From contig JACOUO010000016.1 in assembly GCA_016177845.1 (NCBI GenBank), positions 124,001-188,000 of the forward strand: a DNA stretch of 64,000 bases. The letters run 5' to 3'. The notes beneath the pieces are model-generated. The model saw nothing but the letters and a program-made list of their open reading frames with translations. It did not search any database and was not told the DNA's origin. Origin of the DNA: Deltaproteobacteria bacterium (lineage in GTDB: Bacteria; Desulfobacterota; GWC2-55-46). The position numbers and the translations under genes were made by a program. Of the stretch, positions 1 to 64,000 are shown piece by piece (positions within the stretch are counted from its first letter, which is position 1; each line of letters begins with the position of its first letter).

Positions 1-45
1 CTTTTGCTCGTGTATCAGCCCCTCTATTTTTTCTCTGAGTCCCAT
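1..45 (-). CDS. Probable tetraacyldisaccharide 4'-kinase LpxK, N-terminal 15 codons only
   Basis: An ATG at 43-45 on the minus strand directly follows the waaA stop codon (46-48) and is preceded by a GGAAGGG Shine-Dalgarno four bases away. The visible start is MGLREKIEGLIHEQK and the frame stays open to the window edge. The identity rests on position: lpxK commonly follows waaA in lipid A clusters, and this cluster lacks it elsewhere in the window. Fifteen residues are too few to confirm a family, so no symbol is given. Confidence 0.4.
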   Translation of the reverse strand, partial: MGLREKIEGLIHEQK

Positions 46-1332
46 CTATCCCTTCCGCAGTTGTTTTTCTATTACTTCAACGGTCTTTATTGCCGCGCCT
101 CTGTTTGCCTCGACAACCGCTTTCGCGCTCGCTCCCTTTTTTACCATCACGGCCTCATCACTGAAAAGCGACTTAAGCGCTGCTGCAAGCTCGAATTGGT
201 CTGCTACCCTTATGCCGCCTCCTTCTGCCTCAAGCATCTGCGCCATGTTCATATATGTTGTAAGGTGCTTGCCGTATATAACAGGCTTTCCGAAAAAAGC
301 AGGCTCAAGCAGGTTGTGTCCTCCAATTCCGGGCACAAGGCTTCCGCCTACAAGGGCAACGGAGGCAAATGAGAATACGGTCATAAGCTCTCCGACAGTA
401 TCGAGCATCACTACTTCTCCGCTGCCGCCTGATGAGCGTTTTGAATACGAAAGCCCCGACTTTTTTATGAGAGCCTCTACCTCTGAAAATCTCTCAGGGT
501 GCCTTGGCGCAAGGATTAGCTTGGCATCGTTTTTTTCTTTTTTTAATTCCTTGAAGGCGTTAAGTATTATCTCTTCCTCGCCCGCGTGCGTGCTTCCCGC
601 TACAAGCACCTTGTCATCAGGTTTGATGCCGATAGCCTTTCGCAGTGCATCAAGGTAGGAGGCATCTACCGCAGGAGGCTTGACCTCGAATTTAAGGTTG
701 CCAACCACCTTGGCATTCTCAGGCTTTACCCCGACACGCATAGCCTTTTTATGGTCTTCGGCAGTCCTTGCGCAGAAAGAGCTAATTGAGCCGAATATAT
801 CGCCAAAGAAGAATTTGAATTTCAGAAATCTCTTGAACGAACGGTCAGAGATAGTGCCGTTTGAGATTATAACAGGGATTCCTGAGCTGCTTAATATCCT
901 GATGGCATTGGGCCATATCTCTTTTTCAACAACGACAAAAGCTTTTGGATTGGTATACCTCGCTACGCTCCTTATCACCCATGACAAATCAAAGGGGAAG
1001 TAGATGAGTGAATCTATAATGCCTGCGCCCTCTTTTTCAGCTACCCGGTTGCCTGTCTGCGTAACGGTAGAGAAGAGGATTTTAATATCGGGGTTTTTTT
1101 GCCTGAATAGCTTCAGTACAGGCAGTATCGCCTTTGTTTCGCCTACTGAGACAGCATGGACCCAGATAACGGCTGAGCCTTTGAGTTTTTGAAGTTTTTC
1201 ATTGCTGATGAATCCGAACCGCTCAGGGATGCCCTCCCTGTACTTGCGCGCGGTAATCATCTTAAAGATAAACCAGGGGAAGAAGAGGACTACAAATATA
1301 TGGAGGAGAATGTCATAAATGGCATATTTCAT
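46..1332 (-). CDS. waaA: 3-deoxy-D-manno-octulosonic acid (Kdo) transferase WaaA/KdtA
   Basis: Transfers Kdo from CMP-Kdo to the lipid A precursor at the cytoplasmic face of the inner membrane. The 428-residue length is normal for the family. A membrane-anchoring hydrophobic stretch lies at about residues 7-26 and is followed by the basic ITARKYREG segment. The HAVSVGE motif at about 59-65 holds the glutamate expected to be catalytic. The C-terminal GT-B half has GSTHAGEEE and PRHPERF for CMP-Kdo binding and a GGHNLLEPAFFGKPV block. The gene sits downstream of msbA and the acyltransferase gene in the lipid A operon and abuts the next start codon (TAGATG), which suggests translational coupling. 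Whether it adds one or more Kdo residues cannot be read from sequence. Confidence 0.93.
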   Translation of the reverse strand: MKYAIYDILLHIFVVLFFPWFIFKMITARKYREGIPERFGFISNEKLQKLKGSAVIWVHAVSVGETKAILPVLKLFRQKNPDIKILFSTVTQTGNRVAEKEGAGIIDSLIYFPFDLSWVIRSVARYTNPKAFVVVEKEIWPNAIRILSSSGIPVIISNGTISDRSFKRFLKFKFFFGDIFGSISSFCARTAEDHKKAMRVGVKPENAKVVGNLKFEVKPPAVDASYLDALRKAIGIKPDDKVLVAGSTHAGEEEIILNAFKELKKEKNDAKLILAPRHPERFSEVEALIKKSGLSYSKRSSGGSGEVVMLDTVGELMTVFSFASVALVGGSLVPGIGGHNLLEPAFFGKPVIYGKHLTTYMNMAQMLEAEGGGIRVADQFELAAALKSLFSDEAVMVKKGASAKAVVEANRGAAIKTVEVIEKQLRKG

Positions 1333-1390
1333 TACAGAAGGTATTTGCTTTATATGGGTTAAAAAGATTGAACTGCATTAGAATCAAGCC

Positions 1391-2058
1391 TTATGAGAAG
1401 TACTCATCAGCTTTCTTTGTGATATCGGTAAGCCTTTTTTCAAGCTCTGCCCTGCTCTCTTCCATTTCTTCGGGCGTCATGTCGCTTTTGAGTATTATCG
1501 GCTCACCGGCAATGAACACGCCCCTTGAGAACGGGTAGGGAACTATAAAGCCATCCCAACTGCCAAATGTTTTTTTTTTGAGGCATTAAAAGTAATAGGG
1601 ACAATGGGCAGCCCCGTTGCCTTGGCAATCTGTATGGCCCCCATCTGCACCTTCCACTTCGGCCCCTTTGGGCCATCCGGTGTTATGGCGAGGTCGTTGC
1701 CCTGCTGCGCGGCCCTTAGTAAGCCTTTTATCCCGGCAAACCAGCCCCTTGTCGTAGAGCCCCTGACCGAGTCCATACCAAAGCCCTGAATGGTCCTTGC
1801 GATAAGCTCGCCGTCCTTGCTCTGGCTTACCAGTATCGATATCTTTTTGCCGAGATAGCAGTAAGGCATCATCAGAAGCCTTCCATGCCAGAATGCGATG
1901 ATGACCTTTTTGCCGTCGCTCACAAGGCTGCGGTACGGGCTGTAATTGACATAAGTAAGCCGCATGGTGAGCCTTATAAGCCTGATAATAAGGTGCGCCA
2001 AAGCAGGCACAACGGCAATGGTAAGTTTATCTTTAAGCTTCATTTCCATGAAGTGCAA
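1391..2058 (-). pseudogene. DUF374 lysophospholipid acyltransferase-family gene, frameshifted at an A10 run
   Basis: The DUF374 family (LPLAT superfamily) is often found in lipid A operons and is thought to acylate lipid precursors. The N-terminal part has the AFWHGRLLMMPY acceptor motif, SQSKDGELIA and TPDGPKGPKWKVQ. The zero frame ends early at 1543 (171 residues; family usually about 210-230). Immediately after an A10 run (T10 on the plus strand at 1570-1579) the other frame continues with TFGSWDGFIVPYPFSRG and GEPIILKSDMTPEEMEESRA, ending at TAA 1391-1393. These are the expected C-terminal family motifs. One extra A would restore about 222 residues. The start is uncertain: TTG at 2058 has AGG five bases upstream, and ATGs follow at 2049 and 2043. 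It may be a sequencing or assembly indel, a true mutation, or a slippage-rescued gene. Confidence 0.85.
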
Positions 2059-2086
2059 TTTAACCTATTTGAGCGAATTTTACAAC

Positions 2087-3853
2087 TTAAGTGTTGAACT
2101 GCATGGCATAGAGGCGGGAGTATTCACCGCTTGCGGCGAGTAGCTCATCGTGCTTGCCCATCTCTTTTATGTTGCCGCCTCCAAGGACGATGATGCGGTC
2201 GGCGTTCCTCACTGTAGAGAGCCTGTGTGCAATTACGAATGTCGTGCGGCCTTCCATGAGGTTTGCCAATGCCTTCTGCACCTCATGCTCTGATTCGGCG
2301 TCAAGGGCGGATGTAGCCTCATCAAGGATAAGTATCGGGGCGTTTTTCAGTATGGCGCGCGCTATGGAGAGCCTCTGCCGTTCTCCGCCTGAAAGCCTTA
2401 CTCCGCCTTCTCCGATGATTGTATCATAGCCCTGCGGAAGCCTTGAGATGTAGTCGTGCGCGTTGGCAGCCTTTGCCGCCTTAATTATCTCTTCATCGCT
2501 GACCAGCATGTCCCCGTAGGCGATGTTGTGTTTTACCGTATCGTTAAAAAGTATTATCTGCTGAGATACTATCGCTATCTGCGACCTTAAGGAGTGGAGC
2601 GTAAGGTCTTTGATATCTTTTCCGTCAATGAGGATAGAGCCGCCTGTAACATCGTAAAACCTTGGTATGAGGTTTACGAATGTGGTCTTGCCCGCGCCGC
2701 TGCTTCCGACTATGGCAAGTATCTCGCCTTTCCTTACATTAAGGTCAAGGTCTTTAAGCACCCAGTTCTCGCCGTAATTGAAAGATACCTTTCTGAATTC
2801 AATTGCATCGTTTACGCCGTTAATGGTGAGCGCGCCCTGTTTCTTTTCTACTTCGCTGTCCCTGTCCATTACCTCGAATACTCTCTGGGCTGCTGAAAGG
2901 CCCTGCTGGATGTTGAGGTTGACGCCGTTTAACGCCTTGATAGGCTGGTAGAACATGATTACTGATGCAAAGAACGAGATGAATGCCTCGGGCTGCAATG
3001 TGCCCTGGCTTATCCTGTAAGCTGCAAACCAGATCGTGACCGCAAAGCCTACAGAGCCGAGCGTTTCCATAAGCGGAGAGGAGAGGGAGCGCACCATTAT
3101 TGTCTTTATCTGGTTCTGCGTGAACCTCTCATTTTCTTCCTGGAAGCGTTTTGATTCGTAGTTCTCCATGCAGAACGCCTTTACTATCCTGATGCCTGCT
3201 ATCGCCTCATGGAGAAGCGCTGTCATCATGCCCATTGTGACCTGCCCCTGGGTAGAGACCTTCTTCATCCTCTTTCCAAGTTTCCTCATGGGATAGACTG
3301 ATAAGGGCAGCGCGATTGAGGCAGCCAACGCAAGCTTCCAGTCAAGGCTTATGATGACGCCCGCAAGGACGACGATTGTGAGCGACTGTTTAAGAACCGT
3401 TGAAATCGCGTCTGAAGTTGAGGACTGAAGCAGGTTCACATCATTGGTAAGCCTTGAGATGAGAACCCCGGTGGGTGTTGAGCTGAAATAATTTATAGGC
3501 AGGGTAAGTATGTGGTCATAAAGCTTTTTGCGTATGTCGCGCACTACACCCTGGCCCACAAAGCCCATGAAGTATGACTGGCCGTAGGAACTGACGCCCT
3601 TTACAATCGCTACCACCATAATGGCAAGGGGGATTCCTATGAGCATATGCTCTTTAGGGATTGTAAAAAGGTTGAAGGGAACTATGTTTATCCCTGCCTG
3701 CGCATCCTTGGAAAAAAGGAACTTCATTACAGGCCCGATAAGATAGGCCATTGCGCCGTTTGACAGGGCAAAGCCCACCATGCAGACAAAAGCCATCATG
3801 AACTGGAACTTGTACGGCGGAAGTAATTTGAGTATCCTTGAGTAAGTTTTCAT
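2087..3853 (-). CDS. msbA: Lipid A export permease/ATP-binding protein MsbA
   Basis: Half-transporter that flips lipid A-core across the inner membrane as a homodimer, powered by ATP. It has 588 residues. The first ~310 form the six-helix ABC exporter domain, starting with YKFQFMMAFVCMVGFALSN. The nucleotide-binding domain has Walker A GSSGAGKTT, signature LSGGERQRLSIARAI, Walker B ILILDEATSALD and the switch histidine in VIAHRLSTV. All catalytic elements are intact. It lies between lpxB (21-base gap) and the acyltransferase gene in the lipid A operon, which favours MsbA over other type-IV ABC exporters of similar length. Confidence 0.93.
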   Translation of the reverse strand: MKTYSRILKLLPPYKFQFMMAFVCMVGFALSNGAMAYLIGPVMKFLFSKDAQAGINIVPFNLFTIPKEHMLIGIPLAIMVVAIVKGVSSYGQSYFMGFVGQGVVRDIRKKLYDHILTLPINYFSSTPTGVLISRLTNDVNLLQSSTSDAISTVLKQSLTIVVLAGVIISLDWKLALAASIALPLSVYPMRKLGKRMKKVSTQGQVTMGMMTALLHEAIAGIRIVKAFCMENYESKRFQEENERFTQNQIKTIMVRSLSSPLMETLGSVGFAVTIWFAAYRISQGTLQPEAFISFFASVIMFYQPIKALNGVNLNIQQGLSAAQRVFEVMDRDSEVEKKQGALTINGVNDAIEFRKVSFNYGENWVLKDLDLNVRKGEILAIVGSSGAGKTTFVNLIPRFYDVTGGSILIDGKDIKDLTLHSLRSQIAIVSQQIILFNDTVKHNIAYGDMLVSDEEIIKAAKAANAHDYISRLPQGYDTIIGEGGVRLSGGERQRLSIARAILKNAPILILDEATSALDAESEHEVQKALANLMEGRTTFVIAHRLSTVRNADRIIVLGGGNIKEMGKHDELLAASGEYSRLYAMQFNT

Positions 3854-3874
3854 ATTTTAAATTGAACGGTTCGC

Positions 3875-5026
3875 CTATTTGTTTGTACGCTTCTGCGATA
3901 TTACTTTATTAATAGCGGCTGCGGCCCTGTTTGCGGCGCCTGCCCCGCCAAGCGTCTTTTTAATCCGTTTGTAGTCCTTTATCATGGCGTCTTTTTTCTT
4001 TTTGTCCCTTAGTATTTCAAGGAGTTCTTTTGCCATGTTCTCCGGGGTTGCCTCGCTTTGTATAAGCTCAGGCACCGCTTTTTTCCCTGCTACGATGTTT
4101 GGCAGCCCTGCGTACTTTAAGTCAATCAAGAGCTTTGCAACACCGAAGGATATCGATGACATCTTATAGATTATCACCATCGGAGTGCCTATAAGCGCTG
4201 TTTCAAGCGTAGCAGTCCCTGATGTGACAATGGAGGCATCCGAAGCTCTGAGGGCCGTATACATCTGGCCCCGAACAACCTTTAAATCAATGGAAGAGTC
4301 TTTTAAAAACTCATTTATCAAAGAATCATCTATACTGTTTGCCGCCGGAAGCAGGAAAACAGGTTTATTTTCGCCAAGCTCTTTTGTAATTATGCCGCTT
4401 GCGGTAAGCATAGGTGCAAGGAGGCGTTTAATCTCTCCTGTACGGCTTCCCGGCAGAAGAGAGATGACAATCTTATCCTGAGGTATGTAGAGCTTCTCCC
4501 TTGCTTGCCTCATCGTAAGATCGCAGTTCGCGATATCCGCAAGCGGATGCCCCACATACTCTACATCTACGCCCTTTGCCTTGTATAAAGCCTCTTCAAA
4601 CGGAAAGACCACAAGCATCTTATCCACAAGGGCTGCAATCTTATTTATCCTTTTCTTTCTCCATGCCCATACCTGCGGGCTTATGTAGTAGATTATCGGT
4701 ATGCCGAGCTTTTTTACATCCTTTGCGAACCTTAGGTTGAAATCAGGGAAATCAATCAATACGACCGCATCGAAGTTTCCGCCCTCAAGCATGGCCTTAA
4801 GGTCTTTAAACCTCTTAAGTATTGTCGGGAGCTTCTCAAGCACCTCGACAATACCGACCACTGAGACTTCCTTGGAGTCAGGCCCTGTAAGGCCGGCCTC
4901 TTTCATCCTGCGCCCGCCCATGCCTGCCACCTTGACTTCGGGGGCTATCTTTTTAAGGGCAGCTATGAGAGAAGCTCCGTGAAGGTCTCCTGATTCCTCG
5001 CCGCTTACTATGAAAATATTATTCAT
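3875..5026 (-). CDS. lpxB: Lipid-A-disaccharide synthase LpxB
   Basis: GT-B glycosyltransferase (GT19) that joins UDP-2,3-diacylglucosamine and lipid X into the lipid A disaccharide at the membrane. The 383-residue length is typical. The N-terminus has the hallmark SGEESGDLHGA (about 8-18). GGRRMKEAG, DFPDFNLR, and YYISPQVWAWRKKRI in the middle, then LPGSRTGEIKRL and SGTATLETALIGTPMVIIYK, are standard LpxB blocks. It is separated from the upstream oxidoreductase by 116 bases and followed closely by msbA. No lpxH or lpxI, which would supply its lipid X substrate, is visible in this window. Confidence 0.95.
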   Translation of the reverse strand: MNNIFIVSGEESGDLHGASLIAALKKIAPEVKVAGMGGRRMKEAGLTGPDSKEVSVVGIVEVLEKLPTILKRFKDLKAMLEGGNFDAVVLIDFPDFNLRFAKDVKKLGIPIIYYISPQVWAWRKKRINKIAALVDKMLVVFPFEEALYKAKGVDVEYVGHPLADIANCDLTMRQAREKLYIPQDKIVISLLPGSRTGEIKRLLAPMLTASGIITKELGENKPVFLLPAANSIDDSLINEFLKDSSIDLKVVRGQMYTALRASDASIVTSGTATLETALIGTPMVIIYKMSSISFGVAKLLIDLKYAGLPNIVAGKKAVPELIQSEATPENMAKELLEILRDKKKKDAMIKDYKRIKKTLGGAGAANRAAAAINKVISQKRTNK

Positions 5027-5142
5027 TCACCAATTGGGCCTTTTGGCCTTTTTCTTTCGGCAACAGGACTATCAATTCCGGGGATTAGGCCTGGATCGGA
5101 ATAGCTGTAGCGGGACCTTAAATGAAAAAACTGCGAGCTGGT

Positions 5143-6117
5143 TCAGCAGACGGTATTCCTTGAAAACCTGCTCGCTGACGCGTGCATGGCCTCCTGAATC
5201 CTCTGGGCTACCTCAAGCGCCTTTTTGCCGTCAATTCCTGATACCGGCGGGGTTGACCTCGTAACGGAACAATTAAGGAACGCCTTAAGCTCCTCTAAAA
5301 GAGAGTCCCTCTTCGCAAGTTCAGGGACCTCATCGGATAGAGTTGCGTACGCTCCATTAGCGCCGGGCACTATCTTTGATATGAAGAGCTGCTGGCCGAT
5401 ATAGTCGACATTCATGCAGGCGTCAGGCTGGAAAATATTTAATTTCCTGACCCTCTCCTTTGCAGCGCGGTTTGCGTTTATGTTGGCAATGCAGCCGTTT
5501 TTGAATGTGAGCCTTGCGTTGGCGATATCTTCCTTATCGGAAATTATCCTCATGCCCACGGCCTCGACTGATTCGACCTCTGATTTGACGAGGCTTAAGA
5601 TAATATCTATGTCGTGAATCATCAGGTCAAGCACCACATCCACATCGATGCTCCTGTTGGGGAAGGGCGACTGCCTGAAGGCTTCGATATATACCGGGTC
5701 TTTTATCTTTCCTTCCAGCGCGGCTATCGCGGCATTGAACCGCTCAAGATGGCCGACCTGCAGCACTGCCTTGCTCTGCTCTGCTTGTCTTACAAGCTTT
5801 TCAGCTTCGTCCATATTTACGGCAATGGGCTTTTCCATAAGCACATCAACGCCTTTTGAAAGGAACTCAAGGCCGATTTTACAATGGCTCTCAGTTGGCG
5901 TGACTATGCTCACGGCATCTACCTTGCCGAAAAAATCCTTATAGTCCGGGTAGGCTGTCGTTTTAGTAAGGGCGGCTATCTCCTTTGCCCGCCCGAAGTT
6001 CATGTCAGTAACGCCTACAAGCTCGGCTTCCTCTATCATGGCGTACTTCTCGGCGTGGATCTTGCCGAGATAGCCGACACCGATGACGGCTACTCTACTC
6101 TTCTTCCTGCTGTTCAC
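5143..6117 (-). CDS. Gfo/Idh/MocA-family NAD(P)-dependent oxidoreductase in the lipid A operon (GnnA-like by position)
   Basis: Sugar dehydrogenase of 324 residues. A Rossmann motif VIGVGYLGKIHAEKY lies at the N-terminus, the family EKPIAV motif at about 95-100, and MIHDIDI in the substrate domain. The GTG start at 6117 has GAGGAG upstream and overlaps the end of lpxA by 23 bases, so the two are probably translationally coupled. In Acidithiobacillus ferrooxidans a protein of this family, GnnA, lies between lpxA and lpxB. It oxidises the 3-OH of UDP-GlcNAc so that GnnB can transaminate it, giving amide-linked lipid A. The same position here suggests that role, but no GnnB aminotransferase is in the window and the substrate cannot be read from sequence. 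Confidence 0.85.
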   Translation of the reverse strand: MNSRKKSRVAVIGVGYLGKIHAEKYAMIEEAELVGVTDMNFGRAKEIAALTKTTAYPDYKDFFGKVDAVSIVTPTESHCKIGLEFLSKGVDVLMEKPIAVNMDEAEKLVRQAEQSKAVLQVGHLERFNAAIAALEGKIKDPVYIEAFRQSPFPNRSIDVDVVLDLMIHDIDIILSLVKSEVESVEAVGMRIISDKEDIANARLTFKNGCIANINANRAAKERVRKLNIFQPDACMNVDYIGQQLFISKIVPGANGAYATLSDEVPELAKRDSLLEELKAFLNCSVTRSTPPVSGIDGKKALEVAQRIQEAMHASASRFSRNTVC

Positions 6118-6937
6118 TCTTTCTCCTCGTTCTGACCCTTGCGATGCCTCTCTTAGAGCCTTTTATGAAATCAATAAACCTTTTTGCGTGCGTTGAGCCG
6201 GGAAGTTCTTTTTCAAGCGTTTCAAACGCCTCATTGAGCCTGAGAGACGACCTGAAGATGATATTATATGATGTTTTAATTTCATCGAGCTCTTCTTTTG
6301 AAAAGCCCTGCCTTCTTAAGCCGACCGTATTGAGCCTGTAGAGCTTTGCCCTGTTGCCCACGGCCATTACATACGGCGGAATGTCCTTGCTTACGGCTGA
6401 AGCGCCTCCGATTATGCAGTACGCGCCAATCCTTACATGCTGGTGTATGGCGACAAGGCCGCCGACGATCGCGTTATTATCTATCGTGACATGGCCGCCG
6501 AGAGTGGCGGAGTTTGCCATTATGATATTATTTCCAAGATTGCAGTCATGGGCAATGTGGACATAGTTCATGAAAAGGTTGTTGCTGCCGCAAATTGTCT
6601 TATACTGGTCTTTTGTTGTTGCCCTGTGTATGGTTACGAATTCCCTGATAGTGTTGTTATCCCCTATTATTACATCCGTGCGTTCGCCCTTGTACCCGAG
6701 GTCCTGCGGAGGAGTTCCGATTGAGACGAACTGGAATATGTTGCAGCGGTTTCCTATTGAGGTCCATTTGTCAATGACCACATGGGAGCCTATCTTTGTA
6801 TCCTTGCCTATCTTTACATCCTCGCCTATTACTGAAAAAGGCCCTATCTCAACGCCGGAATCAAGCTCCGCCGTGGGGTGGACAAAGGCAGTGGGGTCTA
6901 TCTTTACCTCTTTGATGCTCTCAACGGTCTTGCTCAT
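6095..6937 (-). CDS. lpxA: UDP-N-acetylglucosamine (or 3-amino analogue) O/N-acyltransferase LpxA
   Basis: Catalyses the first lipid A step, adding a 3-hydroxyacyl chain from ACP to the sugar nucleotide. It has 280 residues. Left-handed beta-helix hexapeptides run from about residue 15 (FVHPTAELDSGVEIGPFSVIG) to about 190. The catalytic histidine region is HIAHDCNLGNNIIMANS, followed by the usual C-terminal helical domain from GLRRQGFSKEELDEI. A stretch of about 10 residues precedes the first hexapeptide. It is the gene after fabZ, and its 3' end overlaps the oxidoreductase gene. If that neighbour makes a 3-amino sugar, this LpxA would form an amide rather than an ester. Confidence 0.95.
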   Translation of the reverse strand: MSKTVESIKEVKIDPTAFVHPTAELDSGVEIGPFSVIGEDVKIGKDTKIGSHVVIDKWTSIGNRCNIFQFVSIGTPPQDLGYKGERTDVIIGDNNTIREFVTIHRATTKDQYKTICGSNNLFMNYVHIAHDCNLGNNIIMANSATLGGHVTIDNNAIVGGLVAIHQHVRIGAYCIIGGASAVSKDIPPYVMAVGNRAKLYRLNTVGLRRQGFSKEELDEIKTSYNIIFRSSLRLNEAFETLEKELPGSTHAKRFIDFIKGSKRGIARVRTRRKSEQQEEE

Positions 6938-6994
6938 GAAATTATAACCTCATCTTAAAATTTCCTCCTGAGTAAAGGAGGCAATTACAAAAAA

Positions 6995-7423
6995 CTATCT
7001 GTCCATAATTGTTGCCATGAGGTCGGCCTCAGCAACAAGGTTGCCATCTACAAAGGCCTCGCCCTTGAATGCCCAGATGGTGCCCCTGCATTTAGTAACA
7101 TTAAGTACAAGGTCAAGCCTGTCGCCCGGAAGTACAGGTTTCCTGAATCGGGCATTATCGATTCCCATAAAATATACGACCTTATTCTGCACTGAAGCTG
7201 ATTTGAAGGCAAGTACGCCTCCGACCTGCGCCATTGCTTCGATTATGAGAACACCCGGCATAATAGGGTGCCCGGGAAAGTGGCCGAGAAAGAACGGCTC
7301 GTTTATTGTAACATTTTTATAGCCTTTTGCGGACTTGCCTGTTTCCATCTCAACTATCCTGTCAACAAGAAGGAACGGGTAGCGGTGCGGAAGAATATTG
7401 AGAATTTCGTTAATGTCTATCAT
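6995..7423 (-). CDS. fabZ: 3-hydroxyacyl-ACP dehydratase FabZ
   Basis: Hot-dog-fold dehydratase that converts 3-hydroxyacyl-ACP to trans-2-enoyl-ACP in fatty acid synthesis. It competes with LpxA and LpxD for the same substrate. From the ATG at 7423 the protein has 142 residues, normal for FabZ, and begins [19 protein letters not shown] with the catalytic His in [25 protein letters not shown] carries the second catalytic residue (Glu). This start is chosen because AAAGGAGG lies five bases upstream. An in-frame ATG at 7486 (AGGTGG upstream, 22 bases after lpxD) would add 21 residues with no family match. Placement between lpxD and lpxA is canonical. Confidence 0.94.
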
Positions 7424-7507
7424 TGGGCCTCCTTTGGACGATATGGCTTTCTGAGTGGAGCGTTCAGCCGTTACATCTTTTTCCATTATCCACCTGCGTT
7501 GGATTTT

Positions 7508-8545
7508 TTAATGTGCTTTGGTTTTTTCCAATTCCGCGATACGCTTTTCAAGCTCCAGGAGCTTTTTCTTAAGCTCAGGGAGCTTTGCGGCAACAGCCTG
7601 TGATTTAAGCCATTCGGTATGAGGCTGGACCGGTATGCCGGAATAAACGCCCTTTGACGCAATGTTTCCTATAACGCCGGATTTGGCGCCTATCATCACA
7701 TCATCCGCTATTTCAATGTGCCCGACAACTCCTACCTGTCCGCCGAGCATTACCCTGTTTCCTATTTTAGTGCTGCCCGCTATGCCTGCCTGCGCCACGA
7801 GGACCGAATTCTCACCGACCTGGACATTATGCGCGACCTGCACCAGATTGTCTATTTTTGTGCCCCTGCCAATGACCGTCTCCCCGATTGCAGCCCTGTC
7901 TATAGTGACGCACGCGCCGACTTCGACATCATCATTGATCCTGACAATGCCCCGCTGGGGGATTTTCTTAAGCCCTGTTTTTGTCTGGGCGTATCCGAAC
8001 CCGTCGCTCCCGACTACGGCATTGCAATGGATGATGACCCTGTTGCCTATGATGCAGCCTTCCCTTACGGCAACGCCTGAATAAAGTATGCAGTCGTCTC
8101 CGACCTTTGCGCCGCGCCCTACATATACATTCGGGAAGATTACAGTCCTTTCGCCGATTTCCGCGCCTTCCTCTATTACGGAGAACGGCTGGATGGAGGC
8201 GTCTTTTCCGATTACTGCGCCGGTATGCACTAAGGCCTCTGGGTGGATGCCGGCGGGAGGCATTATCTGCGGCCTGAGTACATCAACAACAGCTGCAAAT
8301 GCGAGCTGAGGGTCTTTGACCACAAGCAGGTTCAGGCCCTCAGCGCCTTTTTCGTCGCTTACAATTACAGCGGAGGCCTTTGTATCTTTAAGGAGCTTAA
8401 GATATTTTTTGTCGCTTACGAAAGTAATATCGCCTGCTCCTGCACCGTCTATTTGCGCAACATCTTTGATAAGGACAGAACTGTCCCCAATGACATTGCC
8501 GCCTACAAGGGCGGCAAGCTCTCCAAGGGTTCTGGCTTCAGGCAT
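7508..8545 (-). CDS. lpxD: UDP-3-O-(3-hydroxyacyl)glucosamine N-acyltransferase LpxD
   Basis: Adds the second 3-hydroxyacyl chain, at the 2-amino group, in lipid A synthesis. It has 345 residues. An N-terminal uridine-binding domain (about 1-100, with [14 protein letters not shown]) is followed by a long left-handed beta-helix ([19 protein letters not shown] onward). The helix carries the catalytic His region in [19 protein letters not shown] and ends in a C-terminal helix ([17 protein letters not shown]). It starts three bases after the skp stop and lies upstream of fabZ and lpxA, the standard arrangement. Confidence 0.95.
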
Positions 8546-8548
8546 AGA

Positions 8549-9073
8549 TTATTTCTTACCCTTTTTGTTGTATGTTTTGATAACTTCGTCTGTCAGATCA
8601 GAATCAGCAGGGGCATAAAGAAGGCCGCCAACCGATTTTTCGAATACATAGGTGTAGCCTTTTTTCTTTGCTATCTCTTCAACTACATCCCTTAAGTCCT
8701 CTATTATGCGGGCCTCAGTATCCTGCTTCCTCTTGTTGAGCTGCTCGCCGTAGTCCATGAACTTTTTCTGAAAATCCTGTGACTTTGTCCTGAATTCCTT
8801 TTCCTTCGCGTCCCTTGTCTCTTTGTTCCAGACATTGGCCTTCTTATCAAGCTCGTCCTTCATCTTTTTGAGGTCTTCCTGCTTGGCGTTAAGCTCGTTC
8901 TCAAGCTTCTGCGCCTCATCCTTAAGGTTGTCCTTTGCCTTTATGCCTGCTTCGCACTCATTGAGCGCCTTCTGCAGGTTCGCGTAGCCGATCTTTATAT
9001 CAGCAGATTTCGCGGGTGCGGCAAAAAGCATAAATACTAAAAAGACAAGCCCGAATATTTTCATCTTTCTCAT
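8549..9073 (-). CDS. skp: Periplasmic chaperone Skp/OmpH
   Basis: Periplasmic chaperone that holds unfolded outer-membrane proteins on the way to BamA. The ATG at 9073 is preferred (GGAGAG just upstream). It gives 174 residues with a clear signal peptide, MRKMKIFGLVFLVFMLFAAP then AKSA, cleaved near residue 23. The mature part starts with KIGYANLQKALNECEAG and is dominated by a charged coiled coil (about 50-130), the tentacle region of Skp. A longer in-frame reading to 9220 would overlap the end of bamA and put non-signal sequence before the signal peptide. It sits directly downstream of bamA. Confidence 0.92.
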   Translation of the reverse strand: MRKMKIFGLVFLVFMLFAAPAKSADIKIGYANLQKALNECEAGIKAKDNLKDEAQKLENELNAKQEDLKKMKDELDKKANVWNKETRDAKEKEFRTKSQDFQKKFMDYGEQLNKRKQDTEARIIEDLRDVVEEIAKKKGYTYVFEKSVGGLLYAPADSDLTDEVIKTYNKKGKK

Positions 9074-9140
9074 TTTCTCTCCATACTCCTTTGGTGTTAA
9101 TTTCCCGCCTAATGCGGGGTATTTTTTAAAAATGCCTTTA

Positions 9141-11813
9141 TCAGAACGCAGAGCCGATGGCGAACTCGAATTGTGAATCAGACTCTCCGGCCTTTGGGTC
9201 AAGATTAAAGCCCATCTCAAGCCTCAAAGGCCCAAGGGGCGAGAACCATCTGATGCCGAAGCCTGCGCCTGCCTTAAACCTTTCAAAGTCTATCTTTCCT
9301 TTGTAGGAATTTCCTACGTCAACAAATAGAAGGCCTTTGATGTTCTGTTCAGGGAAAAGCGGGAACAGGAACTCGGTATTTACAACCATCATTGTATTGC
9401 CGCCGATAAGGTCCCCGGTAGCAGGGTCCTTGGGGCTTATCGTCCTTGTCTCAAACCCCCTGATGGTGTTTATGCCTCCGAGGTAATACCTTTCATAGAT
9501 AGGGACTTCATGGCCCTGATATCCCTGCACATAACCTGCCGAGCCGCGCACTGAAAATGTTGTCTCCCATGGCATGGCGAAGTACTTGACCGCGTCTGCC
9601 TCGTATTTGATGAAGTAGCTGGAGCCCCCGAGGAAGCCGCCCGCAAATTCAGTGGCAATGTTTACAACATGGCCTTCGGTAGGGAAGAAGGCGTCATCAC
9701 GGGTGTCTCTTCTTATCTGCGCCCTTATGCTGCTCTCAGTGCTTGTGCCTTCCTGTTCTTTTATGAATGTGGACGCGGTATCAGCCACATTTGTAATCCT
9801 TACATCTTCAAGCTTGTAAGTGAGGTATCCCTTTGTGTACCTGTCATGTATCGGGAAGCCGAACCTTATGTCGAAGCCTTTTTTGCTAAGGTTAAAGTCA
9901 GGATATTCCCTGTCTGTATTATAGATGTCAAAGCCAGCTGAAAGAGGCTTGTCAAAGAGCCAGGGCTCGGTAATTCCCAATATGTATTTAGAGCTTGAGG
10001 CGCTTACAGTTCCGGAGAGGTCGAGCTTAAGTCCTGTGCCCATGAAGTTCGACTGCGCAACGGAGGCAGTGCCTATGAGCTTGTCAACGGAGCTGTAGCC
10101 AAATCCAAGTGAGATTGACCCGGTGGGCCTTTCCTTTACATCCACATCGAGCTTTATCTTGTCAGGGGCGCTGCCCTGTGTCTGTGCTATCCTTACATCC
10201 TCGAAGTAGCCGAGCCTTCTTAAGTTATTCCTGCTCCTCTTAAGTTCTGAGGCGCCGAAAAGGTCGCCTTCGCCAAGCTCAAGCTCCCTTCTGATTACCT
10301 TATCCCTTGTCTTGAGGTTTCCCGAGATATCAATTCTTTCTATATAGACAAGCTCATTTTTCTTTGTGTCGATAGTGATGTCAATAGTCTTGCTTGCAGG
10401 GTCGACTTTTGTCACGGGCTTTATGTCTGCGTACGCATAGCCTTTATCCCCGTAAGCGTCGGTAATTGCCTCAATGCCTTTGGCAAGCTTTGTCCTGTTG
10501 AAGACCTCGCCGGACTTAAGCTTTATCTTTTCTATCAGCTCTTCTTTTGAGGTGAGTATCTCGCCCTCTACATCTATCTTTCCTACTTTGAACTGGTCGC
10601 CTTCAGAAAGGGCTATTGTGATAAAGAACCATTTCTTGTCTTCGCTCAGAAGCACTCTCTCTTCAACGATATCCGCGTTGATGAAGCCCTTGTCAAAGTA
10701 CTTGCTCATTATGATGGCAATATCGTTCTGGAAAACATACTCATTGAACTTGCCTGAGCTGGTAAGGGCGGTAAAGAAACCGACCTCATTGGTGCTCATG
10801 AAGTCCTTAAGTTCCTTGTCGCTGAAGAACTTGTTGCCGATAAAGGTTATCCTCTTGACTTTAACGGCAGGGCCTTCGTCTATCTGATAGAGGATTGTCG
10901 CCTCAAGGCCGTCTGAAGTCACAACGGGCTTTACTGTTGTAAGGTAATATCCTTCCTGTGAGTAGAGGGCCTTTATCTTTTCTGCGTTCTCATTTAGAAG
11001 CACCCTGTCCAGGGCTGTGTTTTCCTTTAATGTAAGGACTTCCTTTATCTTTTCTTCCTTTACTTCCTTGTTGCCCTTGAACTCTATCTTTTTTATGAAA
11101 GGCATCTCCTTTACCCTGAAGGTAAGGATCTTGCCTGAGGCAGTATCGGAGAGGTCCGCTACGACATCATCAAAAAATCCTGTAGCGTAAATCTTCCTGA
11201 CATCCTCTTTGACATCATCGGGTGAGAAAGGCTCGCCTGCCTTGACCGTAAGCTTTGAGGCGATAGCCTCGGTATCAACCCTTCTGTTGCCTGTGATGAT
11301 AATTTTGTCAATCGTCCCGGACTTTACGGCAGGACGGGCGCTCAGCGCCGAGACCATCTTCTCCTGCATCGGTGCGGCTGATGCCTTAAGCTGCATAAGC
11401 ATCTCTGTTTCCGATACGGAGGATTTAAAATAAAAGGCGACCGGGTTTTTATCCGTAAGGTCGATAATTCGCCAGTCTACATTGGTTGTATTTCCAAGCC
11501 TTGTGATGGAGCCGAGCACGGCGAAATCAGCCTTGACCCTTTTGGCGATTTCAAAGGCCTTTTCTTCATCGAACTTCTCAACACCCTGCTTAAGCATCAG
11601 GCTTCTTATCTCTTCAAGCCCGACTATCTCGGCATCTCTCTCATCGAGAGAGCCTGCGACCGAATCCATTATCAGCCTTCTCAAGGCGGAGATATCGGTC
11701 TTGCTGTGTATATCAAAGGGCAATACCAGCACTTTTATTCCCTGCGCCATCGCTGAAATAGGGAAAACCAGTAAAAGCAGTAAAACGATTGAACACGAAC
11801 GAATAAACCTCAA
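9141..11813 (-). CDS. bamA: Outer-membrane assembly factor BamA with an extra N-terminal periplasmic domain
   Basis: Central Omp85 protein that inserts beta-barrel proteins into the outer membrane. It has 890 residues, longer than the ~800 of proteobacterial BamA. A signal peptide (cleavage near SAMA-Q, residue 23) is followed by an extra alpha/beta domain at about 24-165. This begins IKVLVLPFDIHSKTD and contains ADFAVLGSITRLG, resembling TolB-N/CsgG/LpoB-like folds. Five POTRA repeats follow from about 167 (KIIITGNRRVDTEAIASKL). The 16-strand barrel starts near RPTGSISLGFGYSS, with the conserved YYLGGINTIRGFE (VRGF/Y-type loop 6 motif) and a terminal FEFAIGSAF. Its neighbours skp and lpxD are canonical. 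Confidence 0.94.
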   Translation of the reverse strand: MRFIRSCSIVLLLLLVFPISAMAQGIKVLVLPFDIHSKTDISALRRLIMDSVAGSLDERDAEIVGLEEIRSLMLKQGVEKFDEEKAFEIAKRVKADFAVLGSITRLGNTTNVDWRIIDLTDKNPVAFYFKSSVSETEMLMQLKASAAPMQEKMVSALSARPAVKSGTIDKIIITGNRRVDTEAIASKLTVKAGEPFSPDDVKEDVRKIYATGFFDDVVADLSDTASGKILTFRVKEMPFIKKIEFKGNKEVKEEKIKEVLTLKENTALDRVLLNENAEKIKALYSQEGYYLTTVKPVVTSDGLEATILYQIDEGPAVKVKRITFIGNKFFSDKELKDFMSTNEVGFFTALTSSGKFNEYVFQNDIAIIMSKYFDKGFINADIVEERVLLSEDKKWFFITIALSEGDQFKVGKIDVEGEILTSKEELIEKIKLKSGEVFNRTKLAKGIEAITDAYGDKGYAYADIKPVTKVDPASKTIDITIDTKKNELVYIERIDISGNLKTRDKVIRRELELGEGDLFGASELKRSRNNLRRLGYFEDVRIAQTQGSAPDKIKLDVDVKERPTGSISLGFGYSSVDKLIGTASVAQSNFMGTGLKLDLSGTVSASSSKYILGITEPWLFDKPLSAGFDIYNTDREYPDFNLSKKGFDIRFGFPIHDRYTKGYLTYKLEDVRITNVADTASTFIKEQEGTSTESSIRAQIRRDTRDDAFFPTEGHVVNIATEFAGGFLGGSSYFIKYEADAVKYFAMPWETTFSVRGSAGYVQGYQGHEVPIYERYYLGGINTIRGFETRTISPKDPATGDLIGGNTMMVVNTEFLFPLFPEQNIKGLLFVDVGNSYKGKIDFERFKAGAGFGIRWFSPLGPLRLEMGFNLDPKAGESDSQFEFAIGSAF

Positions 11814-11882
11814 AACGGCTGTTCCTTTCTGATGCTAATCTTTGGCGCTGCTTTTAAATCGGTATTGCTGAAAGTTTCCTGT

Positions 11883-12557
11883 CTATTCCTCTTTTATGTT
11901 TCCATCGACCATCGTTATCCTCTTTGAAAGGCGAGATGCCAGCCTCTCATTGTGGGTCACTATTGCCATGGTCGTATCTCTGTCCTTGTTTAATTCGAGC
12001 AATATCTCGAAGACCTCTTCCCCTGTTCTTGTATCAAGGTTTCCAGTAGGCTCATCAGCAAGTATCACCTCAGGGGACTGCATGATTGAGCGCACTATGG
12101 CTGTTCTCTGTTGCTCTCCTCCTGAAAGCTCTCCCGGCTTATGGTTAAGCCTTGAGCCGAGCCCTACCTCTTTTAACAGTCCTTCCGCCCTTGTCCTTGC
12201 GGCCTCAGGCTTTTCACCACCTATAAGGCACGGCAGCATTACATTTTCAAGGGCCGTGAACTCAGGCAATAAATGATGGAACTGAAAGACAAAGCCTATG
12301 AACCTGTTCCTGAAAGAGGCAAGTTTTTTGTCGTCATATTTGAATATGGACTCACCCTTATACAGAACCTCTCCCTCTGTAGGGCGGTCAAGCGCGCCCA
12401 TGATATTAAGGAGGGTTGACTTGCCCACGCCCGAAGCTCCGACAATGGCTAATGTCTCGCCCTTTTTTATGGTAAGGTCGATGCCCCTTAGGACCTCGAC
12501 CTTTTTTTGCGTATTGCCGTATGTCTTATATAGGCGTTTTATCCTTATAAGTTCCAC
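11883..12557 (-). CDS. lolD: Lipoprotein-releasing ABC transporter ATP-binding protein LolD
   Basis: ATPase that powers extraction of outer-membrane lipoproteins from the inner membrane together with LolC/E. It has 224 residues. Walker A is [10 protein letters not shown] (about 36-45), the Q-loop is in [17 protein letters not shown], the signature is [15 protein letters not shown] and Walker B is [11 protein letters not shown]. The [13 protein letters not shown] block is typical of LolD rather than the related MacB ATPases. It starts three bases after the stop of the cyclic-nucleotide-binding gene, which separates it from lolC. Confidence 0.9.
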
Positions 12558-12560
12558 TTG

Positions 12561-13784
12561 CTATATTAAAACCCCCGCGTGTTCGCGCGCTTTTACGATA
12601 TCGACCACACGCTCCTTTATTACCCGCTCAAGGACTCCCTTTACCTGCGGGTATTTTTCCAAAATGTCTTTTATCATCGGCCTTGAGAATACTACCAGCT
12701 CAACATCTGTGGAAGCGGTGACTGTTGCCATCCTCGGCCTGTTCGTGGCAAGGGCTATCTCACCGAAAAAATCCCCTGCCTCAAGCCCGGTAAGGTTAAG
12801 AGTGCCGCCTTTTTTGTCTGAGGCAGTTACCGAGACAGAACCCTGTTTGATAAGGTACATTGTATCTCCCTTATCGCCCTCGCTCATTATTACAGAACCT
12901 GCCGTAAATTTGACTGAACTGAGCCTTGAGATTATCTCTTTCCTGTCAGCTTCGGTCATGAACCTGAATACTTCAGAGAGCGCCATGAGCTTGTCAACGA
13001 TGCGCTCCTTGTAAAAATCAAATAGTACCTGCTCAACCCTGCCGTGTTTGGATATGATCTCGTTCAGGTCGTTTTTCGTAAGCTCGAGTATAGTTGAGCT
13101 TACGCCAGCCTTTATATCTGTCGTCCTCTTTGAGTTGAGGAAAAAACCGAACTCCCCGAATATCGAACCTTCCTTAAGTCTTGAAAGGATGACCCGGGAT
13201 GAGTCCTGCGCCCGGCCGATTACCTCTACTTCCCCTTCGGCCACTATGAATATCGAATTGCCGCTGTCACCCTCATGAAAGAGATATTCGCCAGAGGGCA
13301 GGCTCCTTGACCTGACCTTTTTTATTACATCAAGGAACTCCTCTTCCCTGAAATCAGAGAACAGAGGCGTCCTTGGCAGGTGTTTATTGTTAATTAGTTC
13401 CGAGGCCTGTGTTCCAGCCCCCGGAGTTTTGTTCTTTTCAAAAGCCGGACTGCCCGCCTGCCTGCCGTAGAGCCCGGCAAGCTTTTCCTGAGCGTCCTGC
13501 CGTGACGGGTCAATATTGGTTATCATCTTACATACTGCTATTGCCTTGATAATAAAACCGAGCTTCACGAAGCTCTCTGAGGCCTCGTTGTAATATCCGA
13601 TGGCTGTTTCGGTCTCATCCATCTTTCTTGCTATGTCGCCAAGCCTGAGAAAAATCCTCGGGTCTTTTTCGCCGTAGGATTTTATCTTTTCATAAGCAGC
13701 AAGGGCCTCACTGTATCTGCCCTTTGAAAAAAAGGCCTCTGCCCTGTCTTTCGCCGCCGCTACTATGTTAGGGTCGATTGCCAT
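12561..13784 (-). CDS. TPR protein with tandem cyclic-nucleotide-binding domains
   Basis: Function not known. The 407 residues break into an N-terminal TPR-like helical region (about 1-110, with AEAFFSKGRYSEALAAYEKI), a short linker, and two cNMP-binding domains (about 145-260 and 270-395). The second has a canonical phosphate-binding cassette, FGEIALATNRPRMATVTA. The first, FGEFGFFLNSKRTTDIKA, keeps the Gly-Glu and Arg but is diverged. No DNA-binding helix-turn-helix is visible, so this is not a CRP-type regulator. The layout resembles regulatory subunits that act on a partner. It lies inside the lol operon (3 bases from lolD, 6 from lolC), hinting at a link to lipoprotein export or at simple co-expression. 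Confidence 0.85.
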   Translation of the reverse strand: MAIDPNIVAAAKDRAEAFFSKGRYSEALAAYEKIKSYGEKDPRIFLRLGDIARKMDETETAIGYYNEASESFVKLGFIIKAIAVCKMITNIDPSRQDAQEKLAGLYGRQAGSPAFEKNKTPGAGTQASELINNKHLPRTPLFSDFREEEFLDVIKKVRSRSLPSGEYLFHEGDSGNSIFIVAEGEVEVIGRAQDSSRVILSRLKEGSIFGEFGFFLNSKRTTDIKAGVSSTILELTKNDLNEIISKHGRVEQVLFDFYKERIVDKLMALSEVFRFMTEADRKEIISRLSSVKFTAGSVIMSEGDKGDTMYLIKQGSVSVTASDKKGGTLNLTGLEAGDFFGEIALATNRPRMATVTASTDVELVVFSRPMIKDILEKYPQVKGVLERVIKERVVDIVKAREHAGVLI

Positions 13785-13790
13785 CAGGCC

Positions 13791-15059
13791 TCATTCATAC
13801 CTGAGCCCTTCGACAGGGTCAAACCTTGAGGCCTGCCATGAAGGGTAGATTGTGGCGAGGAAACTTATGCTGATGGAGATGACCACTATGGCAAGCACTA
13901 CCATTGGTTCGACCTTTGAAGGGAACTTGTCGATATAGTAAATGGACGGAGGCAGCACCTTGAAATGGAATATCCTCTCGATGAACTGGACTATGGATTC
14001 CATGTTGAGCGCGGCCAAAAGCCCGAACACTGTGCCCAGAAATGTTCCTGTCACGCCGATTATTATTCCCTCTATCATGAATATCTTCATGATGCCGCGC
14101 GATGTCGCCCCAAGGCTTTTAAGTATGGCTATGTCCTTGCCCTTCTCCATGACTACCATGATAAGCGTGCTTATGATATTTAGCGCCGCTACAAGGATGA
14201 TAAGCGTAAGTATGATGAACATGGCGACCTTCTCAAGCTTGAGCGCCGAGAACAGGTTCTTGTTCATCTCCACCCATGTGCGGGTCCAGTACGAGCCCTT
14301 AAGCTGCGTCATTATGTCATCGGCAATTTTATCTGCCCCGTATATGTCAGCTATCTTCACCTCTACGCCTGTTACGGTATCCCCAAGCCTGAAGAACCTC
14401 TGCGCGTTCTCAAGGGAGATAAAGGCGAGGCTTGAGTCATATTCATACATGCCAAGCTCAAAAATGCCTGTAACCTTAAAGGGAGCCATCCTTGGTACAG
14501 GCCCCGCGGGCGTCATCGTGCCCATGGGAGAGATTACATTAATCGTATCCCCGACTTCTACCCCGATAGTCTTGGCAAGCTCTCTGCCGATTACTATTCC
14601 CGGGTTTGTGCCGTTTGCGCCAGCGTCCTGAAAAGGTATTTTCAGTCCTTCGAGGGAGCCTTCTTTGACTTTGCCCGGCAGCACTGTAGCTTCAGCGGCG
14701 GTCTTCATGTCAAGACCCCGTATTACCGCGCCTATGACGCCTCCGCTTGAGGATATCATTGCCTGGTCATAGGTAAATGGGGTAGCCCCTGTTACGCCGG
14801 GGACTTTTTTGACCTCTTCGGTTACATGGCCGTAGTCTTTCATGCCCTGCCCAAGCCCTGTTACTACCACATGGGCATTGATGCCGAGAATCTTCTCCTT
14901 GAGGTTCTCTTCAAAGCCTGTCATTACGGACAGAACTATAATGAGGGCAGTGACCCCGACCGTAATCCCAAGTATGGAGATAAAGGTGATTACGGATATA
15001 AACGTCTGCTTTCTCTTGGCTTTGAGATACCGCAGCCCTATGAAAAGTTCGTAAGACAT
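13791..15059 (-). CDS. lolC: Lipoprotein-releasing ABC transporter permease LolC/LolE
   Basis: Inner-membrane permease that releases lipoproteins to LolA, working with LolD. It has 422 residues. The N-terminus FIGLRYLKAKRKQTFISVIT is diagnostic of the LolC/E family and runs into the first membrane helix. A large periplasmic MacB-like domain (about 50-265) and three C-terminal helices (FtsX domain, from MFIILTLIILVAALNIISTL) follow. Only one such permease gene is present, so it may act as a homodimer, as in species with a single LolF-type protein. It is downstream of lysS after a 140-base gap with small inverted repeats. Confidence 0.9.
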   Translation of the reverse strand: MSYELFIGLRYLKAKRKQTFISVITFISILGITVGVTALIIVLSVMTGFEENLKEKILGINAHVVVTGLGQGMKDYGHVTEEVKKVPGVTGATPFTYDQAMISSSGGVIGAVIRGLDMKTAAEATVLPGKVKEGSLEGLKIPFQDAGANGTNPGIVIGRELAKTIGVEVGDTINVISPMGTMTPAGPVPRMAPFKVTGIFELGMYEYDSSLAFISLENAQRFFRLGDTVTGVEVKIADIYGADKIADDIMTQLKGSYWTRTWVEMNKNLFSALKLEKVAMFIILTLIILVAALNIISTLIMVVMEKGKDIAILKSLGATSRGIMKIFMIEGIIIGVTGTFLGTVFGLLAALNMESIVQFIERIFHFKVLPPSIYYIDKFPSKVEPMVVLAIVVISISISFLATIYPSWQASRFDPVEGLRYE

Positions 15060-15199
15060 TTCTTTCTATCCAAACTGCCCCGGAACAGGGCAATCATAAC
15101 GGAGTTAAAATAACTCAGATAAATTAAAAAAACAGTAAATGCCCCGATTAATTTTTTCAAAGTTCGAATCACCTCGGGGTTCAAGCAACGCGGTGTTTT
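15060..15199 (-). other. lysS-lolC intergenic gap with small inverted repeats
   Basis: This 140-base gap holds GAGTTA-aaa-TAACTC at 15102-15116 and TGCCC/GGGCA at 15076-15092. On the minus strand there is also a CCCCGA...TCGGGG pair with a wide loop, followed eight bases later by a T7 run. It could be a weak terminator or attenuator between lysS and the envelope genes. No ORF or RNA gene is seen. Confidence 0.35.
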
Positions 15200-16678
15200 T
15201 TATTCCTTCTTAAGCTGGGGGAACAGTATCACATCCCTGATAGACGGCGAATTGGTAAGGAACATTACAAGCCTGTCAATACCGATGCCTTCGCCTGCTG
15301 TCGGGGGCATTCCGTGCTCAAGCGCCCTTACATAATCCTCATCCATCTCATGCGCCTCGGCATCTCCGGCAGCCTTTTCCTTAAGCTGGTTTTCAAACCT
15401 TTCCTTCTGGTCAACAGGGTCGTTAAGCTCTGAGAACGCGTTGGCAATCTCTTTGCCGTTTACAAGAAGCTCAAACCTGTCAACGAGGTTCGGGTCTTGT
15501 GCGTTCTTCCTTGAAAGCGGCGATACATCAAGGGGATAATGCGTTACGAAAGTCGGCTGAATGAACCTGTGCTCGGCGACTGCCTCGAATATCTCGGTGA
15601 TAATCTTACCGTGGCTTAAGCCCTCAGGTATTTTAAGCCCAAGCTCTTTTGAGAACTGAAGGGCCTTGTCCTTATCCGTGAATATCTCTTCTCCGGGGTT
15701 TGAGAACTTAAGAATTGCGTCTTTTACCGTAATCCTCTGCCACGGTGCGGTAAAGTCAATCTCTTTACCCTGATACTCTATCTTTTTTGAGCCGTGAATC
15801 TTCTCCACAAGCCCGCTTATCATCTCTTCAGTCAGGTCCATCAGGTCTTCAAAGGTTGCGTAAGCCTGATAGAACTCAAGCATGGTGAACTCAGGGTTGT
15901 GCATGGTTGAGATGCCTTCGTTCCTGAAGTTCCTGTTTATCTCAAATACCCGTTCAAGCCCGCCTACGACAAGCCTTTTCAAATAAAGCTCAGGGGCTAT
16001 CCTCATGTAAAGTTCCATGCCGAGGGCATTATGGTAGGTCTTGAAAGGCTTTGCCGCCGCGCCTCCGGGAATAGGCTGGAGCATGGGGGTCTCAACCTCT
16101 ATAAAATCCCTTTCGCCGAGAAATTCCCTGATATGGCGGATTATCTGAGTCCTTTTCAGGAATACATCCCTGACCTCAGGGTTTACCATGATGTCTAAGT
16201 ATCTCTGCCTGTATCTTGCCTCTACATCGGTAAGGCCGTGCCATTTTTCAGGCAAAGGGTGCAGGCCCTTTGCAAGGAGTCTTAATTTAAGCGCCTCGAT
16301 GGTAAGCTCATTGGTGCGTGTCCTGAAGAGTATGCCTTCGATGCCGACAATGTCGCCTATGTCGCAGAGCTTGAAAAGCTTATAGCCTTCTTCGCCGAGG
16401 ATGTCCTTTTTTATGTAGGCCTGTATTTTACCGGCCCTGTCCTGAATATGTATGAAAGATGCCTTGCCGAAATCCCTGATTGCCATGATGCGGCCCGCAA
16501 CCGTTACCGAAATCTTTTTCTCTTCAAGCTCTTCCTTTGCGGTCTCGCCGTAATTGGAGATTATCTCTCCGCTTGTATGACTTGGCTTGAAATCATTGGG
16601 ATAGGGCTCGATGCCCGCTGCCTTCAGGTTCTCAAGTTTTTGATAGCGTTGAACGAACTCCGTGCTCCTGTCTTCCAC
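15200..16678 (-). CDS. lysS: Lysyl-tRNA synthetase, class II
   Basis: Charges tRNA-Lys with lysine in the cytoplasm. It has 492 residues. An OB-fold anticodon-binding domain (about 55-150, VAGRIMAIRDFGKASFIHIQD) is followed by the class II catalytic core. Motif 1 is in FIEVETPMLQPIPGGAAAKPF, motif 2 in FEINRNFRNEGISTMHNPEFT, and motif 3 is GIGIDRLVM. I prefer the GTG at 16678, which has GAGG six bases upstream. A TTG two codons earlier (16684) lacks spacing for that site. It is first in the long envelope operon, with a good promoter and a ~115-base leader ahead of it. Confidence 0.95.
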   Translation of the reverse strand: MEDRSTEFVQRYQKLENLKAAGIEPYPNDFKPSHTSGEIISNYGETAKEELEEKKISVTVAGRIMAIRDFGKASFIHIQDRAGKIQAYIKKDILGEEGYKLFKLCDIGDIVGIEGILFRTRTNELTIEALKLRLLAKGLHPLPEKWHGLTDVEARYRQRYLDIMVNPEVRDVFLKRTQIIRHIREFLGERDFIEVETPMLQPIPGGAAAKPFKTYHNALGMELYMRIAPELYLKRLVVGGLERVFEINRNFRNEGISTMHNPEFTMLEFYQAYATFEDLMDLTEEMISGLVEKIHGSKKIEYQGKEIDFTAPWQRITVKDAILKFSNPGEEIFTDKDKALQFSKELGLKIPEGLSHGKIITEIFEAVAEHRFIQPTFVTHYPLDVSPLSRKNAQDPNLVDRFELLVNGKEIANAFSELNDPVDQKERFENQLKEKAAGDAEAHEMDEDYVRALEHGMPPTAGEGIGIDRLVMFLTNSPSIRDVILFPQLKKE

Positions 16679-16800
16679 ACTCAACCTCTTCCGAATTCTT
16701 TTTTTCGCTTACAATGGTTTTGAATCGTTCAGGCTGCTCTGAAAAAACAGATAAAAAACAAGCCTGAAACAGGTCCGTAAGCCTGAGACTAATGTTTAAA

Positions 16801-16828
16801 ATTATCTTATTTAAGAACATAAAGTCAA
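16801..16828 (-). promoter_or_regulatory. Sigma-70-type promoter for lysS and the envelope operon
   Basis: On the minus strand TTGACT (16823-16828) is separated by 16 bases from GATAAT (16801-16806). Transcription would start near 16794, giving a leader of about 115 bases. The leader contains CCTG-ttt-CAGG followed by a T6 run, and CAGGCT/AGCCTG pairs that could form alternative hairpins. Confidence 0.6.
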
Positions 16829-16883
16829 GGAAAATACAGCGGATTTTCAGAGGGTTAAGTTGGGTAAAGGCGTCCGGAGACCT

Positions 16884-17999
16884 CTACTGGGGCAGGAGTT
16901 TCTCAAGAGGGCAGAATGCCTTTGAGAGTGATTGGGCAACAGAGGCGTGCGTGACCTCTCCCTTAAAGATATTTACGCCTCTGCCAATGGCGCTGTCCGC
17001 GTTTACGGCCTCTGTAAAGCCGAGCGCAGCGATTGAGGAGATATACGGAAGTGTTGCGTTTGTGAGGGCAAATGTGGAAGTCCTTGGCACAGCACCGGGC
17101 ATATTGGCCACGCCGTAGTGGATAATGCCGTCAATTTCATAAGTAGGGTTTGAATGTGTGGTGGGCCTGATTGTCTCGATACAGCCGCCTTGGTCAACAG
17201 AAACATCAACGATTACCGAGCCTTTGCGCATTGTCGAGAGCATCTCTCTTTTGACGAGCCTTGGCGTCCTTGCGCCGGGGATATGCACCGCGCCTATAAG
17301 AAGGTCGCACTGCGCTACAGCCTTTTCGATGTTGAAAGAGTTTGAGAATAGGGTCTTTATCTTTGAGCCGAAGACATCATCAAGGTATCTGAAACGCTCA
17401 AGCCTTGTATCGAGCATGGTTACCTCAGCCCCAAGCCCTATTGCTATCTTTGCGGCGTTCACTCCTACTACGCCTGAGCCGATGATAGTGACATTGCCCC
17501 TTTCAACACCGGGCACGCCGCTTAAAAGAACGCCCCTGCCTCCGTATGTCTTCATCAGGTAGTGCGCGCCGACCTGCACCGCAAGCCTGCCTGCCACCTC
17601 GCTCATGGGCGTCAATATGGGCAGAGTCCTGTTATCAAGCTCAAGGGTCTCGTAGCTGATTGCCGTAACGCCTTTTTTTATAAGCTCCTCACCAAGTTCA
17701 GTATTTGCCGCAAGGTGAAAAAATGTAAATATTACAAGGCCTTCCCTGAAGAATTTGTATTCCTGGGGCCTCGGCTCCTTTACTTTTATGACCATCTCTG
17801 CCCTTGACCAGACCTCTTCAGCGCTTAGAACCTCTGCGCCTGCCTTGGCGTACTCTTCGTTTGTAATCGAGCTTCCAAGCCCTGCGCCGGTCTCGACCAA
17901 TACGCTGTGGCCTGCGTCTTTAAGCGCCTTGACGCCTGAAGGGACAAGAGCGACCCTGTATTCGTTATCCTTGATTTCTTTTGGAATGCCAATGACCAT
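16884..17999 (-). CDS. ald: Alanine dehydrogenase
   Basis: NAD-dependent, reversible deamination of L-alanine to pyruvate and ammonia. The 371-residue length fits the family. The N-terminus [18 protein letters not shown] carries the substrate-binding Arg. [10 protein letters not shown] and FTFFHLAA follow, and the Rossmann motif [19 protein letters not shown] is near 170-190. The C-terminal [19 protein letters not shown] is diagnostic of alanine dehydrogenase over saccharopine dehydrogenase and PntA relatives. It is co-directional with the deacetylase gene upstream; 127 bases containing a GC-rich hairpin separate them. No clear Shine-Dalgarno sits at the ATG. Confidence 0.94.
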
Positions 18000-18107
18000 A
18001 TTTAAGGGAGAAACCTTCTTTCTAATTTACTGCGGAACATGCGGTAAGTAAAAAACATGAGGAATGCAATTGTGTAATTGTATCATTCGGGCAAAGCTTT
18101 ATCAAGA

Positions 18108-18127
18108 CCCCCCCTCTTGAGGGGGGT
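18108..18127 (-). terminator. GC-rich hairpin just after the AcuC-like gene
   Basis: CCCCCCTC and GAGGGGGG form a strong inverted repeat immediately after the stop codon of the deacetylase gene. The following bases are not a clean T-run, so termination efficiency is uncertain. Confidence 0.4.
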
Positions 18128-19278
18128 TATTCCATTACGCCTTTTCGTGAATGCTCTTTGGTGATAAGGGGCAGGACCTCTCTTTTGAGGTACGCGATAT
18201 CGCTCTCAAGGCACTCTTTATCTTCTTTTCTCAAGGGATATTCGGGCAAAAGGGGCAGGTCTCTCATGTATGGCGATTTGAATATCTCGCCATTTCGCAA
18301 TATAAAATCAGGGGGTATCACATCAGGCATCTTTACCCCGTTCATTATGCCCCAGGCAAGCGTCCATGCCCTTGCCACATTGCTCAAATCATATCCGCCC
18401 CCGCCGAGAGCGACCCAGGGGATATTGAAAGAACGGAACTGCTTGATTATATTCTCAAAACCGTTAGTAGTGAGGCTTAAATGGGTAATGGGGTCTGTCT
18501 CAAAGCCATCGACCCCAAGTTGAGTGACTATGATATCAGGCCTGAACGCCTCGATAAAGGGAGGGACTATCTCATTGAAACAATTGAGATAAAGCTCATC
18601 GCCTATTCCCGGAGGCAGCGGCAGGTTTATAGAGTAGCCCTTGCCGTGATTTATTCCTATATCGGTAGCAAGCCCTGTGCCCGGAAAGAGCCACTGCCCG
18701 CTTTCGTGCAAGGATATCGTGAGCACCTGGTCAGAGTCATAGAAGGCGAACTCGACCCCGTCCCCGTGGTGGGCGTCTATGTCTATGTAGGCGACCCGTT
18801 TGCCCATGTTCGCAAGGTATTTTATGGCAACGGCAGCGTCATTTATGTAGCAGAAGCCTGATGCCCTGTTTGGCATGGCATGATGGAGCCCTCCTGATAT
18901 ATTGAAGGCTATATCCGCACTGCCTCTCGCCACAAGCTCAGCCGCCTGCAGTGAAGCTCCAGTGCAGTAGCTTGACCAGTCAAAGACCCCGTGGAATACG
19001 GGGTTATCCCCAAAGCCGAGGCCGTGGGCAGACCCGCCCACAGGGATTATTCCCGTATTTGCCTCTTTCAATACCCTTATATATTCAGGGGTATGAAAAA
19101 GCAGCAGTTCCTCATCCCTTGCCATCCTTGCGTCAACAACAGTGGATGAGGGCAGGTCTAAAAAACCAAGTTCTTCAATGAGATCGTAAGTCAGACGAAG
19201 CCTTACGGGCTTCATGGGGTGGTCTGCGCCGTAGTGATATGAACCGAACTTCTCCGAATATAAAAAGGCAGTTTTCAT
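18127..19278 (-). CDS. Histone-deacetylase-family protein, AcuC-like
   Basis: Zn-dependent deacetylase of the arginase/HDAC superfamily. Bacterial members include AcuC, which deacetylates acetyl-CoA synthetase, and polyamine or acetoin-linked enzymes. It has 383 residues. The family blocks are present: GGLHHAMPNRASGFCYIND (His pair and general base), YIDIDAHHGDGVE (Zn-binding Asp and His), TISLHESG, and QLGVDGFETDPITHL plus LGGGGYD at the C-terminus. The start MKTAFLYSEKFGSYHYGADHP is typical of AcuC. The substrate is not evident. Ald lies downstream, but no acsA is nearby to support the classic AcuC role. Confidence 0.88.
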   Translation of the reverse strand: MKTAFLYSEKFGSYHYGADHPMKPVRLRLTYDLIEELGFLDLPSSTVVDARMARDEELLLFHTPEYIRVLKEANTGIIPVGGSAHGLGFGDNPVFHGVFDWSSYCTGASLQAAELVARGSADIAFNISGGLHHAMPNRASGFCYINDAAVAIKYLANMGKRVAYIDIDAHHGDGVEFAFYDSDQVLTISLHESGQWLFPGTGLATDIGINHGKGYSINLPLPPGIGDELYLNCFNEIVPPFIEAFRPDIIVTQLGVDGFETDPITHLSLTTNGFENIIKQFRSFNIPWVALGGGGYDLSNVARAWTLAWGIMNGVKMPDVIPPDFILRNGEIFKSPYMRDLPLLPEYPLRKEDKECLESDIAYLKREVLPLITKEHSRKGVME

Positions 19279-19304
19279 TAGTACCTCGCCGCATATTCAG
19301 GATT

Positions 19305-20513
19305 TTACTCATATCTCAACGCCTCAATCGGGTTCATAAGCGAAGCTTTGCGCGCCGGGTAAATGCCGAAGATAAGCCCTACAAGGAGCGAGAAGAAAAA
19401 ACCGAGTGATATAGAGTATAGCGTAATAATCGTCTCCCACTCGCCAAAATATGAGAGAAGATACGCCATCATCACACCGATGGCTATTCCTATGATGCCG
19501 CCCGTGACGCTTATGACAAGGGCTTCAATAAGGAACTGCCTCATTATGTCTTTTCTTCTTGCGCCTACAGCTATCCTTATGCCTATCTCCCTTGTCCTTT
19601 CAGTTACCGAGACAAGCATTATGTTCATAACTCCGATACCGCCGACAAGAAGCGATACCGCGGCAATGCCCGAGAGCAGTATCGTAAAGGTCTGAGTGGT
19701 CTTTTGCATGGTATTGATAATTTCAGAGAAGTCCCTTATTGAAAAGTCCGCCTCAAAGCCGTTTTTTATGTGGTGCCTGGCCCTCAGGAGCTTTTCTATG
19801 GAGGCCTTTACATCAGGTATCTCCTCAACAGAGTTTACCTGCACATGGATATCGCTCACAAAGTCCTGATTGAAAAGCCTTTTTTGGGAAGTCGTAATAG
19901 GCACGAATATCTGGTCGTCAGGGTCATACCATGTGGTCTGCCCCTTTGAGCCCATGACAGCTATAACGGTAAAGGTCTGCCCCTCTATCTTAATCTTTTC
20001 ACCGACTGCGGGGGCATCCCCAAAAAGCTGTTCCTTTGCCGTGGTTCCGAGGGCGGCAACCCTTTTCATCAATTTTACATCAGATTCATCAAAGAAGCTG
20101 CCCTGTGCAACAGGAAAATTATTCATTTCGATAAATTCGGGGGTTATGCCTGAGACAAGGGTAGTGCCGTTCTTGTTGGCATACTTTATCTGCCCCATGC
20201 TCGATACCGAAGGGCTTAAGGACTTTATGCCGGGCACATACCTTTTAATTGCCTCTGCGTCATCTATCGTAAGGGTCTCTACTGCGCCGCTCCTGATATG
20301 ACCAAGCTTGGCCGCACCCGGCCTTACCCTCAGAAGGTTTGTCCCAAACCTTGAGATGGACTCCACAACCTGCTTTTTTGCGCCTTCTCCAAGCGAAAGC
20401 ATGGCAATGATAGCCCCTACGCCTATGATAATGCCAAGCATGGTAAGCGAAGTCCTGAGCTTATTTGCCAGTATGCCCCTGAAGGCTACTCTTATGACCT
20501 GCCAGAATAACAT
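19305..20513 (-). CDS. macB: MacB-family ABC transporter permease
   Basis: Permease half of a MacAB-TolC-type tripartite efflux system (macrolides, peptides or other envelope substrates; the cargo is unknown). It has 402 residues. The first membrane helix ends the segment TSLTMLGIIIGVGAIIAML, followed by a periplasmic MacB-PCD domain (about 50-265). The C-terminal FtsX domain begins SGIAAVSLLVGGIGVMNIMLVSV and ends EALRYE. The ATPase is encoded separately upstream, 42 bases away, unlike E. coli MacB where it is fused. Confidence 0.9.
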   Translation of the reverse strand: MLFWQVIRVAFRGILANKLRTSLTMLGIIIGVGAIIAMLSLGEGAKKQVVESISRFGTNLLRVRPGAAKLGHIRSGAVETLTIDDAEAIKRYVPGIKSLSPSVSSMGQIKYANKNGTTLVSGITPEFIEMNNFPVAQGSFFDESDVKLMKRVAALGTTAKEQLFGDAPAVGEKIKIEGQTFTVIAVMGSKGQTTWYDPDDQIFVPITTSQKRLFNQDFVSDIHVQVNSVEEIPDVKASIEKLLRARHHIKNGFEADFSIRDFSEIINTMQKTTQTFTILLSGIAAVSLLVGGIGVMNIMLVSVTERTREIGIRIAVGARRKDIMRQFLIEALVISVTGGIIGIAIGVMMAYLLSYFGEWETIITLYSISLGFFFSLLVGLIFGIYPARKASLMNPIEALRYE

Positions 20514-20555
20514 CTCTATTTATCTATTATGTTTAAGTTAATGGTTTAGTCAACT

Positions 20556-21224
20556 CTAAGGGTTGGTATCGCTTTGTATCAATCCGTCCCTTATGGTGAC
20601 TATCCTTTGTGAATGTTCGGCTATCTCAGGGTCGTGCGTTACCAGTACCATTGTAGTGCCTTTAAGGCTAAGCTCTTTAAATATCTGCATTATTTCTTCG
20701 CCGGTGCGGGTGTCGAGGTTTCCGGTAGGCTCATCTCCAAGGATGATGGGAGGGTTTACTACTATAGCCCTTGCAATCGCTACCCTTTGCCTCTCTCCGC
20801 CTGAAAGCTCATTTGGCTTATGGTGCATCCTTTTGGCAAGGCCGACTTCTTCAAGGGCCTTTATGGCAAGCGGGGCAGGGTGCTTTACGCCTGCGTAGAG
20901 CAGAGGCAGTTCGACATTTTCAAGGGCAGAGTGCCTGCTTAGGAGGTTAAAGGTCTGGAATACAAAGCCGATGTTTTTATTCCTGACACCGGCAAGTTCA
21001 TCATCGTTCATGTTCTCGACATTGATGTTGTTTAGGGTATAAGTTCCCTCAGTTGGCTGGTCAAGGCAGCCGATAAGTGTCATGAGCGTACTTTTGCCGC
21101 TTCCGGAAGGGCCCATGATAGAGACAAATTCGCCCTTTCTGATGTGGAGGCTCACTCCCTTGAGGGCTTCAACCACAGTGTCGCCCATGCTGTATCTTTT
21201 GACGATGTTATTTAGCTGGATCAA
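20556..21224 (-). CDS. MacB-type ABC transporter ATP-binding protein
   Basis: ATPase partner of the adjacent MacB-type permease. It has 222 residues. Walker A is GPSGSGKSTL (about 39-48), the Q-loop is in VFQTFNLLSRHSALENV, the signature is LSGGERQRVAIARAI, Walker B is [12 protein letters not shown] and the switch His is in VTHDPEIA. FQTFNLLSRHSALENVELPLLYAG is typical of the MacB/YtrE branch. The only gap in this efflux operon lies upstream, where 787 bases of tandem repeats separate it from the adaptor gene. Confidence 0.9.
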   Translation of the reverse strand: MIQLNNIVKRYSMGDTVVEALKGVSLHIRKGEFVSIMGPSGSGKSTLMTLIGCLDQPTEGTYTLNNINVENMNDDELAGVRNKNIGFVFQTFNLLSRHSALENVELPLLYAGVKHPAPLAIKALEEVGLAKRMHHKPNELSGGERQRVAIARAIVVNPPIILGDEPTGNLDTRTGEEIMQIFKELSLKGTTMVLVTHDPEIAEHSQRIVTIRDGLIQSDTNP

Positions 21225-21298
21225 GTGTTGTTATCCGTTTGTTGTAGGGTGGGCTGTGCCCACCGAATACAATCTTAAAATAGCGATATCATCAAATT

Positions 21299-21368
21299 GT
21301 CATTCCCGAATGCCTTTATCGGGAATCTGATTAGTAAATCTCTGGATTCCCGCCTTCGCGGGAATGAC
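21299..21368. repeat. Palindromic element, copy 1 of the macAB array
   Basis: 70 bp. Two internal hairpins (ATTCCCG...CGGGAAT, and ATTCCCGC-cttc-GCGGGAAT) lie inside 10-bp terminal inverted repeats GTCATTCCCG/CGGGAATGAC. Confidence 0.85.
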
Positions 21369-21471
21369 AAACAAAGGTGTCATTGCGAGCGGGAGCGTTA
21401 ACTTTTCCTCTCCGTCTCCCTTATTATCTATAGCGAACAAGATAAAAAACAGGGCAAAAAATGTTTAAACT

Positions 21472-21540
21472 GTCATTCCCGAATGCCTTTATCGGGAATC
21501 TATTAATAAATCTCTGGATTCCCGCCTTCGCGGGAATGAC
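21472..21540. repeat. Palindromic element, copy 2 of the macAB array
   Basis: 69 bp, nearly identical to copy 1, with intact terminal inverted repeats. The central linker reads 'tattaataaatctct'. Confidence 0.85.
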
Positions 21541-21667
21541 AAACAAAGTTGTCATTGCGAGCAAAGCGTAATTTCTCTCCCTCTCCTTTATTCTCTACAG
21601 CAATGCCCCTTGGTGTGGTTGTTTAAAAACAGGACAAGATAAAGATCAGGGCAAAAAATGTTAAACT

Positions 21668-21737
21668 GTCATTCCCGAATGCCTTTATCGGGAATCTGAT
21701 TAGTAAATCTCTGGATTCCCGCCTTCGCCGGAATGAC
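21668..21737. repeat. Palindromic element, copy 3 of the macAB array
   Basis: 70 bp. The right arm is CCGGAATGAC instead of CGGGAATGAC, a change shared with copy 4. It begins 196 bases after the start of copy 2. Confidence 0.85.
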
Positions 21738-21864
21738 AAATAAAGGTGTCATTGCGAGCAAAGCGTAATTTCCCTCCCTCTCCTTTATCCTCTACAGCAA
21801 TGCCCCTTGGTGTGGTTGTTTAAAAACAGGACAAGATAAAGATCAGGGCAAAAAATGTCAAACT

Positions 21865-21933
21865 GTCATTCCCGAATGCCTTTATCGGGAATCTATTAGT
21901 AAATCTCTGGATTCCCGCCTTCGCCGGAATGAC
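21865..21933. repeat. Palindromic element, copy 4 of the macAB array
   Basis: 69 bp, with the same CCGGAATGAC right arm as copy 3, so these two probably arose from the latest duplication. Confidence 0.85.
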
Positions 21934-22011
21934 AAATAAAGGTGTCATTGCGAGCAAAGCGTTAACTTCTCCTCTTCCTCTTCCCTTGCGGAAGGGGCAG
22001 GGGCGAGGGGG

Positions 22012-23154
22012 TTAGAAGAATAGTCTCTTCCTGTTCTTCTTCTCAGGTTTTGTATTAATCCCTGATGTCACTACCTCAGTTCCCGGCTCTATGCCTTCGG
22101 CTACAACGGTCTTTATGCCGTCGGTCTCGCCAGTCTTTAACTGAATGAACTCAGGCTGCCCGGCTTTCATTGTATAAACGCCGGTCTTTTTTTCTTTGAC
22201 CTTAAGCGCCTCATTGGGCACAAGGACTACATCTTTAATCAGCTCCGTAAGTATCTTCACATCAGAGGTCATGCCCGGCCTGAGCAGTCCCTTGTCTTTA
22301 TCGGTTATCATTATCACTACTTCAAATATGGTGACAGTCCTCTCGATCTTTCCTTTTGGAGAGATGCGCTCGACCCTTCCTTCAAATATCTTGTTCGGGA
22401 TGGAATCTATTGCGATATCCGCAGCTTGACCGACCTTGACCCTTCCGATATCGACCTCATCAACCTGCGCGTTTACAAATATCTTATCAAGGTTTGCCAT
22501 GCTGAAGATCTGCGTGCCTTCGGAGGCTGAGGAAAGGGTAGAGGATATTACCTGGCCCACATCAACTGATTTTTTTAAAATAGTGCCTGTAAACGGCGCC
22601 TTTATCTGAGTATCATCAAAGCGTTCATTGGCTTCATTCAACGCTTCCTTTGTCTGTATAAGCTCAGCCTCGGCAAGCTTTACATCGCTTCTGCTCTTCT
22701 CAAAGGTTATTTCAGAGTCATCAAGCTCCTGTCTTGAGATGATGCCGTCCTCAAAGAGCTTTTTATTCCTTGTAAGCTTTATCTCGGAATCCTTCTGGGA
22801 TATCTTTGCCTTTTCGAGCTTTGCCTTGGCAATCAAGAGGTTCGCCTCTGCCTGGTTTGCCCGTGCCCTTTCAGTTCTGGGGTCAAGCTTTACGATTACC
22901 TGCCCCTTTTTTATGATGTCACCCTCATTGAAAGGGAAATTCGTTATCTCTCCGCCGGCCTTGCTTTTTACAGCCACCTCTATCTCAGGCGTGACAGTGC
23001 CGTTTGCAACGACCTCTAACCTTAGCTCGCCCTTCTCAATCTTTGCGGTCTTTATCTCGGAAGGGTCAGTTGCCTTTGTGGAAGGAGTGAACAGATATAT
23101 AAGCGCCCCGATGACGATTGCAGCTATCGGGACTATGGCAAACCATTTCTTCAC
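22012..23154 (-). CDS. macA: Periplasmic adaptor (membrane-fusion) protein, MacA/HlyD family
   Basis: Links an inner-membrane efflux pump to a TolC channel. It has 380 residues. An N-terminal membrane anchor (WFAIVPIAAIVIGALIYLF) is followed by a lipoyl-type half-motif (ANGTVTPEIEVAVKSKAGGEI) and a long alpha-helical hairpin (about 95-190, rich in Lys/Glu). The second lipoyl half is IKAPFTGTILKKSVDVGQVI, and a beta-barrel domain follows. The start codon overlaps the tolC stop by four bases (ATGA), so the two are coupled. The pairing with MacB-type genes downstream points to MacA rather than an RND adaptor. Confidence 0.87.
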   Translation of the reverse strand: MKKWFAIVPIAAIVIGALIYLFTPSTKATDPSEIKTAKIEKGELRLEVVANGTVTPEIEVAVKSKAGGEITNFPFNEGDIIKKGQVIVKLDPRTERARANQAEANLLIAKAKLEKAKISQKDSEIKLTRNKKLFEDGIISRQELDDSEITFEKSRSDVKLAEAELIQTKEALNEANERFDDTQIKAPFTGTILKKSVDVGQVISSTLSSASEGTQIFSMANLDKIFVNAQVDEVDIGRVKVGQAADIAIDSIPNKIFEGRVERISPKGKIERTVTIFEVVIMITDKDKGLLRPGMTSDVKILTELIKDVVLVPNEALKVKEKKTGVYTMKAGQPEFIQLKTGETDGIKTVVAEGIEPGTEVVTSGINTKPEKKNRKRLFF

Positions 23155-24665
23155 CTGTATACCTCGCCTGTTTTTGGAAAATCCTTTAAAGTTATATCGA
23201 GCTCTTCAAGAAGGCTCCCTTTTTCCTTGTGATATCTTATAAGGGATTTATTGAAGTCAGCTATCGAGTTAATTTCATTGAGCTTTGCCTTTGCAAGGTC
23301 TTCCTGCACCTTAAGGACATTATAGGTAGTCGAGCGGCCCGCAGCCAGTTTCTTCTCCTCAGCCGCAAGCGAATCTTCGGAGAGTTTTGCGGAGACCCTT
23401 GCAGCCTCAAGCCTGCTCCTGTCAGCGTTTATATCTTTCAGCGCGTTATCGACATTGAGGATTATCTGCTGTTCAAGCCGCTTAAGCTTAAGTATTGACT
23501 GGTCAGCCTCAAGCCTTGCGACCCTCAGGTCGCCTTTTGCGGTATTGTTGCCGAGCGGATAGCGGAAAACCACCCCAAGAGACCACTGGGGGTTTGAATC
23601 GATGTTGTCGAACGAATTCCTGAAAGAGGTGCCAAGCCCGTTATACCCGTAGCTTGCCTCAAGGTCTATCTTGGGGAATGTCTGGTTGCTTGCGTATTTA
23701 ATCTGGATATTGCTCTTCTCTATCTGTGATTTAACTTCAAGATAGTCGGGCCTCCCGGCTATCGCCTTTTTGATGCTCTCATCAAAGGACTCTGTAGAGG
23801 GCCTTATTGCGCCTTCTCCGCTTGGGAGTATCACAGTATCTTTTAATGAATAGATGTCTTTTGTGATAAGTATCTTGATTGCGTTTTCCCTGTCCTTGAC
23901 ATTCTTTCTCGCGACTATCACATCATCGAGCCTTGTGGCTGCGGCAGCTTCGGCAAGCGTTACCTCAAGCTGAGAGATAGTGCCTGCCTCAAGTTTTTTC
24001 CTGTTTATGTCAAGTAGGGCCTCGGCAAGCCTTTTTGTATCTTCCCTTAAGCCAAGCTCCTCTTTTGCCCTTACAAGGTCCCAGTATGCAAAGCCGTATT
24101 CAGTGACAATGTCTATTATTCTTTGCTTGAGCTGATATATGGATATGTCGCGGTTCTTTCCTGCCAGATTTATCTGAAGATTATTCGAGGCTGTGCCGTA
24201 ATCCTTAAGCAAAGGCTGGGTTATTTTTACCCCTGTGAAGGACTCGTACTCGAACTCAAACCTGTTCAGGGTCTCGGCTGTCCAGTTGTCTTTTACTTCA
24301 AGTGTGTATTGGGTGCCTATGGGGAGCTTTCCTTCAACGCCTGCACTAAAGCTGTATGTCTCTGATTCCGTAGCTGTAATGCCGCCTGCGGCAATGCTGC
24401 CGCGCGCGCTCAGGGGGGTGGTTGCGTCTTCTCTTTTGAATGAGCCGAATAGCTCAGGGTCGTATGCGCCTTTTTCCCTCTGTATCCTTGAGCCCTCTAT
24501 CTCAGGCGATATGCGCTCAATTGAAATATCCAGATTATTCTCAAGCACCTTTAAAACGCCGTCACGCAGCGTTAGCGAAAGCTGCTGTTCCTGTGCAAAA
24601 ACAGGGGAGACAGATAAGATGGAAAATAGCGCCGATGATATGAAAATTCTGGAAAGTTTGGACAT
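23151..24665 (-). CDS. tolC: TolC-family outer-membrane efflux protein
   Basis: Outer-membrane channel with a periplasmic alpha-barrel. It has 504 residues. A signal peptide (about 1-24, ISSALFSILSVSPVFAQE) precedes two OEP repeats built from long helices (YELKQR..., ARLEADQSILKLKRLEQQI) and beta-hairpin segments such as EASYGYNGLGTSF. It is the first gene of the operon with macA and the macB pair, so it is probably the dedicated channel for this pump. Its upstream 200-base gap shows no clear regulator site. Confidence 0.88.
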   Translation of the reverse strand: MSKLSRIFISSALFSILSVSPVFAQEQQLSLTLRDGVLKVLENNLDISIERISPEIEGSRIQREKGAYDPELFGSFKREDATTPLSARGSIAAGGITATESETYSFSAGVEGKLPIGTQYTLEVKDNWTAETLNRFEFEYESFTGVKITQPLLKDYGTASNNLQINLAGKNRDISIYQLKQRIIDIVTEYGFAYWDLVRAKEELGLREDTKRLAEALLDINRKKLEAGTISQLEVTLAEAAAATRLDDVIVARKNVKDRENAIKILITKDIYSLKDTVILPSGEGAIRPSTESFDESIKKAIAGRPDYLEVKSQIEKSNIQIKYASNQTFPKIDLEASYGYNGLGTSFRNSFDNIDSNPQWSLGVVFRYPLGNNTAKGDLRVARLEADQSILKLKRLEQQIILNVDNALKDINADRSRLEAARVSAKLSEDSLAAEEKKLAAGRSTTYNVLKVQEDLAKAKLNEINSIADFNKSLIRYHKEKGSLLEELDITLKDFPKTGEVYR

Positions 24666-24864
24666 CAGAACCTGCTAAAGCGTTAAAGTGGGAAGGTCTA
24701 TTTTAACCTAAAACAAATAATGAAGCAATATGGGCAGTTACTTCATATAAATTTAACGGGATTATTCCGGAAAATGTTCCCTGAAAGAGAAAAGAGGGGC
24801 TGCCTTGAGGTAAGCCAGAAAGAAAATGGAAGGTTTTTAGTCTATTTGATTTTAAGGGAGAGGA

Positions 24865-25545
24865 TTACTTGCACTTCTTTTCCGCAGGCCTTGCCGGGTT
24901 ACGAAGCAATACCTTTCTGGGGCGGATGCCTACTGAATGGTCTTTTGGAGGGGTCATTTTCTTCAATACATGAAGCCTGTTCTGTGCCTTAAGCCTCCTG
25001 TAAATCCTAACCCATGCGCATTCTCTTTCCGTATCGACCTCGCACATTCCGTCAGCAACGCCGCCGCAAGGGCCGTTTAGAAGCCCCTTGGGGCATTCGG
25101 TATGGGGGCAGATGCCGCCTGTCTCCGAAAGTACGCATTCTCCGCAAAGGGAGCAGCCTTCAAAAAACCTGCCGTACCTTTCAACTGTGGCAAGGAACAG
25201 GGAATCAAGCGCAGGGAATACAGGTTGTGTCTCTTCAGCAACATCGGCAATTGTCCTTACGCCCGCTCCGCAGGCCAATACAAGGATAGCCTCAGCCTCT
25301 TTAAGCGCAGGTATATTCCTGTAATCCTTTAATATGAGCTGTCTGTAGCATGTCTCGGCAGGAAGGGAAGTGCCAAGGACCTTAATCCCGTTCTCCTCAA
25401 GGATTCGGGTCATCTCCGTTAATTCTTTTTCTCCGCCTGTCTGGCACTGCTCAGCGCAGGAGTTACAGCCGAAAAGGTAAACGGTCTTTTTCCCTTTGAG
25501 AGACTCAAGTATATGGTTTATATCTTTATTTTTGGTTATTATCAT
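24865..25545 (-). CDS. metV: Methylenetetrahydrofolate reductase C-terminal-domain protein (MetV)
   Basis: Cysteine-rich, zinc- or iron-sulfur-binding protein that pairs with MetF in the methylene-THF reductase of acetogens and other anaerobes. It has 226 residues. The N-terminal half has YLFGCNSCAEQCQTGG; the C-terminal half has FEGCSLCGECVLSETGGICPHTECPKGLLNGPCGG, the hallmark of the MTHFR-C domain. About 16 cysteines are visible. It follows folD by nine bases. No metF lies beside it, which is unusual because metV and metF are normally adjacent. Confidence 0.87.
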   Translation of the reverse strand: MIITKNKDINHILESLKGKKTVYLFGCNSCAEQCQTGGEKELTEMTRILEENGIKVLGTSLPAETCYRQLILKDYRNIPALKEAEAILVLACGAGVRTIADVAEETQPVFPALDSLFLATVERYGRFFEGCSLCGECVLSETGGICPHTECPKGLLNGPCGGVADGMCEVDTERECAWVRIYRRLKAQNRLHVLKKMTPPKDHSVGIRPRKVLLRNPARPAEKKCK

Positions 25546-25554
25546 TTAAAATTA

Positions 25555-26424
25555 TCAGATGCCCGCGCTCTTTTTTGCGGCTTCTACCGTATTTTTAAGG
25601 AGCATGGCTATTGTCATGGGGCCGACTCCGCCGGGAACAGGGGTAATGTAAGAAGCCTTCTGCGAAGCCCCTTCAAAATCAACATCGCCTACGAGCTTTC
25701 CTTCTTCATTACGGTTAATGCCTACATCTATTACAACCGCGCCTTCCTTTATCCATTCGCCTTTTACGAACTGGGCCCTTCCGATGGCAGCTACAACTAT
25801 ATCGGCGGATTTTACCTTGTCAACAAGGTCTTTTGTCTTTGAATGACAGATGGTAACAGTGGCATTCCTTCTTAAGAGCATCATTGCCTGAGGTTTGCCT
25901 ACTATATTGCTCCTGCCGATTATAACGGCATCTTTTCCGGTTATGTCGATACCTGTAGACTCCAGAAGCCTCATGACGCCAAAAGGGGTACAGGGCTGGA
26001 GGAGGGGATTGCCTACCATTAATCTTCCCATATTGTAAGGGTGGAATCCGTCCACATCCTTTTTCGGGGAGATAAGCTCAAGGACTTTTTCTTCGTTTAT
26101 ATGCTTGGGCAGGGGAAGCTGTACCAGTATCCCGTGCACATCTTTGTCGTTATTAAGCTCTTCTATGAGCTTGAGGAGTTCTTCCTCGGTGGTCGTATCA
26201 GAAAGGGTATGCTGTACTGAGCGGATACCGACCTCTTCGCAGGCCTTGCCCTTGTTCCTGACATATACCTTTGAGGCAGGGTTTTCTCCGACAAGGACAA
26301 CGGTCAGGCCGGGTGTGAGGCCGTGTTTTTCCTTTAAGTCCTTTATCTCCGCTCGAAGTTCTTCCCTTACCTGTGCCGCTATTTCTTTTCCGTTGATGAT
26401 ATTGGCTGAGTTTACTTTTTCCAT
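25555..26424 (-). CDS. folD: Bifunctional methylene-THF dehydrogenase/methenyl-THF cyclohydrolase FolD
   Basis: Interconverts 5,10-methylene-THF and 10-formyl-THF in C1 metabolism. It has 289 residues. The family blocks are [14 protein letters not shown] (catalytic Lys region), [49 protein letters not shown], the cofactor motif [14 protein letters not shown], and [16 protein letters not shown] at the C-terminus. It is the first gene of the folD-metV pair and has its own promoter. Confidence 0.96.
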
Positions 26425-26453
26425 ATGATTTTCTTCACAGTTTTTTAACGGTT

Positions 26454-26482
26454 AGTATACTTGAACATACCTGAGATTGCAA
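26454..26482 (-). promoter_or_regulatory. Promoter for folD-metV
   Basis: On the minus strand TTGCAA (26477-26482) and TATACT (26454-26459) are 17 bases apart. Transcription would start near 26447, about 23 bases before the folD ATG. Confidence 0.55.
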
Positions 26483-26527
26483 AGACTTTCATGCCTTTGG
26501 TATTTAAGCCAAGCCCTGCCTTTGAAC

Positions 26528-26557
26528 TTGACATGATACTGCATAGATTATTATGAT
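26528..26557 (+). promoter_or_regulatory. Promoter for the small coiled-coil gene
   Basis: TTGACA (26528-26533) and TATGAT (26552-26557) lie 18 bases apart on the plus strand, about 70 bases ahead of the ATG at 26628. Confidence 0.55.
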
Positions 26558-26627
26558 GAAATCTTAGGGTTTAGAAGATTGTAAAATTGGCCGATAAAAA
26601 GACAGTGCTTAAAAAGGAGGGTAGCCG

Positions 26628-26948
26628 ATGGGCTTTTGGGAGAATGTAAATGAAGAGCTTAAAAAGGCTGTCGAAGAAGGCTGGTCTGTAGTAAAGGAGA
26701 ACGCTAAAATAGGCAAGCTCCGCTACCGCATGCATAACCTCCATAAAAAGGCGGAGAAGCGATTTGCGGAGATAGGCGGCATAGTTTATGAGATGGCAAA
26801 AGACCCTGCTGAAAATCCGCAGCTCAAGCCCGGCGTTCAGAAGCTGATAGATGAAATCAAAAAGATACAGGCTGAAACCGAATCGCTTGAGCAGGAGATC
26901 CTGAACTTAAGGAAAAAGGAAAGTCCCTCTGCTTCAAGCGGCAGATAG
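26628..26948 (+). CDS. Small coiled-coil protein of unknown function
   Basis: Not recognised. It has 106 residues, no signal peptide and no membrane segment. The sequence is mostly charged helix, with predicted coiled coil in the second half (KLIDEIKKIQAETESLEQEILNLRKKE). The start MGFWENVNEELKKAVEEGW is amphipathic. A strong AAGGAGG lies nine bases upstream and a good promoter further out, so it is very likely expressed. It precedes the CPA2 antiporter gene by 73 bases; a link is possible but not shown. Confidence 0.75.
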   Translation: MGFWENVNEELKKAVEEGWSVVKENAKIGKLRYRMHNLHKKAEKRFAEIGGIVYEMAKDPAENPQLKPGVQKLIDEIKKIQAETESLEQEILNLRKKESPSASSGR

Positions 26949-27021
26949 CACATATTTGTCCTCGAACCTGCGCCAATCCTTAGATGCCTTTCCGCCGCAC
27001 TGCGATATACTTGGTTAAAAA

Positions 27022-28995
27022 TTGGAAAATATACCCTTACTAAAAGACATTGTAATACTCATGGCGGTCTCCGTGCCAATAAGCATGATAATGACACGGA
27101 TAGGCCTGCCTACGATTATCGGATTTCTGCTTACAGGCGTTATCATCGGCCCTTACGGCTTCAGGCTTGTAACAGAGCTTAATACTGTCGATACCCTTGC
27201 CCAGATAGGCATAGTCCTTCTCCTTTTTACAATAGGATTGGAGTTTTCCATCTCCCGAATGTTGAGCATCAGGCGCGAAGGCATCCTTGGAGGTGGTTTT
27301 CAGGTCCTCTTTACCATACTGATAGTTTTGGCCTTAAGCCTCGGTATGGGCTTTCCCATTTCCGTCGCATTGCTTCTTGGTTTCATAATTTCGCTCTCTT
27401 CAACCGCTATCGTCCTAAAGCTCCTTACTGATAAAGGCGAGGTAAATTCCCCTCACGGCAACTTGTCAGTGGGCGTCCTCATATTCCAGGACCTCTGTGT
27501 TGTGCTTATGGTCATGGTCATCCAGAACATAGGCGGCAACGGAGGCATGTCCAACATGGAGATAGCCAAGGGCCTTGGTGTCTCCTTGGTAGCCTTTATC
27601 CTCATAGTCGTAGCGGTCACCTATATAATACCCAGGATATTCAATCAGGTCGTAAGGCTCAGGAACAGGGAAGTCTTTATCCTCACCATTGTTCTTGTGT
27701 GCCTTGGCACTGCTTGGGTGACCTCGATATTCGGTCTTTCCCTTGCCCTTGGGGCATTTATCGCAGGGCTTGCCATTTCAGAGTCAGAATATTCCAACCA
27801 GATTGTGGCTGAGGTCATACCTTTCAGGGATACATTCTCAAGCCTGTTCTTCATCTCAATAGGCATGCTCCTTGATTTGCAATACTTCCTCCATAATATG
27901 CCCGTTCTTTTTGTCATCGTTGCGGCAATAATAGGCATCAAGGTTTTGGCGCTTATCGGAGTGGGACAGATACTAAGGTATCCTCTGCGGCTTTCAATTG
28001 TAGCAGGCCTGAACCTTGCGCAGATCGGAGAGTTCTCATTCATACTCATAAAGATGGGGCAGGAGTACAGCCTTCTCAATCAGGAGATATATCAGACGCT
28101 CCTCGCGGCGTCCGTCATTACAATGGTTTTAACGCCTTTTATCTACCAGAGGTCAAGCAGGATAGCCATTGGGGTCGGCCATTTGATGGGAAAGGGCGGC
28201 AACAAGGAAGGGCATCATAAGACCAACCTGACAAATCATGTGATTATCGTAGGTTTCGGGCTTAACGGCAGGAACCTGGCAAGGGTGCTGAAAGAGACCG
28301 GCATCCCGCATCTTATAATAGATATGAATGTGGACAGGCTGAGGCAGGCAAAAAACGAGGGGCATAAGACCTACTTCGGGGATGCAGGACACCCTGAGAT
28401 ATTGAAAAAAATAGGCATAGAAACGGCAAAGATGCTGGTCATGGCCATCTCTGACCCCATAAGCACAAGGATGGTAATAAAATCAGTCAGGGAGCTTAAT
28501 TCTACTATTTCCATCCTTGTCCGCACCCGTTACATCAGGGAGGTCGAAGAGCTTTATAGGCTTGGGGCTAATCAGGTCATACCTGAGGAGTTCGAGACCT
28601 CTGTTGAGATATTCTCAAGGGTTTTAAGGGATTACAGGATTCCGGGCAATATCATCCAGAACCAGATAGACCTTATCAGGCAGGAGGGCTATGCAATGCT
28701 CCGTAACCCGTCACTTACAGGGGAGCGGCTTGCAAGGCTCTCAACCATTCTTGAGAAGACCACGATGGATACCTTCTTTGTGGATGAGGCCTGCTCAACT
28801 GCTACTAAGACCATCTCAGAGCTTGGCTTGAGGAAAAAATCAGGAGCTACCATCATAGCCATTGTCAGGAAAGGCGAGGCAAAGACAAACCCCCCTGCTG
28901 ACTACAGGATAGAGGCGGGCGATATCCTCGTAGTGCTCGGAAGCCATGCCCAGCTTAACAGGGCCTTTGAGATATTGAATGAAAAGGCGGTATAG
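27022..28995 (+). CDS. CPA2-family monovalent cation:proton antiporter, KefB/YbaL-like
   Basis: Inner-membrane Na+ or K+/H+ antiporter or K+ efflux system. It has 657 residues. About twelve membrane helices cover residues 5-385, including ALGAFIAGLAISESEYS, which has the CPA2 signature. A cytoplasmic TrkA-N (RCK-N) domain starts at about 410 (HVIIVGFGLNGRNLARVL, a nucleotide-binding Rossmann motif), and a TrkA-C domain fills about 575-655. Together these point to gating by NAD(H) or another nucleotide. The start is a TTG with no good Shine-Dalgarno, but the conserved first helix begins right after it. No Kef ancillary subunit is nearby. Confidence 0.88.
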   Translation: MENIPLLKDIVILMAVSVPISMIMTRIGLPTIIGFLLTGVIIGPYGFRLVTELNTVDTLAQIGIVLLLFTIGLEFSISRMLSIRREGILGGGFQVLFTILIVLALSLGMGFPISVALLLGFIISLSSTAIVLKLLTDKGEVNSPHGNLSVGVLIFQDLCVVLMVMVIQNIGGNGGMSNMEIAKGLGVSLVAFILIVVAVTYIIPRIFNQVVRLRNREVFILTIVLVCLGTAWVTSIFGLSLALGAFIAGLAISESEYSNQIVAEVIPFRDTFSSLFFISIGMLLDLQYFLHNMPVLFVIVAAIIGIKVLALIGVGQILRYPLRLSIVAGLNLAQIGEFSFILIKMGQEYSLLNQEIYQTLLAASVITMVLTPFIYQRSSRIAIGVGHLMGKGGNKEGHHKTNLTNHVIIVGFGLNGRNLARVLKETGIPHLIIDMNVDRLRQAKNEGHKTYFGDAGHPEILKKIGIETAKMLVMAISDPISTRMVIKSVRELNSTISILVRTRYIREVEELYRLGANQVIPEEFETSVEIFSRVLRDYRIPGNIIQNQIDLIRQEGYAMLRNPSLTGERLARLSTILEKTTMDTFFVDEACSTATKTISELGLRKKSGATIIAIVRKGEAKTNPPADYRIEAGDILVVLGSHAQLNRAFEILNEKAV

Positions 28996-29352
28996 AGAAG
29001 AAGGTTAGTGGTAGGGTGGGACTGTGCCCACCAAAATGATCTTCAAATGAGCGTTGTTGCTTTATTACTTTTGCGAACTTCCGTTCGCCCTTCGGGGGCA
29101 TTGGCTCCGTTCGCTGTCGAGTCCGTTCGCATAGATGCCGAGACTTGTTCTTCGCCCTCCCCATAATCAAGCCGTCATTCCCGAATGTCTTTATCGGGAA
29201 TCCAGTATTGTAGGGTGGTCTGCGCCCTCCAAGTCAGTGCTTTTTTCTTTTGCGAACTTCCGTTCGCTCCTCTGGGCATTGGCTCCGTTCGCTGTCGAGT
29301 TCGTTCGCATAGATGCCGAGACTTGCTCTTTCGCCCTCCCCATAATCAAGCC

Positions 29353-29420
29353 GTCATTCCCGAATGTCTCTATCGGGAATCTACTTAAAAATACTGGATT
29401 CCCGCTTTCGCGGGAATGAC
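29353..29420. repeat. Palindromic GTCATTCCCG element
   Basis: 68 bp. Same terminal inverted repeats and two-hairpin layout as the macAB array copies, with a diverged central linker. Confidence 0.8.
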
Positions 29421-29606
29421 AGACTATTGGAATAATCCGTCATTGCGAACAAAGTGAAGCAATCGGCTTTTCTATGGGAGGGGATAAAGGGGAGGGTGAA
29501 AAGTGAAAACCACCCCTCACCCCAGCCCTCTCCCACAAGGGGAGAGGGAAAAATGTCATTGCGAGGGGGTTTAGCCCCGAAGCAATCTTGAATTTATTTG
29601 TTTTTA

Positions 29607-29780
29607 AAAACCCCGAGGGCGTTAATGGTGCGGCAGCCCCTAAGGGAGCCGGGGTGAGCGAGCCGAGGCTGTGGCGCGCAAGCGACTTAAGCCCTTTGAG
29701 GTGAGCGGATTGGGGAGGAGCGGGGTTGCGCATCCATTCGCCCGAAAGAGCCCGGCAGGGCGTTAAAGTTAAAACAGCAC
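29607..29780. repeat. GC-rich ~174 bp dispersed element, copy A
   Basis: Runs from 'aaaccccgagggcg' to 'gttaaaacagcac' and matches 39022-39193 over its whole length at roughly 90% identity. It contains 'gagcgagccgaggctg', 'gcgagcggattggggagg'-like and 'cgcccgaaagagcccggc' blocks, and inverted repeats that could fold as RNA. I recognise no known family. Confidence 0.8.
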
Positions 29781-29820
29781 TTGGCTGACTGAATATTTTC
29801 AATTTATTTTAACTGGACCA

Positions 29821-29855
29821 AAAAAAAGCCCCTCCTTATTCAGGAAGGGCTTTTT
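29821..29855. terminator. Bidirectional intrinsic terminator
   Basis: The stem AAGCCC(c)TCCT / AGGA(a)GGGCTT is flanked by A7 on the left and T5 on the right. It can terminate the zinc-ribbon gene on the minus strand and any plus-strand read-through from the antiporter. Confidence 0.8.
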
Positions 29856-29875
29856 GGATTTCGATAGCTTTAGGG

Positions 29876-30166
29876 TTATCTGTCCTCAGGAAGCTTATAG
29901 CCTACACCGGCGAACTGGATATTATCCGCGTCATCGCACCTCGGGGGAGATACTGCATGTACTCCGCCGCACTTGGGGCATTTTCCGACAAATGTTTTAA
30001 GCACAAATGCTTCACCGCAGCCCTGGCATTTTGTCTGCAATCCGCCATCCGGGATCGGGGCATTACGCACGCCGCCGCCATGGGCATTATAAACAAATTC
30101 AACTAATTCTACGCCTTCTGAAAACGGACCTCCACCTGCCGGTCCGCAGCTTCCGCAATCACCCAT
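29876..30166 (-). CDS. Small zinc-ribbon protein of unknown function
   Basis: Not assigned to a named family. It has 96 residues. The N-terminus MGDCGSCGPAGGGPFSEG has a CxxC and is glycine-rich. A zinc ribbon lies at about 46-77: KCQGCGEAF, then KCPKCGG, then PPRC. There is no signal peptide or membrane segment. A strong AGGAGG sits seven bases upstream and a plausible promoter lies further out, with a bidirectional terminator after the stop. It follows dgt by 143 bases. A role in metal or nucleic-acid binding is possible, but nothing in sequence decides it. Confidence 0.75.
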   Translation of the reverse strand: MGDCGSCGPAGGGPFSEGVELVEFVYNAHGGGVRNAPIPDGGLQTKCQGCGEAFVLKTFVGKCPKCGGVHAVSPPRCDDADNIQFAGVGYKLPEDR

Positions 30167-30228
30167 CTTGAAACCTCCTTCGTCTTGAAAAAAATAAGTT
30201 TTAGGCCGTAACGGCTCTTAATAAAAAT

Positions 30229-30257
30229 AGGATACTATAAATCCCCATACGGTTCAA
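30229..30257 (-). promoter_or_regulatory. Candidate promoter for the zinc-ribbon gene
   Basis: On the minus strand TTGAAC (30252-30257) and TATCCT (30229-30234) are 17 bases apart. A short GCCG-tta-CGGC inverted repeat (30205-30215) lies between it and the Shine-Dalgarno. Confidence 0.4.
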
Positions 30258-30309
30258 ATGATTATTTTAGAGCTGGTTGAAGCTTAAAAACATGAGAATT
30301 ATCAGCTTG

Positions 30310-31470
30310 CTACACCTTCTCATACGGGTCAAAGAGTTTTTTGAACTCATCGAGGGCGAACCTGTCCGTCATCCCGGCTATGTAGTCGCACACAACCCTG
30401 TGCTTGTCCTTGCCTGATTTGTCTATCAGTGAATTTACGCGGGGCGGCAGGAGTTTAGGGGTCTTTAAATACACCTTGAAAAGCTCCTGGATTATCCTTT
30501 CAGCCTTGTACGCCATCCTCTCCACCCTGTGATGGCGGTAAAGGTTATCGAGCAGGAATTTCTTAAGCTGCCTGTTTTTCTTCTCCATCTCAGGGCTGAA
30601 GCGGGCGATTATCTGTTTCCGTACCCTTATATCCTCAATTGTCCTGATGCCTTCTGCCTCAATGGTATCAAATATCGTCTTTACAAGGTCAGTGACCTGC
30701 GCGTTTATAATCCCTATTACGGTCTGGTATTTCAGTATCTTGAAATCGAGATCAGGGTATTTGGCCTGTGCCTTTTCAAAATGCTCCTGCCAGAGCTCTA
30801 CCCCCTTAAGCTTTGCAGGCTCAAGCATCTCTGATGAAAGCCCGTCGTCAAGGTCGTGGTTGTTATAGGCTATCTCATCGGCTATATCGACTATCTGCGC
30901 CTCAAGACATCCTGATTTTTCCTTGTCATATTCACTGTTTACGCCCGGCCTGTCATGCTCTGAGCTGTGCTTGACTATCCCCTCCCTTACTTCGTAGGTA
31001 AGATTGAGTCCGTCAAAGCCCGGGTATCTCCTCTCAAGCTCCTCTACTATTCGCAGGCTGTGCCCGTTATGCTCAAAGCCGCCGTTGTCTTTCATAAGCT
31101 CATTTAAGACTTTTTCCCCGGAATGGCCGAAAGGCGGATGCCCCAGGTCGTGCGCAAGCGCGATTGCCTCCGCGAGATCTTCGTTAAGCAGGAGCGCCCT
31201 TGCGATTGTGCGGGAAATCTGAGCTACTTCAATGGTATGGGTTAGCCGCGTCCTGTAGTGGTCGCCCTCGTGAAAAACAAAGACCTGCGTCTTGTACTCA
31301 AGCCTTCTGAACGCGTTGCAGTGGATTATCCTGTCCCTGTCCCTTTGAAAAGGCGTCCTGAAAGGATGTTCAGGCTCAGGGTGTCTTCTTCCCTTTGTTT
31401 CAATGCTTTTTGCGGCGTATGGTGCGAGGCGCTCCGCTTCAAGTTCTGAAAAGCTCATTTTGTTGGGCAT
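30310..31470 (-). CDS. dgt: Deoxyguanosinetriphosphate triphosphohydrolase-like protein (HD domain)
   Basis: Cleaves dNTPs to deoxynucleoside and triphosphate, helping control dNTP pools. It has 386 residues. The N-terminal signature is FRTPFQRDRDRIIHCNAFRRLEYKTQVF. The HD metal site is seen in RTRLTHTIEVAQISR, ALAHDLGHPPFGHSGE and DIADEIAYNNHDLDDG. The length fits the short type 2 dGTPase-like group. The ATG at 31470 (GAGG eight bases upstream) is preferred over a TTG at 31476. Its start codon overlaps the -35 box of the divergent slp gene. Confidence 0.92.
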   Translation of the reverse strand: MPNKMSFSELEAERLAPYAAKSIETKGRRHPEPEHPFRTPFQRDRDRIIHCNAFRRLEYKTQVFVFHEGDHYRTRLTHTIEVAQISRTIARALLLNEDLAEAIALAHDLGHPPFGHSGEKVLNELMKDNGGFEHNGHSLRIVEELERRYPGFDGLNLTYEVREGIVKHSSEHDRPGVNSEYDKEKSGCLEAQIVDIADEIAYNNHDLDDGLSSEMLEPAKLKGVELWQEHFEKAQAKYPDLDFKILKYQTVIGIINAQVTDLVKTIFDTIEAEGIRTIEDIRVRKQIIARFSPEMEKKNRQLKKFLLDNLYRHHRVERMAYKAERIIQELFKVYLKTPKLLPPRVNSLIDKSGKDKHRVVCDYIAGMTDRFALDEFKKLFDPYEKV

Positions 31471-31497
31471 TGACAAATCCTCAAAGAGTAATAAAAT
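31470..31497 (+). promoter_or_regulatory. Promoter for slp, possibly giving a leaderless mRNA
   Basis: TTGACA (31470-31475) and TAAAAT (31492-31497) are 16 bases apart. The expected start site, about 7 bases on, is at or near the slp ATG (31504), and no Shine-Dalgarno is present. Confidence 0.55.
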
Positions 31498-31503
31498 CTA
31501 AGT

Positions 31504-32082
31504 ATGAGAACTCTGATAGTCGTGCTGATGACATTCATTATAGCGGGCTGTTCGGTCATATCCAAGGAGACCAGAAAACAGGTCGACGAGAATATTACCC
31601 TTGATATGGTGCAGTCAAACCCGGACCGCTACATAGGCCGAAAAGTCCTGTGGGGCGGTATAATCCTTGGCACTGATAACCTTGCGCAGTACAGCGAGGT
31701 AGAGGTGCTTGAGACAGAGCTCGCCTATGATAAATCTCCTGAGGACGGAAATTCACGGGGAAGGTTTATCATCCGTTCCAAGAAGTTCCTTGACGCAAAA
31801 GTCTATTCGGAAAATAAAAGGATAACCGTAGCCGGCACTATCGAGGGGACACAGTCAAGGAAGATCGGACAAATGGAATATCAGTTCCCTGTCATCAACC
31901 CCATTGAGATGAGGCTTTTCGAAGAGCCGAAATATACCGATTATCAGCCTTACATGTACGGATATCCATATTCCTACGGCCCCTACAGCCCTTATTACCC
32001 CTATGGGCCTTATTCTCCGTACGGCCCGACTTTCCCCTACGGGCCTTACCCGTACCGCTACCCTTATTATCCGTTCCCCTGA
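31504..32082 (+). CDS. slp: Slp-family outer-membrane lipoprotein with a Tyr/Pro-rich tail
   Basis: Predicted lipoprotein of the Slp family, linked to starvation and stress in enterobacteria. It has 192 residues. A short signal peptide ends in a lipobox, IIAGC, so Cys16 would be lipidated. The Slp domain covers about 30-140 (NPDRYIGRKVLWGGIILG, RFIIRSKKFLDAKVYSENKRITVAGTI in segments). The last ~45 residues are a low-complexity tail of PYGPYSP-type repeats, not part of the standard family domain. The ATG lacks a Shine-Dalgarno. It converges with the small 45-residue gene, whose stop is three bases away. Confidence 0.85.
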   Translation: MRTLIVVLMTFIIAGCSVISKETRKQVDENITLDMVQSNPDRYIGRKVLWGGIILGTDNLAQYSEVEVLETELAYDKSPEDGNSRGRFIIRSKKFLDAKVYSENKRITVAGTIEGTQSRKIGQMEYQFPVINPIEMRLFEEPKYTDYQPYMYGYPYSYGPYSPYYPYGPYSPYGPTFPYGPYPYRYPYYPFP

Positions 32083-32085
32083 TGA

Positions 32086-32223
32086 TTACTTGGGGCCGCA
32101 GCCGTCTTTTGTCCCTCTAAGGTACATGAGGTACTCGTCATAGTAGTCGTCCATGAACTCAAAGACATTCCTGCCTTCAGTGTCTATCTCTTTTTTTACC
32201 TTGAGAAATTCTATGAATGTCAT
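32086..32223 (-). CDS. 45-residue acidic protein downstream of queC, unknown function
   Basis: A short gene with an ATG at 32223, AGGAG six bases upstream, and a stop at 32086-32088. The product runs MTFIEFLKVKKEIDTEGRN..., then VFEFMDDYYDEYLMYLRG, and ends GTKDGCGPK. It is acidic and aromatic in the middle, with one Cys near the end and no membrane segment. It lies 40 bases after queC on the same strand, so it is probably the last gene of the hpt-queC operon. I do not recognise the family. Confidence 0.65.
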   Translation of the reverse strand: MTFIEFLKVKKEIDTEGRNVFEFMDDYYDEYLMYLRGTKDGCGPK

Positions 32224-32263
32224 CTTCCGCTCCTGATAGGTTTTTGTCCGGCGGCTGAATTAA

Positions 32264-32938
32264 TTATAGCGGTTTGGCCTTGTACGGTATCGGGTCAATT
32301 GCTTCTGCCTCTTTAAAGCCCCTAAGCCTTAAGAGGCATGAGTCGCATTCTCCGCAGGCCTCACTGGAGTCCTTATAGCACGACCAAGTGAACTGAAGCG
32401 GCGCACTTAGCCTGATGCCCTCTTTTACAATTTCAGACTTTCTCATGTTGATAAGAGGGGTGATTATCTTTATCTGCGTCTCGGGCCTTGTGCCAAGGGA
32501 AGCGGCCTTTTCAAAGGCCTTGAAAAACTCAGCCCTGCAGTCCGGGTATCCCGAACTGTCCTCTTCAACAGCCCCGATATATACCTCTTTCGCGCCTAAA
32601 ACCTCTGCCCACGAAATTGCTATTGAAAGCAGATGGGCATTTCTGAAAGGCACATAGGTAATCGGTATTTCCTTGTTGTCGAGGTCCGCGGGCGGCACAT
32701 CTATCCGCTCGTCAGTTAAAGCCGACCCTCCGACCTGCTTAAGATAGCTTATATCCGTAACAAGGCGTTTTTGTATCTTAAAATGTTCGGCAATCCTGTT
32801 GAATGAGTCCAGCTCTTTTGCCTCTGTCCGCTGCCCGTAATTTATATGGAGGAACGCGCACTCGCCTTTTGATACGGCTATTGTCGCGGCTACCGCGCTG
32901 TCAAGCCCTCCGCTTAATAATACGACTGATTTTACCAT
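32264..32938 (-). CDS. queC: 7-cyano-7-deazaguanine synthase QueC
   Basis: ATP-dependent conversion of 7-carboxy-7-deazaguanine to preQ0, precursor of queuosine in tRNA (and of deazaguanine DNA marks in some phages and islands). It has 224 residues. The PP-loop LSGGLDSAVAA is at about 8-18, and YVPFRNAHLLSIAISWAE and EDSSGYPDCRAEFF follow. The zinc site is C-terminal: TWSCYKDSSEACGECDSCLLRLRGF. No queD, queE or queF lies in the window, so the rest of the pathway must be elsewhere. It follows the APH/AAA kinase gene by 31 bases. Confidence 0.95.
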   Translation of the reverse strand: MVKSVVLLSGGLDSAVAATIAVSKGECAFLHINYGQRTEAKELDSFNRIAEHFKIQKRLVTDISYLKQVGGSALTDERIDVPPADLDNKEIPITYVPFRNAHLLSIAISWAEVLGAKEVYIGAVEEDSSGYPDCRAEFFKAFEKAASLGTRPETQIKIITPLINMRKSEIVKEGIRLSAPLQFTWSCYKDSSEACGECDSCLLRLRGFKEAEAIDPIPYKAKPL

Positions 32939-32969
32939 AAATTAATTAAAGCACATCCTCAGATAAGCC

Positions 32970-34529
32970 TCAATCGAAAATTTTGCCGATAATGGCTGCC
33001 ACACTTTCATTAACAGGCAGTTCGGAATTGACCGTAAGGTGAGGCTCGGTGACAGGCTCGAAAGAGGCCTTCTGCTTAAGATATATCTGCCAGTCAGCAT
33101 CAGAGACAGCGGTGCCAGCTTTATTTTTCTCAAAGCACCTGCCAAGGATGCGCTCCTTTACGGCATCATCTCCGGCAGCGCATCTAATAATATGAAAATC
33201 AGCGGTAATGCCTCTAAGAGCCGTTTTTAGCTCTTCAATATGCTTCTGCTTTGAAAAAGTGGCGTCAAGGATGACTGACCGCCCGTTTTTCAGATAAGTG
33301 ATGCCCCTTTCAATCAAGGCCCTATATGTCCTGTTCGTAAATTCCTCTGAGTATATTCCCTTTTTGAACTCCTCAATCCTTTTTTCTTCAATTGGTATCC
33401 CCGCAAGCTCTTTCCGTATCGAATCGGAGGACAGGCGGATAAGGCTAAAGTCCCTTGAAAGCTCTTCCGCAATCGTAGTCTTGCCTGTGCCTGAGAGCCC
33501 CATGATAATAATAAGCGCAGGCCTGAACCCTCCTGTGGCATAGAGCTTTGACAGATGAAAGTGAAATTTGGCGTCAAGCAGGGCCGCTCCCTTTTCCTTA
33601 TCAGTTACCTCAGGCTCAAAGGATTTAAACCCTGCGACCTTTCCCCTGACATACGCCCTGTAGCACTTGTAAAAATCAAGCAATGCTACACCCTCAGTAT
33701 CTTTTGACAATGAAAAATACCTCGAATCGAACAGGCGGGAGAGGTCTGCCCTGTTATGGTAATCAAGGTCCATTGAGAAGAACGCGATATCCGCAACAGT
33801 GTCCGAGAACCTGAACCGTTCATTGAATTCTATGCAGTCGATAAGATTGATGCCGTCAGCTATCGATATATGCTCGCAGTGGATGTCTCCGTGACAGTCT
33901 TTTATGAAGCCGTCTTTTGCCCTTTTAAGGAAGAGTCTTTCGTTTTTTGAGATAAATTCGTGGGTATATTCCTTTATCCTGTCAAAGGTATGTTTTGAGA
34001 TGGTCATGTCAATTGCGTCGATTGTCTGTATGAAATTTTCTTCAGTATTATTCCTTATTATCTGGGGCAGCCCGAATGATGATATCCTTTCATTGGTCTG
34101 CGCATCCTTATGAAATTCCGCAATCTTCTCCGCTATCCGGATGACCTCTTTTTCAGTAACCTTGTCTTCCTCTAACATTTTTTCAAGAATTGAGGCCTCA
34201 GGGAGCCGCTTCATCTTGACCGCGTACTCAACAGGTTCGCCTTCGCCTCCGACCTTTGCCTGTCCGTTCTCATAGGTAATGCCTGCGACCCCAATATAGA
34301 CCCCGGGGGCAAGCCTTCTATTGAGCCTGAGCTCTTCATTGCAGTAAAAAAGCCTTTTATAGAGAGAGGTAAAATCAAGGAAGCCGAAGTTTACGGATTT
34401 TTTTACTTTATAGACAAAATCAGGAGTAAAGAACAGATATGAGATATGCGTCTGGCGCAGATTTACTTCCGCAGGGCGTTCGGGATAAGAGAGCGGGTCA
34501 AGGAGGGCTTGAATAAGCGGCGGCAGCAT
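32970..34529 (-). CDS. Fusion of an aminoglycoside-phosphotransferase-like domain and a P-loop kinase (AAA_33)
   Basis: Function not established. It has 519 residues in two parts. Residues ~1-335 resemble APH/choline kinase-like enzymes: KVKKSVNFGFLDFTSL near the N-terminus, DCHGDIHCEHISI (catalytic-loop Asp), and IDCIEFNERFRFSDTVADIAF. Residues ~345-519 form a small P-loop kinase with Walker A GLSGTGKTT, LSSDSIRKELAG, and SVILDATFSKQKH, similar to zeta-toxin or polynucleotide-kinase folds. This pairing is widespread in bacteria as uncharacterised proteins. It sits between hpt and queC in one operon, so a nucleoside- or sugar-related substrate is plausible. It is not evidence for drug resistance. 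Confidence 0.82.
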   Translation of the reverse strand: MLPPLIQALLDPLSYPERPAEVNLRQTHISYLFFTPDFVYKVKKSVNFGFLDFTSLYKRLFYCNEELRLNRRLAPGVYIGVAGITYENGQAKVGGEGEPVEYAVKMKRLPEASILEKMLEEDKVTEKEVIRIAEKIAEFHKDAQTNERISSFGLPQIIRNNTEENFIQTIDAIDMTISKHTFDRIKEYTHEFISKNERLFLKRAKDGFIKDCHGDIHCEHISIADGINLIDCIEFNERFRFSDTVADIAFFSMDLDYHNRADLSRLFDSRYFSLSKDTEGVALLDFYKCYRAYVRGKVAGFKSFEPEVTDKEKGAALLDAKFHFHLSKLYATGGFRPALIIIMGLSGTGKTTIAEELSRDFSLIRLSSDSIRKELAGIPIEEKRIEEFKKGIYSEEFTNRTYRALIERGITYLKNGRSVILDATFSKQKHIEELKTALRGITADFHIIRCAAGDDAVKERILGRCFEKNKAGTAVSDADWQIYLKQKASFEPVTEPHLTVNSELPVNESVAAIIGKIFD

Positions 34530-34542
34530 GCAGCCTCCAATT

Positions 34543-35082
34543 TTATTTTGGTCCCATAAGATAGAGTCCGGGCAATTCCCTGTAATTTTCTTTATAGTCC
34601 ATGCCGTAGCCCACTACAAAGCCGGGGCCTATTGATTTTCCCATGTAGTCAACATCAAGGTCATGAGGGTTGCCGTCCCTGACCAGAAGCGAGCAGACCT
34701 TTATGGAAGACGGGCCTTTCTTGCCGAGATATTTAATGAGGGCGCGGGCCGTATGCCCCCTGTCAATAATGTCTTCAACTATTATTATATCGCGTCCTTT
34801 TATATCTGAGGTAATATCCCTGAGAATAAGCACCTCTGAGCATGGCTCATCTCTTTTGCCGTAGCAGGAGGTCTGGATAAAATCCATCTCAAGCGGTATC
34901 CTCAACGCCCTTACAAGGTCTGAGAGAAATAGGGAGGCGCCCTTAAGCACTCCGATAAGAATAGGGTTTTTTGTTTTGTAGTCAGCCCGTATCTCTTTGG
35001 CAAGCCTGTAAACGATTGCGCCTATCTCTTCAGCCCCGAGAAATGACAGAAGGCCTTCTTCTGTAAGGTTTGGATATTCCAT
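34543..35082 (-). CDS. hpt: Hypoxanthine phosphoribosyltransferase
   Basis: Salvages hypoxanthine and guanine to IMP and GMP using PRPP. From the ATG at 35082 it has 179 residues, standard for Hpt. Motifs are PILIGVLKGASLFLSDL (PRPP-binding loop region), SCYGKRDE (flexible loop), the PRPP signature IIIVEDIIDRGHTA, and KENYRELPGLYLM at the C-terminus. The signature is slightly unusual, with Arg-Gly-His in place of the common Thr-Gly-Leu/Asn-Thr. An upstream TTG at 35118 would overlap the promoter, so the shorter start is chosen. It is first in the operon with the APH/AAA kinase and queC. Confidence 0.93.
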   Translation of the reverse strand: MEYPNLTEEGLLSFLGAEEIGAIVYRLAKEIRADYKTKNPILIGVLKGASLFLSDLVRALRIPLEMDFIQTSCYGKRDEPCSEVLILRDITSDIKGRDIIIVEDIIDRGHTARALIKYLGKKGPSSIKVCSLLVRDGNPHDLDVDYMGKSIGPGFVVGYGMDYKENYRELPGLYLMGPK

Positions 35083-35098
35083 GTGATTTAATGTAGAG

Positions 35099-35125
35099 CA
35101 TATAATCTGTGACAGCAAGTGTCAA
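35099..35125 (-). promoter_or_regulatory. Candidate promoter for hpt
   Basis: On the minus strand TTGACA (35120-35125) precedes a TTATAT/TATATG -10 region (35099-35105) at 14-15 bases, shorter than ideal. The start site would lie only about 10 bases before the ATG. Confidence 0.4.
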
Positions 35126-35223
35126 GTTGAGTTTTGCCGCAGAATTCGGAAGTGATTAGCCTTGAATTCACCGTGGGCATATGCTAAAACTATTTTAAGA
35201 GAAACCCAAGCCGAAAGTCTAAA

Positions 35224-36537
35224 ATGATTATTCAGTGCGACAAATGCAATACTAAATTCCGCCTTGATGAATCAAGGGTTACGGGGCACGGCGTAAAGGT
35301 AAGATGCACGAAGTGCCAGAATGTCTTTATTGTAACCCCGCCTCCGGTCGAAGAGGCGCAGGTGGAAGAGGTATTCCATTCTGAAGAGCCCGCCAAAAAG
35401 GCCGCCCGGCAGGAAGCCCAAACACCAAAGCAGGATGACCCTAATCTGAAATTCGATTTCGGCTCAGGCAATGCCGGCGAAGATATCCTTTCTTCAAAGC
35501 CCGGGGAAAAGGAAGAAGAGAAGCCCGCGCCCAAGTCGTTCAATGACATTGACTTCAGTTTTGCCCAGGACAAACCGGCGGATGAGGAGAAGGCGTTTCA
35601 ATTCTCCGAATCCAAAGAACCTATGCCTGAGGACGAAGATGATGTCTATCAGATAAAGAATAACGCCGCCCCCGCAGAGGAAAAGAGCGAGGGAAACGAC
35701 ATTGATTTCAACTTCGACGATGAAGAAGAAAAAGAAGCGAAGGAAGATAGTTCAAAAGACTTCTCCCTGACCGATGATTGGGGGCTCGGCTCAACTGAAG
35801 ATGAGCAGGAGGAGAATGCGGAGCGAAAACAGAGCGCGCCTCCTCAGGAAAAGCCCGAGAATGTAATACCGTTTGCGTCAGGCTACACGAAGCAGGGCAA
35901 GCCAGCGGCCCCGGCCTTTGAGGAAGATTTAGAGGATGACGATGACAATAAGGCGTTTGCCGATGTGCTTAAGCGCTCATCCGCAAAAGATGAACCTGAA
36001 CTGCCTGAAGAGGATGAAGGCCTTGAGGAGAGGGTGGCTGCCGCAGTGAAGCCGCGCCCCAAAAAGATGGGCCTCATCATAGCTGTACTCGTCTTTATAC
36101 TCGGCGGCGGTCTTATCTACTATACAGGCATTATCGACACGCTTGCCAAAAAGCTCATGCCTCCTTCAGACTCCGAGATGCAAAAAGTCGTTGAGATAGA
36201 GACTGTAAACGGATTTTTCGTTGAGAATAAGATATTCGGCAAGGTTTTTGTAGTCGAGGCAAAGATAAAAAATATTACAGACGCTCCCCAGTCTGTAAAG
36301 GCTGTCACAGGCGTTATCTATGATAAAAGCGGGGAGAAACTTGCTACCCGTTCCGTGTCTCCCGGCAGGATAGTAACTGCGGATGACCTTAGAAACCTTC
36401 CCAGGGAAGACCTTTTGAAACCGTTTAACGACCCTTCCGGCGGCATGATACCTCCGAAGGGGACAGTGCCCATCATGGTGCCCTTTACCGAGATACCTGA
36501 GGGCATGTCTGAATACGGTATAGATATTGTCCGTTAA
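35224..36537 (+). CDS. MJ0042 zinc-finger/DUF3426 membrane protein
   Basis: Domain architecture known, function not. It has 437 residues. The N-terminal zinc finger (IIQCDKCNTKFRLDESRV, then VRCTKCQNVFIV, about 1-37) is of the MJ0042 type. A long acidic disordered linker fills about 45-275, rich in Asp/Glu/Lys with recurring DIDF segments (NDIDFSF, NDIDFNF). A single membrane helix, MGLIIAVLVFILGGGLIYYTGII, is followed by a periplasmic DUF3426 domain (VEIETVNGFFVENKIFGKVFVVEAKI in segments). Similar proteins are common in deltaproteobacteria. It is divergent from hpt and precedes the helical-repeat gene by 38 bases. Confidence 0.85.
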   Translation: MIIQCDKCNTKFRLDESRVTGHGVKVRCTKCQNVFIVTPPPVEEAQVEEVFHSEEPAKKAARQEAQTPKQDDPNLKFDFGSGNAGEDILSSKPGEKEEEKPAPKSFNDIDFSFAQDKPADEEKAFQFSESKEPMPEDEDDVYQIKNNAAPAEEKSEGNDIDFNFDDEEEKEAKEDSSKDFSLTDDWGLGSTEDEQEENAERKQSAPPQEKPENVIPFASGYTKQGKPAAPAFEEDLEDDDDNKAFADVLKRSSAKDEPELPEEDEGLEERVAAAVKPRPKKMGLIIAVLVFILGGGLIYYTGIIDTLAKKLMPPSDSEMQKVVEIETVNGFFVENKIFGKVFVVEAKIKNITDAPQSVKAVTGVIYDKSGEKLATRSVSPGRIVTADDLRNLPREDLLKPFNDPSGGMIPPKGTVPIMVPFTEIPEGMSEYGIDIVR

Positions 36538-36575
36538 AGGGTTCTCATTAATCCGTTTTTTTACACGCCACCAAT

Positions 36576-37310
36576 ATGGAAGACCTTGAGGCATTTCTAA
36601 AAAAGTTTTTGAATGACCTCGCTGCCCTGCCTGAGGTCAAGATGAGGCTTACCCTGCTTGCCAAAAGGCTTATCGAGCTTGGCCCTGAACGAGCCGCCCG
36701 ATTCATCGACCTCTTATACCAGCCCCATTATGACAAGACCGCGGTAAAGGCACGCGCCATCCTTATCAATTCAGATAATTTAAAAGAATCGCTCGGGGCA
36801 GATAATTACAGACAGATATATCTTGCGTCCATAAGGCTTGAGCTTACAAAGGTGAGCCGTTTTTTCACAGATCTTCCGCCAGTTAAGGAAGGCCCTTTCG
36901 GGTATGATAAGGAAGAGGAGATAAAGATGGAGTACCTCTCGCTTGGGCAAAGGAGGGCTCTGTCTAAAAAGCCGATAAAAACAACTATCGACAGGCTCCT
37001 TTCAGATCCTGACCCTATGGTAATAAGCAACCTCCTCAATAATCCGAGGACCACGGAAAAAGAGGTATTGAAAATCGCCTCAAAAAGGCCTAATTCAGCC
37101 GCGATACTCAAGCTTATTGCCTCTCATAAGGTATGGTCTAAGCGGTATGAGGTAATAAAGGCAATAGCCTTGAATCCTTATTCGCCTCCAAGGACGGCCA
37201 TCGCCTTGCTTGAGTTTTTAATGGTACAGGATTTAAAACAGGTTATGGAAGATAAAAGCCTACACCCGCAGGTGAAGAGCAATGCCGGGGATTTGCTTAA
37301 ATCAAAGTGA
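36576..37310 (+). CDS. Alpha-helical repeat protein of unknown function
   Basis: Not assigned. It has 244 residues, is almost all helical and has no signal peptide. The second half reads as HEAT- or leucine-rich-variant-like repeats: LLSDPDPMVISNLLNNPRTTEKEVLKIASK, then RPNSAAILKLIASH, then KRYEVIKAIALNPYSPP (given in parts). Similar repeats occur in DUF2336-like and LRV proteins, suggesting a protein-interaction scaffold. It follows the DUF3426 gene and may be co-transcribed. Its stop lies 12 bases from the end of convergent tatA. Confidence 0.75.
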   Translation: MEDLEAFLKKFLNDLAALPEVKMRLTLLAKRLIELGPERAARFIDLLYQPHYDKTAVKARAILINSDNLKESLGADNYRQIYLASIRLELTKVSRFFTDLPPVKEGPFGYDKEEEIKMEYLSLGQRRALSKKPIKTTIDRLLSDPDPMVISNLLNNPRTTEKEVLKIASKRPNSAAILKLIASHKVWSKRYEVIKAIALNPYSPPRTAIALLEFLMVQDLKQVMEDKSLHPQVKSNAGDLLKSK

Positions 37311-37321
37311 AAGGCTTAGAA

Positions 37322-37540
37322 TCAGCCCTTTTTGTGGGAAGTCTTGTTTGAATGGGAGCCGAGTTTTTCTGACCCGTCTTTATCGGGGGTGACATCTATC
37401 TCGGATTCGTTTGAGGACTTTTTGAAGTTCTTTATAGCCTTACCGAAACCGGTGCCAAGCTCAGGCAGCTTGCCCACGCCAAAGATAATCACTACGATTA
37501 CAAGTATTAGTATGAGTTCTGTAGTGCCGAGGCCAAACAT
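37322..37540 (-). CDS. tatA: Twin-arginine translocase subunit TatA/TatE
   Basis: Forms the export pore for folded Tat substrates. It has 72 residues. A single membrane helix at the N-terminus ([21 protein letters not shown]) is followed by the hinge [21 protein letters not shown] and a charged cytoplasmic tail. This is the TatA/E pattern; the FG at the end of the helix and the short tail rule out TatB. No tatB or tatC lies nearby. Confidence 0.93.
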
Positions 37541-37557
37541 TGATATAGCTCCGTGTT

Positions 37558-37586
37558 TTGAGGTAAAATATGAATTTTACTATAAT
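37558..37586 (+). promoter_or_regulatory. Promoter for the tonB-like gene
   Basis: TTGAGG (37558-37563) and a perfect TATAAT (37581-37586) are 17 bases apart. The start site would be near 37593, about 18 bases before the ATG. Confidence 0.6.
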
Positions 37587-37610
37587 TAATCTTGACAGAA
37601 TTATATTGGC

Positions 37611-38657
37611 ATGTCAATAAAAAGTTTCCCGGGAAATGGGCCGGATAATCTCGCTGTATTTTTATTTATCTCGGTCCTCATACATCTTATCGTAGCGGCG
37701 GGCTTCATCTCGTTGAGCCCGAAAGGATTTTTATTGCCGCAGCCCCGGGAAAAAGCCCCAATTATCATAGATGTCGTTGACCTTCCCTCAGATACTCCCG
37801 TAAACTGGTCCAAAACAAAAAACCCTGCTAAATATCTGGCCGACAGGAACGAAAGCGTTGAAAAAGAGACTTTTCCTGAATCTGAGGCATCGAGCCGCTT
37901 AAAACCATCAGGCAGGATTTACGGTAGAATTAAACAGGCGCCGACTCCTCAGCCCAAGACAGGCCAGGGTCAGGCTGTAAAACCAACCCCCGGCAAGGGA
38001 ACTGCCCTGAAAAAGGAAGATGGGCTCAATACAAATGAGAAAACCCGTATTCAGACAGCTAAAGAGCCGAAAACTGGTCTTGATGAGCCGCTTAAGAAGG
38101 CGGGTAAGAATGAGGACATCACAAAAGAGCCTGTTAATCAGCAATCAAAAGCTGAAAAGGCTCAGCCCAAAGAAGAAGTAACCGAAGAGGCAGGAGGAGG
38201 GCAGGCGCAGATAAAAGAGACGAGGGTAAAGCCTCCGAAGCCAAATCTCTTTCTTACAGATGACAGGATTTCCGAGCTTACCAGGCAATACGAGTCAGAC
38301 GCGCCAAAAGGAGAGAAGGGCAAGACTCTACAACTCAATACCTCTGAATCGAGATATCAGAAATATCTCCTTAATATGCGCGACAGGATATTAAGAAAAT
38401 GGGATTACCCGCTCTTGGCTGCTCAAAATGGCTGGCACGGAGTTCTCCGCATAGATTTTGTTATAAAAAAGGACGGGACATTAGGTGATGTAAAGCTACT
38501 TAAATCATCAGGGTATCCGGTGCTTGACGATGCGGCGATAACCGCCATTAAGCTTGCCGAACCTTTCCCGCCTTTTCCGGATAACTTCGATATAGAAGAG
38601 ATAAGCATAAAAGGCAATTTTGAGTATGTTTACAGGATTCTTCCTCAAAGGCAGTAG
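37611..38657 (+). CDS. TonB-family protein
   Basis: Periplasm-spanning energy transducer (TonB) or a TolA-like relative. It has 348 residues. An N-terminal helix (LAVFLFISVLIHLIVAAGFI, about 14-33) is followed by a short segment and a ~190-residue Lys/Pro/Glu-rich spacer. The C-terminal TonB domain starts near 245 (YLLNMRDRILRKWDYPL) and has WHGVLRIDFVIKKDGTL, LLKSSGYPVLDDAAI and AIKLAEPFPPFPDNF. These are the family's conserved positions. No ExbB/ExbD or TonB-dependent receptor is in the window. The gene ends at a repeat cluster. Confidence 0.85.
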   Translation: MSIKSFPGNGPDNLAVFLFISVLIHLIVAAGFISLSPKGFLLPQPREKAPIIIDVVDLPSDTPVNWSKTKNPAKYLADRNESVEKETFPESEASSRLKPSGRIYGRIKQAPTPQPKTGQGQAVKPTPGKGTALKKEDGLNTNEKTRIQTAKEPKTGLDEPLKKAGKNEDITKEPVNQQSKAEKAQPKEEVTEEAGGGQAQIKETRVKPPKPNLFLTDDRISELTRQYESDAPKGEKGKTLQLNTSESRYQKYLLNMRDRILRKWDYPLLAAQNGWHGVLRIDFVIKKDGTLGDVKLLKSSGYPVLDDAAITAIKLAEPFPPFPDNFDIEEISIKGNFEYVYRILPQRQ

Positions 38658-39570
38658 GCATAGGAAAAATATTGTAGGGCGCGCTATGCCTGCCACTGTG
38701 CTTTTTTCTTTTGCGAACAGCGGGTTCGCTCCTCAGGGCATTGGCTCCCGGCTATCGAGTTCGTGCGCAATAGTTACCGAGGCTTGCTCTCTCGCTTCCT
38801 TCTGCCCAATCAAGCCGTCATTCCCGAATGTCTCTATCGGGAATCCAGTATTAAAGATTTTGGACTGTTCCCTTTCTTGGGAAAATACCAAAGGTCGTCA
38901 TTGTGAACAGAGCGAAAGCAATCTGTTTCCCCCCTCTCCCACAAGGGGAGAGGGAAAAGAAAATATTGTCATTGCGAGGAGCAAAGCGACGAGGCAATCT
39001 TTTTTTGTGCTTTGTCTTTACAAAACCCCGAGGGCGTTAATGGTGCGGCAGCCCCTAAGGGAGGAAGGGTGAGCGAGCCGAGGCTGCAGGACCGAAGCGA
39101 CTTAAGCTTTGAGGCGAGCGGATTGGGGAGGAGCTGGGTTGCGCACCCATTCGCCCGAAAGAGCCCGGCAGGGCGTTAAAGTTAAAACAGCACTGTGTTG
39201 ACAACATATTTTCTTTCCCTCACTCAAACTCGCTCCATAGGTCTGAAATCAACTAACACCAGTAATTAAACTGTCATTCCCGAATGTCTCTATCGGGAAT
39301 CCAGTATTTAGAGTAATTGTAGGGCGGGCTATGCCTGCCACTGAGCTAATTTTATTTTTGCGCGCTGGGCTTGCTCCTCGGGGCATTGGCTCCGTTCGCT
39401 GTCGTGCTCATTCGCAATAGATACCAAGACTTGCTCCTTCGCCCTCCTTTATTCACTACCCAACGCCCCTTGGTGTAGGGCTTAAAAACAATACAAAATA
39501 CAAAAACAAAGGTTGTCATTACGAGCGGAGCGAAGTAATCTGGTCTTTCACTTTCCCCCCTCACCAAGTC
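38658..39570. repeat. Composite repeat cluster in the tonB/gcvPB convergent gap
   Basis: Gene-free stretch of about 960 bases. It contains 'gtagggcg(g/c)gctatgcctgccactg' twice (38674, 39318) and 'cattggctcc' units (38740, 39385). Palindromic elements are at 38817-38887 (degenerate right half) and 39273-39309 (left half only). 'gtcattgcgag'-type units lie at 38896, 38969 and 39514. The ~172 bp element copy B is at 39022-39193. The order of parts parallels the 29-kb cluster. Confidence 0.85.
39022..39193. repeat. GC-rich ~172 bp dispersed element, copy B
   Basis: Full-length partner of 29607-29780 in the same orientation. It follows a 'gcaatctttt' tail of the preceding repeat, as copy A does. 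Differences cluster in four short blocks. One of them changes ATCC to ACCC opposite GGGT, which keeps a four-pair stem around 'tgcgc' intact. Confidence 0.8.
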
Positions 39571-39610
39571 TGAAATTAAAAAAGCCCCGCATGTTTCCAT
39601 GCGGGGCTTT
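39571..39610 (-). terminator. Intrinsic terminator of the gcv operon
   Basis: A perfect 13-bp stem, AAAGCCCCGCATG (39581-39593) / CATGCGGGGCTTT (39598-39610), has a TTTC loop. On the minus strand it ends in a T-run. It lies 14 bases after the gcvPB stop. Confidence 0.9.
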
Positions 39611-39623
39611 GACATTTATTCTA

Positions 39624-41096
39624 TTACTTCCACCTGAGAATGGGCTCTCTTGCCGCCCTTACTTCATCGACCCTCTGTACCTTGGTCTTAGTCGGTGCGT
39701 CTTTAAGGACCTGCGGCGTTGCCTTTGCTTCATCGGCGATGAGCTTCATCACCTCGATAAACTTATCAAGTGTTTCAAGCGTCTCCGTCTCAGTAGGCTC
39801 TATCATGATAGCGCCCGGCACAACCAGCGGGAAGTAAACTGTCGGCGGATGATAGCCGTAGTCAATAAGCCTCTTGGCTATGTCCATAGTGGCTACACCG
39901 CTTCCGAGCTGGAGCCTGTCTGAAAATACGCACTCGTGCATGCACGGCTGATCATACGCAAGGGCATAGCTGTCCTTGAGTTTCTCTTTAATGTAATTCG
40001 CATTGAGGATAGCTGCTTCACTTGCCCTTTTAAGCCCCTCGCCGCCCATTCTCCTGATGTAAGTATATGCCCTTACCATTATGGAGAAGTTGCCGTAGAA
40101 TGACTTCATCCTGCCGATGGACTTCGGCCTGTTATAATCGAGCTTGAACTTCTTGCCGGCCTTTTTGATCCTCGGGATAGGAAGGAATGGCTCAAGGGCC
40201 TTTCTTACGCCTACGGGGCCGCTTCCGGGCCCGCCTCCGCCGTGAGGGGTTGAGAAGGTCTTGTGGAGATTGAACTGGACAACATCCACTCCAAGGTCCC
40301 CGAGCTTCATTATGCCCATAATGGCGTTAAGGTTTGCTCCGTCGCAATAGACAAAACCGCCTTTTTTATGTACGATTTCAGCTATCTCTTTGATATTGCT
40401 TTCGAAAAGCCCGATTGTATTGGGGTTTGTAAGCATGAGCGCGGCAGTATCGGTATCCATGATGGCTTTTACCGCTTCAACGCTTAAAACTCCTTTGCCC
40501 TCTGATTTAACGGGAACGACCTTAAAGCCTGCAAGGTGCGAGCTGGCAGGGTTAGTGCCGTGGGCAGTATCGGGTATTATTATCTTTGTCCTTGGTTTGC
40601 CTTTGGACTTGAAGTAATCGGATATGAGCAGAAGCCCGCAAAGCTCTCCATGGGCTCCGGCTGAAGGCTGGAGCGTAATGGCGTCCATGCCGCTAATCTC
40701 GGCTAAAAATCCTTCAAGCTCGTACATGAGCTTGAGCGCGCCCTGGCTGAGTTCCTCAGGCTGATAGGGATGGAGCATGGAGAGGCCCGGAAGCCTTGCC
40801 ATATCCTCATTGACCTTGGGGTTATACTTCATTGTGCATGAGCCGAGCGGATAAAAGCCTGTATCAACGCCAAAGTTCCACTGCGAAAGCCTTGTGTAAT
40901 GGCGCACGGCGTCTATCTCCGCAACATCGGGAAAGCCTTCGATGTCATCCCTTAAAAGGTTCTTCGGGATGAGTGCCTCGGCAGATGCCTCAGGCACATC
41001 AAAAGAGGCAGGCTCAACGCCTGTTCTTCCTTTTGATGATTTCTCGAATATGAGCCCTTCTTCCATGAGAAGGCCTTTTGTACCGTTTGCTTCCAT
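39624..41096 (-). CDS. gcvPB: Glycine dehydrogenase (decarboxylating) subunit 2
   Basis: C-terminal half of the split P-protein, which decarboxylates glycine and passes the aminomethyl group to GcvH. It has 490 residues. The PLP lysine region is VQFNLHKTFSTPHGGGGPGSGPVGV. Other blocks include FYPLGSCTMKYNPKVNE, LQPSAGAHGELCGLL and DTAHGTNPASS. The C-terminus has ADEAKATPQVLKDAP. The GcvP alpha2-beta2 form is common in anaerobes and thermophiles. It follows gcvPA by 18 bases and ends at a strong terminator. Confidence 0.96.
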   Translation of the reverse strand: MEANGTKGLLMEEGLIFEKSSKGRTGVEPASFDVPEASAEALIPKNLLRDDIEGFPDVAEIDAVRHYTRLSQWNFGVDTGFYPLGSCTMKYNPKVNEDMARLPGLSMLHPYQPEELSQGALKLMYELEGFLAEISGMDAITLQPSAGAHGELCGLLLISDYFKSKGKPRTKIIIPDTAHGTNPASSHLAGFKVVPVKSEGKGVLSVEAVKAIMDTDTAALMLTNPNTIGLFESNIKEIAEIVHKKGGFVYCDGANLNAIMGIMKLGDLGVDVVQFNLHKTFSTPHGGGGPGSGPVGVRKALEPFLPIPRIKKAGKKFKLDYNRPKSIGRMKSFYGNFSIMVRAYTYIRRMGGEGLKRASEAAILNANYIKEKLKDSYALAYDQPCMHECVFSDRLQLGSGVATMDIAKRLIDYGYHPPTVYFPLVVPGAIMIEPTETETLETLDKFIEVMKLIADEAKATPQVLKDAPTKTKVQRVDEVRAAREPILRWK

Positions 41097-41114
41097 CTCT
41101 GTCCTGATCTTATC

Positions 41115-42461
41115 TTAGGCCTGTGCCAGTTCATCGGCAAAGGCGTCAATGGCTTCTTTTGAGTTCATCTCTGTTGCGGCAACCAAAATATGATTTCCAA
41201 GCTCAGGGTAGAACCTCTTTAAGGAAACTCCGCCCATAATGCGCTTTTTAAGGAGCTTTTTAAGAGCCTCTTCCGGGTCTTTGGCAAGCTTAATGGTAAA
41301 TTCATTGAAGGTGGGCGCGCTAAAGGCAACCTCTGCGCCTTCGACACCCTTTAACTTCTCTTTCAGGTACTCTGCTTTCGAGAGATTGAGCCTTGCAAGC
41401 CTCTGAAGCCCGGTTGAGCCGATGGCTACCATGTGGATGGAGGCAGCAAGGGCGCAAAGACCGTGATTGGTGCAGATGTTTGAGGTGGCGCGTTCCCTTC
41501 TTATGTGCTGTTCCCTTGTGGCAAATGTGAGGCAGAAGGCCCTCTTGCCCTGCTTGTCAACTGTCTGGCCTATTATACGGCCGGGCATCTGACGGATAAA
41601 TTCTGTTTTGGTGGCCATAAAACCAAGATAAGGGCCGCCGTAGCTTAAAGTATTGCCAAAAGACTGGTTTTCGCCTACTACTATGTCGCAGCCAAGCTCA
41701 CCGGCAGGCTTAAGGAGCCCGAAGGAGACTGCTTCATTTACGACTACGATAAGAAGGCCATTCTTTTTATGAATAATCTCAGAAATCTTCTCAAGGTCTT
41801 CAAGGGAGCCGAAAAAGTTCGGGTGCTGGACTACAACGCACGCAGGGTCGTCTCCTGTTACGGCATTTACCGTCTCAGGCAGTGTTGAGCCTGTCTTTGC
41901 GTCATAGGCAACTTCAAACAGATGGTCGCCTGAGCCTTTTAAATATGTTTTTACAGTTTCCCTGTACTCAGGATGAAGAGCGGAACTTAAATAGATTTTC
42001 TCTTTTCCTGTAAGACGCTTTGCCATGAGCACAGCCTCGGCAACCGCTGAGGCGCCGTCATACAAAGAGGCGTTGCTCACATCCATTCCCGTAAGCTGGC
42101 ATACAAGAGTCTGATACTCGAATATCGCCTGCAGCGTGCCCTGTGAAATCTCAGGCTGGTACGGGGTATAAGAGGTGTAGAACTCTGACCTTAATATGAG
42201 GTTATTTACGGCTGCGGGGATGTAGTGGTTGTACGCGCCTGCGCCGAGGAAGCTTGAATACTCCTCGACTGTCGAGTTCTCTTTTCCTAAAGCCTTGAGA
42301 ACCCCTGTAAGCTCTTGCTCTGAAAGTCCTTTTGGGAGATTTAGAGGCGCTTTAATCCTTAAAGCGGCAGGAAGATGTGATAACAGTTCCTCGATAGAGG
42401 AGGCGCCAACCGCTTTAAGAATCTCAGAAATATCTTTATTGGTATGTGGAATGTAGGGCAC
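41115..42461 (-). CDS. gcvPA: Glycine dehydrogenase (decarboxylating) subunit 1
   Basis: N-terminal half of the split P-protein; forms the active enzyme with GcvPB. It has 448 residues. Blocks include MPYIPHTNKDISEILKAVG, SFLGAGAYNHYIPAAV, SEFYTSYTPYQPEISQGTLQ and YDGASAVAEAVLMA. TSNICTNHGLCALAA near residue 330 is also standard for this subunit. It follows gcvH by six bases and precedes gcvPB. Confidence 0.96.
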   Translation of the reverse strand: MPYIPHTNKDISEILKAVGASSIEELLSHLPAALRIKAPLNLPKGLSEQELTGVLKALGKENSTVEEYSSFLGAGAYNHYIPAAVNNLILRSEFYTSYTPYQPEISQGTLQAIFEYQTLVCQLTGMDVSNASLYDGASAVAEAVLMAKRLTGKEKIYLSSALHPEYRETVKTYLKGSGDHLFEVAYDAKTGSTLPETVNAVTGDDPACVVVQHPNFFGSLEDLEKISEIIHKKNGLLIVVVNEAVSFGLLKPAGELGCDIVVGENQSFGNTLSYGGPYLGFMATKTEFIRQMPGRIIGQTVDKQGKRAFCLTFATREQHIRRERATSNICTNHGLCALAASIHMVAIGSTGLQRLARLNLSKAEYLKEKLKGVEGAEVAFSAPTFNEFTIKLAKDPEEALKKLLKKRIMGGVSLKRFYPELGNHILVAATEMNSKEAIDAFADELAQA

Positions 42462-42467
42462 GGATTA

Positions 42468-42854
42468 TTACTTCTCTTCCTCAATGAACTTCTGGTATTC
42501 ATCCGCGCTCATAAGATCGCTCAGGTCGCCGGGGTTTCCAACTTCTACCTTTATCATCCATGCATCTCCGTACGGGTCCTCATTGATGACTTCGGGGCTG
42601 TCGATTATCGCGTCGTTTACTTCCGCTACGCTGCCGCTGATCGGTGAGTAGAGGTCTGAGACGGCCTTAACTGACTCTACGACTCCGAAAGGCTCGTTTT
42701 TTGTAACTGAACCGCCTTCCTGGGGCAATTCCACGTAGACCACGTCTCCGAGCGAATCCTGGGCATAATCAGTAATTCCGACAGTGGCGATATTTCCTTC
42801 GACCTTTACCCATTCATGCTCTTTGGTGTACTTCAGGTCCTTCGGGAACTCCAT
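42468..42854 (-). CDS. gcvH: Glycine cleavage system H protein
   Basis: Lipoylated carrier that shuttles the aminomethyl group between P and T proteins and the electrons to L. It has 128 residues. The lipoyl lysine is in GVVESVKAVSDLYSP (about Lys63), with the preceding DSLGDVVYVELPQ and following NEDPYGDAWMIKVEV. It is typical in length and sits between gcvT and gcvPA. No gcvL or lipoate-attachment gene is in this window. Confidence 0.97.
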   Translation of the reverse strand: MEFPKDLKYTKEHEWVKVEGNIATVGITDYAQDSLGDVVYVELPQEGGSVTKNEPFGVVESVKAVSDLYSPISGSVAEVNDAIIDSPEVINEDPYGDAWMIKVEVGNPGDLSDLMSADEYQKFIEEEK

Positions 42855-42910
42855 ATCTTATCTCCTTTCCTTATGAAAACTACAGGTATATATTTATTTA
42901 GTTTAAAAAC

Positions 42911-44008
42911 CTATTTTTTTGAGTAAATGGGAAGCTTCACGACCTGCGCCTTGGCGGCCCTGTTCCTTATCATCACATCGACTTCAGTGCCAAGAGCTTT
43001 CAAGGAGGGCTCTATAAAGCCCATGCCTATGCCGACCTTAAGTGAAGGTGAACTTGTTCCGCTTGTGACCCAGCCCGCTTTTTTGCCGTTTGACTGTATC
43101 TCGTAATCAGCCCTCGGTATGCCTGCGTCTATCATCTTAAGGCCTACAAGGGTCTTTGAAACACCCTCTTCGACCTGTTTCTTTAATACTTCGCTTCCGA
43201 GGAAGTCCTTGTTAAACTTTACATATTTGCCAAGCCCGGCTTCTATCGGGGTGAGCTTTTCACTCAGTTCGTGCCCGTAGAGCGGGTATCCCATCTCAAG
43301 CCTGAGAGTGTCTCTTGCGCCAAGCCCGATGGGAAGTATCCCGTAATTTTTTCCGGCTTCCATCAATGCGTTCCAGACAGCTGTTGCGTCAGCGGGTTCC
43401 ATGTAAATCTCAAAACCGTCCTCGCCTGTGTAGCCTGTCCTTGATATCAAGACCTCGATATCATCATTGATAAGGCCCAAGTGGAAGTGGAAGTGCTTTA
43501 CTTCATTCGGGTCTATATCCAATAAAGGCTTTATGACCTCAAGGGCTTTGGGCCCCTGAAGCGCTATCTGAGCATAATTATTGCTGAGATTTTCAATGGT
43601 TACATCTGGTATCGCCTCTTTTTCCTGAACCTTGTTCATCCAGGCAAAAACCTTGTCGGCATTTGAGGCGTTTACCACGAACAGGTAACGGTCTATGTTG
43701 TAGCGGTAAACGATTGTATCGTCAACAACCCCGCCGTTCTCATAGCAGAGGAGCGTGTACTGGCACTGTCCGTCGGTGATGCGCTCTACATCGTTTGTCA
43801 TGATAAGCTGGACAAAATCTATCGCACCGTCGCCGGAGATCTCGATCTCACCCATGTGGCTGACATCAAAAAGACCGCAGGCATTCCTGACTGCAAGATG
43901 CTCTTCAATGACGCCTGAGTACTGCACGGGCATTTCCCATCCGGCGAAATCGACTATCTTTGCGCCCAGGGATTTATGTATTTCAAATAAGGGAGTTCTT
44001 TTTAACAC
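42911..44008 (-). CDS. gcvT: Aminomethyltransferase (glycine cleavage T protein)
   Basis: Releases ammonia and makes 5,10-methylene-THF from the H-protein intermediate. It has 365 residues. Blocks include VDFAGWEMPVQYSG, CGLFDVSHMGEIEISG, the folate-site YTGEDGFEIYM, GLGARDTLRLEMGYPLYGHEL, and the C-terminal VTSGTSSPSLKVGIGMGF. The start is a GTG with no clear Shine-Dalgarno; a hairpin sits about 16 bases upstream. It is the first gene of the gcvT-H-PA-PB operon. Confidence 0.96.
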   Translation of the reverse strand: MLKRTPLFEIHKSLGAKIVDFAGWEMPVQYSGVIEEHLAVRNACGLFDVSHMGEIEISGDGAIDFVQLIMTNDVERITDGQCQYTLLCYENGGVVDDTIVYRYNIDRYLFVVNASNADKVFAWMNKVQEKEAIPDVTIENLSNNYAQIALQGPKALEVIKPLLDIDPNEVKHFHFHLGLINDDIEVLISRTGYTGEDGFEIYMEPADATAVWNALMEAGKNYGILPIGLGARDTLRLEMGYPLYGHELSEKLTPIEAGLGKYVKFNKDFLGSEVLKKQVEEGVSKTLVGLKMIDAGIPRADYEIQSNGKKAGWVTSGTSSPSLKVGIGMGFIEPSLKALGTEVDVMIRNRAAKAQVVKLPIYSKK

Positions 44009-44023
44009 GATGATGTATGCAAA

Positions 44024-44038
44024 AGGCTTGTTAAGCCT
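44024..44038 (-). promoter_or_regulatory. Leader hairpin ahead of gcvT
   Basis: On the minus strand AGGCTT-aac-AAGCCT is followed by TTTT, inside the ~58-base leader and about 16 bases before the GTG. It is small; it could affect initiation or attenuate. No glycine riboswitch consensus is seen. Confidence 0.35.
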
Positions 44039-44072
44039 AAGTAAATCCTTTCATTAATGTATAAGCAGTTGA

Positions 44073-44101
44073 ATTATTACTAAAAGGTAATTAAATGTCA
44101 A
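44073..44101 (-). promoter_or_regulatory. Promoter for the gcv operon
   Basis: On the minus strand TTGACA (44096-44101) and AATAAT (44073-44078) are 17 bases apart. Transcription would begin near 44066. Confidence 0.65.
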
Positions 44102-44229
44102 AGGAAAAAAACAAAAAAACAGCTTTGCGCCTCATTTTGTCTTAGCGGCTTTTTATCATATACCAAGGCTTGGCCTGCCGCAAGGCACACCCGCTATTTT
44201 TATGATATTATTAAGCGTAAAATATTCTT

Positions 44230-45120
44230 ATGGAAAATGAAATAAAAAAAGCAGGCGTGAGCAAAAAACTTTCTGAGTTTATCAAAGGGCCTGCCACCCT
44301 TGATAGGCTCTCAGACAGGTCTTTGCCTGTAATAATTGTAATAGGGGCGTCTGATTCAGGCAAGACCACTTTGATAGAGGGTCTCTCCGATATGCTCTCA
44401 AGGCATATGGAGACAGGCATAATCGACCTTGATATGGGCCAGTCCCATATCGGAGCGCCTACCACAATGGCATGGGGCAGGGTCAAGGGGGGCTTTAAAG
44501 GGTGGGGAGATATAAAAGTAGAGGACCTTTACTTCACCGGAACGACAAGCCCGCCGGGAAACCTGCTGCCCGCGCTTGTAGGCGCGAAAAAGCTTCGGGA
44601 TAAAGCGGCTTCCAAATGCCCAAAAGTCATCATAGATACCACAGGGCTTGTGTCAGAGCCTCTTGGCAGGGTCTTTAAGCAGTATAAGATAGACCTTCTG
44701 TCCCCCGATATCATCATAGCCCTTGAAAGGGACCATGAGCTTGAAAATATCCTAAGCCCGTACAAAAATCTCAAAAAACCGACAATCTTAAGGATAGATG
44801 TGCCGGAAGCGGTGAAGCTTAAAAGCAGGCTTAAAAGGTTTGATTTCAGGGCTGTCAGGTTCAGGCATTATTTCGAGAATTCGATAGAGATTCGTGTAAA
44901 CATTAAAAAAACAGGGGTAAGGTTTACAAGGTCGGCTGATGAGGACGGGCTTATAAAAAGGGCGGTGTCTTTCAGGGACAGCAATGGGGATGATATCGGA
45001 ATAGGGGTAATCGAAGGGGCTGACCTCGATAATGACAAGCTCATTATCCGCACCCCGTTAAAAGAGGGGGTCAGGTTTGCTGCCCTCGTGATAGGTGAAG
45101 CGAAGATAGATATGGTTTGA
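44230..45120 (+). CDS. Clp1/Grc3-type polynucleotide 5'-hydroxyl kinase-like P-loop protein
   Basis: It has 296 residues. Walker A is GASDSGKTTL (about 38-47). A Clp1/Grc3-type DLDMGQSHIGAPTT follows (Walker B plus the Gln of the RNA kinases), then YFTGTTSPPGNLLPALVGAKKL and DTTGLVSEPLG, the position of the lid/clasp motif. Eukaryotic and archaeal relatives phosphorylate RNA 5'-OH ends in tRNA and rRNA processing. Bacterial members are known only as predicted proteins. A C-terminal beta-rich region (about 200-296) may bind substrate. It is divergent from gcvT and 162 bases before an NRAMP gene. Kinase activity on RNA is inferred from motifs only. Confidence 0.8.
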   Translation: MENEIKKAGVSKKLSEFIKGPATLDRLSDRSLPVIIVIGASDSGKTTLIEGLSDMLSRHMETGIIDLDMGQSHIGAPTTMAWGRVKGGFKGWGDIKVEDLYFTGTTSPPGNLLPALVGAKKLRDKAASKCPKVIIDTTGLVSEPLGRVFKQYKIDLLSPDIIIALERDHELENILSPYKNLKKPTILRIDVPEAVKLKSRLKRFDFRAVRFRHYFENSIEIRVNIKKTGVRFTRSADEDGLIKRAVSFRDSNGDDIGIGVIEGADLDNDKLIIRTPLKEGVRFAALVIGEAKIDMV

Positions 45121-45282
45121 AGTGTAGATTGTTTAAATATATTCGCAATCCCAATTTTCTCCCTCTTGTGGAGGGGGAAGGATCAATTCATTGCAAGGGG
45201 GGGTAGCCCCGAAGCAGTCTTAGTATTTTATATTAACTGGTGTTGCTTAATTACTTTGCAAACTGTCGTCAAAAGGTAACCA
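45121..45282. repeat. Short repeat unit between the Clp1-like and NRAMP genes
   Basis: Contains a 'ctccctcttgtggaggggga' hairpin-like stretch and a 'cattgcaaggggggg...ccccgaagcagtctt' unit (45197-45232) of the dispersed gcaatc family. There is no palindromic GTCATTCCCG copy. Confidence 0.7.
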
Positions 45283-46545
45283 ATGAAATTCATTAATCAT
45301 AATGGTAAGCCCTTTACCTTCAATCTTGAGCTTCTGAAATACCTCGGCCCGGGCTTTCTCGTGACTGTCGGATTTATCGACCCGGGCAACTGGGCGACCA
45401 ATATAGCCGCAGGTTCAGAGTTTAATTACTCGCTCCTGTGGGTTATCACGCTCTCTACCCTCATGCTGATATTCCTCCAGCACATGTCAGCGCACCTTGG
45501 CATTGTCACAGGCGACTGCCTTTCCGAGTCCTGCAGGAAATGGTTCCCTAAGTGGGTTAACATTATTTTCGGCGGTTCGATAATGATTGCCTGCATCGCA
45601 ACTGCTTTGGCGGAATTCCTGGGGGCATCCATCGGGCTTACGATACTGTTCGGCTTTCCCCTTTATCTCTCTGCCATCATCTCAGGCAGTTTCATACTTG
45701 CCCTTGTAACAATCCAGAAGTATGACACCATCGAGCACATCATAATTTCATTCGTGTCCGTAATAGGCTTTTGCTACCTCCTTGAGCTCTATCTTGTCGG
45801 GCCTGACTGGGTGCAGGCAGCAAGGGCAGCCGTTATGCCAAAGATAGGTTCTGCCGAGATATTCATAGCAATGGGCATGCTTGGGGCTGTTGTCATGCCG
45901 CATAACATATACCTTCACTCTGAGGTCATCCAGAAGAGGAATTATACCGCTACGGATGAGAAGCGCAAAAGGCAACTCCTGAGGTACGAATTCCTTGACA
46001 CCCTCCTTGCCATGGGCACAGGGTGGCTCATCAACAGCGCCATGATAATAGTTGCCGCCGCTGTCTTTTATAAGCATGGCGTGCTGGTAAAAGATGTAGT
46101 GCAGGCCGCTGAGACCTTAAGGCCGCTTGCAGGCAATCTGGCAGAGCTTTTGTTTGCGGTTGCGCTCCTTTGCGCCGGTATCTCATCTTCAATAACCGCC
46201 TGCCTTGCCGGAGGCACTGTCTTTACGGGATTTCTAGGAAAGGAGATAGACGCCCAGAAGATCTGGTTCAGAGGAGGGGTCCTTATTACGGCAGTACCTG
46301 CGATACTGCTGATAATGATTCTGAAAAACACCTATATGACCCTTATATGGAGCCAGGTCATATTATCGATACAGCTTCCGCTTACTATAATACCGCTGAT
46401 AATACTAACGCGGAGCAGGAAGGTAATGGGGCGGTACGCCAACGGCAGATTCGAGAACTTTCTCATGTACCTCTGCGGCGGCATAATCATATTTTTAAAT
46501 ATACTGCTTCTTCTGAGTTTTTTCGGGGTGAGTTTTGAGTTCTAA
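45283..46545 (+). CDS. NRAMP-family divalent metal transporter
   Basis: Proton-coupled uptake of Mn2+ or Fe2+ across the inner membrane. It has 420 residues and about eleven membrane helices. The helix 1 motif IDPGNWATNIAAG and the helix 6 motif VVMPHNIYLHS contain the metal-binding Asp, Asn and Met residues of true NRAMPs. The MPH methionine favours transition metals over Mg2+ or Al3+ relatives. No Shine-Dalgarno is obvious before the ATG. No Fur or MntR box is recognised upstream. Confidence 0.9.
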   Translation: MKFINHNGKPFTFNLELLKYLGPGFLVTVGFIDPGNWATNIAAGSEFNYSLLWVITLSTLMLIFLQHMSAHLGIVTGDCLSESCRKWFPKWVNIIFGGSIMIACIATALAEFLGASIGLTILFGFPLYLSAIISGSFILALVTIQKYDTIEHIIISFVSVIGFCYLLELYLVGPDWVQAARAAVMPKIGSAEIFIAMGMLGAVVMPHNIYLHSEVIQKRNYTATDEKRKRQLLRYEFLDTLLAMGTGWLINSAMIIVAAAVFYKHGVLVKDVVQAAETLRPLAGNLAELLFAVALLCAGISSSITACLAGGTVFTGFLGKEIDAQKIWFRGGVLITAVPAILLIMILKNTYMTLIWSQVILSIQLPLTIIPLIILTRSRKVMGRYANGRFENFLMYLCGGIIIFLNILLLLSFFGVSFEF

Positions 46546-46552
46546 GGTATGT

Positions 46553-46575
46553 GCCCTCTCCGGCAAGGAGAGGGC
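46553..46575. terminator. Inverted repeat between convergent NRAMP and chemoreceptor genes
   Basis: GCCCTCTCC-ggcaa-GGAGAGGGC forms a perfect 9-bp stem in the 58-base convergent gap. No T-run follows directly, so it may be a weak bidirectional terminator. Confidence 0.45.
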
Positions 46576-46603
46576 AGAGGGCAGGCAAATTTGGTTTTCT
46601 TTG

Positions 46604-48340
46604 TTAACCGTTTACCGCAAGGGTTTGTTTGAAGGGAATAAGTTTAGCAGTATCATCAGCGAATTCTTCCTCCTCTTCCTCGCAATTGTTACTGCCGCTT
46701 ACCTTGAATTTAGAAAGCGTTCTTTCAAGCTCTTCCGCAAGCTCGTTAAGCTCAAGGGCAAGGGTGCTCACACCCCTTACTCCGTTGGCAGATTCCCTCG
46801 AGATATCCGCTACCGCCTCCATGTCAGCGCTTATTGTAGAGGCAACGGCAGACTGTTGTTCCGTGCTTGTTGCTATCTGGTGGATCATGCCGTTTACATG
46901 GTTTATGCTGGAAGTGATGTCATTGAGGGCAGAGCCTGCCTCTTTGGTAAGAAGCACCCCTTCCTCTACTGTCTTTGACTCACGCTCGATGCTCTCGACA
47001 GCCTTTTTGCTCTCTTCCTGAATGCCGGTTATCATTTGGTTGATTTCTTTTGTCGCCTTTGTGGTCCGCTCGGCAAGTTTCCTGACCTCATCCGCGACTA
47101 CCGCAAACCCGCGGCCCTGGTCTCCTGCCCTTGCGGCCTCTATTGCGGCATTGAGGGCAAGGAGGTTAGTCTGGTCTGCAATGTCATTGATGACCTGAAC
47201 GATATTGCCTATTTTCAGGGATTCAGACCCAAGGGCTGCAACGACCTCAACGGATTTTTTGGTGCTTGCTGCGATATCGTTCATCCTCTCTACGACTTTA
47301 TACACCGAGGCCTCGCCTGTCTTTACGGCAGTATCGGCCTTTGATGCCACTTCAGCCATATCAGATGAGCTTCTGGCAACTTCGAGAACGGTTGCGCTCA
47401 TCTCCTCCATTGCTGTTGCTACTTGTCCTGTCTTCTGGTCCTGCTTGTTGAAGCCGTCAACCATTGAGGAGAAGGTGCCGTTAAGCCTGTCGGAAGACTG
47501 CTGGAGAAGACCGCAGCTTCCCATGAGCTTTGAGATTACAACCTCAAAATTCCCAAGGAGAATATTGAACTCCTGCCCGATAACCCCTATCTCATCGGTA
47601 TTACTTATCTGAACCCTTTTTGTAAGGTCGCCCTCTCCTGAGGTGATATCCTTCATGTGATTATGAAGCTCATCCAGCCTCGCTATGATAAGCCTGTGTA
47701 TGAACCAGATAACAGCGCCGAAAGTAAGCAGATTCAGGATTATCCCGATATAGAGCACATTTTTGAAGTAAGTGAGCTTTGTGTCAGAATGTTCCTGGTA
47801 CATGCCTGTAAGCTTGTTCATGTCCTTGAACAGCTCTCCATTCTTATCTTCGACATAGCGGACAGCCGCGGCAACATCGGGGGCCTTTGGGTTTTTGCCT
47901 TCGATGATTACATCGAGGTTGCCCCCGAATTTATTCCAGAGTTCTTTTGATTCGGCAAGCTTGGCTTTTATTAGCGGCTCTTTTGTTTCTGGTATTGATA
48001 CCTCTGTATCGTTCTCTTTTATTACTCCTCCGTCCGAGAGGACTGCGAGGGTCCGGCTGAATGCCTTTTTCTTTTCGATAATATCATTTTTGTACGCCTC
48101 TACCCTCTGTAGAGCTTCTTTTGTCTGTCCGTCCTCAAGGCTGTTATGAAGCCCCAGGACTGATTTGCTTATTGCCTGGCTGAGCGCCCTCTGCTTTCCG
48201 GCCAGGTTGATAATAAGCGCGTCAGACTTCTGGTTTTTTATATTTATCAGGCTGTAGATGACAGAGCCCGTACTTATCAGCACAAAGACCGTTAAGATTA
48301 AAACCAGTTTGAATTTGATGTTCAGATTTACTCTTTTCAT
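46604..48340 (-). CDS. Methyl-accepting chemotaxis protein with PilJ-type sensor domain
   Basis: It has 578 residues. A first membrane helix ([20 protein letters not shown], about 11-30) is followed by a periplasmic domain with [19 protein letters not shown], the type IV pili transducer N-terminal (PilJ_N) motif also seen in nitrate/nitrite sensors. A second helix ([20 protein letters not shown]) leads to HAMP and the signalling domain. The highly conserved tip is [20 protein letters not shown] and continues [18 protein letters not shown]. No other che gene is in the window. The sensed ligand is unknown. Confidence 0.92.
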
Positions 48341-48650
48341 ATCCCTATTCTCCTTTTAGCTTCCATGCTTCAGTTTTTGGTAATCAAACATAAAAGCAAA
48401 CCTCATGCCAAATTAAAAAAACTATGCTTCTGAAGTGCTGTAACGGTTCGTAATTAAAAGAGAAAATGGCGTTGTTTTTGTTCTCTGAGAGGAAAAGCCA
48501 TGAATGGCAGAATGCCTTGAAAAAGGGACATGCCTGTCTGAAGACGACATCCGTGTCTGATTTCAGGGGCCTGCTTGACAAGCCTGTAAACAATGTAAAT
48601 ACTCTGAATGAACCCTCTGCCGAAACTATAAAAAACCAAGGGGAAATCTC
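48341..48650. other. Divergent intergenic region between chemoreceptor and acyl-CoA dehydrogenase genes
   Basis: 310 bases. The short plus-strand open frame from 48466 has no ribosome-binding site and no family features, and it runs into the acyl-CoA dehydrogenase gene out of frame. I see no repeats or strong promoter match here; regulatory sites for both genes are presumably present. Confidence 0.4.
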
Positions 48651-49805
48651 ATGGAATTCGGACTTAATAATAAGCAGAAAGAGATTCAGGAGCTTGCCAA
48701 AAGGTTTACCGATGAAGAGATTATCCCAAGGGCCAGGCAAAACGACATAGATGAGCATTTTCCGATAGAGATATTAAAGAAGATGGGGCCTCTGGGCCTG
48801 ATGGGCGGCACAGTGCCGAAAGAGTGGGGAGGCTCTGAGCTGGACTTTGTAAGCGATGCCATTATCTTCGAAGAGGTCGGAAGGGGGTGCTCATCACTGA
48901 GGACCATTCTTTCCGTGCAGGTCTCTTTAGTCGAGCAGGCGATACTTAACTGGGGCACGGAGGAGCAGAAAAGAAAGTATCTGCCGGGGCTCTGCAGAGG
49001 AGAGCTTTTGGGGGCGTTTGCCATTACAGAGCCGGAGGCGGGAAGCGATGCGGGAAGCCTGAAGACAACTGCCCAAAAAGTAGATGGCGGCTGGCTGTTA
49101 AATGGCGTTAAGACATGGATATCAAACGGCGGCATGGCTGATGTGCTGATAATCTTTGCAAGGGTCGGGAAGGAGCCTGGGAGTAAGGCCATCTCAGCAT
49201 TCATAGTTGAGAAGGGAACAGAGGGTTTTACCACGAGAGAGATAAAAGGCAAGCTCGGGCTTAAGGCAGCAAATACGGCTGTGCTGTTTTTCAAGGACAG
49301 CTTCGTTCCTGAAGATGCGCTCCTGGGAAATCAGGGCGAGGGGTTTAAAATTGCGCTCTCGTGCCTGGATAACGGCAGGTTTGGAGTAGCATCAGGCTGT
49401 GTGGGTATCATACAGGCGTGTATTGATGCCTCAACCCAATATGCAAAGAAAAGGGTGCAGTTCGGCAAATCAATCGCCTCGTTTCAGTTGGTGCAGGATA
49501 TGATAGCAAAGATGGTGGTGGACAGGGATGCGGCAAGGCTCCTTGTGTACAGGGCAGCGGAGCTTAAGAATAAAGGGGTTAGGAATACGCTTGAGAGCTC
49601 GATTGCCAAATACTTTGCAAGCGAGGCCGCAGTGCGGGCCGCAACAGACGCAATCCAGATACACGGGGCATACGGGTACTCAAATGCTTTTCCCGTTGAA
49701 CGGTATCTAAGGGACGCAAAGGTGGCAACGATATATGAAGGGACCTCGCAGATACAGAAGCTGATAATAGGAGAGCATACGCTTGGGGTAAGGGCGTTTT
49801 TTTAA
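48651..49805 (+). CDS. Acyl-CoA dehydrogenase
   Basis: FAD-dependent alpha,beta-dehydrogenation of an acyl-CoA, passing electrons to ETF. It has 384 residues. Blocks include FAITEPEAGSDAGSLKTTA (FAD/substrate), WLLNGVKTWISNGGMADV, KKRVQFGKSIASFQLVQDMIA and, at the C-terminus, QIHGAYGYSNAFPVERYLRD. The catalytic base is the Glu in TIYEGTSQIQ. AAGGGG lies before the ATG. Chain-length preference is not readable, though short-chain or branched types are likely by overall similarity. No etfAB is nearby; the beta-oxidation operon converges on it. Confidence 0.93.
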   Translation: MEFGLNNKQKEIQELAKRFTDEEIIPRARQNDIDEHFPIEILKKMGPLGLMGGTVPKEWGGSELDFVSDAIIFEEVGRGCSSLRTILSVQVSLVEQAILNWGTEEQKRKYLPGLCRGELLGAFAITEPEAGSDAGSLKTTAQKVDGGWLLNGVKTWISNGGMADVLIIFARVGKEPGSKAISAFIVEKGTEGFTTREIKGKLGLKAANTAVLFFKDSFVPEDALLGNQGEGFKIALSCLDNGRFGVASGCVGIIQACIDASTQYAKKRVQFGKSIASFQLVQDMIAKMVVDRDAARLLVYRAAELKNKGVRNTLESSIAKYFASEAAVRAATDAIQIHGAYGYSNAFPVERYLRDAKVATIYEGTSQIQKLIIGEHTLGVRAFF

Positions 49806-50198
49806 AATGGTTTTCCTCAGGGGATGCTTCGCCATTTGCGCCCTCGGGGTTTTGTAAAGACAAAAATAAAAGCTAACTCTTTCTTAGTTCTGTTTTTGTG
49901 TCTTGTCTTGTTTTTTTGTGTCTTGTCTTGTTTTGAAAACACCACACCAAGGGGCATTCGAAGTGAGCATAAGGGAGCGGGAGAGAGCGGGCTTCGGTAT
50001 CTATTAGCGAACGGACGCGACAGCGAACGGAGCCAATGCCCCGAAGGGCGAACCCGCTGTTTGCAAAAGTAAATAAACAGACGAGTTGAAAGAAAATGAA
50101 AAAGATTGCTTTATCGCTTCTCCTCGCAATGACAACCCTACCCTCTCCCCTTGTGGAAGAGGGCTGGAGTGGAGTCAGAAAATTGCAGAGGATTAAAT
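49806..50198. repeat. Repeat-derived convergent gap after the acyl-CoA dehydrogenase gene
   Basis: 393 bases without a supported gene. It holds a 25-base inverse match to the start of the ~173 bp element (49838-49862), a tandem 'gtgtcttgtcttgttttt' pair (about 49893-49933) and an inverted 'gcgaacggagccaatgcc' unit (about 50018-50050). A 'gattgctttatcgc...gcaatgacaa' unit (50103-50134) follows. Short frames here translate these repeats. Confidence 0.8.
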
Positions 50199-51035
50199 TC
50201 ACCGCTCATATCTATAAAACCCTTCTTTTGTTTTCCTTCCAAGCTTGCCTTCTTTTACCAGATTTGAGAGTATGTCGGGCGGTTTGAATTTTTCATCTTT
50301 CAGGTGGGTGTGCAGGTATTCCATTATCTCAAGGCACACGTCAAGCCCGATAAAATCCGCAAGCTCAATCGGACCCATCGGGTGGTTCATCCCGAACTTC
50401 ATCGCGGTATCAATATCTTCCTTTGATGCGTTGCCGCATTCAAAAAGCCTCATCGCCTCTCCAAGAAAGGCGAACAAGAGCCTGTTCGTAATAAAGCCGG
50501 GCGAGTCTTTTACAACCGCGGGGGTTTTTTCGATTCTTACGGAAAGGTCAGTGATTGCCTTTAAAGTGTCCTGCGAGGTCATGGAGCCTTTTATTATCTC
50601 AACAAGCTTCATCACCTTTGGAGGGTTCATGAAGTGCATGCCGATAAATCGCTCAGGCTTAGTTACTGAGCCCGCAAGCTCATCTATGGAGATGGACGAT
50701 GTGTTTGTGGCAATGATGGATTGGGGCCTGCATACTGCGCTAAGTTTTTTCAGCACCTCTTTCTTTATCCCGGCCTCTTCAAACACAGCCTCAATTACAA
50801 CATCGCAATCAGCAATATCCTTCATATCTGTTGAGGTCTTTATAAAGCTTCTGACCTTATCCCACAGGAGCGGGTCTGTGTGCGTACTGATGCGCTCAAG
50901 AGCGGCCTTGAGCGCGGCCTCTGTTCTGTCCATGAGCACAGTTTCAAAACCATGCAAGGCAAAGACCTGCGCAATGCCTGCGCCCATGGCGCCTGCGCCT
51001 ATAACACCGATTTTTTTGATTTTTGCATTGGGCAT
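50199..51035 (-). CDS. 3-hydroxybutyryl-CoA dehydrogenase
   Basis: NAD(P)-dependent oxidation of 3-hydroxyacyl-CoA to 3-ketoacyl-CoA, the third step of beta-oxidation. It has 278 residues. The Rossmann motif GVIGAGAMGAGIAQVFA is N-terminal. IATNTSSISIDELAGSV and FIGMHFMNPPKVMKLVEII carry catalytic Ser and His positions, and GFITNRLLFAFLGEAMRL and NHPMGPIELADFIGLDV form the C-terminal domain. It is the last gene of the operon, seven bases after the MBL hydrolase. Confidence 0.94.
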   Translation of the reverse strand: MPNAKIKKIGVIGAGAMGAGIAQVFALHGFETVLMDRTEAALKAALERISTHTDPLLWDKVRSFIKTSTDMKDIADCDVVIEAVFEEAGIKKEVLKKLSAVCRPQSIIATNTSSISIDELAGSVTKPERFIGMHFMNPPKVMKLVEIIKGSMTSQDTLKAITDLSVRIEKTPAVVKDSPGFITNRLLFAFLGEAMRLFECGNASKEDIDTAMKFGMNHPMGPIELADFIGLDVCLEIMEYLHTHLKDEKFKPPDILSNLVKEGKLGRKTKEGFYRYER

Positions 51036-51041
51036 AAAAAG

Positions 51042-51875
51042 TCAGATTACCTTTTCAAAAACAGGGTTCGAATCTTTTATGGAAACATAGCCCATCCTTG
51101 AGTTCGGGTCGTGCTCGAAGATAAGAAGCCATCTTTCCCTTGCAGCCTGTTCGATAAGTTCTTTTTTTATCTTTAGCGTCTCAAGCGGGAACAGGTCATA
51201 GCCCATTATATAGGGATATTTAAGATGAGTGACAGTCGGTATGATGTCGCTTAAATACACTGCGGTCTGCCCTTTGGATTGAATTTTGACAAGCTGTATG
51301 TCGCGGTTATGCCCTGATGCCCTGAAGACGGAGATACCCTTTACAATTTCCCTGTCACCTTCGATTAGCTCAAAAAGTCCTGCCTCCATCACAGGCTCAA
51401 AGTCCTCTTTCAGATAACTTGCCCTTGTCCTCTCGTTAGGGTCAACTGCAGCCTCCCATTCGCCTTTTTGCACAATGTATCTTGCGTTGGGGAAAGCAGG
51501 CGTTGCTGAGTCATTTTTCTTTATGGTATTTCCGCCTGCATGGTCAAAGTGCAGGTGGGTGTTTATGACTATTGTGATGTCCTCAGGCTTGAGCCCAAGC
51601 CGGTTAAGGGATTCCACAAGTGTGGGCTTTCTTTCAACCCCGTATATCGAGTTGAAGCGTTCATCATTCCTTGTCCCTATCCCCGTATCTATAAGGATGT
51701 TTTCTTTTGAGGTCTGGATGAGAAGCGGATTCAAGCCGAGAAGCACCCTGTTCTTTTCATCCGAGGGGTTTGTCTTTTCCCAAATAGTCTTGGGAACGAC
51801 ACCGAACATCGCCCCTCCGTCAAGCCTGAAAAAGCCGTCACTTACAGGGTGTATCCTGAAATCCCCGAATTCCAT
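51042..51875 (-). CDS. MBL-fold metallo-hydrolase in the beta-oxidation operon
   Basis: Metallo-beta-lactamase-superfamily hydrolase of 277 residues. The metal motif is NTHLHFDHAGG (about 106-116), with further ligands in RASGHNRDIQL and the terminal IFEHDPNSRMGY. The N-terminus has DGGAMFGVVPKTIWEK, a block shared with AttM/quorum-quenching-like and other MBL hydrolases. It lies between the thiolase and 3-hydroxyacyl-CoA dehydrogenase genes. An acyl-thioester or lactone substrate is plausible from context, but no substrate is shown. Confidence 0.85.
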   Translation of the reverse strand: MEFGDFRIHPVSDGFFRLDGGAMFGVVPKTIWEKTNPSDEKNRVLLGLNPLLIQTSKENILIDTGIGTRNDERFNSIYGVERKPTLVESLNRLGLKPEDITIVINTHLHFDHAGGNTIKKNDSATPAFPNARYIVQKGEWEAAVDPNERTRASYLKEDFEPVMEAGLFELIEGDREIVKGISVFRASGHNRDIQLVKIQSKGQTAVYLSDIIPTVTHLKYPYIMGYDLFPLETLKIKKELIEQAARERWLLIFEHDPNSRMGYVSIKDSNPVFEKVI

Positions 51876-51902
51876 TCGCGTCTTCCCTTCACAGCAGATT
51901 TT

Positions 51903-53072
51903 TTAAAGCGCCCTTATTGCCATTGTGTAAGCCCCTCCGCCTCCGAGACAGAGGGTGGCAAGCCCGAGTTTTTTCTTCCTGTTCCTGAGCGCGTTGATGA
52001 GCGTGACAAGGAGCCTTGCGCCGCTTGCGCCTATTGGGTGTCCGAGGGCGATTGCGCCCCCGTGAACATTGAGCTTCGCAATGTCTATGTCAAGCTCCTT
52101 GGCAACAGCCAGTGTCTGCGCGGCAAAGGCCTCGTTCTCCTCAATGAGGTCAAAGTCATCAAGCCTTAACCCTGTCTTTTTTAGCACAGCCTGAACAGAT
52201 TTTACAGGGGCGATTGTGTACCACTTCGGGTCAGTGTGCGCAGGGGCATACCCGATTATCTCGGCAAGTGGCGTGATATCAAGCTCCCTTGCCTTTTTCT
52301 CAGACATTAGGATAAGGGCGGCAGCCCCGTCATTAAGACCCGGAGAATTCCCCGCTGTCACAGTGCCTGTAGGCTTGAAAGCAGGTTTCAGCGCGGCAAG
52401 TTTTTTTAAATCAGTATCTCTCCTGATAGTCTCATCATGCTCTAAGATTACCGTATTGCCTTTTTTAACAGACACTATCTCTTCTGAAAATACCCCTGAG
52501 TCAGTTGCGGCAATGGCCTTTAAATGGCTCTGAAGGGCATAGAAGTCCTGCTCCTCCCTTGAGATATTATATCTCAAGGCGGTATCTTCGCAGAGCGCGC
52601 CCATGTGCGCGTTGTAGTAGCAGTCCCAAAGTCCGTCATATATCATTGAGTCAACAGCTACGCAGTCCCCGTAGCGTTTTCCCTTTCTCAAATCCCTCAG
52701 GAGGTGAGGGGCGTTTGACATCGACTCCATCCCGCCTGCTATAATGATTTCCGTGTCCCCAAGCTTTATTGCCTGCGCAGCCAAGGCCACAGCCTTAAGC
52801 CCTGAGGCGCAGACCTTATTGACGGTAAATGCGGCGGTTGAATCAGGCAGCCCTGATAAAATCGCAGACTGCCGCGCAGGGTTCTGCCCGATGCCTGAGG
52901 ATATTACATTGCCCATTATCACTTCATCTATGAGAGATTTTTCAATGCGTGACCTTCTTAAGAGCTCTTCAATGACAAAGGTTGAAAGGGCAGGGGCGGA
53001 TAATGAGGAGAGCTTCCCAAGGAGTTTCCCGGTTGGAGTCCTGACTGCGGCTGTTATGACCACATTTTCCAT
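51903..53072 (-). CDS. Acetyl-CoA acetyltransferase (thiolase)
   Basis: Cleaves 3-ketoacyl-CoA with CoA, or runs in reverse to acetoacetyl-CoA. It has 389 residues. The nucleophile Cys is in NKVCASGLKAVALAAQ (about Cys88). NEAFAAQTL, GGAIALGHPIGASGARLL and CLGGGGAYTMAI supply the catalytic His and second Cys. The length suits the thiolase II type. It begins one base after the enoyl-CoA hydratase stop and is followed by the MBL hydrolase. Confidence 0.94.
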   Translation of the reverse strand: MENVVITAAVRTPTGKLLGKLSSLSAPALSTFVIEELLRRSRIEKSLIDEVIMGNVISSGIGQNPARQSAILSGLPDSTAAFTVNKVCASGLKAVALAAQAIKLGDTEIIIAGGMESMSNAPHLLRDLRKGKRYGDCVAVDSMIYDGLWDCYYNAHMGALCEDTALRYNISREEQDFYALQSHLKAIAATDSGVFSEEIVSVKKGNTVILEHDETIRRDTDLKKLAALKPAFKPTGTVTAGNSPGLNDGAAALILMSEKKARELDITPLAEIIGYAPAHTDPKWYTIAPVKSVQAVLKKTGLRLDDFDLIEENEAFAAQTLAVAKELDIDIAKLNVHGGAIALGHPIGASGARLLVTLINALRNRKKKLGLATLCLGGGGAYTMAIRAL

Positions 53073-53073
53073 T

Positions 53074-53817
53074 TTATCTCTTTAGGAATTTATTCATCAG
53101 GTTTTTACGGTCATCATAGTTGAACAGGTTTGTGAATTCCTCTATCTCGGTCTCGAATGAGCATGAATCAATGCTTTTCTTGGCAGCCTCGATGCACTGG
53201 AGAGGTTTTTGGGCGATAAGCCTTGCAAGCGTCATTACCTCTTCCGAAAGCTCGTCTTTTGGCACCACCCTGTTCACAAGCCTTAAATCAAACGCCTCAT
53301 CAGCCTGCACCCTCCTGCCGGTAAATATCAGCTCCTTTGCCATCTCCCGCCCGATTCTTCCTGCAAGCCTCTGCGTTCCTCCTGCTCCGGGAATTATGCC
53401 AAGGTTTACCTCAGGCTGGGCAAATACGGCGGCCTCAGATGCGAGAATAATGTCGCAGGCAAGGGCAAGCTCACACCCGCCCCCAAGGGCAAACCCGTTG
53501 ACAGCGGCGATAACAGGCCTCGGGAACTTCTCGACTATATTCATGGCGTTGTGGATGAGCCTTGCGAACTTCTCAGCCTCTTTGGCGTCAAACTCAGCCA
53601 TTTCCTTTATGTCTGCGCCGGCAAGGAATGTATTTCCGCTGCCCGTTATTATCAGCACTTTTACTTCTTTTATGAATGAAAGCCTGTCAATTGCTCTCAC
53701 AAAGTCTATTATCACAGGTGTGGAGAGGATGTTGACCCCGTGGCTCATGTTGAATGTAATGGTCGATATCTCGTTTATCTCAAGGGAAAACCCGTTGTAA
53801 TCGGTTTGTTCAGGCAT
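53074..53817 (-). CDS. Enoyl-CoA hydratase/isomerase family protein
   Basis: Crotonase-fold enzyme that hydrates trans-2-enoyl-CoA to 3-hydroxyacyl-CoA. It has 247 residues. The oxyanion and substrate loops are GSGNTFLAGADIKEMAEF and NGFALGGGCELALACDI. The catalytic Glu region is AQPEVNLGIIPGAGGTQRL, which keeps the glutamate needed for hydratase activity. The C-terminus (AAKKSIDSCSFETEIEEF) is typical. It is first in the operon, with GGAGGA upstream and a promoter divergent from pyk. Confidence 0.92.
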   Translation of the reverse strand: MPEQTDYNGFSLEINEISTITFNMSHGVNILSTPVIIDFVRAIDRLSFIKEVKVLIITGSGNTFLAGADIKEMAEFDAKEAEKFARLIHNAMNIVEKFPRPVIAAVNGFALGGGCELALACDIILASEAAVFAQPEVNLGIIPGAGGTQRLAGRIGREMAKELIFTGRRVQADEAFDLRLVNRVVPKDELSEEVMTLARLIAQKPLQCIEAAKKSIDSCSFETEIEEFTNLFNYDDRKNLMNKFLKR

Positions 53818-53851
53818 AGCGCTCGTCCTCCGGGGTTAAAAAGCCCTCTTC

Positions 53852-53881
53852 AATTTAAATCTCAATTCGATTTTTTGTCAA
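53852..53881 (-). promoter_or_regulatory. Candidate promoter for the beta-oxidation operon
   Basis: On the minus strand TTGACA (53876-53881) is followed by TTAAAT or TAAATT at 17-18 bases. The -10 match is moderate. Confidence 0.45.
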
Positions 53882-53914
53882 ATGAGGTCGGTCTGGAGAT
53901 AGGCAAACTGTCTA

Positions 53915-53943
53915 TTGACAGTTGGATTATACATTGGGATAAT
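53915..53943 (+). promoter_or_regulatory. Promoter for pyk
   Basis: TTGACA (53915-53920) and GATAAT (53938-53943) are exactly 17 bases apart on the plus strand. The start site would be near 53950 and the ATG is at 53976. Confidence 0.75.
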
Positions 53944-53975
53944 AGGGTAACTATTTAATAAAACAGGAAAAATTA

Positions 53976-55442
53976 ATGAAATCACTCGAAGCAAGGAAGA
54001 CTAAGATCGTAGCAACGATTGGCCCTGCATCCCGCAGTCCTCAGTTGATGGAGAAACTCCTGAAGGCTGGGGTGAATGTAGTAAGGCTTAATTTTTCCCA
54101 CGGGACGCACGAGGTCCACGGACAGGTCATAAAGAATATCAGGGATATCGCTGGCAAACTTAATATGCCTGTAGCCATAATGCTTGACCTGCAAGGCCCG
54201 AAGATAAGGATAGGAAAGCTCAAGGAAGGCAGTATCGAGCTTACACACGGGCAGACGATTTTTATCACTGCCGAGAACCCTGACGGGGATGACTCGCTCA
54301 TATCCACCACCTATCAAAACCTCTACAAAGATGTAAAGCCCGGAGACAGGCTGCTTTTCGATGACGGGCTGTTGGAGGTCAGGGTCAGGAAGATATCAGG
54401 CAAAAAGATAGAATGCGAGGTCGTCTATGGAGGCACGCTCAAGGAACACAAAGGCATAAACCTGCCCGGCGTGAATATAAGCGCGCCCTGTCTGACTGAA
54501 AAGGATATTGAGGACTTAAATTTTGGAATAGAGAATGGGGTTGACTACATCGCGCTGTCATTTGTAAGGAAGCCATCGGATATTTCCGAGCTTAAGGAGA
54601 GGCTTAAGGCAAAGGACGCGGATATCTCCGTAATCGCCAAGATAGAAAAGGCAGAAGCCATTGTAAATCTTGACGCTATAATGGAGGAATCCGATGGAAT
54701 AATGATAGCAAGGGGGGACCTTGGGGTTGAGCTTTCTACCGAAGCGGTGCCTGTATTACAGAAAAAGATTATTTCAAAGGCTAATGAGGCTGGTAAAACA
54801 GTCATAACTGCCACCCAGATGCTTGAATCCATGATAAGTAACCCGAGGCCCACCAGGGCAGAAGCCTCTGATGTGGCAAACGCGGTCTTTGACGGTACTG
54901 ATGCGCTTATGCTTTCAGGCGAGACAGCGGTCGGGTCATATCCTGTGGAAAGCGTAGAAGTGATGGTAAGGATAGCCACAGAGGCTGAGGAAGCCGCACT
55001 TGCCCAGAAGTACCTCTTAAGAAGGAAAAAGGGAGACGCCGGGTCGTTTACGCAGGCGGTTTGCTTTGCCGCGGCTGCGGCAAGCAATGAGGTAAGCTCA
55101 AAGGCAATAGTGGTCTTTACGCAGTCAGGCGAGACAGCGAAAATCCTTTCAAAGCTGAGGCCTCATACCCCCATAGTGGCCTTTACAGTGCTTGAGAAAA
55201 CATGGAGAAAGCTTGCCCTTCTTTGGGGGGTTCAGCCGTTCTTAGGGGAATTTGGCGAGCATACCGATGAGATGATATGCAGGGGTGAGGCCGCGCTCCT
55301 TGATTACGGGATAGCGGACTGGGGAGATACGGTAGTGGTCGTCTCAGGCACAAAGGTCGGCATGAGAGGCGCAACTAACATGATGAAAATAGACTGGATA
55401 GGGAGCGAGGAGTGCAAGCTTTATCTTAAAGGGAAGAATTGA
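53976..55442 (+). CDS. pyk: Pyruvate kinase
   Basis: Converts phosphoenolpyruvate and ADP to pyruvate and ATP. It has 488 residues. The N-terminal block is RKTKIVATIGPASRSP, then VNVVRLNFSHGTHE and LDLQGPKIRIG. The catalytic Lys/Glu region is IAKIEKAEAIVNLDAI and the pyruvate kinase signature is DGIMIARGDLGVEL. Blocks TATQMLESMISNPRPTRAE and DALMLSGETAVG follow. A C-terminal regulatory domain (about 360-488) is present, so allosteric control is likely. It is divergent from the enoyl-CoA hydratase gene. Confidence 0.96.
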   Translation: MKSLEARKTKIVATIGPASRSPQLMEKLLKAGVNVVRLNFSHGTHEVHGQVIKNIRDIAGKLNMPVAIMLDLQGPKIRIGKLKEGSIELTHGQTIFITAENPDGDDSLISTTYQNLYKDVKPGDRLLFDDGLLEVRVRKISGKKIECEVVYGGTLKEHKGINLPGVNISAPCLTEKDIEDLNFGIENGVDYIALSFVRKPSDISELKERLKAKDADISVIAKIEKAEAIVNLDAIMEESDGIMIARGDLGVELSTEAVPVLQKKIISKANEAGKTVITATQMLESMISNPRPTRAEASDVANAVFDGTDALMLSGETAVGSYPVESVEVMVRIATEAEEAALAQKYLLRRKKGDAGSFTQAVCFAAAAASNEVSSKAIVVFTQSGETAKILSKLRPHTPIVAFTVLEKTWRKLALLWGVQPFLGEFGEHTDEMICRGEAALLDYGIADWGDTVVVVSGTKVGMRGATNMMKIDWIGSEECKLYLKGKN

Positions 55443-55659
55443 GCTTCGCAAAGGAAAAAAAGCAGGAAGGAAAACCTTTTTACCCCCCCTACCTCAAGCA
55501 AAAAGAGGCAAAAAAACAGATTGCTTCACCCTGTTCACAATGACAACTTTAGTGATTGTCATTCCCGCGAAAGCGGGAATCCAGTATTTTTAAAAGTAGA
55601 TTCCCGATAGAAGCACTCGGGAATGACAGATTAGCAATAGCCTTAAATGGAGAGTGGGG
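55443..55659. repeat. Repeat-bearing convergent gap after pyk
   Basis: 217 bases without a gene. They contain a 'gattgcttcaccctgttcacaatgac' unit (55519-55547) and one full palindromic element (55558-55627). Confidence 0.8.
55558..55627. repeat. Palindromic GTCATTCCCG element, inverted orientation
   Basis: 70 bp with GTCATTCCCG and CGGGAATGAC ends. The 'gcgaaagc' hairpin is on the left, so this copy is inverted relative to those at 21, 29 and 39 kb. Confidence 0.85.
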
Positions 55660-56037
55660 TTAATAATTCTTTGCGTCAAAGAACGCCCATTTGGCGCATT
55701 CGTAGTCGTCTTTCCACCTGTTATTTATCTGGCAGGCGTAGCGCAGGACTATGTGCTTGATAAAGGTCCAGTCGTCCTGAAGCATCCCAAGCTGTTCCTG
55801 AAATTTGTATAATTCGTTTAGGTAATTTTCTTTGCTCTCAGGCGATATATGCCTTCTTATCTCTATCTTTTTGGCTATCTTAAAGCACCTGGCAGCCCTC
55901 AGGGGGTTTGCATCTCCGGGGAAATCATCCACGATATCGACATTACTCAGGTTCAGCCCGTTCCTCATGAGCATCATCTCTATCTTGGGCAGATATTCCT
56001 CGACATTTATGGCCTGTCCTTTTGCTTCCTGGGACAT
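55660..56037 (-). CDS. Hypothetical protein
   Basis: Not recognised. It has 125 residues and no signal peptide or membrane segment. It is mostly helical and rich in aromatic and charged residues (KFQEQLGMLQDDWTFIKH, INNRWKDDYECAKWAFFDAK). The C-terminal half, with paired Cys at YACQ and YECAKW, looks most conserved-like. It is 41 bases downstream of the cytosine deaminase gene on the same strand, so co-transcription is likely. Codon use matches neighbours, which supports a real gene. Confidence 0.7.
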   Translation of the reverse strand: MSQEAKGQAINVEEYLPKIEMMLMRNGLNLSNVDIVDDFPGDANPLRAARCFKIAKKIEIRRHISPESKENYLNELYKFQEQLGMLQDDWTFIKHIVLRYACQINNRWKDDYECAKWAFFDAKNY

Positions 56038-56078
56038 TCCTCATCCTCCGTCATTATTTTTATTTTGGAATAAAAAGG

Positions 56079-56525
56079 CTATTCCCCGATGTCTTCGTTC
56101 CAGACCTCAGGGTTTTTTGAAATGAAATCAGAGAGCATCTTCCTGCATTCCTCTGATTCAAGGTCAATGACATTGATACCGTTTTCTTTAAGCCAGCCAA
56201 GTCCGCCTTCGAAGTTAACTGATTCGCCTACTATGACAGTGCCAATCTTGAATTGCCTTATAAGCCCGCTGCAATACCAGCACGGGGCAAGGGTTGTCAC
56301 AAGTATCTTATCTTTGTAGCTTTTTTGCCTGCCCGCCTTGCGGAATGCGTCAGTCTCGCCGTGAACGGAAGGGTCATTCTCCTGAATCCTTCTGTTGCGG
56401 CCCCTGCCAAGCAGCACCCCGTCCCTGTCAAAGAGCGCGGCCCCGATAGGGATTCCGCCTTCTTCGAGCCCTGTCCTTGCCTCAAGGATGGCAACTTTGA
56501 GCAGTTCGCTGTAATCGTGCTTCAA
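56079..56525 (-). CDS. Nucleoside/cytosine deaminase resembling yeast cytosine deaminase
   Basis: Zinc deaminase of the CDA fold, 148 residues. The catalytic motifs are VHGETDAFRKAG (zinc His and proton-shuttling Glu) and TTLAPCWYCSGLIRQF (PCxxC zinc Cys pair). Beyond the generic fold it shares distinctive segments with yeast Fcy1: IGTVIVGESVNFEGGLGWL and a C-terminus FISKNPEVWNEDIGE, close to the fungal ending. Such enzymes convert cytosine to uracil, unlike the unrelated bacterial CodA. It lies between the phosphorylase and a hypothetical gene, all on the minus strand. Substrate is inferred, not proven. Confidence 0.87.
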   Translation of the reverse strand: MKHDYSELLKVAILEARTGLEEGGIPIGAALFDRDGVLLGRGRNRRIQENDPSVHGETDAFRKAGRQKSYKDKILVTTLAPCWYCSGLIRQFKIGTVIVGESVNFEGGLGWLKENGINVIDLESEECRKMLSDFISKNPEVWNEDIGE

Positions 56526-56541
56526 GATATCTAACCTCGGC

Positions 56542-58257
56542 TTACCTTATGTATGCCTCTGTGACATACCTTCTCATCATCCTGTGCGAATTGAAGTAAT
56601 AGGCGTTCTTGCCGATTGCGTTCTGCATCATCTTTATCCAGATTTCCCTGTTATCGTAGAATGTAGGGATAACAAGGTTTTCGAGCTTGTCATAAAGGTC
56701 TTCGGCGTCAAGTTCATCGGTGCTGCGGGTAAGGGTCGATTCAGTCGGGTTTGGCCCTATTGCCCAGCCAGTGTAGCCTTCTATGTGTCCTTCAATCCAC
56801 CAGCCGTCAAGGACGCTGAAGTTTATCACCCCGTTATGCGCTGCCTTCATGCCGCTTGTGCCTGAAGCCTCTCTCGGCCTCATCGGAGTATTGAGCCAGA
56901 CATCGACGCCTGAGACCATCCTGGCCCCAAGTTCCATATTATAGTTCTCAAGATAGACTATCTTTACATCGCCGTTTATCTCGGCTGCGCTCCTGAATAT
57001 TTCCTCTATATTTTTCTTGCCGTCATTGTCCCTTGGGTGGGCCTTTCCTGCATATATTATCTGGAGCTTGCCTTTGCCAATCTTTTTAAGCCGCTCCGGG
57101 TCTGAAAGGAGGAGGTTTGCCCTTTTATAAGCGGTTGCCCTCCTTGCGAAACCTATTGTAAGCGTGTCGTAGTCCATCTTTGCGTTCGTAACCGAGTTTA
57201 CATGGTCTATGAGGGTCTTTTTTGCTTCCAAGTGGGCTTCCCATATCTCGATGCCGGGGACCTTATCTATCCTTACGAAAAGCTCAGGCTCATTTGCCCA
57301 GCCCGGAAGGTACTTGTCATATAGTTTCGCGAAGCTCTCACAGGTCCATGTGAATGAATGGACTCCGTTTGTAATAGCCTGTATCTTATAACCGGGGAAG
57401 AGCACCTTTGAGACCTCGCCGTGCTTTTTGGCTACCCCGTTTATATATTGGCTCAGATTCATGGCAAGAAGCGTCATATTGAGCTTGCCGCTCCCGCCAA
57501 GTTCCTTAAGTATATCAAGAGGGATTATCTCCCCCATTACTTCCTTTACAAGGTCGTATGAGAATTTGTCATGGCCTGCCTCTACCGGGGTATGGGTCGT
57601 AAATACGCAAAGGTCCTTCACTTTTTCTACATCCCATATCTCCCTCTCATCCCATACGGACTCTATGTCCCTTTTATGCCTCAGGAGAAGCTCAAGGGTA
57701 AGGAGGCTTGCGTGCCCCTCATTCATGTGATACTTCTTGACCCTTATTCCAAGGGCCCGCAGCATCATGACGCCGCCGATTCCAAGGACAATCTCCTGCT
57801 TGAGCCTGAAGCGCTCATCGCCTCCGTAAAGCGCAGAGGTTATCTCTCTGTCCTCAGGGGAGTTCTCAGGCAGGTCCGTATCAAGGAAAAATATCGGGAC
57901 ATTCCATTTTGTGACAAGGCTTGAGATGTTGTAAACCCATGCCTGGACAGCGACTTCCCTGCCTTCTATGCTCAGGCGTATCTTCTGGGGAAGCAGCGAC
58001 ATGTTCTCAGCCGGATTCCATATCTCAGGGTGCTCTATCTGGCGGCCTTTTGAGTCAAGTTCCTGCCTGAAGTAGCCTTTTGAGTACAGTAGCGTAACGG
58101 CTACCATTGGCAGGTTCAGGTCAGCGGCGGATTTGATGGTGTCGCCTGCAAGTACGCCGAGGCCTCCGCTGTAGGTAGGTATGTCGTTCCTGAAGCCTAT
58201 CTCCATCGAGAAGTAGGCTATTTTTGATTCCGTAGTCAGTTCCTGAATGTATTTCAT
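56542..58257 (-). CDS. Alpha-glucan phosphorylase (GT35, short type)
   Basis: PLP-dependent enzyme releasing glucose-1-phosphate from alpha-1,4-glucan. It has 571 residues, shorter than classic GlgP (~800) and matching the 'alpha-glucan family' short group. Motifs are FSMEIGFRNDIPTYSGGLGVLAGD at the N-terminus (given in one family block: FSMEIGF, YSGGLGVLAGD), YHMNEGHASL, and the PLP site EASGTSGMKAAHNGVINFSV, where Lys is the expected cofactor residue. LDGWWIEG follows. It is 16 bases upstream of the deaminase gene. No other glycogen genes are in view. Confidence 0.92.
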   Translation of the reverse strand: MKYIQELTTESKIAYFSMEIGFRNDIPTYSGGLGVLAGDTIKSAADLNLPMVAVTLLYSKGYFRQELDSKGRQIEHPEIWNPAENMSLLPQKIRLSIEGREVAVQAWVYNISSLVTKWNVPIFFLDTDLPENSPEDREITSALYGGDERFRLKQEIVLGIGGVMMLRALGIRVKKYHMNEGHASLLTLELLLRHKRDIESVWDEREIWDVEKVKDLCVFTTHTPVEAGHDKFSYDLVKEVMGEIIPLDILKELGGSGKLNMTLLAMNLSQYINGVAKKHGEVSKVLFPGYKIQAITNGVHSFTWTCESFAKLYDKYLPGWANEPELFVRIDKVPGIEIWEAHLEAKKTLIDHVNSVTNAKMDYDTLTIGFARRATAYKRANLLLSDPERLKKIGKGKLQIIYAGKAHPRDNDGKKNIEEIFRSAAEINGDVKIVYLENYNMELGARMVSGVDVWLNTPMRPREASGTSGMKAAHNGVINFSVLDGWWIEGHIEGYTGWAIGPNPTESTLTRSTDELDAEDLYDKLENLVIPTFYDNREIWIKMMQNAIGKNAYYFNSHRMMRRYVTEAYIR

Positions 58258-58555
58258 AAAGGTTCCTTTTGTTCCATGCCGAAATCAGATCAGAAAAAGG
58301 GGACGGGGTCAGTGAGATTTACGGCGAATCCTTAAAGATGTCCCGCGATATGCCTGTTGAGGCATATGCGTAAGGGGATTTTCAATTATACCTTATCAAA
58401 CCGGTTAATCAATATAGTTTTTTTGGTTTGTTGCCTCAGATGCAAAATCTGTGTTTTATTGCCGATGAGGGTACATTCCTCCCCTCAGGTCTTGATTTTA
58501 GCTTATTGCAGTTGAGCTTTGAAGTTGGTATAATGCGCGGGAATGGAGGAGTTAA
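58258..58555. other. Intergenic region before the lytic transglycosylase gene
   Basis: 298 bases. It has a perfect inverted repeat ATATGCCT-gttg-AGGCATAT at 58348-58367, and 'ggggacggggtcagtg' at 58299-58314, which resembles sequence often seen near REP-type elements. An extended -10 promoter lies at its right end. No gene is supported. Confidence 0.45.
58526..58534 (+). promoter_or_regulatory. Extended -10 promoter of the lytic transglycosylase gene
   Basis: TGGTATAAT gives TGn plus a perfect TATAAT (58529-58534). The -35 match (TTGCAG, 17 bases upstream) is weak, as is usual for extended -10 sites. GGAGGAG lies between it and the ATG. Confidence 0.6.
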
Positions 58556-61030
58556 ATGCCTGAATCAAGAAGGACCCTTCATTATTTCACCAGCGCTCTT
58601 GCAGCCGGTTTTATCGTTCTGAACCTTTCGTCCTGTTCATTTTACTATAAAGCATCGGCATCCGGCAATACTGAAACTTTACAGCCAGCCATCAATATCC
58701 CTGAACCTGTTTCTGAGAAGCCTCAAGAGCCTGAAATAATCGAAGAATGCGCACCCGAAGATTGCCTTGCAGCTGCCATCAGGCTTAAAAAAGACGGCAG
58801 CATCGAGGAGACGCGCCTTAAGCTTATTGAAATCCGCAAGCGTTTCCCTGATACCGTTTGGGCGGCTCGCGCCTCATTTCTTCTCGGGATTTCAGCCGTT
58901 GAGGACAAGGCTGACTCAGGAGAGCTCTTTGTTGAAGCGTCAAGCATACCCGGAATAGAAGATTACACCCTTTTCTATCAGGCCCGTTCATTTGCCTCTC
59001 AAAAGAAGTTCTCCGAAGCGGCTGCTTTCTATGATGCCGTACTTGCCTTATACCCTGATTCAGCCCTTAAATCCGATGCGCTTTATCTGAAGGCAGCCGC
59101 ATACTTCGAGGATGGAAATTTTTTGGAAGCGCGCGCGTGCTTTAGTGAGTTCATATCAACTTATCCGAAGAGCAGCCTTGTCCCCGAGGCGCTTGTCAAG
59201 TCTTCCCGTTCTTCAATTGAATTAAATGAGATTCAGGAGGCCCTTAAAACAGCAAGGGTTGTCACAGTACGCTATCCGACCCGTTCAGCCGCAAAAGAGG
59301 CTGAGGCGTTGATTGAGAATATCAGGCTCAAAGGCGAACCGCTCGCTGAGCTTACGGTTGAGGAGAGGTTCAACAGGGCAGGCAGGCTATTTGACGCAAC
59401 GCATTATAGCGAGGCGATAGCTGAGTTCTCTTCCATCGCAAAGAAACAAAAAAACCTTTTCTATGATAAGGCGGTAATGAAGGTAGCCTTATCCCGCATA
59501 CGCCTTAAGGAATACGATAAGGCTGAAAAGGTACTTAAGGATTATCTCAAGGCCAAAAAGCCTAAGAATGAATGCGAGGCATTAAATAAACTTGCCCTTG
59601 TAGCCCTGAGGCAGGGCAAGGAAGACCTTCTGCTTGAGGTCGAAGACAAGCTTGCAGCAAAATTCCCCAGGAGCAGGGAGCATGCCGAGGTGCTGAACTA
59701 CATAGGCCGTTTCTACGAGGGAAAAAACCTCCATGAGCCTGCACTTGAGGCTTTTGAGCATGTCGCTCAGGAGTTCAAGGGAAGCGACCTTGCCGATACT
59801 GCCCTTTGGAGCATAGGATGGATAAATTACAGGGCAGGCAGGTTTGAGCAGTCGCTAAAGCATTTTTCTTCATACCGGGAAATCCATCCGCAGGGAGCTG
59901 AACTTGTCCGCCACCTTTACTGGAGCGCAAGGAGCGCGGAGAAGCTTGGCATGGAAGCTCAAGCCATAAATTATTATGAAAGCCTTTGCGCACCTTTTAA
60001 AAAAACATACTATTGCCAGATGGCTGAAGAGCGTCTTGCAAAGCTCATGATAAAAGAAGAGATACAGAAGATAGAGACTAAGATTGATGAGACTGTTGAG
60101 CCTGCCGTTAAATTGGCCTCAATGGAGGCAATCGCAATGCCTGAGCCTTATGTAGACGCCGCCATTGAGGTGAACGGGACAGCAAAGGCGCAGGAGATTG
60201 AAATGCCCGTACCAGAGGCAGGAGCTTTTGCAGAGCCTCTAAGCCCGCTCTTCGGCGACAGGCACTACATTGCGGCAAAGGAGCTCATAATGCTGGGGCT
60301 TCAGCCGAGCGCTTCGGCGGAAGTAGATATCCTTACAAAAAAATATTCAAAGGACAGGCAGGCTCTTTATGAACTTGCCGATCTTTTCTATCAGGCAGAT
60401 GATTACCAGAGGGCATTAAGGATATACCGTCTCTACCTTGCGGACGCGGATGACAACGGACAGTCAACCGTTTTCGCGTTCCCTTTGAAGCTCATTGATG
60501 TGGTCAAGAATAAAGCCCCTGAAGGCGCGGCTAACCCGTATCTGGTGGCAGCCGTAATGAGGGAAGAGAGCGCCTTTAATCCAAAGGCCGTTTCTCCGAC
60601 AGGCGCGCTGGGATTGATGCAGATAATGCCTTCAACAGGCAAACAGATTGCAAAGGAGCTTGGCAGGCAGTCCTTTGACTCGAAGCATCTTTTAGACCCT
60701 GAGGTTAATATTGAGTTCGGCTCATGGTATTTAGGCAGCCTCGCCAGAAGGTTCGATAATAATATAGTGTTTACCATAGCAGGCTATAACGCGGGCCCCA
60801 ATGCCGTTGCAAGATGGGCTGAGACGCTTCCCTCCGAGCTTGATGAGTTCATAGAATCCATCCCATACCCTGAGACGCGCAACTACGCGAAAAAGGTGCT
60901 TAAGAGCTATACCGAGTACTTAAGGCTTTCAGGGGAGAACCCCTCTGAGCGTTTCAGCAGGCCTGTAATCACCAGGACGGAGAAGGAAGGGCCTGCTTTG
61001 ATAAAAGCAAAGCCGCAGGAGCAGTCCTGA
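58556..61030 (+). CDS. TPR-containing lytic transglycosylase lipoprotein (SLT domain)
   Basis: Cleaves peptidoglycan glycan strands with 1,6-anhydro product formation. It has 824 residues. A signal peptide with lipobox LSSC (Cys near 27) is followed by about 550 residues of TPR-like helical repeats (for example FSEAAAFYDAVLALYPDSALKSDALYLKA in parts, and FEQSLKHFSSYREIHP). The SLT domain covers about 655-790. Its catalytic Glu is expected at about 671, in MREESAFNPKAVS, followed by GALGLMQIMPSTG and AGYNAGPNAV. The layout is that of Slt70-like enzymes. A GGAGGAG site and an extended -10 promoter precede it. Partners in division or secretion are not indicated. Confidence 0.93.
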   Translation: MPESRRTLHYFTSALAAGFIVLNLSSCSFYYKASASGNTETLQPAINIPEPVSEKPQEPEIIEECAPEDCLAAAIRLKKDGSIEETRLKLIEIRKRFPDTVWAARASFLLGISAVEDKADSGELFVEASSIPGIEDYTLFYQARSFASQKKFSEAAAFYDAVLALYPDSALKSDALYLKAAAYFEDGNFLEARACFSEFISTYPKSSLVPEALVKSSRSSIELNEIQEALKTARVVTVRYPTRSAAKEAEALIENIRLKGEPLAELTVEERFNRAGRLFDATHYSEAIAEFSSIAKKQKNLFYDKAVMKVALSRIRLKEYDKAEKVLKDYLKAKKPKNECEALNKLALVALRQGKEDLLLEVEDKLAAKFPRSREHAEVLNYIGRFYEGKNLHEPALEAFEHVAQEFKGSDLADTALWSIGWINYRAGRFEQSLKHFSSYREIHPQGAELVRHLYWSARSAEKLGMEAQAINYYESLCAPFKKTYYCQMAEERLAKLMIKEEIQKIETKIDETVEPAVKLASMEAIAMPEPYVDAAIEVNGTAKAQEIEMPVPEAGAFAEPLSPLFGDRHYIAAKELIMLGLQPSASAEVDILTKKYSKDRQALYELADLFYQADDYQRALRIYRLYLADADDNGQSTVFAFPLKLIDVVKNKAPEGAANPYLVAAVMREESAFNPKAVSPTGALGLMQIMPSTGKQIAKELGRQSFDSKHLLDPEVNIEFGSWYLGSLARRFDNNIVFTIAGYNAGPNAVARWAETLPSELDEFIESIPYPETRNYAKKVLKSYTEYLRLSGENPSERFSRPVITRTEKEGPALIKAKPQEQS

Positions 61031-61060
61031 TTGACTTTGTTCAGCGCTTGGACTTATACT
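61031..61060 (+). promoter_or_regulatory. Promoter for the hybrid histidine kinase gene
   Basis: TTGACT (61031-61036) and TATACT (61055-61060) are 18 bases apart, right after the stop of the transglycosylase gene. The ATG is at 61091. Confidence 0.6.
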
Positions 61061-61090
61061 GGAGTCCTACCCTTGAATAGGATGTAAATA

Positions 61091-63349
61091 ATGGCGCCCA
61101 ATGCCGGATTCTCAGAAGAAGCTCTCCGTAATTACGAGAAGATCATCTCCAATGCTTCTGACCATATCTCATTCATAGATAAGACCTACACCTACAGGCT
61201 TGTAAATCAGACATATCTTAAGGTCCACGGAAAATCAAAAGAAGACATAATCGGGCATACCGTCAAGGAACTCCTCGGAGAGGAGATCTTTAACGGCTTT
61301 GTAAAGGATTATCTCGACAGATGCTTCGCGGGAGAGTCCATCAGCTATGAGCAATGGTTCAATTTTGCTGTCCCGGGCCGCAGGTTCATGAGCGTCAGCT
61401 ATTATCCTTATTTTGGAGAGGATGAGTCGATTGATGGCGCGGTTGTCATTTCAAGGGACTTGACCGAGCTTAAGGTTGCTGAAGAGTTGGTCAAGGAGTC
61501 GGAGATAAAATACCGGCATCTGTTTGAGAACCTCAATGACGCGGCGCTTGTCGGGGATACGGAAACAGGCTTGATTGTCGAGGTCAACAGGCAGGCCGAG
61601 GCGCTCTTTGGCATGACAAGGCAGGAGCTGATAGGCATGCATCAGAGCAGGCTCCACCCTGCACCGGAAACTTATAAAGAGAAATTCAGGGACCATGTCG
61701 CCAGAGGCAGAGAGGCTGATTACGAAGGTGAGATAATAAGAAAAGACGGAACCATTGTGCCGGTGAATATAAGCGCCTCTGTCATTAAGCTCAGTGAAAA
61801 GAAGTTTATTTTAGGCATTTTCAGGGATATTACCGAACGCAGGCGCGCAGAAGAAGAACTCCTTCAAAGCAAGGAATTCGCCGAGAGCCTTATCTATTCC
61901 ATTAATGACGGCATAACTGTGCTTGGCAGGAACGGGAGCATGCATAGCTGCAACGATGCATTCTGTAAGATGATAGGGTATGGCAGGCAGGAAATACTTG
62001 GCTTGACGCCGCCATTCCCATGGTGGCCTGAAGAGGAGATGGATAGCATAAAGTCCGTATTTGAAAGAGCCTTAAGGGGTGAAGAGGCGGAATTCGAGCT
62101 TATATACAAAAAGAAGAACGGCGAGAGGTTCCCGATTATAATAAACCCTTCGCAGGTGAAGGACAGGAGTGGCAGAGTAATTAACTATGTTGCCACCTTC
62201 AAGGATATCACTGAACGAAAGAGAATGGAAAAAGAGCTTCTCAAGGCCCAGAAGCTTGAATCAATCGGAATACTTGCGGGTGGTATTGCCCATGACTTCA
62301 ATAATCTCCTTACAGGCATTCTCAGCAATATATCCCTTTCCATTTTCTACGGCGACCCTGAGAGCAGGGTTACAAAGAGGCTCAGGGAAGCTGAGAAGGC
62401 AGTGCTTCGTTCAAAGGACCTTGCTCAGCAGCTCCTTACCTTTTCAGAGGGCGGTTTGCCTGTAAAGAGCCTGATTCATATTGGAAAACTTGTGGCGGAC
62501 TCGGCGTCTTTCGCCCTGCTTGGCTCAAATGTGAAATGCGAGATGTCAGTGCCCGAAGACCTATTTAAGGTCGAGGCGGACGAGGGGCAGCTCAGGCAGG
62601 TAATAAAGAATATGGTGATAAACGCCCAACAGTCAATGCCGGAAGGCGGCATAGTCGAGGTGAGCTTAAGTAATCTGGAGGCCGCAGAAAATATAGCGCT
62701 TAAAAAAGGCAAGTACGTAAAGATCGAAATACGGGACCATGGCGAAGGAATTCCCGATGAACACCTTCCGAAGATATTCGATCCTTACTTCACGACAAAA
62801 GAGAAGGGCATCGGCCTTGGGCTTGCTACTGCTTATTCAATAATAAAAAATCATGGCGGGCACATAGAGGTGCATACATCAGTTGGCAATGGGACAGTTT
62901 TTAATATTTTTCTGGCTGCTCCTGAACCGATGAAAACCTGTAAGGAGGGTTCGATTAAAATTATGAGCGGCGGAAAAGTCCTGATTATGGATGACGATGA
63001 GATAATAAAAGAGACCGCGGGAGAGATACTGAATTATCTCGGCTGCAAGGTCGGCTACGCAAATGACGGGGCTGAGGCAATTGAAGTATATAAGGCGGCA
63101 CAGGCTGCCGGAGAGCCTTTCGGCCTTGTTATCATGGACCTTACCATACCCGGGGGCATGGGCGGCAAAGAGGCGATAAAACATCTCCGTTCATTTGACC
63201 CGGAGGTAAAGGCGGTAATATCGAGCGGCTACTCAAATGACCCTATAATTGCTGATTTCGGGGAGTACGGTTTCAGCGGCGTGATACTCAAGCCATACAG
63301 GGTTTCTGACTTGAGCGATATCGTGCATAAGATGCTGAAAGGTCAATAG
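61091..63349 (+). CDS. PAS-domain hybrid sensor histidine kinase with C-terminal receiver
   Basis: It has 752 residues and no membrane segment, so it is a soluble sensor. Three PAS domains lie at about 10-130, 135-250 and 260-378, each ending in a D(L/I)TE(R/L) linker. A HisKA domain has the phosphoacceptor His401 in [13 protein letters not shown]. An HATPase domain has the N box near Asn511 ([11 protein letters not shown]), [11 protein letters not shown] and [14 protein letters not shown] receiver at about 628-750 has DDDE, phosphoacceptor Asp683 in VIMDLTIPG, and Lys734 in ILKPYR. No separate response regulator or output gene is beside it. The signal is unknown; PAS2 and PAS3 are mirrored in the next gene. 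Confidence 0.93.
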
Positions 63350-63400
63350 GCGTCCTTTTCCTGCATACCTTATAATTTTTTTTTATTCCGAGCTATTTTT

Positions 63401-63409
63401 TGGTATAAT
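63401..63409 (+). promoter_or_regulatory. Extended -10 promoter of the downstream PAS kinase gene
   Basis: TGGTATAAT, the same nonamer as before the transglycosylase gene, with no good -35. The ATG lies 27 bases downstream at 63436. Confidence 0.5.
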
Positions 63410-63435
63410 AAGACACAATAAGAAATCAGCTCGGT

Positions 63436-64000
63436 ATGGATAGCAAAGATTATTCAAAAGAAGAGCTCCTGCTTGAGAACGAGGAGCTTAGAATTAGGCT
63501 TTCTGAACTTGAAGCGTCGCAGGCTCAATACAGAGTTGCAAAGGAATGCCTTGAACAATCCGAGCAGAAGTACCGCCATCTTTTTGAAGACCTCACAGAG
63601 GCCGCCTTTTTAGCTGACGCTGAAAGCGGCTCTATCATAGAGACCAACCGGCAAGCCGAAGTACTCCTTGGCAGGAAAAGAGAAGAAATCCTTAAAATGC
63701 GTTTGAGCGAATTGCATCGCGGGGAAAAGCTCGATGAGCATTGGCAGAGATTTTGCGCTATTCAAAAAGGCGAGCCTGTTGAATATGACTGCGAAGCAAT
63801 CAAAAAAGACGGGCTCCGTATTCCTGTCCGCGTGAGCCTGGCAGCCGTTGATATCTCGGGCCGTAATCTAATTCTCGCTCTCTTCCATGACGCAACCGAA
63901 CAAAAAAAGTACGAAGATGAAATAATGACGAGCAAGGAATTTGCTGAGAGCCTCATCTCCTCGATGAAGGACGGCATTACCGTTTATGCCCCTTCAGGCA
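63436..64000 (+). CDS. PAS-domain protein, probably a second sensor histidine kinase (3' end outside the window)
   Basis: Open from ATG 63436 to the window end (188 codons). The start MDSKDYSKEELLLENEELR opens a coiled coil (about 8-45). A PAS domain (about 50-165) then follows, with EQKYRHLFEDLTEAAFLADAES and NRQAEVLLGRKREEIL in parts. It closes with FHDATEQKKYEDEIMTSKEF and the beginning of a second PAS, AESLISSMKDGITVYAPSG. This matches the PAS2-PAS3 part of the preceding kinase residue by residue in many places, so the two are recent or conserved paralogues. Kinase domains are expected downstream but not seen. Confidence 0.8.
   Translation, partial: MDSKDYSKEELLLENEELRIRLSELEASQAQYRVAKECLEQSEQKYRHLFEDLTEAAFLADAESGSIIETNRQAEVLLGRKREEILKMRLSELHRGEKLDEHWQRFCAIQKGEPVEYDCEAIKKDGLRIPVRVSLAAVDISGRNLILALFHDATEQKKYEDEIMTSKEFAESLISSMKDGITVYAPSG

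Follow-up and report, generated by a model that had tools for sequence, protein, structure and literature searches.

What is a protein that resembles a receptor for a cyclic nucleotide doing among the genes of a lipoprotein exporter? The question is raised by a gene found between lolC and lolD in a stretch of 64,000 nucleotides, here called the window, from a Deltaproteobacteria bacterium (Desulfobacterota, GWC2-55-46; contig JACOUO010000016.1, positions 124,001 to 188,000). The answer favored here, to which a probability of about 0.4 is given, is that its product is a cytosolic cAMP receptor resembling PKA-R, the cAMP-sensing regulatory subunit of animal protein kinase A, made together with LolC and LolD and probably modulating that exporter (for an account of the Lol pathway, see PMC10865981).

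Table 1. Genes and protein features at the lolC-lolD locus of the window (residue numbers are those of the TPR-CNB-CNB protein)
Feature	Position	Strand	Basis or remark
lysS-like gene, upstream neighbor in conserved block	15200..16684	minus	tblastn matches beside lolC in relatives
lolC (LolC/E-type permease)	13791..15059	minus	NCBIfam TIGR02212, 444.6 bits against cut-off 362.45
TPR-CNB-CNB protein gene	12561..13784	minus	single ORF, ATG start, 407 amino acids
N-terminal TPR module, residues 5-110	13455..13772	minus	Pfam TPR; seven helices in AlphaFold model
Disordered linker, residues 113-133	13386..13448	minus	pLDDT <50 at 113-125 and 127-133; length varies among relatives
CNB domain 1 (CNB1), about residues 141-246	13047..13364	minus	Pfam, PDB matches, model
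Phosphate-binding cassette 1, residues 206-224, with E211 and R220	13113..13169	minus	alignment
CNB domain 2 (CNB2), about residues 270-401	12582..12977	minus	Pfam, PDB matches, model
Phosphate-binding cassette 2, residues 337-355, with E342 and R351	12720..12776	minus	alignment
lolD (ABC ATPase), GTG start	11883..12557	minus	best NCBIfam match TIGR02211, 288 bits, below cut-off 307.75
bamA-like gene, downstream neighbor in conserved block	9141..11813	minus	tblastn matches beside lolD in relatives

Architecture of the protein and setting of its gene

The gene is separated from lolC by 6 bases and from lolD by 3, as a preliminary description of the locus had it; the ORF coordinates confirm this placement and supply the strand, which is minus for all three. 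By eye, a GAGG is present 4 bases 5′ of the ATG and overlaps the lolC stop codon, and because of this, together with the GTG of lolD 3 bases past the preceding stop, translation of the three genes is likely coupled. A shared operon and strand with lolC and lolD, as looked for in a LolCD subunit, is thus seen at the level of adjacency and orientation. (The labels lysS-like and bamA-like are presumptive, given by the look of the sequences.) A chance origin of the ORF is excluded by its having matches in 31 of the 59 genomes of the nearest groups (its own included, some matches being cut by contig ends) and homologs, 23-39% identical to it, in further classes of the same phylum.

The earlier claim of TPR helices plus two cNMP domains and no DNA-binding domain is borne out by Pfam. 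Two stretches match PF00027 (cNMP_binding) with 150.3 bits against a cut-off of 27.5 (E 1.5e-44), TPR_1 is barely over its cut-off (29.3 against 27.8 bits), and a DNA-binding family is absent from the nine families matched at E <= 0.01 in the 407-residue protein. Classification as a CRP/FNR transcription factor was rejected, there being no C-terminal helix-turn-helix Pfam match at E <= 0.01; the CRP model gives 101.1 bits against a cut-off of 266, with its best stretch within the CNB part. Pycsar matches from PADLOC were set aside as confined to the CNB parts, and PHROGs yielded zero matches to the 407-residue protein. Membership of the CNB superfamily is indicated by the PF00027 score, a beta barrel with its cassette, and the Glu and Arg of the cassettes.

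The AlphaFold model, for which the input was 53 sequences (the window's own and 52 homologs), has a pLDDT of 89.2 and a pTM of 0.82, and in it a helix of residues 248-269 connects CNB1 to CNB2. By sequence the nearest PDB chains are those of PKG and PKA-R. The top Foldseek matches are likewise tandem CNB domains of PKA-R or PKG, several with bound cAMP or cGMP according to their titles, and include the PKA-R of Toxoplasma and Plasmodium (with cAMP, per title), Euglena and yeast. Over the whole length, TM-scores to these matches reach only about 0.3; a different placement of the domains and the lack of a counterpart to the TPR part in those chains probably account for this. The fold comparison spans mostly residues 247-403, scarcely covering the TPR part, and CNB2 alone gives Z values of 16.5-19.2 against domains of PKG, PKA and HCN.

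Two CNB domains in tandem, as in PKA-R, are therefore seen by Pfam, model and Foldseek alike, and each with a Glu/Arg cassette. The differences are that the protein is bacterial, is encoded in a lol operon and is only 17-26% identical to the proteins among the fold matches listed. Filing it as PKA-R proper was rejected since the N-terminus consists of TPR helices, at residues 5-110, in place of a dimerization/docking domain, of which there is no trace among the Pfam families at E <= 0.01. This substitution also bears on a reading in which the protein serves a Ser/Thr kinase, encoded elsewhere, as its regulatory subunit. PKA-R and PKG being the best matches by both sequence and fold would fit such a role, and there is a bacterial parallel in Myxococcus xanthus CbpB, a PKA-R homolog reported to interact with the kinase SpkA in a paper cited in PMC11139211. 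However, with the TPR module occupying the place of the PKA-R dimerization region, a kinase partner of this type is judged very improbable. The likeness to CbpB, another bacterial PKA-R-like protein, is one of description, and at the Myxococcota and Acidobacteriota loci retrieved here the short flanks are free of lolC and lolD matches. Pseudomonas CbpA, a second cAMP effector beside Vfr, is described in the same source (PMC11139211).

A precedent for CNB domains joined to, or working with, ABC-type transporters is provided by the CNB domains attached to ABC-transporter-like regions in the AAA_ATPase group of Kannan et al. 2007 (PMC2246266) and by the bacteriocin transport-associated CNB proteins of TIGR03896. 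The window's protein differs in being a separate, TPR-bearing protein instead of a transporter fusion, and assignment to TIGR03896 was rejected (65.5 bits against a cut-off of 161.05). The N-terminal part of the SgmX model is matched by its TPR module (E 2.9e-08, and 6e-17 in the homolog of G067), the differences being that the module has only about three repeats, is fused to CNB domains and scores far below the model cut-off of 1800 bits. Elsewhere in the same genome a large TPR protein (L005 1-1821, minus; G000:C18) has an N-terminus that matches the SgmX model at 1.4e-39, also far below cut-off, and is 37% identical to the TPR module of the lol-linked gene; a protein of this type is a possible source of that module. 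Length between the modules varies, as illustrated by an ortholog in G034 (L061 4146-8600, minus), a single frame of 1484 residues in which about 1000 residues of charged AEEAR-type sequence separate the TPR from the CNB domains and likely form one long helix or coiled coil.

Putative cyclic-nucleotide sites and the possible supply of ligand

The alignment on which site conservation was assessed has 88 non-identical rows, derived from 162 matching frames of which 127 passed a coverage filter (35 dropped); it takes in homologs away from lol and second copies, and at least one protein, the third copy in G105, is present twice (a full and a cut row). Site 1 has E211 in 88/88 rows, R220 in 88/88 and the loop glycine, Gly175, in 87/88; the corresponding figures for E342, R351 and Gly306 at site 2 are 87/88, 76/88 and 58/88. 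In order of conservation E211, R220, E342 and R351 rank 5, 6, 18 and 49 of 375 columns, ties included. Across the family site 1 is, as far as sequence goes, the more constant and site 2 the variable one.

This modifies the view that site 1 is diverged and site 2 canonical. In the window's own protein the letters around the pair in cassette 1 are indeed several off the textbook cassette, yet the ribose-binding Glu, E211, and the phosphate-binding Arg, R220, are kept, as they are in every row, and it is site 2 that varies more. The proposal that one site is active and the other, site 1, altered is consequently reversed for the family (R220 88/88 versus R351 76/88). With E342 and R351 also in place at site 2, both sites of the window's own protein look competent.

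The 12 rows without R351 have His in 7 (family f21), Ala in 4 (f19) and Tyr in 1 (G078), and represent three lineages, not 12 events. Gly306, which belongs to the beta2-beta3 loop, is lost in all 12 of them, versus 18 of the 76 that keep Arg. This joint loss resembles the Arg209-glycine co-evolution described for CNB domains (PMC2246266). A further position is informative in that trypanosome PKA-R, which binds nucleosides and not cAMP, has Glu at the discriminating position (PMC10959531). The rows aligned here have Gly, Ser or Ala there in site 1; in site 2 the residue is Ala, Ser, Gly or Pro.

Class III cyclases are a candidate source of ligand. Three are encoded in the window's genome, of which two carry CHASE2 and the third HAMP. 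By eye, we take all three to keep the purine Lys along with both Asp motifs for metal binding, the second specificity position presumably being Glu in the HAMP cyclase and Asp in the other two. PDEase_II had zero matches in the window's genome, in a search whose control matched just 2 of 14 genomes, none over cut-off. Among 297 genomes of the phylum a cyclase match is present in 230, comprising 53/60 with the gene versus 177/237 without (Fisher p 0.025, kinship ignored). The co-occurrence is weak, kinship among the genomes keeping it from being counted as strong.

Of the carriers of the gene, the 7 that lack a match to class III cyclase (PF00211) are all of f21 (G066, G102, G136, G191, G216, G239 and G280), and exactly the same 7 carry R351H while keeping the Glu and Arg of site 1. 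As one lineage they amount to one event, which suggests that site 2 may decay once the class III cyclase is lost. The constancy of site 1 in f21 is not explained by such a rule, and f19, with R351A although cyclases are present, is at odds with it.

These two families give some substance to the reading that the CNB domains are past cyclic-nucleotide sensing, serving as a scaffold or for some other small ligand in a constitutive assembly factor: f21 retains its site-1 pair where no cyclase is matched, f19 has shed the site-2 Arg where cyclases remain, and ligands other than cyclic nucleotides are known for the CNB fold (PMC2246266, PMC10959531). Against it are the invariance of the ligand-contacting pair at site 1, the small residues at the nucleoside-discriminating position, the fact that Arg351 and Gly306 go together, and the presence of homologs beside cyclase and phosphodiesterase-type genes (below). 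A non-sensing role is regarded as unlikely, and binding of a cyclic nucleotide by the TPR-CNB-CNB protein as likely.

Other CNB proteins, and the locus of one cyclase, were noted in the window's genome. A frame of 165 residues (L004 1405-1899, minus; G000:C12, about 47.2 kb) consists of one CNB domain, whose cassette is canonical, and is flanked by a molybdopterin oxidoreductase gene (NuoG-like or formate dehydrogenase-like) and nuoH, a second housekeeping operon in this genome with a CNB protein inside. In L069 (G000:C23, about 214 kb) the HAMP-cyclase gene and a TPR gene adjoin an ABC ATPase gene; by look, the TPR product is lipoprotein-like and the ATPase LolD/MacB-type-like. An MscS-type channel has a C-terminal CNB domain (L002 520-1962; G000:C5).

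Linkage to lol, loss of the gene and homologs elsewhere

Lol linkage of the gene is old. Both lolC and lolD flank it in 28 of the 31 carriers in the nearest groups, the others (G007, G023 and G033) having one neighbor visible before a contig end, and a scan of named genome contigs gave 32 close loci (L077-L108), each having LolC, LolD or both next to the gene; these are from 'Deltaproteobacteria bacterium' MAGs and the like, and many repeat the same assemblies. In the phylum sample of 297 genomes the gene has a match in 60 at a threshold of 1e-30 (its own genome included) and is beside lolC and/or lolD in 53 of them, of which G077, G097 and G284 show one lol neighbor on account of contig ends and G077 only part of the gene. 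Even at below 40% identity the gene keeps its place between the two lol genes, and in all 72 loci holding the three genes (each counted once by match scores) they share a strand. A Deferrisomatales MAG outside the sample has the order lysS-lolC-gene-lolD-bamA. The preliminary description had asked whether relatives keep the gene beside lolCD or carry it at unrelated loci, and for the most part they keep it there. A tie of lolCD to a PKA-R-like protein with tandem CNB domains is accordingly supported by the domains, the fold matches and this 53/60 linkage. An extreme case within the phylum is L185 (G105:C5 130000-142000), with two lolC-like genes and three tandem TPR-CNB-CNB copies ahead of lolD.

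Related proteins occur in other phyla, with a match in 17 of 95 genomes at 1e-60 in the phylum of a Myxococcales MAG (G345), and in 13 of 99 at 1e-40 in that of a Thermoanaerobaculia MAG (G343), the center genome being counted in each. Judged by the range of the match some of these have TPR with two CNB domains, some TPR with one, and others are limited to the CNB part. A LolC or LolD match is absent from the flanks of about 1.5 kb in all 53 of the Myxococcota and Acidobacteriota loci (L191-L243), and the lol-linked arrangement appears to be specific to the phylum of the window and close neighbors.

The gene is dispensable for lolCD. Among the 28 close relatives without it, lolD comes next after lolC in 19, the measured gaps being 6-245 bases; contig ends interrupt the locus in 2, and the other 7 are without a LolD match at 1e-60. 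On a tree of LolC, presence of the gene changes at least 7 times, 5 of the changes being forced by well-supported branches. (The tree has 91 rows, 73 with and 18 without the gene, including the duplicate pairs L001/L076 and L031/L080; L061, L106 and L181 were set to gene-bearing by hand, a coverage filter having missed the gene, and L039, with a split LolC match, is outside it.) In G054 the lolC-lolD interval (L046 1290-1500) has a weak remnant resembling the start of the gene (33 bases, 76%, E 0.011) and a second corresponding to its 3′ flank and about its last 10 codons (202 bases, 71%, E 2.6e-26 to L092; 37 bases, 97% to L025), the 3′ piece being, by our count, out of frame with the start piece. 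Since the remnants read as an internal deletion, absence in this genome is taken as loss, and the interval as an apparent deletion scar of a TPR-CNB-CNB gene.

In 7 of the 60 carriers the best homolog is unlinked to lol (G067, G078, G086, G087, G103, G121 and G137), and it is these genomes that say most about the ligand. In six of them the homolog is among cyclase, phosphodiesterase-type or other signaling genes. It immediately follows a CHASE2-adenylate cyclase gene in G067 and G137; a GAF-GAF-HD gene is next after it in G067, G103, G086 and G121; its cluster includes a class-II cAMP phosphodiesterase gene (PDEase_II, by Pfam) in G067 and G086, with similar-looking frames in G103 and G121. 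The homolog of G078 adjoins PP2C, FHA and CHASE2 frames, the last cut by the end of the stretch. In G086 and G103 the homolog is visible in pieces. The match in G087, a protein with a single CNB stretch, is probably not an ortholog. Five of the seven (G067, G137, G103, G078 and G087) have lolC then lolD without the gene; a LolC match beside lolD is absent in G086 and in G121, the latter cut by a contig end. Second copies away from lol accompany a linked copy in G069 and G131.

The best homologs unlinked to lol raise the possibility of a function apart from Lol. In a tree of 82 homolog rows, those of L132, L142, L143 and L176 (G067, G137, G121 and G078) are within a supported clade (97*) with lol-linked rows; four long-branched f19 rows fall outside the clade of the other lol-linked rows, with unsure placement.

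Is the exporter the target?

LolC and LolD are favored as the partner because of synteny, and as the target they are the weakest step in the argument, with two indirect tests of co-evolution lending no support. Over 41 loci the protein has no excess of distance correlation with LolC and LolD over that with LysS and BamA: with LysS and BamA held, the partial r values for LolC and LolD are 0.152 and 0.026, and, taken the other way round, those for LysS and BamA are 0.636 and 0.405. In a scan of LolC and LolD columns, genomes with and without the gene are not separated by more than 0.6 at any column, the largest difference being at LolC residue 5 (Leu in 100% versus 44%).

In a rival reading the protein is a cAMP receptor or adaptor of general use, placed in an envelope operon for nothing but the timing of its expression, the TPR partner being elsewhere (another signaling protein, for instance) and LolC and LolD not its targets. 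The unlinked homologs amid signaling genes but nested with lol-linked ones, the failure to find co-evolution specific to LolC and LolD, and the 19 close relatives with lolC-lolD and no such gene are all what this reading would lead one to expect. A passenger, however, would be free to lie anywhere in the lysS-bamA block, and the gene stays at one site, between lolC and lolD, in 53/60, to below 40% identity; the three copies in G105 and its second lolC-like gene are also all inside the lysS-lolD stretch. Such a passenger is a serious contender, at odds of about one in three. Direct action on LolC and LolD is put forward tentatively, at odds clearly short of even, and for a role in envelope or lipoprotein traffic, more broadly conceived, the balance is about level.

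As envisaged for the exporter-linked receptor, a soluble, cytosolic protein with a PKA-R-like build, its tandem CNB pair set behind a TPR docking module, would be produced from the lol operon, probably via coupled translation. The cell's class III cyclases would, to go by their domains, supply the cAMP, which would occupy CNB1 and, in most lineages, CNB2 as well. Movement of the hinge helices might then alter the grip of the TPR module on its partner, most likely the cytoplasmic face of the LolC/LolD exporter, so that lipoprotein export could be tuned to cAMP.

In the literature covered (titles and the beginnings of abstracts, with most subscription journals outside it) no paper on a lol-linked TPR-CNB-CNB protein was found, nor one on second-messenger input to a lipoprotein exporter, and to our knowledge no such input has been described. 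Occurrence of the gene in some genomes and its absence from close relatives provide ready comparison pairs. If the reading is right, an ancient, syntenic PKA-R-like receptor would constitute a second-messenger input to a lipoprotein exporter in many lineages of one phylum, and bacterial cAMP would gain an effector other than a transcription factor. The conserved placement in the lol operon suggests that cAMP and the outer envelope may be connected in a way not yet described.
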